This document shows, in pieces, positions 1 through 12,281 of a stretch of DNA of 12,281 bases. The position numbers were made by a program, and so were the translations under genes. How positions within the stretch are numbered: position 1 is the stretch's first letter; each line of letters begins with the position of its first letter. Below the pieces are notes generated by a model, which saw nothing but the letters and a program-made list of their open reading frames with translations, did not search any database and was not told the DNA's origin. This DNA is from an uncultured bacterium. Its GTDB lineage: Bacteria; Verrucomicrobiota; Kiritimatiellia; RFP12; UBA1067. The stretch lies in the NCBI GenBank assembly GCA_902779075.1, contig CACZAK010000300.1:1-12281 (forward strand). Direction: 5' to 3'.

Positions 1-1
1 T

Positions 2-115
2 GCCTGGGGCGGTTGCAAGTGTGCGACTACCTTGATGAAATTCACATATCTTGCGAATAAGTGGGATGAGATCAAGGCAAAGGAAAAAAAGCCAAAAAAG
101 AGCAAGTGCGCATAA
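2..115 (+). CDS. C-terminal fragment of a truncated gene, Lys-rich tail
   Basis: Reading from base 2 gives 37 open codons ending in TAA at 113-115. The peptide begins AWGGCKCATTLMKFTYLANK and ends in a very basic tail (AKEKKPKKSKCA). The start is outside the window. The competing frame from base 1 is open for only 19 codons (stop at 58-60), so this frame is preferred. The Lys-rich tail would suit nucleic-acid binding, but no family is recognised. Its stop codon overlaps the AT-rich stretch upstream of the first repeated CCGTTGC/CATCAT element, so the next transcription unit begins right behind it. Reality as a gene is likely but not certain, because only a short part is visible. Confidence 0.45.
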   Translation, partial: AWGGCKCATTLMKFTYLANKWDEIKAKEKKPKKSKCA

Positions 116-126
116 AATTTGCAAAT

Positions 127-161
127 GGGCCGTTGCTATCATCAGAAACCTACGGCATCAT
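127..161 (+). promoter_or_regulatory. Repeated promoter-like element, copy 1
   Basis: CCGTTGC starts at 130 and CATCAT ends at 161. Read as a promoter, TTGCTA (133-138) and CATCAT (156-161) are separated by 17 nt. An inverted repeat GCCGT/ACGGC flanks the variable centre. An AT-rich block with TAAAAT at 113-118 lies just upstream. The gene at 198 follows after 36 nt. The alternative reading is transcription from the AT-rich block, with the inverted repeat forming a 5' leader hairpin. Confidence 0.6.
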
Positions 162-197
162 ATGCGGCGTAAACAACTCAATGGAAAGGACGATAAA

Positions 198-722
198 ATG
201 AAACAGAAAAAGGGCAGGGGGCTGAACGAGACCATCCTCGGTTGGTTCAAGCGGGTGCATCCCGAAGAGCTGTGGGCGGTCGGGGAGATGCCGCCGGCGC
301 TGACGTTCGAGGACATGCGGAAGAGCATGGAGTCGGGCGACTCGATGGGCGAGGCCGCGAGGCACAGCGACACGATGACGCGCGAGATGATGCTCGACCA
401 TCTTGCCAAGCTCTGCGGCAAGGGAACCGACGAACTGATCGGCTGGTGCAACGCGAAGTTCCGCGAGAAAACAAGAAGCGAGTACAAGGCAAAGCATCCA
501 AGGGCGAAGAAGCCGAAGCCCGACGTCATCTGCATGAACGCGGGTAAGGCCAGCGTCGCGCTCCAGAAGGTGTCGGGATCGCTGGCGGGGATAGACTGCC
601 TTGCGCTTGCCGACGGTCTTGGCAAGGATGGAATCGACGAGCTGTGCGGCATCATCCGCTTCATGAAGTCTCAGATCGAGGACTGCGAGTCGACGCTCCG
701 CGAGGCGTCAAGCCTCCTATAG
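198..722 (+). CDS. Hypothetical protein, 174 aa, shares C-terminal module with the 2070 gene
   Basis: The function is not recognised. The 174-residue product has a basic N-terminus (MKQKKGRG), a segment ETILGWFKRVHPEELW, and a helical middle ending in a basic stretch (residues 94-108, KAKHPRAKKPKP). The C-terminal region from residue 116 can be aligned without gaps to the end of the protein encoded at 2070-2471; the shared core is IDxxALADG followed by acidic residues and IDEL. There is no signal peptide or membrane segment, so a cytoplasmic protein is expected. The start at 198 is chosen because AAAGGA (184-189) lies 8 nt upstream. In-frame ATGs at 51 and 180 lack a ribosome site, and 51 lies upstream of the putative promoter. 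A strong hairpin terminator follows at 757-797, so it is a single-gene unit. Confidence 0.8.
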   Translation: MKQKKGRGLNETILGWFKRVHPEELWAVGEMPPALTFEDMRKSMESGDSMGEAARHSDTMTREMMLDHLAKLCGKGTDELIGWCNAKFREKTRSEYKAKHPRAKKPKPDVICMNAGKASVALQKVSGSLAGIDCLALADGLGKDGIDELCGIIRFMKSQIEDCESTLREASSLL

Positions 723-736
723 CGCGAAAGGCGATC

Positions 737-755
737 CTCGCGGGGCGTCCGCGAG
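737..755 (+). other. GC-rich hairpin just after the 198 gene
   Basis: CTCGCGG and CCGCGAG pair across a 5-nt loop, 15 nt after the stop codon and immediately before the terminator at 757. There is no T tract of its own. It may protect the transcript 3' end or be incidental in GC-rich DNA. Confidence 0.35.
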
Positions 756-756
756 C

Positions 757-797
757 GCCGTCGGAGTTTCATGCGAAACGCCGACGGCTTTCCTTTC
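757..797 (+). terminator. Intrinsic terminator after the 198 gene
   Basis: GCCGTCGG-a-GTTTC pairs with GAAAC-g-CCGACGGC around an ATGC loop, giving 13 pairs with one A/G mismatch. The tail is TTTCCTTTC. Confidence 0.8.
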
Positions 798-818
798 GTC
801 GAAAAGCCGGCGTTGCCG

Positions 819-847
819 TTGTTCGACGCGGAGGACTTTGGTAAAAT
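819..847 (+). promoter_or_regulatory. Canonical sigma-70-like promoter with extended -10
   Basis: TTGTTC (819-824), a 17-nt spacer and TAAAAT (842-847), with TGG before the -10 box giving an extended -10. The predicted start of transcription is near 854. It lies upstream of repeated element copy 2, so the ~1031 gene may have two tandem promoters. It also shows that translation cannot begin at the ATG at 848, which touches the -10 box. Confidence 0.6.
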
Positions 848-895
848 ATGTGCATCGTAAAAAGCCATTATTCTCCGTTGAAGATTTATGCAGAA

Positions 896-930
896 GGGCC
901 GTTGCTATTCGTGAATTATTACGGCATCAT
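896..930 (+). promoter_or_regulatory. Repeated promoter-like element, copy 2
   Basis: Identical over 35 nt to copy 3 at 1363-1397. TTGCTA is at 902-907 and CATCAT at 925-930, with a 17-nt spacer and the GCCGT/ACGGC inverted repeat. The AT-rich sequence AAGATTTATG lies upstream. A short hairpin (946-960, GCGGG-AAAGG-CCCGC) follows. Confidence 0.65.
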
Positions 931-945
931 AGTGTCGTTCCTTGA

Positions 946-960
946 GCGGGAAAGGCCCGC
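946..960 (+). other. 5' leader hairpin with AAAGG loop (copy 2 leader)
   Basis: GCGGG and CCCGC pair around AAAGG. Comparable hairpins with different stem bases but the same type of loop sit 7 to 15 nt after elements 3 and 5. Confidence 0.35.
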
Positions 961-1030
961 AGGAAGGACGCAACCGAAGGCCGTCAAGGAGGCGAGGCTC
1001 GGACACTTATTCCTGGAGAGGGACGACGCG

Positions 1031-1246
1031 GTGATGATCCACGACACCGACTACACGAACGAGCCGAAGAGCGAGGCCGAGAAGACCGAGATGGGCGAGT
1101 GGGTAAGACAAATCATGGAGAAGGTTCTCGGCGCTCCGCTGCCGCGCGAGGTGAACGTCCTCGTCGACCCCAACGCGGGCGCGAGGGGCGCCAGATGCTA
1201 CTGCACCTCCGCCACATACGTGGTCGCCCGCACCGAGCTGAAGTGA
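1031..1246 (+). CDS. Small hypothetical protein, about 71 aa (start uncertain)
   Basis: The family is not recognised. The frame is open from 848, but that ATG abuts a -10 box, and the frame then runs through the repeated element, so the real start must be internal. GTG at 1031 (or ATG at 1034) is the best choice, with GAGGGA (1018-1023) 7 to 10 nt upstream. The product is an acidic N-terminal part (HDTDYTNEPKSEAEKTE), an amphipathic helix (GEWVRQIMEKVLG) and a C-terminal segment with two cysteines (CYC) near NVLVDPNAGARGA. A stronger ribosome-site-like AAGGAGG at 986-992 has no usable start codon at normal spacing, leaving the N-terminus open. The gene stops at 1246 and is followed 24 nt later by a strong terminator, so it is its own unit. 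Confidence 0.6.
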   Translation: MMIHDTDYTNEPKSEAEKTEMGEWVRQIMEKVLGAPLPREVNVLVDPNAGARGARCYCTSATYVVARTELK

Positions 1247-1270
1247 GCGAAGGCGACAGCGAAGCCAATG

Positions 1271-1308
1271 ACCCCGTCCTGCACAAGGGCGGGGTTCGTT
1301 TTTTTTTC
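1271..1308 (+). terminator. Intrinsic terminator after the ~1031 gene
   Basis: CCCCGTCC (1272-1279) pairs with GGGCGGGG (1287-1294) including one G-U pair, with loop TGCACAA. A long T run (TTCG then nine Ts) follows. This is the strongest T tail in the window. Confidence 0.9.
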
Positions 1309-1362
1309 TGCGCCGAATCGCCGCTGTTCTGCGGGCGAAAAAATCTTCATAAATCTTCAGAC

Positions 1363-1397
1363 GGGCCGTTGCTATTCGTGAATTATTACGGCATCAT
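1363..1397 (+). promoter_or_regulatory. Repeated promoter-like element, copy 3
   Basis: Identical over 35 nt to copy 2. TTGCTA is at 1369-1374 and CATCAT at 1392-1397. It starts about 55 nt after the preceding T tail, with AT-rich sequence (1339-1359) in between. The gene at 1470 follows after 72 nt. Confidence 0.65.
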
Positions 1398-1411
1398 GTG
1401 TGCTGTTCCAA

Positions 1412-1428
1412 CGGGGAAAAGGCCCCCG
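1412..1428 (+). other. 5' leader hairpin with AAAAGG loop (copy 3 leader)
   Basis: CGGGG pairs with CCCCG around AAAAGGC, 14 nt after element 3. Stem bases differ from the copy 2 hairpin while pairing is kept. Confidence 0.35.
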
Positions 1429-1469
1429 CGAGGGACTCGAAAGAAAACCGAAAAGAAAGGAAGGATAAC

Positions 1470-1718
1470 ATGGCCAGATATTCAGCAGGATTCCTGAAGA
1501 GCCTCGAATCCGATTATTCGATTGTCTCGCGAGAGACGCGCAAGCCGACGGATGACGAGATTCGCAAGCTCAAGGAGATGGATGCCGAGGTTCATTGCCT
1601 TCAGGATGAGGTTAACCGCCTTCAGGACGTAATCCACCAGAAGAGGCGCGAGGCGGACGCTTTCGCCGACAAGATATTTGGGCATAAGGTGTTCAAGGTC
1701 AAGAAGCCGAGCCGCTGA
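1470..1718 (+). CDS. Small coiled-coil hypothetical protein, 82 aa
   Basis: The function is not recognised. After MARYSAGFLKSLESDYS, the middle of the protein (about residues 25-65) is strongly helical with heptad-like spacing of Leu, Met, Val and Ile (DEIRKLKEMDAEVHCLQDEV onward), which suggests a coiled-coil or helical dimer. The tail FGHKVFKVKKPSR is basic. The start at 1470 is supported by AAAGGAAGGA at 1456-1465, 4 nt upstream. It is preceded by repeated element copy 3. The next gene begins 26 nt after the stop with its own ribosome site and no promoter or terminator between, so 1470 and 1745 form a two-gene unit. The highly charged content fits a cytoplasmic scaffold or a nucleic-acid-binding partner, but this is only a guess. 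Confidence 0.75.
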   Translation: MARYSAGFLKSLESDYSIVSRETRKPTDDEIRKLKEMDAEVHCLQDEVNRLQDVIHQKRREADAFADKIFGHKVFKVKKPSR

Positions 1719-1744
1719 ACATCATCATCGAAAGGAATACAAAG

Positions 1745-1954
1745 ATGGCGAAGACAACGGTCAGGTTCAGCGCGTCTGGCTACGGAAGCGAGACGCGGAA
1801 GTTCGATTCAGCGGACGAGGCGCGCGGGCACATCGAACGCGACGCGGCGGAGATCGCGGCCGACCACGGCGGCGAGGTCGTGGACTACGGCAACGGCGAG
1901 TGGGTCGTGAACTCGCGCAGCGGCGAGGAGATCGCCCGCTGGGAGATCGCGTGA
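1745..1954 (+). CDS. Small acidic hypothetical protein, 69 aa
   Basis: No family is recognised. The product starts MAKTTVRFSASGYGSETRKF and looks like a compact alpha/beta fold: a first strand (TVRFSA), a helix rich in Ala, Glu and Asp (SADEARGHIERDAAEIAADH), then short strands (GGEVVDYGNGEWVVNS and EIARWEIA). It is acidic overall. The start is supported by AAAGGA at 1731-1736, 8 nt upstream of ATG. It is the second gene of the unit driven from element copy 3. A GC-rich hairpin at 1978-1999 probably ends this transcript. Codon use (G/C-ending) agrees with its neighbours, which supports real coding. Confidence 0.75.
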   Translation: MAKTTVRFSASGYGSETRKFDSADEARGHIERDAAEIAADHGGEVVDYGNGEWVVNSRSGEEIARWEIA

Positions 1955-1977
1955 AAGGGTGCTTGAGCCTGTCCTGC

Positions 1978-1999
1978 GCCGGGCGGATTGTCGCCCGGC
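1978..1999 (+). terminator. Hairpin terminator after the 1745 gene
   Basis: GCCGGGCG pairs perfectly with CGCCCGGC around GATTGT. There is only a poor T tail (TCCGTTGCCTTTC). The preceding bases and left arm (CTGTCCTGCGCCGGGCGG, 1969-1986) recur exactly at 2730-2747. It abuts repeated element copy 5. Confidence 0.55.
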
Positions 2000-2000
2000 T

Positions 2001-2032
2001 CCGTTGCCTTTCTTTCGCCTTTGGCGCATCAT
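2001..2032 (+). promoter_or_regulatory. Repeated promoter-like element, divergent copy 5
   Basis: CCGTTGC and GCATCATGTG are present at exactly the same 32-nt spacing as in the other copies. TTGCCT is at 2004-2009 and CATCAT at 2027-2032. The GCCGT/ACGGC inverted repeat and the AT-rich upstream sequence are lost. The spacing is kept while the hairpin is not, which favours a promoter over an RNA structure. Confidence 0.5.
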
Positions 2033-2039
2033 GTGCGAT

Positions 2040-2055
2040 GTGGCAAAAAGGCCAC
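2040..2055 (+). other. 5' leader hairpin with AAAAAG loop (copy 5 leader)
   Basis: GTGGC pairs perfectly with GCCAC around AAAAAG, 7 nt after element 5. The true ribosome site AAAGGA for the 2070 gene follows directly. Confidence 0.35.
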
Positions 2056-2069
2056 AGAAAGGAAAACAC

Positions 2070-2471
2070 ATGAGTAAACAATGGAATCCCGACGGAGGCT
2101 TCCCTTCGCCGGAGCATGTCGAGAGAATGGTCGCCGCCGAGGTGAGACACCTCGCCGAAGCGGAGTACGCGCGCCAGCGCGGAGTCGAGGAGAAAAGCGA
2201 AAGCCGCAGAGACCGCCTACGCGCGGCCTACAGGCTTCAGCACCGGGAGGTCGGGCGCAAGGTCAACCTCGACGCCGTCTTCGCCCTGGTGGGCAACGTG
2301 GCGGCAATCACGCTCAGCGCGTGGCGGGGGCTCTTCGCCCTCGACATGGTAGCCCTTGCCGACGCGGGCAGCCGGGAGGACTTCGACGACCTCGAGTTTC
2401 TCGTGACCCGCTCGCTCGGCGAGCTGAACGGCGTGAAGAACCTGCTCGCCCTCGCCCGCCGCCTCGCGTAG
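2070..2471 (+). CDS. Hypothetical protein, 133 aa, paralogous C-terminus to the 198 gene
   Basis: The function is not recognised. The N-terminal half (residues 15-66) is a highly charged helix rich in Arg, Glu and Ala. The C-terminal half (75-133) is a hydrophobic helical region containing LDMVALADAGSREDFDDL. This part aligns without gaps, and to the last residue, with residues 116-174 of the 198 product; by hand 12 of 59 positions are identical, most of them around [IL]Dxx-ALAD and [IF]D[DE]L. The start ATG at 2070 is supported by AAAGGA (2058-2063). It lies downstream of element copy 5 and its leader hairpin. No transmembrane prediction is certain; the hydrophobic stretch 67-97 is interrupted by Asn, Arg and Asp. 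It is followed by a separate promoter for the 2528 gene. Confidence 0.78.
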   Translation: MSKQWNPDGGFPSPEHVERMVAAEVRHLAEAEYARQRGVEEKSESRRDRLRAAYRLQHREVGRKVNLDAVFALVGNVAAITLSAWRGLFALDMVALADAGSREDFDDLEFLVTRSLGELNGVKNLLALARRLA

Positions 2472-2481
2472 CGGGACAGGC

Positions 2482-2493
2482 ATTTGATATAAT
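2482..2493 (+). promoter_or_regulatory. Extended -10 promoter for the 2528 gene
   Basis: TATAAT at 2488-2493 is preceded by TGA (extended -10, TGnTATAAT). No convincing -35 box is at 17 nt (CGCGTA). Predicted transcription starts near 2500, about 28 nt before the ATG. Confidence 0.5.
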
Positions 2494-2527
2494 GTCCGCA
2501 TCAACAACCCTACAAAGGAGACCCACT

Positions 2528-2686
2528 ATGGACACAATCCTGGTCAAAGTCCGCCTCCCTTGCAGTGCTGCTCGATTGGAGAATGCGCTACTGAAGGCTG
2601 CTCACAATGGACATTGGCACGATGCACAGGTAAAGGTGGACGAGAAAGGAAACCTAATCGTGACCTACCCGGACGACTCGAAGTGA
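2528..2686 (+). CDS. Very small hypothetical protein, 52 aa
   Basis: No family is recognised. The 52-residue product begins MDTILVKVRLPCSAARLENA and continues with an alternating pattern: strand (TILVKVRL), helix (SAARLENALLKAAHNG), strand (AQVKVDEKG), strand (NLIVTYPDDSK). It is therefore likely a single small beta-alpha-beta-beta domain. The start is well supported by AAAGGAG at 2514-2520, 7 nt upstream. It has its own extended -10 promoter and a perfect 12-bp terminator right after the stop, so it is a monocistronic unit. It is the only unit in this cluster without the repeated CCGTTGC/CATCAT element or a shared promoter, so it may be controlled differently from its neighbours. Confidence 0.75.
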   Translation: MDTILVKVRLPCSAARLENALLKAAHNGHWHDAQVKVDEKGNLIVTYPDDSK

Positions 2687-2693
2687 GTCGGAC

Positions 2694-2725
2694 AGACCCC
2701 GGCGGAACCGACCGCCGGGGTCTTT
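2694..2725 (+). terminator. Intrinsic terminator after the 2528 gene
   Basis: AGACCCCGGCGG pairs perfectly (12 bp) with CCGCCGGGGTCT around AACCGA. The tail is only TT beyond the stem. It starts 8 nt after the stop codon. Confidence 0.85.
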
Positions 2726-2739
2726 GCGTCTGTCCTGCG

Positions 2740-2763
2740 CCGGGCGGTTCACCGCCCGGTTTC
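2740..2763 (+). terminator. Second tandem terminator hairpin
   Basis: CCGGGCGG pairs perfectly with CCGCCCGG around TTCA and is followed by TTTC. It shares CTGTCCTGCGCCGGGCGG (2730-2747) with the hairpin at 1969-1986, so the two look like copies of one terminator module. Confidence 0.65.
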
Positions 2764-2810
2764 TCGCTTTCGGAACCGCGAGATTTCCCCTGCGAAAATA
2801 TAATCAAATA

Positions 2811-2844
2811 GGCCGTTGCTATTCCTGGAAACATACGGCATCAT
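2811..2844 (+). promoter_or_regulatory. Repeated promoter-like element, copy 4
   Basis: TTGCTA is at 2816-2821 and CATCAT at 2839-2844 with a 17-nt spacer. The GCCGT/ACGGC inverted repeat is present and the centre (TTCCTGGAAACA) differs from copies 2 and 3. The upstream sequence is AT-rich and contains TATAAT at 2799-2804. A small hairpin CACC-GTTG-GGTG (2849-2860) follows. It serves the 2907 gene. Confidence 0.6.
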
Positions 2845-2906
2845 GTGTCACCGTTGGGTGGCCGAGGTGGTTGCCCTCGATGAAAACCTAAAGGAAAGGC
2901 AACAGG

Positions 2907-3896
2907 ATGAACAACGACGAAAACTGGGAAAAGGAAATCGACTGGTCGAAGCGCACGGCCGTTGTGGGCGGACCGATCTTCTACGAGTTCGTGAGGTCGA
3001 AGGCGATACCCGCGCTCGACGAGGGGCTTGCGCAGATGGCGGATGCCAAGGCAGCCGAAGAGCGCAAGCTTCGGAGGTGGAACGCGATAGCGGAGCGGGC
3101 CGCAAAGCTCTCCGACTGCTTCGCGGCCTTGACGGAAGAGGAGGACTTCATGCGCATGGTGCATGACTTCGACGAAAGCACCAAGGCCCTGTTCAAAGGG
3201 GAATGCATACCCTCCATCGGAGCATGGCTTTTGATCGGAAAGAGGTTCACCGACGCGATGAAGAAGGGCTCGACCGTTCCAGCGAAGTACGAGGCGGAAC
3301 TCAACTCGGTCACGCAGGAAATCGCCAGCATGACGGCGGTCAGGGACATCTTCCGCTCGTTCGTCGCGGCAAGCGACAACGACTACCGCCTGCGGTGCGC
3401 GCCGACGCGGTTCAGGACGCGCGTGTTCCGCGACCTCTCGCAGAACTTCAACGACATCGTCGAATCATCTCTGAAGGTCGATTTCGCCGAGCTGCCGAAG
3501 GCCATTGACAGCCTTTCGCAGACGCTCAAGGTCATCATCGACGTCTCGCGCAAGATGCAGGGCATCTGCCGCCGCGCGAAGAAGGACATCAAGCGGCACG
3601 GCGGCCGCTTCTGGTCGAAGCTCGTAAAGCCCGCCACGTTGCCCCGTGTCGGGCTTTTCGCGTCTGGTCGGGCAATCATCCTTCCCTTGCGCCGGAACGC
3701 GACACAAGCCAACGTCGCGGTCTTGTGGTGGATTGCCGCTGCCACGTGGCATGGTGCAGATGCAATTTTGGGCGGATACGACAACGTTGAGCTGCACGGC
3801 CTTGGCTCGTCTATCAACTGCCTTGGCCGCCGCGTCACTTCCTACACCACCCGCGACGCGAAGGAGATCGCCAAACTGCTGGCAATGGTGCCATAA
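2907..3896 (+). CDS. Hypothetical helical protein, 329 aa, reads through a terminator-like hairpin
   Basis: The function is not recognised. Residues 1-241 look like a normal soluble, mostly helical protein with charged helices (for example AKAAEERKLRRWNAIAERAA and AELPKAIDSLSQTLKVII). They end in a basic segment (RRAKKDIKRHGGRFWSKLVK). The start ATG at 2907 is supported by AAGGAAAGG at 2891-2899, and element copy 4 lies upstream. At codon 241 the frame enters a hairpin with a T tail (3627-3658) that looks like an intrinsic terminator; a TAA in the +1 frame lies at 3625-3627, at the base of its stem. The remaining 88 residues (including VLWWIAAATWHGADAILGGY and SSINCLGRRVTSYTTRDAKE) differ in character. 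The gene may therefore have ended near 3627 and been extended by a frameshift or rearrangement, or the tail may belong to a different, start-less gene. Confidence 0.65.
   Translation: MNNDENWEKEIDWSKRTAVVGGPIFYEFVRSKAIPALDEGLAQMADAKAAEERKLRRWNAIAERAAKLSDCFAALTEEEDFMRMVHDFDESTKALFKGECIPSIGAWLLIGKRFTDAMKKGSTVPAKYEAELNSVTQEIASMTAVRDIFRSFVAASDNDYRLRCAPTRFRTRVFRDLSQNFNDIVESSLKVDFAELPKAIDSLSQTLKVIIDVSRKMQGICRRAKKDIKRHGGRFWSKLVKPATLPRVGLFASGRAIILPLRRNATQANVAVLWWIAAATWHGADAILGGYDNVELHGLGSSINCLGRRVTSYTTRDAKEIAKLLAMVP
3627..3658 (+). terminator. Terminator-like hairpin inside the 2907 reading frame
   Basis: AAGCCCG-C-CACG pairs with CGTG-T-CGGGCTT around TTGCCC (11 pairs, one C/T mismatch), followed by TTCG. 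It is as good as the other terminators of this cluster but lies 238 nt before the stop of the open frame. Confidence 0.6.
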
Positions 3897-3926
3897 GCGC
3901 TGCCGGCGGCGAGAGTTGCAAACCCT

Positions 3927-3951
3927 TGTAAAATGGGCCTTTCGCGGGGCC
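3927..3951 (-). terminator. Possible weak terminator of the regulator gene
   Basis: On the - strand GGCC and GGCC pair around an 8-nt loop and are followed by CATTTTAC, about 50 nt after the regulator stop. The short stem makes this tentative. The rest of 3897-3999 shows no gene. Confidence 0.25.
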
Positions 3952-3999
3952 TGTCCCTCAAGTTTCCAATGGCATGGGACGATATTCCCATTGCGTCTG

Positions 4000-5133
4000 C
4001 TATCGCATGCCAGAATTGCGCCACTTCTTCGGTGAGAGGCCGGTCGCGTCTCGGAAGACGTTGACGAGGTAGGCGGGATTGCAGTAGCCGGTCCGGCGGG
4101 CGATTTCCGCGACGGTGAGCGACGATCCGCGCAGCAGCCGCTTCGCCTCCTCCAGCCGCATGAGCGCGAGCAGCTTCGCGGGCGGCATGCCGAACTGCGC
4201 GGCGAAGGCGCGGTCGAGCGTAGGGCGGGACACGCCGAGTCGCATGGCAAGCTCTTCCGTGGACGGCGGCGCGGCGAGTTCAGCACGATAGATATCGCGG
4301 GCGTCGCGCACGAGGCCGCGCGGCACGGCGAGCGTGTCGGTCGAGGCCCGCTCCGCGACGCCACGCGGCGAGATTAGCATTGCCTTCGACGGTGCCCTGC
4401 CGCCCGACATGAGACGGTCGAGCATAGCCGCCCCGACATAGCCGTTGCGCGACATGTCGCACCTGACGGACGAGATGGGGACGATCTGGCTTTCGCACAG
4501 CGGCTCGTCGTCGCCCGCGCCGAGGATGGCCACGTCGTCCGGGACGGACAGCCCCGCCGCAAGCGCGGCCGACTCCGCGCGCGAGGCGTCCGCGTCGTCG
4601 AAGGTGAAGAGGCCGAGCGGTTTTGGCGCATTCTCGATGTGGCTTTGCAGCCAGTGCGAAAGCGCTTTCCAGTCGTCCGACTTGGTCCGCTCCGGGGCGA
4701 GCGTCCACGCCCATTTTCCCGGCGGCAGCGCAAGACCCTCGGCGAAGCCGCCGAAGCGCAGTTCGTGCTGATGGCTCCAGTTTGTGGAGAACCAGGCCGT
4801 GTGCCGAAATCGCCGCCCAGCAAGATAGGCGGCGGCGAGGCGACCAAGCGCGGCGTTGTCGTTGGCCACGCGGGGCAGGCGCACGTCGGGTCTCGTCAGA
4901 CTGAGGTCGACGACGGGGATGCGTCGTCGGCGAAGGTCAACGACACGCCGCAGCGTGTCCGCGTCGTCGCGCAGCGTCACGAGCGCACCGTCGCCCGTCC
5001 AGCCGTCGAGCATGTGCGTCAGGCGGTCGGCAACGGTCAGGTGCCATCCGTGCGAGCGAGCGAAGATGGAAATCCCCTTGAACCTTCCGGGCGACGAGGG
5101 AGTGATCAGCAGAAGAACGTTTTTCGGCGTCAT
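4000..5133 (-). CDS. XylR-type transcriptional regulator (LacI-like sensor plus AraC HTH)
   Basis: The 377-residue protein has the two-part build of the XylR family. Residues 4-265 form a periplasmic-binding-protein-like sensor: the opening strand VLLLITPSS, RFKGISIFARSHGWHL, and DDVAILGAGDDEPLCESQIV before ISSVRCD, which matches the conserved sugar-sensor end of these regulators. Residues 279-377 form an AraC DNA-binding domain with helix-turn-helices near 291-311 (TEELAMRLGVSRPTLDRAF) and 339-362 (TVAEIARRTGYCNPAYLVNV), ending FRDATGLSPKKWR. There is no AraC-type cupin. The start is right, since the sensor strand begins directly. It has no ribosome site and sits 6 nt from its -10 box. It is divergent from the secreted-enzyme operon and probably controls it in response to a sugar. 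The ligand is unknown, so the xylose name should not be taken literally. Confidence 0.93.
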   Translation of the reverse strand: MTPKNVLLLITPSSPGRFKGISIFARSHGWHLTVADRLTHMLDGWTGDGALVTLRDDADTLRRVVDLRRRRIPVVDLSLTRPDVRLPRVANDNAALGRLAAAYLAGRRFRHTAWFSTNWSHQHELRFGGFAEGLALPPGKWAWTLAPERTKSDDWKALSHWLQSHIENAPKPLGLFTFDDADASRAESAALAAGLSVPDDVAILGAGDDEPLCESQIVPISSVRCDMSRNGYVGAAMLDRLMSGGRAPSKAMLISPRGVAERASTDTLAVPRGLVRDARDIYRAELAAPPSTEELAMRLGVSRPTLDRAFAAQFGMPPAKLLALMRLEEAKRLLRGSSLTVAEIARRTGYCNPAYLVNVFRDATGLSPKKWRNSGMR

Positions 5134-5139
5134 GCTGGT

Positions 5140-5168
5140 ATTATATCACGCATGAGCGAAAAACGCAA
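5140..5168 (-). promoter_or_regulatory. Regulator promoter giving a predicted leaderless mRNA
   Basis: On the - strand: TTGCGT (5168-5163), a 17-nt spacer, TGA then TATAAT (5145-5140), an extended -10. The regulator ATG begins 6 nt after the -10 box, at the usual transcription start, and no ribosome site is present. Confidence 0.7.
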
Positions 5169-5195
5169 TCACAAGCGCGTAGATTACAATTGCGT
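5163..5195. promoter_or_regulatory. Mirrored inverted repeat between the divergent promoters (candidate operator)
   Basis: ACGCAAT (5163-5169) and ATTGCGT (5189-5195) are perfect inverted 7-mers. Each contains the -35 box of one divergent promoter. The position suits binding by the adjacent XylR-like protein, although AraC-type domains often use direct repeats. Confidence 0.45.
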
Positions 5196-5218
5196 AGGAG
5201 GCGAGATTTTGATATGCT
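5190..5218 (+). promoter_or_regulatory. Promoter of the esterase / repeat protein / GH36-GH43 operon
   Basis: TTGCGT (5190-5195), a 17-nt spacer and TATGCT (5213-5218) with TGA giving an extended -10. It has the same -35 and extended -10 as the divergent regulator promoter. The predicted leader to the ATG at 5461 is about 235 nt. Confidence 0.65.
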
Positions 5219-5460
5219 ATGAACCGTCGGCACGGGATGGGTGTCCTTGACCGATGCGAAGAAACTGAATGGAAGAGACAAAGAACAAACATGAAAGCAG
5301 ACGGAACACGGTCAAAGCCGTCGCTCAAAAGGTTGCTTGCCAATCGACCATGCCAATGAATGCGAGAGATTCGGCTTGGGGCCGCGTTGAGGTGTGATAC
5401 CCCCCCCCCTCATGGCCTAACGGACGCAATGTAGGCATCTTCTCGTGCCTTCTGCGGCGC
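5219..5460 (+). other. Long operon leader with tiny ORFs
   Basis: There is no full gene here. Tiny ORFs are present: 5291-5359 (22 codons, begins MKADGTRSKPSLKRLLANRP) and 5360-5434 (24 codons, begins MREIRLGAALRCD), the second starting directly after the stop of the first and crossing the C10 tract. None has a good ribosome site. They could be leader peptides or remnants. No riboswitch is recognised. Confidence 0.35.
5400..5409. repeat. Ten-C homopolymer tract in the operon leader
   Basis: A run of 10 C residues 52 nt upstream of the esterase start. One added C would join the tiny ORF starting at 5360 in frame to the esterase with no stop between, adding an N-terminal extension of about 34 residues. 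This is a possible slipped-strand switch or an assembly-sensitive site. Confidence 0.7.
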
Positions 5461-6798
5461 ATGGGGACATGCGGTCTCCTCGTGCCGTTTATTGTGTTCG
5501 CAACAGTTGCCTGGCTTCCGCTGTCCGCAGAGGAACTGTTTCACGCAAGGTTCAAGTCCGACTCTGCCGACAACACGTATGAGGTCGGCGCCAAGGCCGT
5601 CGTCGAGGCGACAGTCACCGACGCATTTGGCAACGCCGCCACGAACGGCGTCGTCGAACTTTGGGCGGATGACGGATGGACGAACAGGGTATGGACGCGG
5701 ACGATCGACCTCGCCAAGGATTCCCAACCGGTCAGGATGGAGCTGTCGCGCTCGACGCCCGGCTCGCTGCGCATCCACGCCAAGGGCGCCAGCATCAGGG
5801 AGCGCATGGACAGGATTCTCTTCGGCGTGGACGAAATCATGCCACTGACGCCATGCCCGGACGGCTTCGAGGAATACTGGCGCGGCGAACAGCGGCGACT
5901 GGAGCGCGAGGTGCCGATAGATGCTCGCAAAGAGCCGGCTCCCGATCTTTCCACGTCCGACCACGATGTCTTCCGCGTCAGTTTCGCCACGTTCGGCGGA
6001 AGCAGAATATACGGGCTTCTCGCCGTGCCTAAGGGCGGCGGACGGTTTCCGGCAATCGTCAACGTTCCGGGCGCGGGCATCGGCCTTTGCCGCTTCAACA
6101 AGGAAATCGTGCGCAAGGGCTGGATAACGCTTATGATGAACGTCCACGGTTTCCCAATGGGCGCAACGGCAAGCGAACAGAAGAGGAACTACGACGAATG
6201 GTTCAAGTCGTATGCGGAGGCGGCGGGTGAGCCGCGCTACCAGTACGTGGGCTACTCCGTTTCCCGCGAGACGCCGCTCTACCACCGAGCGATGCTCGGC
6301 ATGGCGCGGGCTATCGACTATCTCGCGGCGGAGCCGTACGTCGATCCTACGAGGTTCGTCTACTACGGGTGCAGCCAGGGCGGAGGCTTCGGGATGTACC
6401 TGACGGCGCTATGGGGCAAGTTCGCCAAATCGGTGTTTCTCTGTCCGAACAAGTGCGACATGTGCGCGTTCGTCCATGGACGCGAACCGGGCAGTTCGCA
6501 CATCAAGAACCAGAAGCCGGAGAATGTCGCGGCCGCGCTTGAGGTAGCCCCGTGGCACGACAACTGCAATTTCGCGAGGATGATCAAGACGCCCGTCGGC
6601 ATGATGTACGGCACGGCTGACGACAACTGCCAGACCGTGGGCGGCATCGCGGCATTCAATTGCATCGCATCGAAGGACAAGCGGCTACGCCTCCTGCCTG
6701 GTCGCGGTCACGGCTGGCACAAGGCCGACCTCGAACGCTGGCTTTTCAATCTTGAACCCACATGTACAACCCCAAACAAAAAAGGAACGGAACAATGA
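5461..6798 (+). CDS. Secreted acetyl-xylan-esterase-like alpha/beta hydrolase (CE7/AXE1-related)
   Basis: The 445-residue protein is predicted to remove acetyl groups from sugar polymers or oligomers. Residues 1-23 are a signal peptide (GLLVPFIVFATVAWLPLSA) and residues 24-125 a beta-rich N-terminal domain. From about 135 onward an AXE1-like alpha/beta hydrolase follows. The likely triad is Ser305 in GCSQGG, Asp387 in GTADDNC and His417 in GRGHGWH; the Asp followed by Cys is typical of CE7. The RGQ motif usual in CE7 is not seen; the corresponding strand reads LMMNVHGFPMG, so this is a divergent member and the substrate is uncertain. No ribosome site precedes ATG 5461, but the frame is closed upstream at 5395 and the signal peptide begins here. 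Its stop overlaps the next start by 4 bp (ATGA), showing translational coupling in the operon. Confidence 0.85.
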   Translation: MGTCGLLVPFIVFATVAWLPLSAEELFHARFKSDSADNTYEVGAKAVVEATVTDAFGNAATNGVVELWADDGWTNRVWTRTIDLAKDSQPVRMELSRSTPGSLRIHAKGASIRERMDRILFGVDEIMPLTPCPDGFEEYWRGEQRRLEREVPIDARKEPAPDLSTSDHDVFRVSFATFGGSRIYGLLAVPKGGGRFPAIVNVPGAGIGLCRFNKEIVRKGWITLMMNVHGFPMGATASEQKRNYDEWFKSYAEAAGEPRYQYVGYSVSRETPLYHRAMLGMARAIDYLAAEPYVDPTRFVYYGCSQGGGFGMYLTALWGKFAKSVFLCPNKCDMCAFVHGREPGSSHIKNQKPENVAAALEVAPWHDNCNFARMIKTPVGMMYGTADDNCQTVGGIAAFNCIASKDKRLRLLPGRGHGWHKADLERWLFNLEPTCTTPNKKGTEQ

Positions 6799-9119
6799 AG
6801 AAACTGCTCGTTATGATCGGCGCGGCGGCGGTATGCCTTGCGCTTGGTGCGTATGCCGATGGCACAACGCTTACGTGGAACGGCGCGGCTGGCGCGTCGT
6901 GGGAAGGTGCGAACTGGCTCAATGGTGAAACGCCGTCTGCATGGGTCGATGGCGCGAATGCCATATTCCCTGAGGCGGCTACGGTCTCGCTTTCAGGTGG
7001 GGTCGTGGTTTCCAATATAACCGCTTCCGGGACTTTGACGCTCAAAGGGGTGATGTCGGATTCATCTTCCGCCCCATCGAGTGCTTATCTGCAGTACAAT
7101 ACGCCCAAGCTCGTCTTTCCGGGAATGACGTTGGATGATGTCGACGTCCGGGCGCTGGCGTGTACGCTCAACGGTTCCTATATAGCCGGTGCTCCGTTCG
7201 AGATGAGAGCATTCCATTATGTCCGCGACGGGAATAAAGCGACGGCGCAATTTCAGTGCGTCCAATCGGGAAGCGGTGTCAAGAAGCACTTTCGGGCGGT
7301 TAAGGTGGAGTTCACGGAAAAGAGTGACGGCGTTTACGCGAGTTCTCCTGTGAACGGCAGTTATTTGAAAGCGGGGTCAGTGACTACGGAAGGTCTTGCG
7401 GTCGGCACAGATATTGACGAACAATCGGCAGGAGTAACGACTGCGGACCTCAACGGCACTCGGATCGTTGCGCAAAACTTCCGTATCCTTCCCAATCTCC
7501 TGACAATCGAAGGCGAGGCGTCTTTCGGTGGCGCGGTGACTGTCGAGGACGCGGCGATACAGGTGACGGCGCCGATTGCGCAGACGTGGAACCAGACAAT
7601 AACCTCGCCTAATGGCGCATTGTCGGTCAAAGGTCCTTCATCGCGTGAGATTCGGGAAATAAGCGATTCCACGCTGTTGAATGCGACAACGAAGTATGCG
7701 ACATTCAACATGAGACCGGTTAGCGCCTATTTGCGTGGATCATACATAGGAGACAGTGTGGATTCGTATTCCTTGCCGTACAATATTACCTATAGCGGCG
7801 CGGATAGGAAAATGACTTGCCAGTTCCAGTTCTGGGCCACTGGATCAAACACCAGCAAAACGGGGATTAAGAGTGTTGTTGTCGAGTTTGAGCAAGCTGG
7901 AACTGACGTAAAAGCGCATGCAAAGCAAGGATATTTTTGGACTGTGGCAAACGGTGCTTCTAAAGAGCAACTTGGCGCAGACATTCTCAAAGCCTCTGGC
8001 GTCGACCCTTACTCTGTCGCGCAGTATGCCGTTGAGTCTATGGTGCTAAAGACGGCATCCGTTCCTGCGCCATATCTCACGCTCGGTGCGGCGAATGCCC
8101 TCAAGAACATGATAGCGGACAACGCTGATATCGTGTTCACAACGAAGACGGCTCGTCCTACTGGTCTAATTGCACGAAACTCAGCCAGTGTGCTACTCGT
8201 TGACTACGGGCATTATTCAGACTCAGGCTCTGGCAAGAAATACACATTCAAGTCTGGCAGCATTCTTTCGGCTCTCTACAATCTTGCGTCGGAAAACCGC
8301 GTGGAATATGTCTTTGATGATTCAACACTTTGTGTTCCCACGTTGATAGCACAACAGGACGGGCTGAACTACTTCAACTACATCACTCTGCGCAATGGCG
8401 CAAAAGCAATTGGCAATCCTCTCCGCTGCGGATCTGGGCACGACTCGGTTTATGGCACGTGGATATACGCCAGTGATGGATTGGGGACTAATCGTCTCGA
8501 TGCAGGCGTCTGTCTTGTGAACACGGAAGCGAACGGACAGAGAAATACGCTCGTGATAACAACGGCAACGGACATGGTTGTGTCCGGCAGGATATGTGAC
8601 TTCTCCGGCCGCGCCGGGACGAGGTTGGCAAAGCGCGGCGACGCGCCGCTGACGCTTGAGTCGGACGGCAACACATGGTCGGGCGGAATCGACGTGGAAG
8701 CGGGGACGCTTGCGCTTGCGCCTGGAGTGAGCGTAGGCACGGGCGACGCGGCCGTTGATGCGGACGCAACGCTTGCGGTTTCATCATCAGGCGTGGTGGA
8801 TTTGAGTGTGAATGCCTTGACACTGAATGACGGTGCGACGCTGGCGTTCAACTTCACTGATAGGGAGACTGCGCCGACACTGTCGCTCAATGCCGCCTCA
8901 ACGCTGCCTTCCACGATAAACGTGAAGGTGACGACAAGCGTGGCGGATATGAAACTCAAGGCGTCCAGAAGATACTTGCTTGCGACTGGCTGCAACCTCA
9001 CCGGCAAGACCGTGAACGTCATTGACAAGCCGGAATGGGTGGCGAGTGTCGTGGTGAACGGCGACGGCAATCTTGAATTGATTCCTAAGTCGAAGGGCCT
9101 TATCATCACGTTCTACTGA
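6795..9119 (+). CDS. Large secreted beta-repeat protein with autotransporter-type repeat
   Basis: The 774-residue product begins with a clear signal peptide (MKKLLVMIGAAAVCLALGAYA). The start is at 6795, not the upstream in-frame ATG at 6762, because AAAGGAACGG lies just before it and the signal peptide begins here. Residues 24-60 hold the TLTWNGAAGASWEGANW motif common at the start of such surface proteins. Two related modules follow, at about 115-193 and 308-386, sharing GSYI, QFQ, a GS turn, K..VEF and a final GSY/GYF. Residues 611-662 resemble an autotransporter-associated beta-strand repeat (LTLESDGNTWSGGIDVEAGT). There is no C-terminal beta-barrel and no PEP-CTERM tail; it ends GLIITFY. 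It is probably exported and surface-associated, possibly gripping polysaccharide for the two enzymes that flank it. That role is inferred from context only. Confidence 0.85.
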   Translation: MKKLLVMIGAAAVCLALGAYADGTTLTWNGAAGASWEGANWLNGETPSAWVDGANAIFPEAATVSLSGGVVVSNITASGTLTLKGVMSDSSSAPSSAYLQYNTPKLVFPGMTLDDVDVRALACTLNGSYIAGAPFEMRAFHYVRDGNKATAQFQCVQSGSGVKKHFRAVKVEFTEKSDGVYASSPVNGSYLKAGSVTTEGLAVGTDIDEQSAGVTTADLNGTRIVAQNFRILPNLLTIEGEASFGGAVTVEDAAIQVTAPIAQTWNQTITSPNGALSVKGPSSREIREISDSTLLNATTKYATFNMRPVSAYLRGSYIGDSVDSYSLPYNITYSGADRKMTCQFQFWATGSNTSKTGIKSVVVEFEQAGTDVKAHAKQGYFWTVANGASKEQLGADILKASGVDPYSVAQYAVESMVLKTASVPAPYLTLGAANALKNMIADNADIVFTTKTARPTGLIARNSASVLLVDYGHYSDSGSGKKYTFKSGSILSALYNLASENRVEYVFDDSTLCVPTLIAQQDGLNYFNYITLRNGAKAIGNPLRCGSGHDSVYGTWIYASDGLGTNRLDAGVCLVNTEANGQRNTLVITTATDMVVSGRICDFSGRAGTRLAKRGDAPLTLESDGNTWSGGIDVEAGTLALAPGVSVGTGDAAVDADATLAVSSSGVVDLSVNALTLNDGATLAFNFTDRETAPTLSLNAASTLPSTINVKVTTSVADMKLKASRRYLLATGCNLTGKTVNVIDKPEWVASVVVNGDGNLELIPKSKGLIITFY
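7137..7373 (+). repeat. Internal protein module A of the beta-repeat protein
   Basis: This covers residues 115-193. It contains LNGSYIAGAPFEMRAFHYV, then KATAQFQCVQSGS, KAVKVEF-like AVKVEF, and NGSYLKAG, and aligns by eye with module B. Confidence 0.5.
7716..7952 (+). repeat. Internal protein module B of the beta-repeat protein
   Basis: This covers residues 308-386. It contains LRGSYIGDSVDSYSLPYNI, then KMTCQFQFWATGS, IKSVVVEF and KQGYFWTVANG. Order and spacing match module A, suggesting an old duplication. Confidence 0.5.
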
Positions 9120-9129
9120 GGAGGTCGGG

Positions 9130-12100
9130 ATGAATCTGAAGACGATGCTTGCCGCATTTGCGGCTGCGGGGACTGTTTTTGCGGCATGGGGCGCGAAAAT
9201 CTCGGGGGAAAGCCTTGCGCTCGGCCAATACCGCGTGTTCGGCGGGTTGACTTCCAATGCCAAGAGTCGTCCCGCAACGTTCAAGCATGGCGGTATCCAG
9301 GTTGTACACGCGGACGGCGCCGTTTCGCTGCGGCTTGCCGAGACGGGGCGCGAAGAGACGGAGGACGCGGAGTCGAAGACGGTTTCCATCAGATTCAAGG
9401 ACGAGTATTATCCGTTCGAGGTGACGCGCCACGTGAAGACGTGGCGCGATTGCGACGCGGTCGAGACCTGGGTGGATATACGGCATGGAGAGCCCGGCGC
9501 GGTGCGGCTCATCCATGCCGACAGCACCGCAATGTCGCTGTACATGCCCAACACGGCCGTGCGCGTGATGACCCTTGCCGGGTCTTGGTGCGACGAGGGC
9601 AACATCAGCGAGGCGCCTGTCGCCAACGGCCACATCGTGGAACTCGCGTCGCGATCAGGCACTCGCAATGCCTGGAACGTCAATTCCGCGATGATGGTTT
9701 CGTTTGGCGATGGGGTGGATGAAGAGCATGGCATGGTTCTTGGCGTCGCGCTGGAGTGGACGGGCACGTCATGTCGAAGGATCCGTCGCCGCTACGATGG
9801 GAAGGAGACGGAGATATTCGCCGGAGTTGACATGACGTCCGGGCCTTACACGCTCGATCCGGGCGTCACGTTCACGACGCCAAGGGCGATTCTCGTCTGG
9901 TCGGAGAAAGGCAGGGGCGAGGTGTCGCGGCAGTACCACCGCTGGGCTAGGCGTCACCTGATGCCTCACGGCGACGTATTGCACCCCGTTCTGCTGAACA
10001 GCTGGGAGGGGTCTTCTTTCGATTTCACGGAGACGACCTTGACGGACATGATGGACGGCGTCGCGAAAATGGACGGCGAGATGTTCGTTCTCGATGATGG
10101 CTGGTTTGGCTTGGGCAAGCATGCGCGCGACGAGAAGAACAGGGACAGGGCCGGACTCGGCGACTGGTGCGTGAACACCAATAAGCTGCCGCACGGCCTT
10201 GGTTGGCTGGCGGACGAAGCGAAGAGGCGCGGGCTGCAGTTCGGGCTCTGGGTCGAGCCGGAAATGGCCAATACGAGAAGCGACCTCGCAACGGCGCATC
10301 CAGACTGGCTGCTCGGTGAGGCGAATCGCCGACTGATCTGCGGACGCGGCGGCACACAGGCGGTTCTCGACCTGACCAACGGTGCCGTGCGCGACAACCT
10401 CTTCGGACAGTTAGACACGCTGTATTCCTCTGTTCCGTCGCTCGCCTACGTGAAATGGGACTGCAACTGCGACATCCAGAATCTCGGCTCGCGCAATCTG
10501 GCCGCAGACAGGCAGCCGAATCTGTGGTACGACTACACGATGGGGCTGTACGAGATTCTGGCGCGTCTGAAGGAGCGTCATCCCGGCATCATGGTGCAGG
10601 CTTGCGCGGGCGGCGGCGGCCATATGGATTTCGGCTTCCTGCGCTATGCGGACGAGTTCTGGACGAGTGACTGCACCGACCCGTACAAGCGCATTTTCAT
10701 ACAGTGGGGAGCCTCGCAGTTCTATCCAGCCTCCGCGATGGCTTGCCACGTTACGGCATCGCCGAATATCGCCACGAAGCGCGTGACGCCCATCAAGTAC
10801 CGCTTTGACGTCGCCATGACAGGACGGCTTGGTTTTGAGCTTCATCCGAAGGATATGACCGCGGACGAAATCGCGTTCGCCAAGGCTGCCGTCGCGGATT
10901 ACAAGCGAATCCGTCCCGTCGTCCAGCGCGGCGACCTCTACCGCCTTGTCTCGCCTTATGAAAAGCCGCTCTCCGCGCTGATGTACGTGGGAGCGGAGCG
11001 GGATGCTGCCGTCGTGTTCGCGCTTGGTCTGAAGGACTTCGGTGAACATGCGGAAACGCTGAAACTTCGCGGGCTCAATCCTGTCGCGAGGTATTCTGTC
11101 AGGGAAATCAATTGCGGGAAACGGCTCCATTTTGCGGACAGGGAGGACGGTGGCAGTGTCCGAACAGGCCGTGAACTGATGGAGAAAGGTATCGCCGTCC
11201 GGCTCTCTGGCGACTACGACTCCGCCGTTTTCGAGCTGGAGCGTCTGTGCGCGGACGGCGCACGCGACGAAGCGTACCTCTTTGCCTACTTCAGCAACAA
11301 CGGCCACGGCGGCAGGAAAGGCGAAGCGGCGGGGATGCGGCTCGCTTATTCCTACGATGCGAAGAACTGGACGCCTCTCGCCGGTGAAAAGCCGTTTCTC
11401 GTGCCGACTGTCGGCAAGGGGGGGCTTTTGCGCGATCCATCGATTTGCCGCGGCCCTGACGGAACCTTCCATCTCGTGTGGACGACCGGCTGGCGAGACA
11501 AGACAATCGGTCACGCTTCTTCAAAAGACCTCGTGCACTGGAGCGAACAGCAGGAAATCCCCGTGATGGCGCACGAGCCTGCTGCGAAAAACTGCTGGGC
11601 GCCGGAGGTGACCTACAACCCTGAAGACGGTCTTTTCTATATCTATTGGGCCACAACCATTCCGGGACGGCATTCCGGCGACGCGACAAACGAAAAGAAG
11701 GACAGGCACAATCATCGGATCTACCTTACAACGACGAAAGACTGGAGAACGTTCACTCCGGCGCGGCTCTGGTTCAATCCGCCGTTCAGCGTCATCGACG
11801 CAGCGCTGTTCAACATCGGCGGAAAATGGATGATGGTCGTCAAAAACGAGAATGGAGACAAGAAGGACATTCGTACAGTCTGGACGGAGAGCCTTGCGGC
11901 GGGATGGGAATCCGCTGGGGTTCCGTTGAAGGTCACGGCGGCGGGGACATGGGTCGAGGGGCCGAGTCCGCTTATGGTTGACGATACGCTCTACATCTAC
12001 TTCGACCGCTACACGAAGGGCCGCTACGGCGCGGTGAAGTCCACTGACGGCGGTGGTACGTGGCGGGACACGTCGGACGAAGTGTCGTTCCCAAAAGGCT

Positions 12101-12189
12101 GCCGTCACGGAACGGCGTTCGCCGTACAGAAGCAACTGGTTGAATCCCTTATCCGCCATTCGGAATCTGAGAGCGTGAAAGGGACCTGA
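9130..12189 (+). CDS. Secreted GH36 alpha-galactosidase fused to a GH43-like propeller
   Basis: This 1019-residue enzyme carries two complete catalytic domains. A signal peptide (residues 1-19 or so) precedes GH36, which spans about 24-704. GH36 landmarks are LLNSWEGSSFDF (289-299), FVLDDGWFG (319-327), FGLWVEPEM (371-379), KWDCN with nucleophile Asp444, CAGGGGHMD (492-500) and WTSDCTD with likely acid/base Asp514. The usual GGGGR is GGGGH here (His498). From about 711 a GH43-like five-bladed propeller follows directly. It has LLRDPSI (Asp769, base), VIDAALF (Asp890), WVEGPSP (Glu943, acid) and RHGTA (His993), so both active sites look intact. GH36 removes alpha-galactose (relatives act on beta-L-arabinopyranose); GH43 members commonly cut arabinofuranose or xylose. 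GAGGAGG (9119-9125) precedes the start, and the gap from the previous gene is 10 nt, so it is the last gene of the operon. Confidence 0.93.
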   Translation: MNLKTMLAAFAAAGTVFAAWGAKISGESLALGQYRVFGGLTSNAKSRPATFKHGGIQVVHADGAVSLRLAETGREETEDAESKTVSIRFKDEYYPFEVTRHVKTWRDCDAVETWVDIRHGEPGAVRLIHADSTAMSLYMPNTAVRVMTLAGSWCDEGNISEAPVANGHIVELASRSGTRNAWNVNSAMMVSFGDGVDEEHGMVLGVALEWTGTSCRRIRRRYDGKETEIFAGVDMTSGPYTLDPGVTFTTPRAILVWSEKGRGEVSRQYHRWARRHLMPHGDVLHPVLLNSWEGSSFDFTETTLTDMMDGVAKMDGEMFVLDDGWFGLGKHARDEKNRDRAGLGDWCVNTNKLPHGLGWLADEAKRRGLQFGLWVEPEMANTRSDLATAHPDWLLGEANRRLICGRGGTQAVLDLTNGAVRDNLFGQLDTLYSSVPSLAYVKWDCNCDIQNLGSRNLAADRQPNLWYDYTMGLYEILARLKERHPGIMVQACAGGGGHMDFGFLRYADEFWTSDCTDPYKRIFIQWGASQFYPASAMACHVTASPNIATKRVTPIKYRFDVAMTGRLGFELHPKDMTADEIAFAKAAVADYKRIRPVVQRGDLYRLVSPYEKPLSALMYVGAERDAAVVFALGLKDFGEHAETLKLRGLNPVARYSVREINCGKRLHFADREDGGSVRTGRELMEKGIAVRLSGDYDSAVFELERLCADGARDEAYLFAYFSNNGHGGRKGEAAGMRLAYSYDAKNWTPLAGEKPFLVPTVGKGGLLRDPSICRGPDGTFHLVWTTGWRDKTIGHASSKDLVHWSEQQEIPVMAHEPAAKNCWAPEVTYNPEDGLFYIYWATTIPGRHSGDATNEKKDRHNHRIYLTTTKDWRTFTPARLWFNPPFSVIDAALFNIGGKWMMVVKNENGDKKDIRTVWTESLAAGWESAGVPLKVTAAGTWVEGPSPLMVDDTLYIYFDRYTKGRYGAVKSTDGGGTWRDTSDEVSFPKGCRHGTAFAVQKQLVESLIRHSESESVKGT

Positions 12190-12281
12190 TTGCCACAGGT
12201 ACGCCAAGCAAAGCTCGGCAGAACTAATAGCGGAAGGAGCTATATCGTAAAGAAATCGACATACGATTAGGACGGCAAGCC
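12190..12281. other. Downstream end of window, no gene seen
   Basis: No convincing ORF is present. An inverted repeat ATCGTA (12244-12249) / TACGAT (12262-12267) lacks a T tail, so it is not a clear terminator. AAGGAG at 12234-12239 has no start codon at suitable spacing. Confidence 0.4.

Follow-up and report, generated by a model that had tools for sequence, protein, structure and literature searches.

What is a 32-nt element that stands five times on one strand of a short piece of bacterial DNA, each time ahead of a different gene? The question arises from the window, the whole stretch of 12,281 nucleotides analysed here. Comparison with the genomes of relatives suggests that the element is probably the repeated promoter of a prophage family, switching on small accessory genes and an integration gene.

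The repeated element and the genes that follow it

CCGTTGC-N18-GCATCAT is exact in all five copies, which lie on the plus strand at 130 to 161, 899 to 930, 1366 to 1397, 2001 to 2032, and 2813 to 2844; re-checking the sequence bore out these coordinates and the exact ends, both taken from a preliminary description of the DNA, as well as the identity of copies 2 and 3 over 35 nt (GGG plus the 32-nt element). Copy 1 reads TTGCTAT and TACGGCATCAT, and copy 4 (TTGCCTT and TTGGCGCATCAT) is the sequence outlier of the five. Base composition predicts about 7 × 10−5 exact matches in the window. With up to three mismatches allowed there were six matches relative to a shuffle mean of 1.56, and six were reached in 1 of 200 shuffles. 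The sixth match, at 387 to 418 on the minus strand with three mismatches, resembles a chance occurrence. AT-rich DNA had been described upstream of copies 1 to 4; over 15 nt it was found at copy 1 (112 to 126, 87% AT), copy 2 (881 to 895, 73%), and copy 3 (1348 to 1362, 67%), but not at copy 4 (27%), and copy 5 also has it (2795 to 2809, 93%), so that the four UP-like blocks, all on the plus strand, span 67–93% AT.

The genes, all on the plus strand, are those of unit 1 (198 to 722, 174 aa), unit 2 (1031 to 1246, 71 aa as read from GTG), unit 3 (1470 to 1718, 82 aa, and 1745 to 1954, 69 aa), unit 4 (2070 to 2471, 133 aa, and 2528 to 2686, 52 aa), and unit 5 (2907 to 3896, 329 aa), the last gene of the array. 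The expectation of a small gene after each copy thus failed for copy 5. The unit 2 gene lacks about 60 bp that, in L032, carry the start codon and the first 12 to 13 codons. Homologues of the 133-aa gene occur in 15 of the 161 genomes of the order, and those of the unit 5 gene are about 250 aa long in L032, L034, L035, and L037. No convincing function emerged for the window genes from Pfam, NCBIfam, or PADLOC, each applied to seven genes, or from PHROGs, applied to two of these; the 52-aa gene had a weak aRib match below the cut-off and a MiiA-motif match just above it. Similarity to prophage arrays ends at approximately 3725 to 3780, and host genes presumably run from about 4000 onward.

Hairpins lie in the plus-strand leaders of unit 2 (946 to 960, GCGGG-AAAGG-CCCGC; the same hairpin in L001 gave p=0.05), unit 3 (1412 to 1428, where A stands in place of one stem G found in the L001 homologue, itself at p=0.000 of 200 shuffles), unit 4 (2039 to 2056, TGTGGC-AAAAAG-GCCACA; L001 homologue p=0.015), and unit 5 (2856 to 2876, p=0.03). 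Over all sites, 24 of 62 had a leader hairpin at p≤0.05, most leaders being no better than chance. The terminator scan of window positions 1 to 4100 returned three sites, two of which are one overlapping terminator, relative to a shuffle mean of 5.6, so that one terminator per unit is at most a possibility. A single canonical plus-strand, rho-independent terminator was found there, between units 2 and 3 (1270 to 1296). The scan missed a GC-rich hairpin before copy 5 (2686 to 2731) that may be another.

Recurrence in prophages of relatives

A genome-wide search of relatives' genomes found the strict motif 64 times, on 28 stretches from 17 assemblies of the genome contig collection; 14 of these assemblies belong to one order, which includes ruminant-gut Kiritimatiellae, and among the 161 genomes of that order 21 hold the exact motif, in 81 copies. 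The copies form same-strand rows, eleven to thirteen per row in RUG14528 and RUG12088, and the row in the window is about 96% identical to that of RUG14528. Phage tail or lysis-like genes precede the row in the five contigs read that extend past its head. The rows of relatives lie in prophages, outside core lytic operons, as morons do; the array in the window is placed there by similarity. In relatives the motif also stands at an integrase operon, at some DNA-binding genes, and at a divergent conserved small RNA, and a single 51-kb IMG/VR contig unites a sigma-like gene, the integrase promoter, and the array. Because array, integrase operon, DNA-binding genes, and small RNA share the promoter, they would together make up a single phage regulon, separate from the late genes. 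The small regulon proposed in the preliminary description is backed by relatives, except that it appears to belong to a prophage family rather than to the bacterium. Among the literature matches listed, a scope that left subscription papers outside, there was no report of the motif or of Kiritimatiellae phage promoters.

At the divergent small RNA a conserved noncoding block starts 2 nt after the −10 box in 11 of 12 sequences and 3 nt after it in L015, and no more than about 5 nt separate the start of the invariant block from the predicted transcription start. Drift toward TTGACT and TAATAT is seen in some of these promoters, and TATGG, a match to TRTG, occurs in two that are near-identical. 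The idea that the small RNA pairs with leaders of the array was rejected: 12-nt complements occurred at two sites only, neither of them a leader, one being a copy of the RNA and the other reading as a truncated copy.

Reading the element as a promoter

The anatomy common to these sites is an AT block (about −56 to −41), the −35 box TTG(C/A)TAT, a spacer of 17 bp or sometimes 18 bp, both lengths being found among sigma promoters, and TACGG plus CATCAT, usually followed by a gene start. The promoter previously proposed, TTGC(T/C)(A/T)-N17-CATCAT, is supported by relatives, and, judged from sequence, a promoter-like element precedes every unit. The 63 non-redundant sites hold 38.7 bits over 32 nt with a variable spacer, although conservation of the matched letters is partly built in, since the sites were chosen by the pattern. 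Outside the search pattern, positions −18 to −3 of the element are 80% AT, and a Shine-Dalgarno-like triplet and an ATG that opens an ORF of 45 aa or more lie 8 to 140 nt downstream at 52 of the 63 sites, relative to 293 of 1000 random positions; by that criterion the remaining 11 have no gene start. The anatomy, its recurrence, the prophage setting in relatives, and the near-fixed spacing are direct observations; that the motif is active, when it is active, and that its reader is the host's polymerase carrying a housekeeping-type sigma are what we infer from them. CATCAT is without the first T of TATAAT, and none of the five window copies was picked up by a plain sigma-70 scan. The near-invariance of the motif exceeds what a housekeeping promoter needs. 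A general host promoter was rejected: the box TA(C/T)GG(C/T)A(T/A).T occurred in none of 269 other upstream regions, a set that mixes phage and host genes and depends on a crude gene caller, with one occurrence on their reverse strand, none in shuffles, and the looser TATGG form once.

We judge it likely that the element forms the core of a phage promoter, repeated before a row of moron-like genes, an integrase operon, DNA-binding genes, and a small RNA. RNA polymerase would bind the AT-rich UP-like block, the −35 box, and, 17 bp beyond that box, the extended −10 formed by TACGG and CATCAT; transcripts would start about 7 nt past CATCAT and, in many array units, begin at or just ahead of the hairpin. 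The same promoter would thereby stand before each unit of the tandem row, at one end of prophages of about 50–60 kb in ruminant-gut Kiritimatiellae, as well as before the integrase operon, a few DNA-binding genes, and the divergent small RNA.

As to the reader, we lean toward host RNA polymerase with a housekeeping-type sigma, since the layout of TTG, 17–18 bp, and extended −10 fits such a factor better than an ECF sigma. ECF sigmas are not known to carry the domain needed to recognise an extended −10, and the motif does not resemble their typical promoters. The rival is a phage protein with the sigma2-sigma4 layout of ECF factors, encoded beside the integrase promoter, which would direct polymerase to TTGCTAT and TACGGCATCAT and so create a phage-only regulon; we regard this as unlikely. 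Its gene lies directly upstream of the motif, DUF2924, and a serine recombinase in L029, L031, L046, L050, and L062, and the order is the same in L065, L068, L069, L075, and L104. The layout mostly scores below curated cut-offs, with Pfam's ECF sigma above its cut-off in one of five members tested, and the fold agrees: the best 50 of 175 PDB matches to an AF2 model (pLDDT 77.8, pTM 0.39) were almost without exception sigma factors or complexes that contain one, although among the matches listed one reached E≤0.001 and the top TM-scores were about 0.2–0.4. A strict, information-rich motif would also suit a dedicated factor; against this, TTG with 17–18 bp is housekeeping-like, and sigma-like proteins only 21–27% identical adjoin the same motif. 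The gene is present in 10 of 21 exact-motif genomes relative to 3 of 140 without the motif (Fisher 3.4e-8), the other 11, in fragmentary bins, having no match at E≤1e-6. We rejected this co-occurrence as proof, because a phage capsid control performs equally (exact motif in 11 of 18 capsid genomes) and the association may therefore reflect phage carriage only; among close-capsid genomes (E below 1e-180, n=13) 9 of the 11 that hold the exact motif had the sigma and neither of the two lacking the motif did, numbers too few for a decision. The fuller proposal, in which a phage ECF-like sigma reads a 39-bit promoter and integration, cassette row, and small RNA form one lysogeny regulon unreadable by host polymerase alone, seems to us equally doubtful.

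Readings other than a promoter were weighed against the same sites. An operator or activator box that overlaps an ordinary promoter and is bound by a regulator of phage or host origin would account for TACGG being near-invariant beyond the needs of a −10 and for the single AT block common to divergent promoter pairs; yet the left CCG varies (21 of 63 sites) as the right half stays constant, no candidate regulator has emerged, and a palindromic operator was rejected on the absence of symmetry in the 63 sites, so that we hold it quite improbable. That variation also bears on the leader-RNA alternative raised in the preliminary description, in which a structured leader would begin with the element and be transcribed from a promoter further upstream. 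GCCGU/ACGGC pairing is possible in copies 1, 2, 3, and 5, and part of the sites have the downstream hairpin described above, but four pairs are kept in only 40 of 63 sites, CCG is replaced as its would-be partners remain fixed, and there is no compensation because the right half hardly varies. Rfam returned nothing relevant in window positions 1 to 4000, eight array loci, and part of L048. The stem was rejected, and a structured leader is very improbable. Just as remote is an integron-like recombination site at which units are shuffled: unit order is modular between genomes and single units with the element lie among host genes in L080 and L081, but the element's halves are not complementary and show no attC foldback symmetry, the element also stands at the integrase and divergent RNA promoters, and shuffling is explicable by homologous recombination between promoter copies.

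Significance and comparison with known systems

On the promoter reading, dozens of small genes lacking known function would be joined in one likely phage regulon; TTG(C/A)TAT-N11-TACGGCATCAT offers a handle with which to search a little-known lineage of ruminant-gut bacteria for prophages and accessory genes, and control of lysogenic genes by a prophage-encoded sigma factor becomes testable.

The nearest likeness in the accounts drawn on here is ESAS (extended start-associated sequences) of cluster K mycobacteriophages, a phage-specific repeat that precedes several right-arm genes belonging to different families and in Adephagia has SigA-like −35 and −10 boxes 17–18 bp apart (PMC3203893, PMC11373665). 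From sequence alone, the motif described here shares boxes at that distance and repetition before many phage genes. In contrast, the 15–17 bp imperfect inverted repeat reported for ESAS was not found in the 63 sites, and a row of small-gene modules here stands with an integrase operon and a small RNA under the same promoter. ESAS is also described as having a companion at the start codon, the 13-bp SAS; no fixed 13-mer was seen by eye in a profile anchored on the element rather than on start codons. Phage morons are presented as accessory genes that adjoin lytic genes or run antisense to them, and some have a promoter of their own (PMC7067206), whereas here, in RUG14528 and RUG12088, eleven to thirteen near-identical promoter copies stand in a row. 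The phage Mu middle promoter Pm has a partial UP element and depends on the activator Mor, whose binding site takes the place of the −35 box (PMC4390567); the likeness lies in an AT-rich UP element at a promoter of phage origin. Repetition of one promoter across a phage family, ahead of a row of moron-like genes, would be a variation on systems already known.

The element in the window and among relatives

The five copies of the 32-nt element in the window (130-161, 899-930, 1366-1397, 2001-2032 and 2813-2844) are exact and lie on the same strand, with about 7e-5 expected from base composition, and copies 2 and 3 are identical over 35 nt, as had been noted. The preliminary description also placed AT-rich DNA upstream of copies 1-4; this held for copies 1, 2 and 3 but not for copy 4, the outlier among the window copies, which has 27% AT upstream of the element compared with 67-93% for copies 1, 2, 3 and 5. 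The AT-rich set is therefore corrected to copies 1, 2, 3 and 5.

When genome_contigs (84,980 species) was scanned with the strict pattern CCGTTGCTAT-N11-TACGGCATCAT, 64 copies were found on 28 stretches from 17 assemblies, titled Kiritimatiellae/-ia (5), Lentisphaerae/-ia (4), Verrucomicrobia (1), "uncultured bacterium" (5), Clostridia (1) and Selenomonadales (1); the order containing RUG14528 takes in 14 of the 17. The Clostridia (4.3 kb) and Selenomonadales (3.4 kb) contigs carry near-identical array pieces and, we infer, are probably mis-binned. In the larger assemblies the copies form same-strand rows at a spacing of roughly 0.4-2.4 kb, with ten exact copies on RUG14528 contig 2, eleven on RUG12088 contig 42 and eight on RUG11483 contig 104. 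With up to two mismatches allowed, the motif was matched in all 17 genomes; a control with the spacer one base longer gave 4 chance-like matches in 4 of them. A scan of 161 genomes of the order with TTGNTAT-N11-TACGGCATNNT yielded 135 matches in 39 genomes at up to one mismatch, versus 16 for the backwards control; 81 of the matches, in 21 genomes, are exact.

Prophage setting of the arrays in relatives

In relatives, the setting of the array is a prophage. The array on RUG14528 contig 2 is preceded by PHROG matches to a terminase (E 4.4e-29), a capsid fused to a protease (5.1e-102) and a tail tape measure (1.7e-67), and by genes that by eye resemble those for tail fibres and lysis. At the far end, close to tRNA genes, is a serine integrase (1.9e-108). 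Among unknown small genes, the array contains an amidoligase (2.4e-74) and a gamma-glutamyl cyclotransferase (9.1e-20) of the PHROGs moron category. By eye, this gene order is repeated on contig G003:C15, and similar late genes precede the array on G012:C104, G012:C195 and G007:C54; the remaining array contigs stop short of the late-gene region. Identity of the window to the RUG14528 array is 95.8% across 116-868 and 96.7% across 975-2475. Since similarity to the prophage relatives ceases near 3725 and host-type genes lie beyond, one end of a prophage of this kind probably lies in the window, adjoining carbohydrate genes. The host of the window is presumably a relative of the Kiritimatiellae.

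Window 3779-3906 is 87.5% identical to L074:5617-5744, just beyond a serine recombinase in that relative, and may mark an attachment region. Further on, the 1019-aa protein encoded by 9130-12189 combines GH36 melibiase domains with a GH43-like one. About 60 bp found in RUG14528 (L032) are missing from unit 2 at 931-1031; they include the start codon and the initial 12-13 codons of a homologous 102-aa gene, and the window gene may be truncated. By eye, two arrays end beside umuC-like genes on the opposite strand (L032:139-1634, L035:18577-19611).

Anatomy of the putative promoter and the divergent RNA

The 205 raw matches represented 120 distinct sites, of which 63 were kept (exact 32-nt length, <75% identity over 132 nt); as these were chosen by pattern, part of the conservation of the matched letters follows from the selection itself, which does not apply to the flanks. 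The element comprises TTG at -35, a variable mid-spacer and then TACGGCATCAT, with TACGG (TATGG in two near-identical divergent promoters) at -17 to -13, resembling the TRTG -16 element (PMC6570832). In the flanks, positions -18 to -3 of the element form an AT block (A in 90% of the 63 sites at -17, in 83% at -15 and in 83% at -7). Relative to the predicted transcript the block would span about -56 to -41, where an UP element lies; the same source gives the UP consensus for -59 to -38. A gene start was found downstream of 52 of the 63 sites, versus 293 of 1000 random positions, and was not found downstream of the other 11. Leader hairpins reached p<=0.05 at 24 of 62 sites and p<=0.01 at 16, many having the form GGG-RRRGG-CCC with differing stems (GCGGG/CCCGC, CGGGGG/CCCCCG, GCGGCGG/CCGCCGC).

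A conserved block with invariant CGGACGATGGGAT.GGG (12 sequences, or about nine groups once near-identical ones were merged) lies divergent to several array promoters. In one copy a stop codon interrupts the reading frame common to the others, and the block was therefore read as a noncoding RNA. Its start lies 2 nt past the -10 in all but one of the 12 sequences, and 3 nt past it in that one, a position that fits transcription start there. A terminator-like hairpin often lies 3' of the block; folding z-scores for six copies ranged from -3.41 to +0.87. Copies, mostly divergent to array promoters, include L002:1104-, L005:3686+, L019:7588-, L034:15912+ and 19686+, and three on L048 (1216-, 2597-, 5958+). 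The RNA was not found in the window, and the loci scanned gave no relevant Rfam match.

Other genes behind the motif, its candidate readers and precedent

The motif also precedes a DUF2924 gene and serine recombinase. Directly upstream of this combination lies a gene for a sigma-like phage protein (L029, L031, L046, L050, L062, L065, L068, L069, L075, L104) or, in its place, tRNA genes (L074). Behind other copies are a HARE-HTH gene that lies antisense within the packaging region (L044 by Pfam; L045, L047, L078 and L107 by resemblance) and HTH_17/MerR-like genes (L042 and L060 by Pfam, partly below cut-off; L043 and L066 by resemblance), with a second small gene intervening in L060 and L066. 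Single homologues of window gene 4 with the promoter stand alone among host genes, like a solitary cassette (L080:3724-4193, L081:4243-4712). An exact match in L073 is followed by an operon that by eye is ArsR-like; a match in L087, with an 18-bp spacer and inside a gene, looks like chance.

The motif might be read by the sigma-like protein or by a housekeeping-type sigma. The former gave sigma matches ranging from weak to clear, and among the 50 PDB matches listed for its AF2 model (pLDDT 77.8, pTM 0.39) nearly all were sigma factors or sigma-bearing complexes, only one at E<=0.001, with low top TM-scores. On one 51-kb IMG/VR contig the array occurs together with both the integrase promoter and the sigma-like gene, and 10 of the 13 genomes (of 161) with the protein are among the 21 exact-motif genomes; the capsid control (18 genomes, 11 with the motif) associates with the motif just as well. 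Because one unchanged motif adjoins sigma-like proteins only 21-27% identical, and TTGACT or TAATAT is approached in some of the divergent promoters, a housekeeping-type sigma appears the likelier reader. The sigma-like family (L069:2441-3307 and 11 aligned relatives; N-terminal strands in the modelled member) is encoded ahead of integrase operons or early recombination-type genes.

Repeated phage promoters and morons are already known. Our literature search gave no report of the present motif among the matches listed; the nearest precedent found is the extended start-associated sequences of cluster K mycobacteriophages (PMC3203893, PMC11373665). What is new is that small-gene modules stand in a row behind copies of a single near-invariant promoter, which the integrase and a small RNA share.
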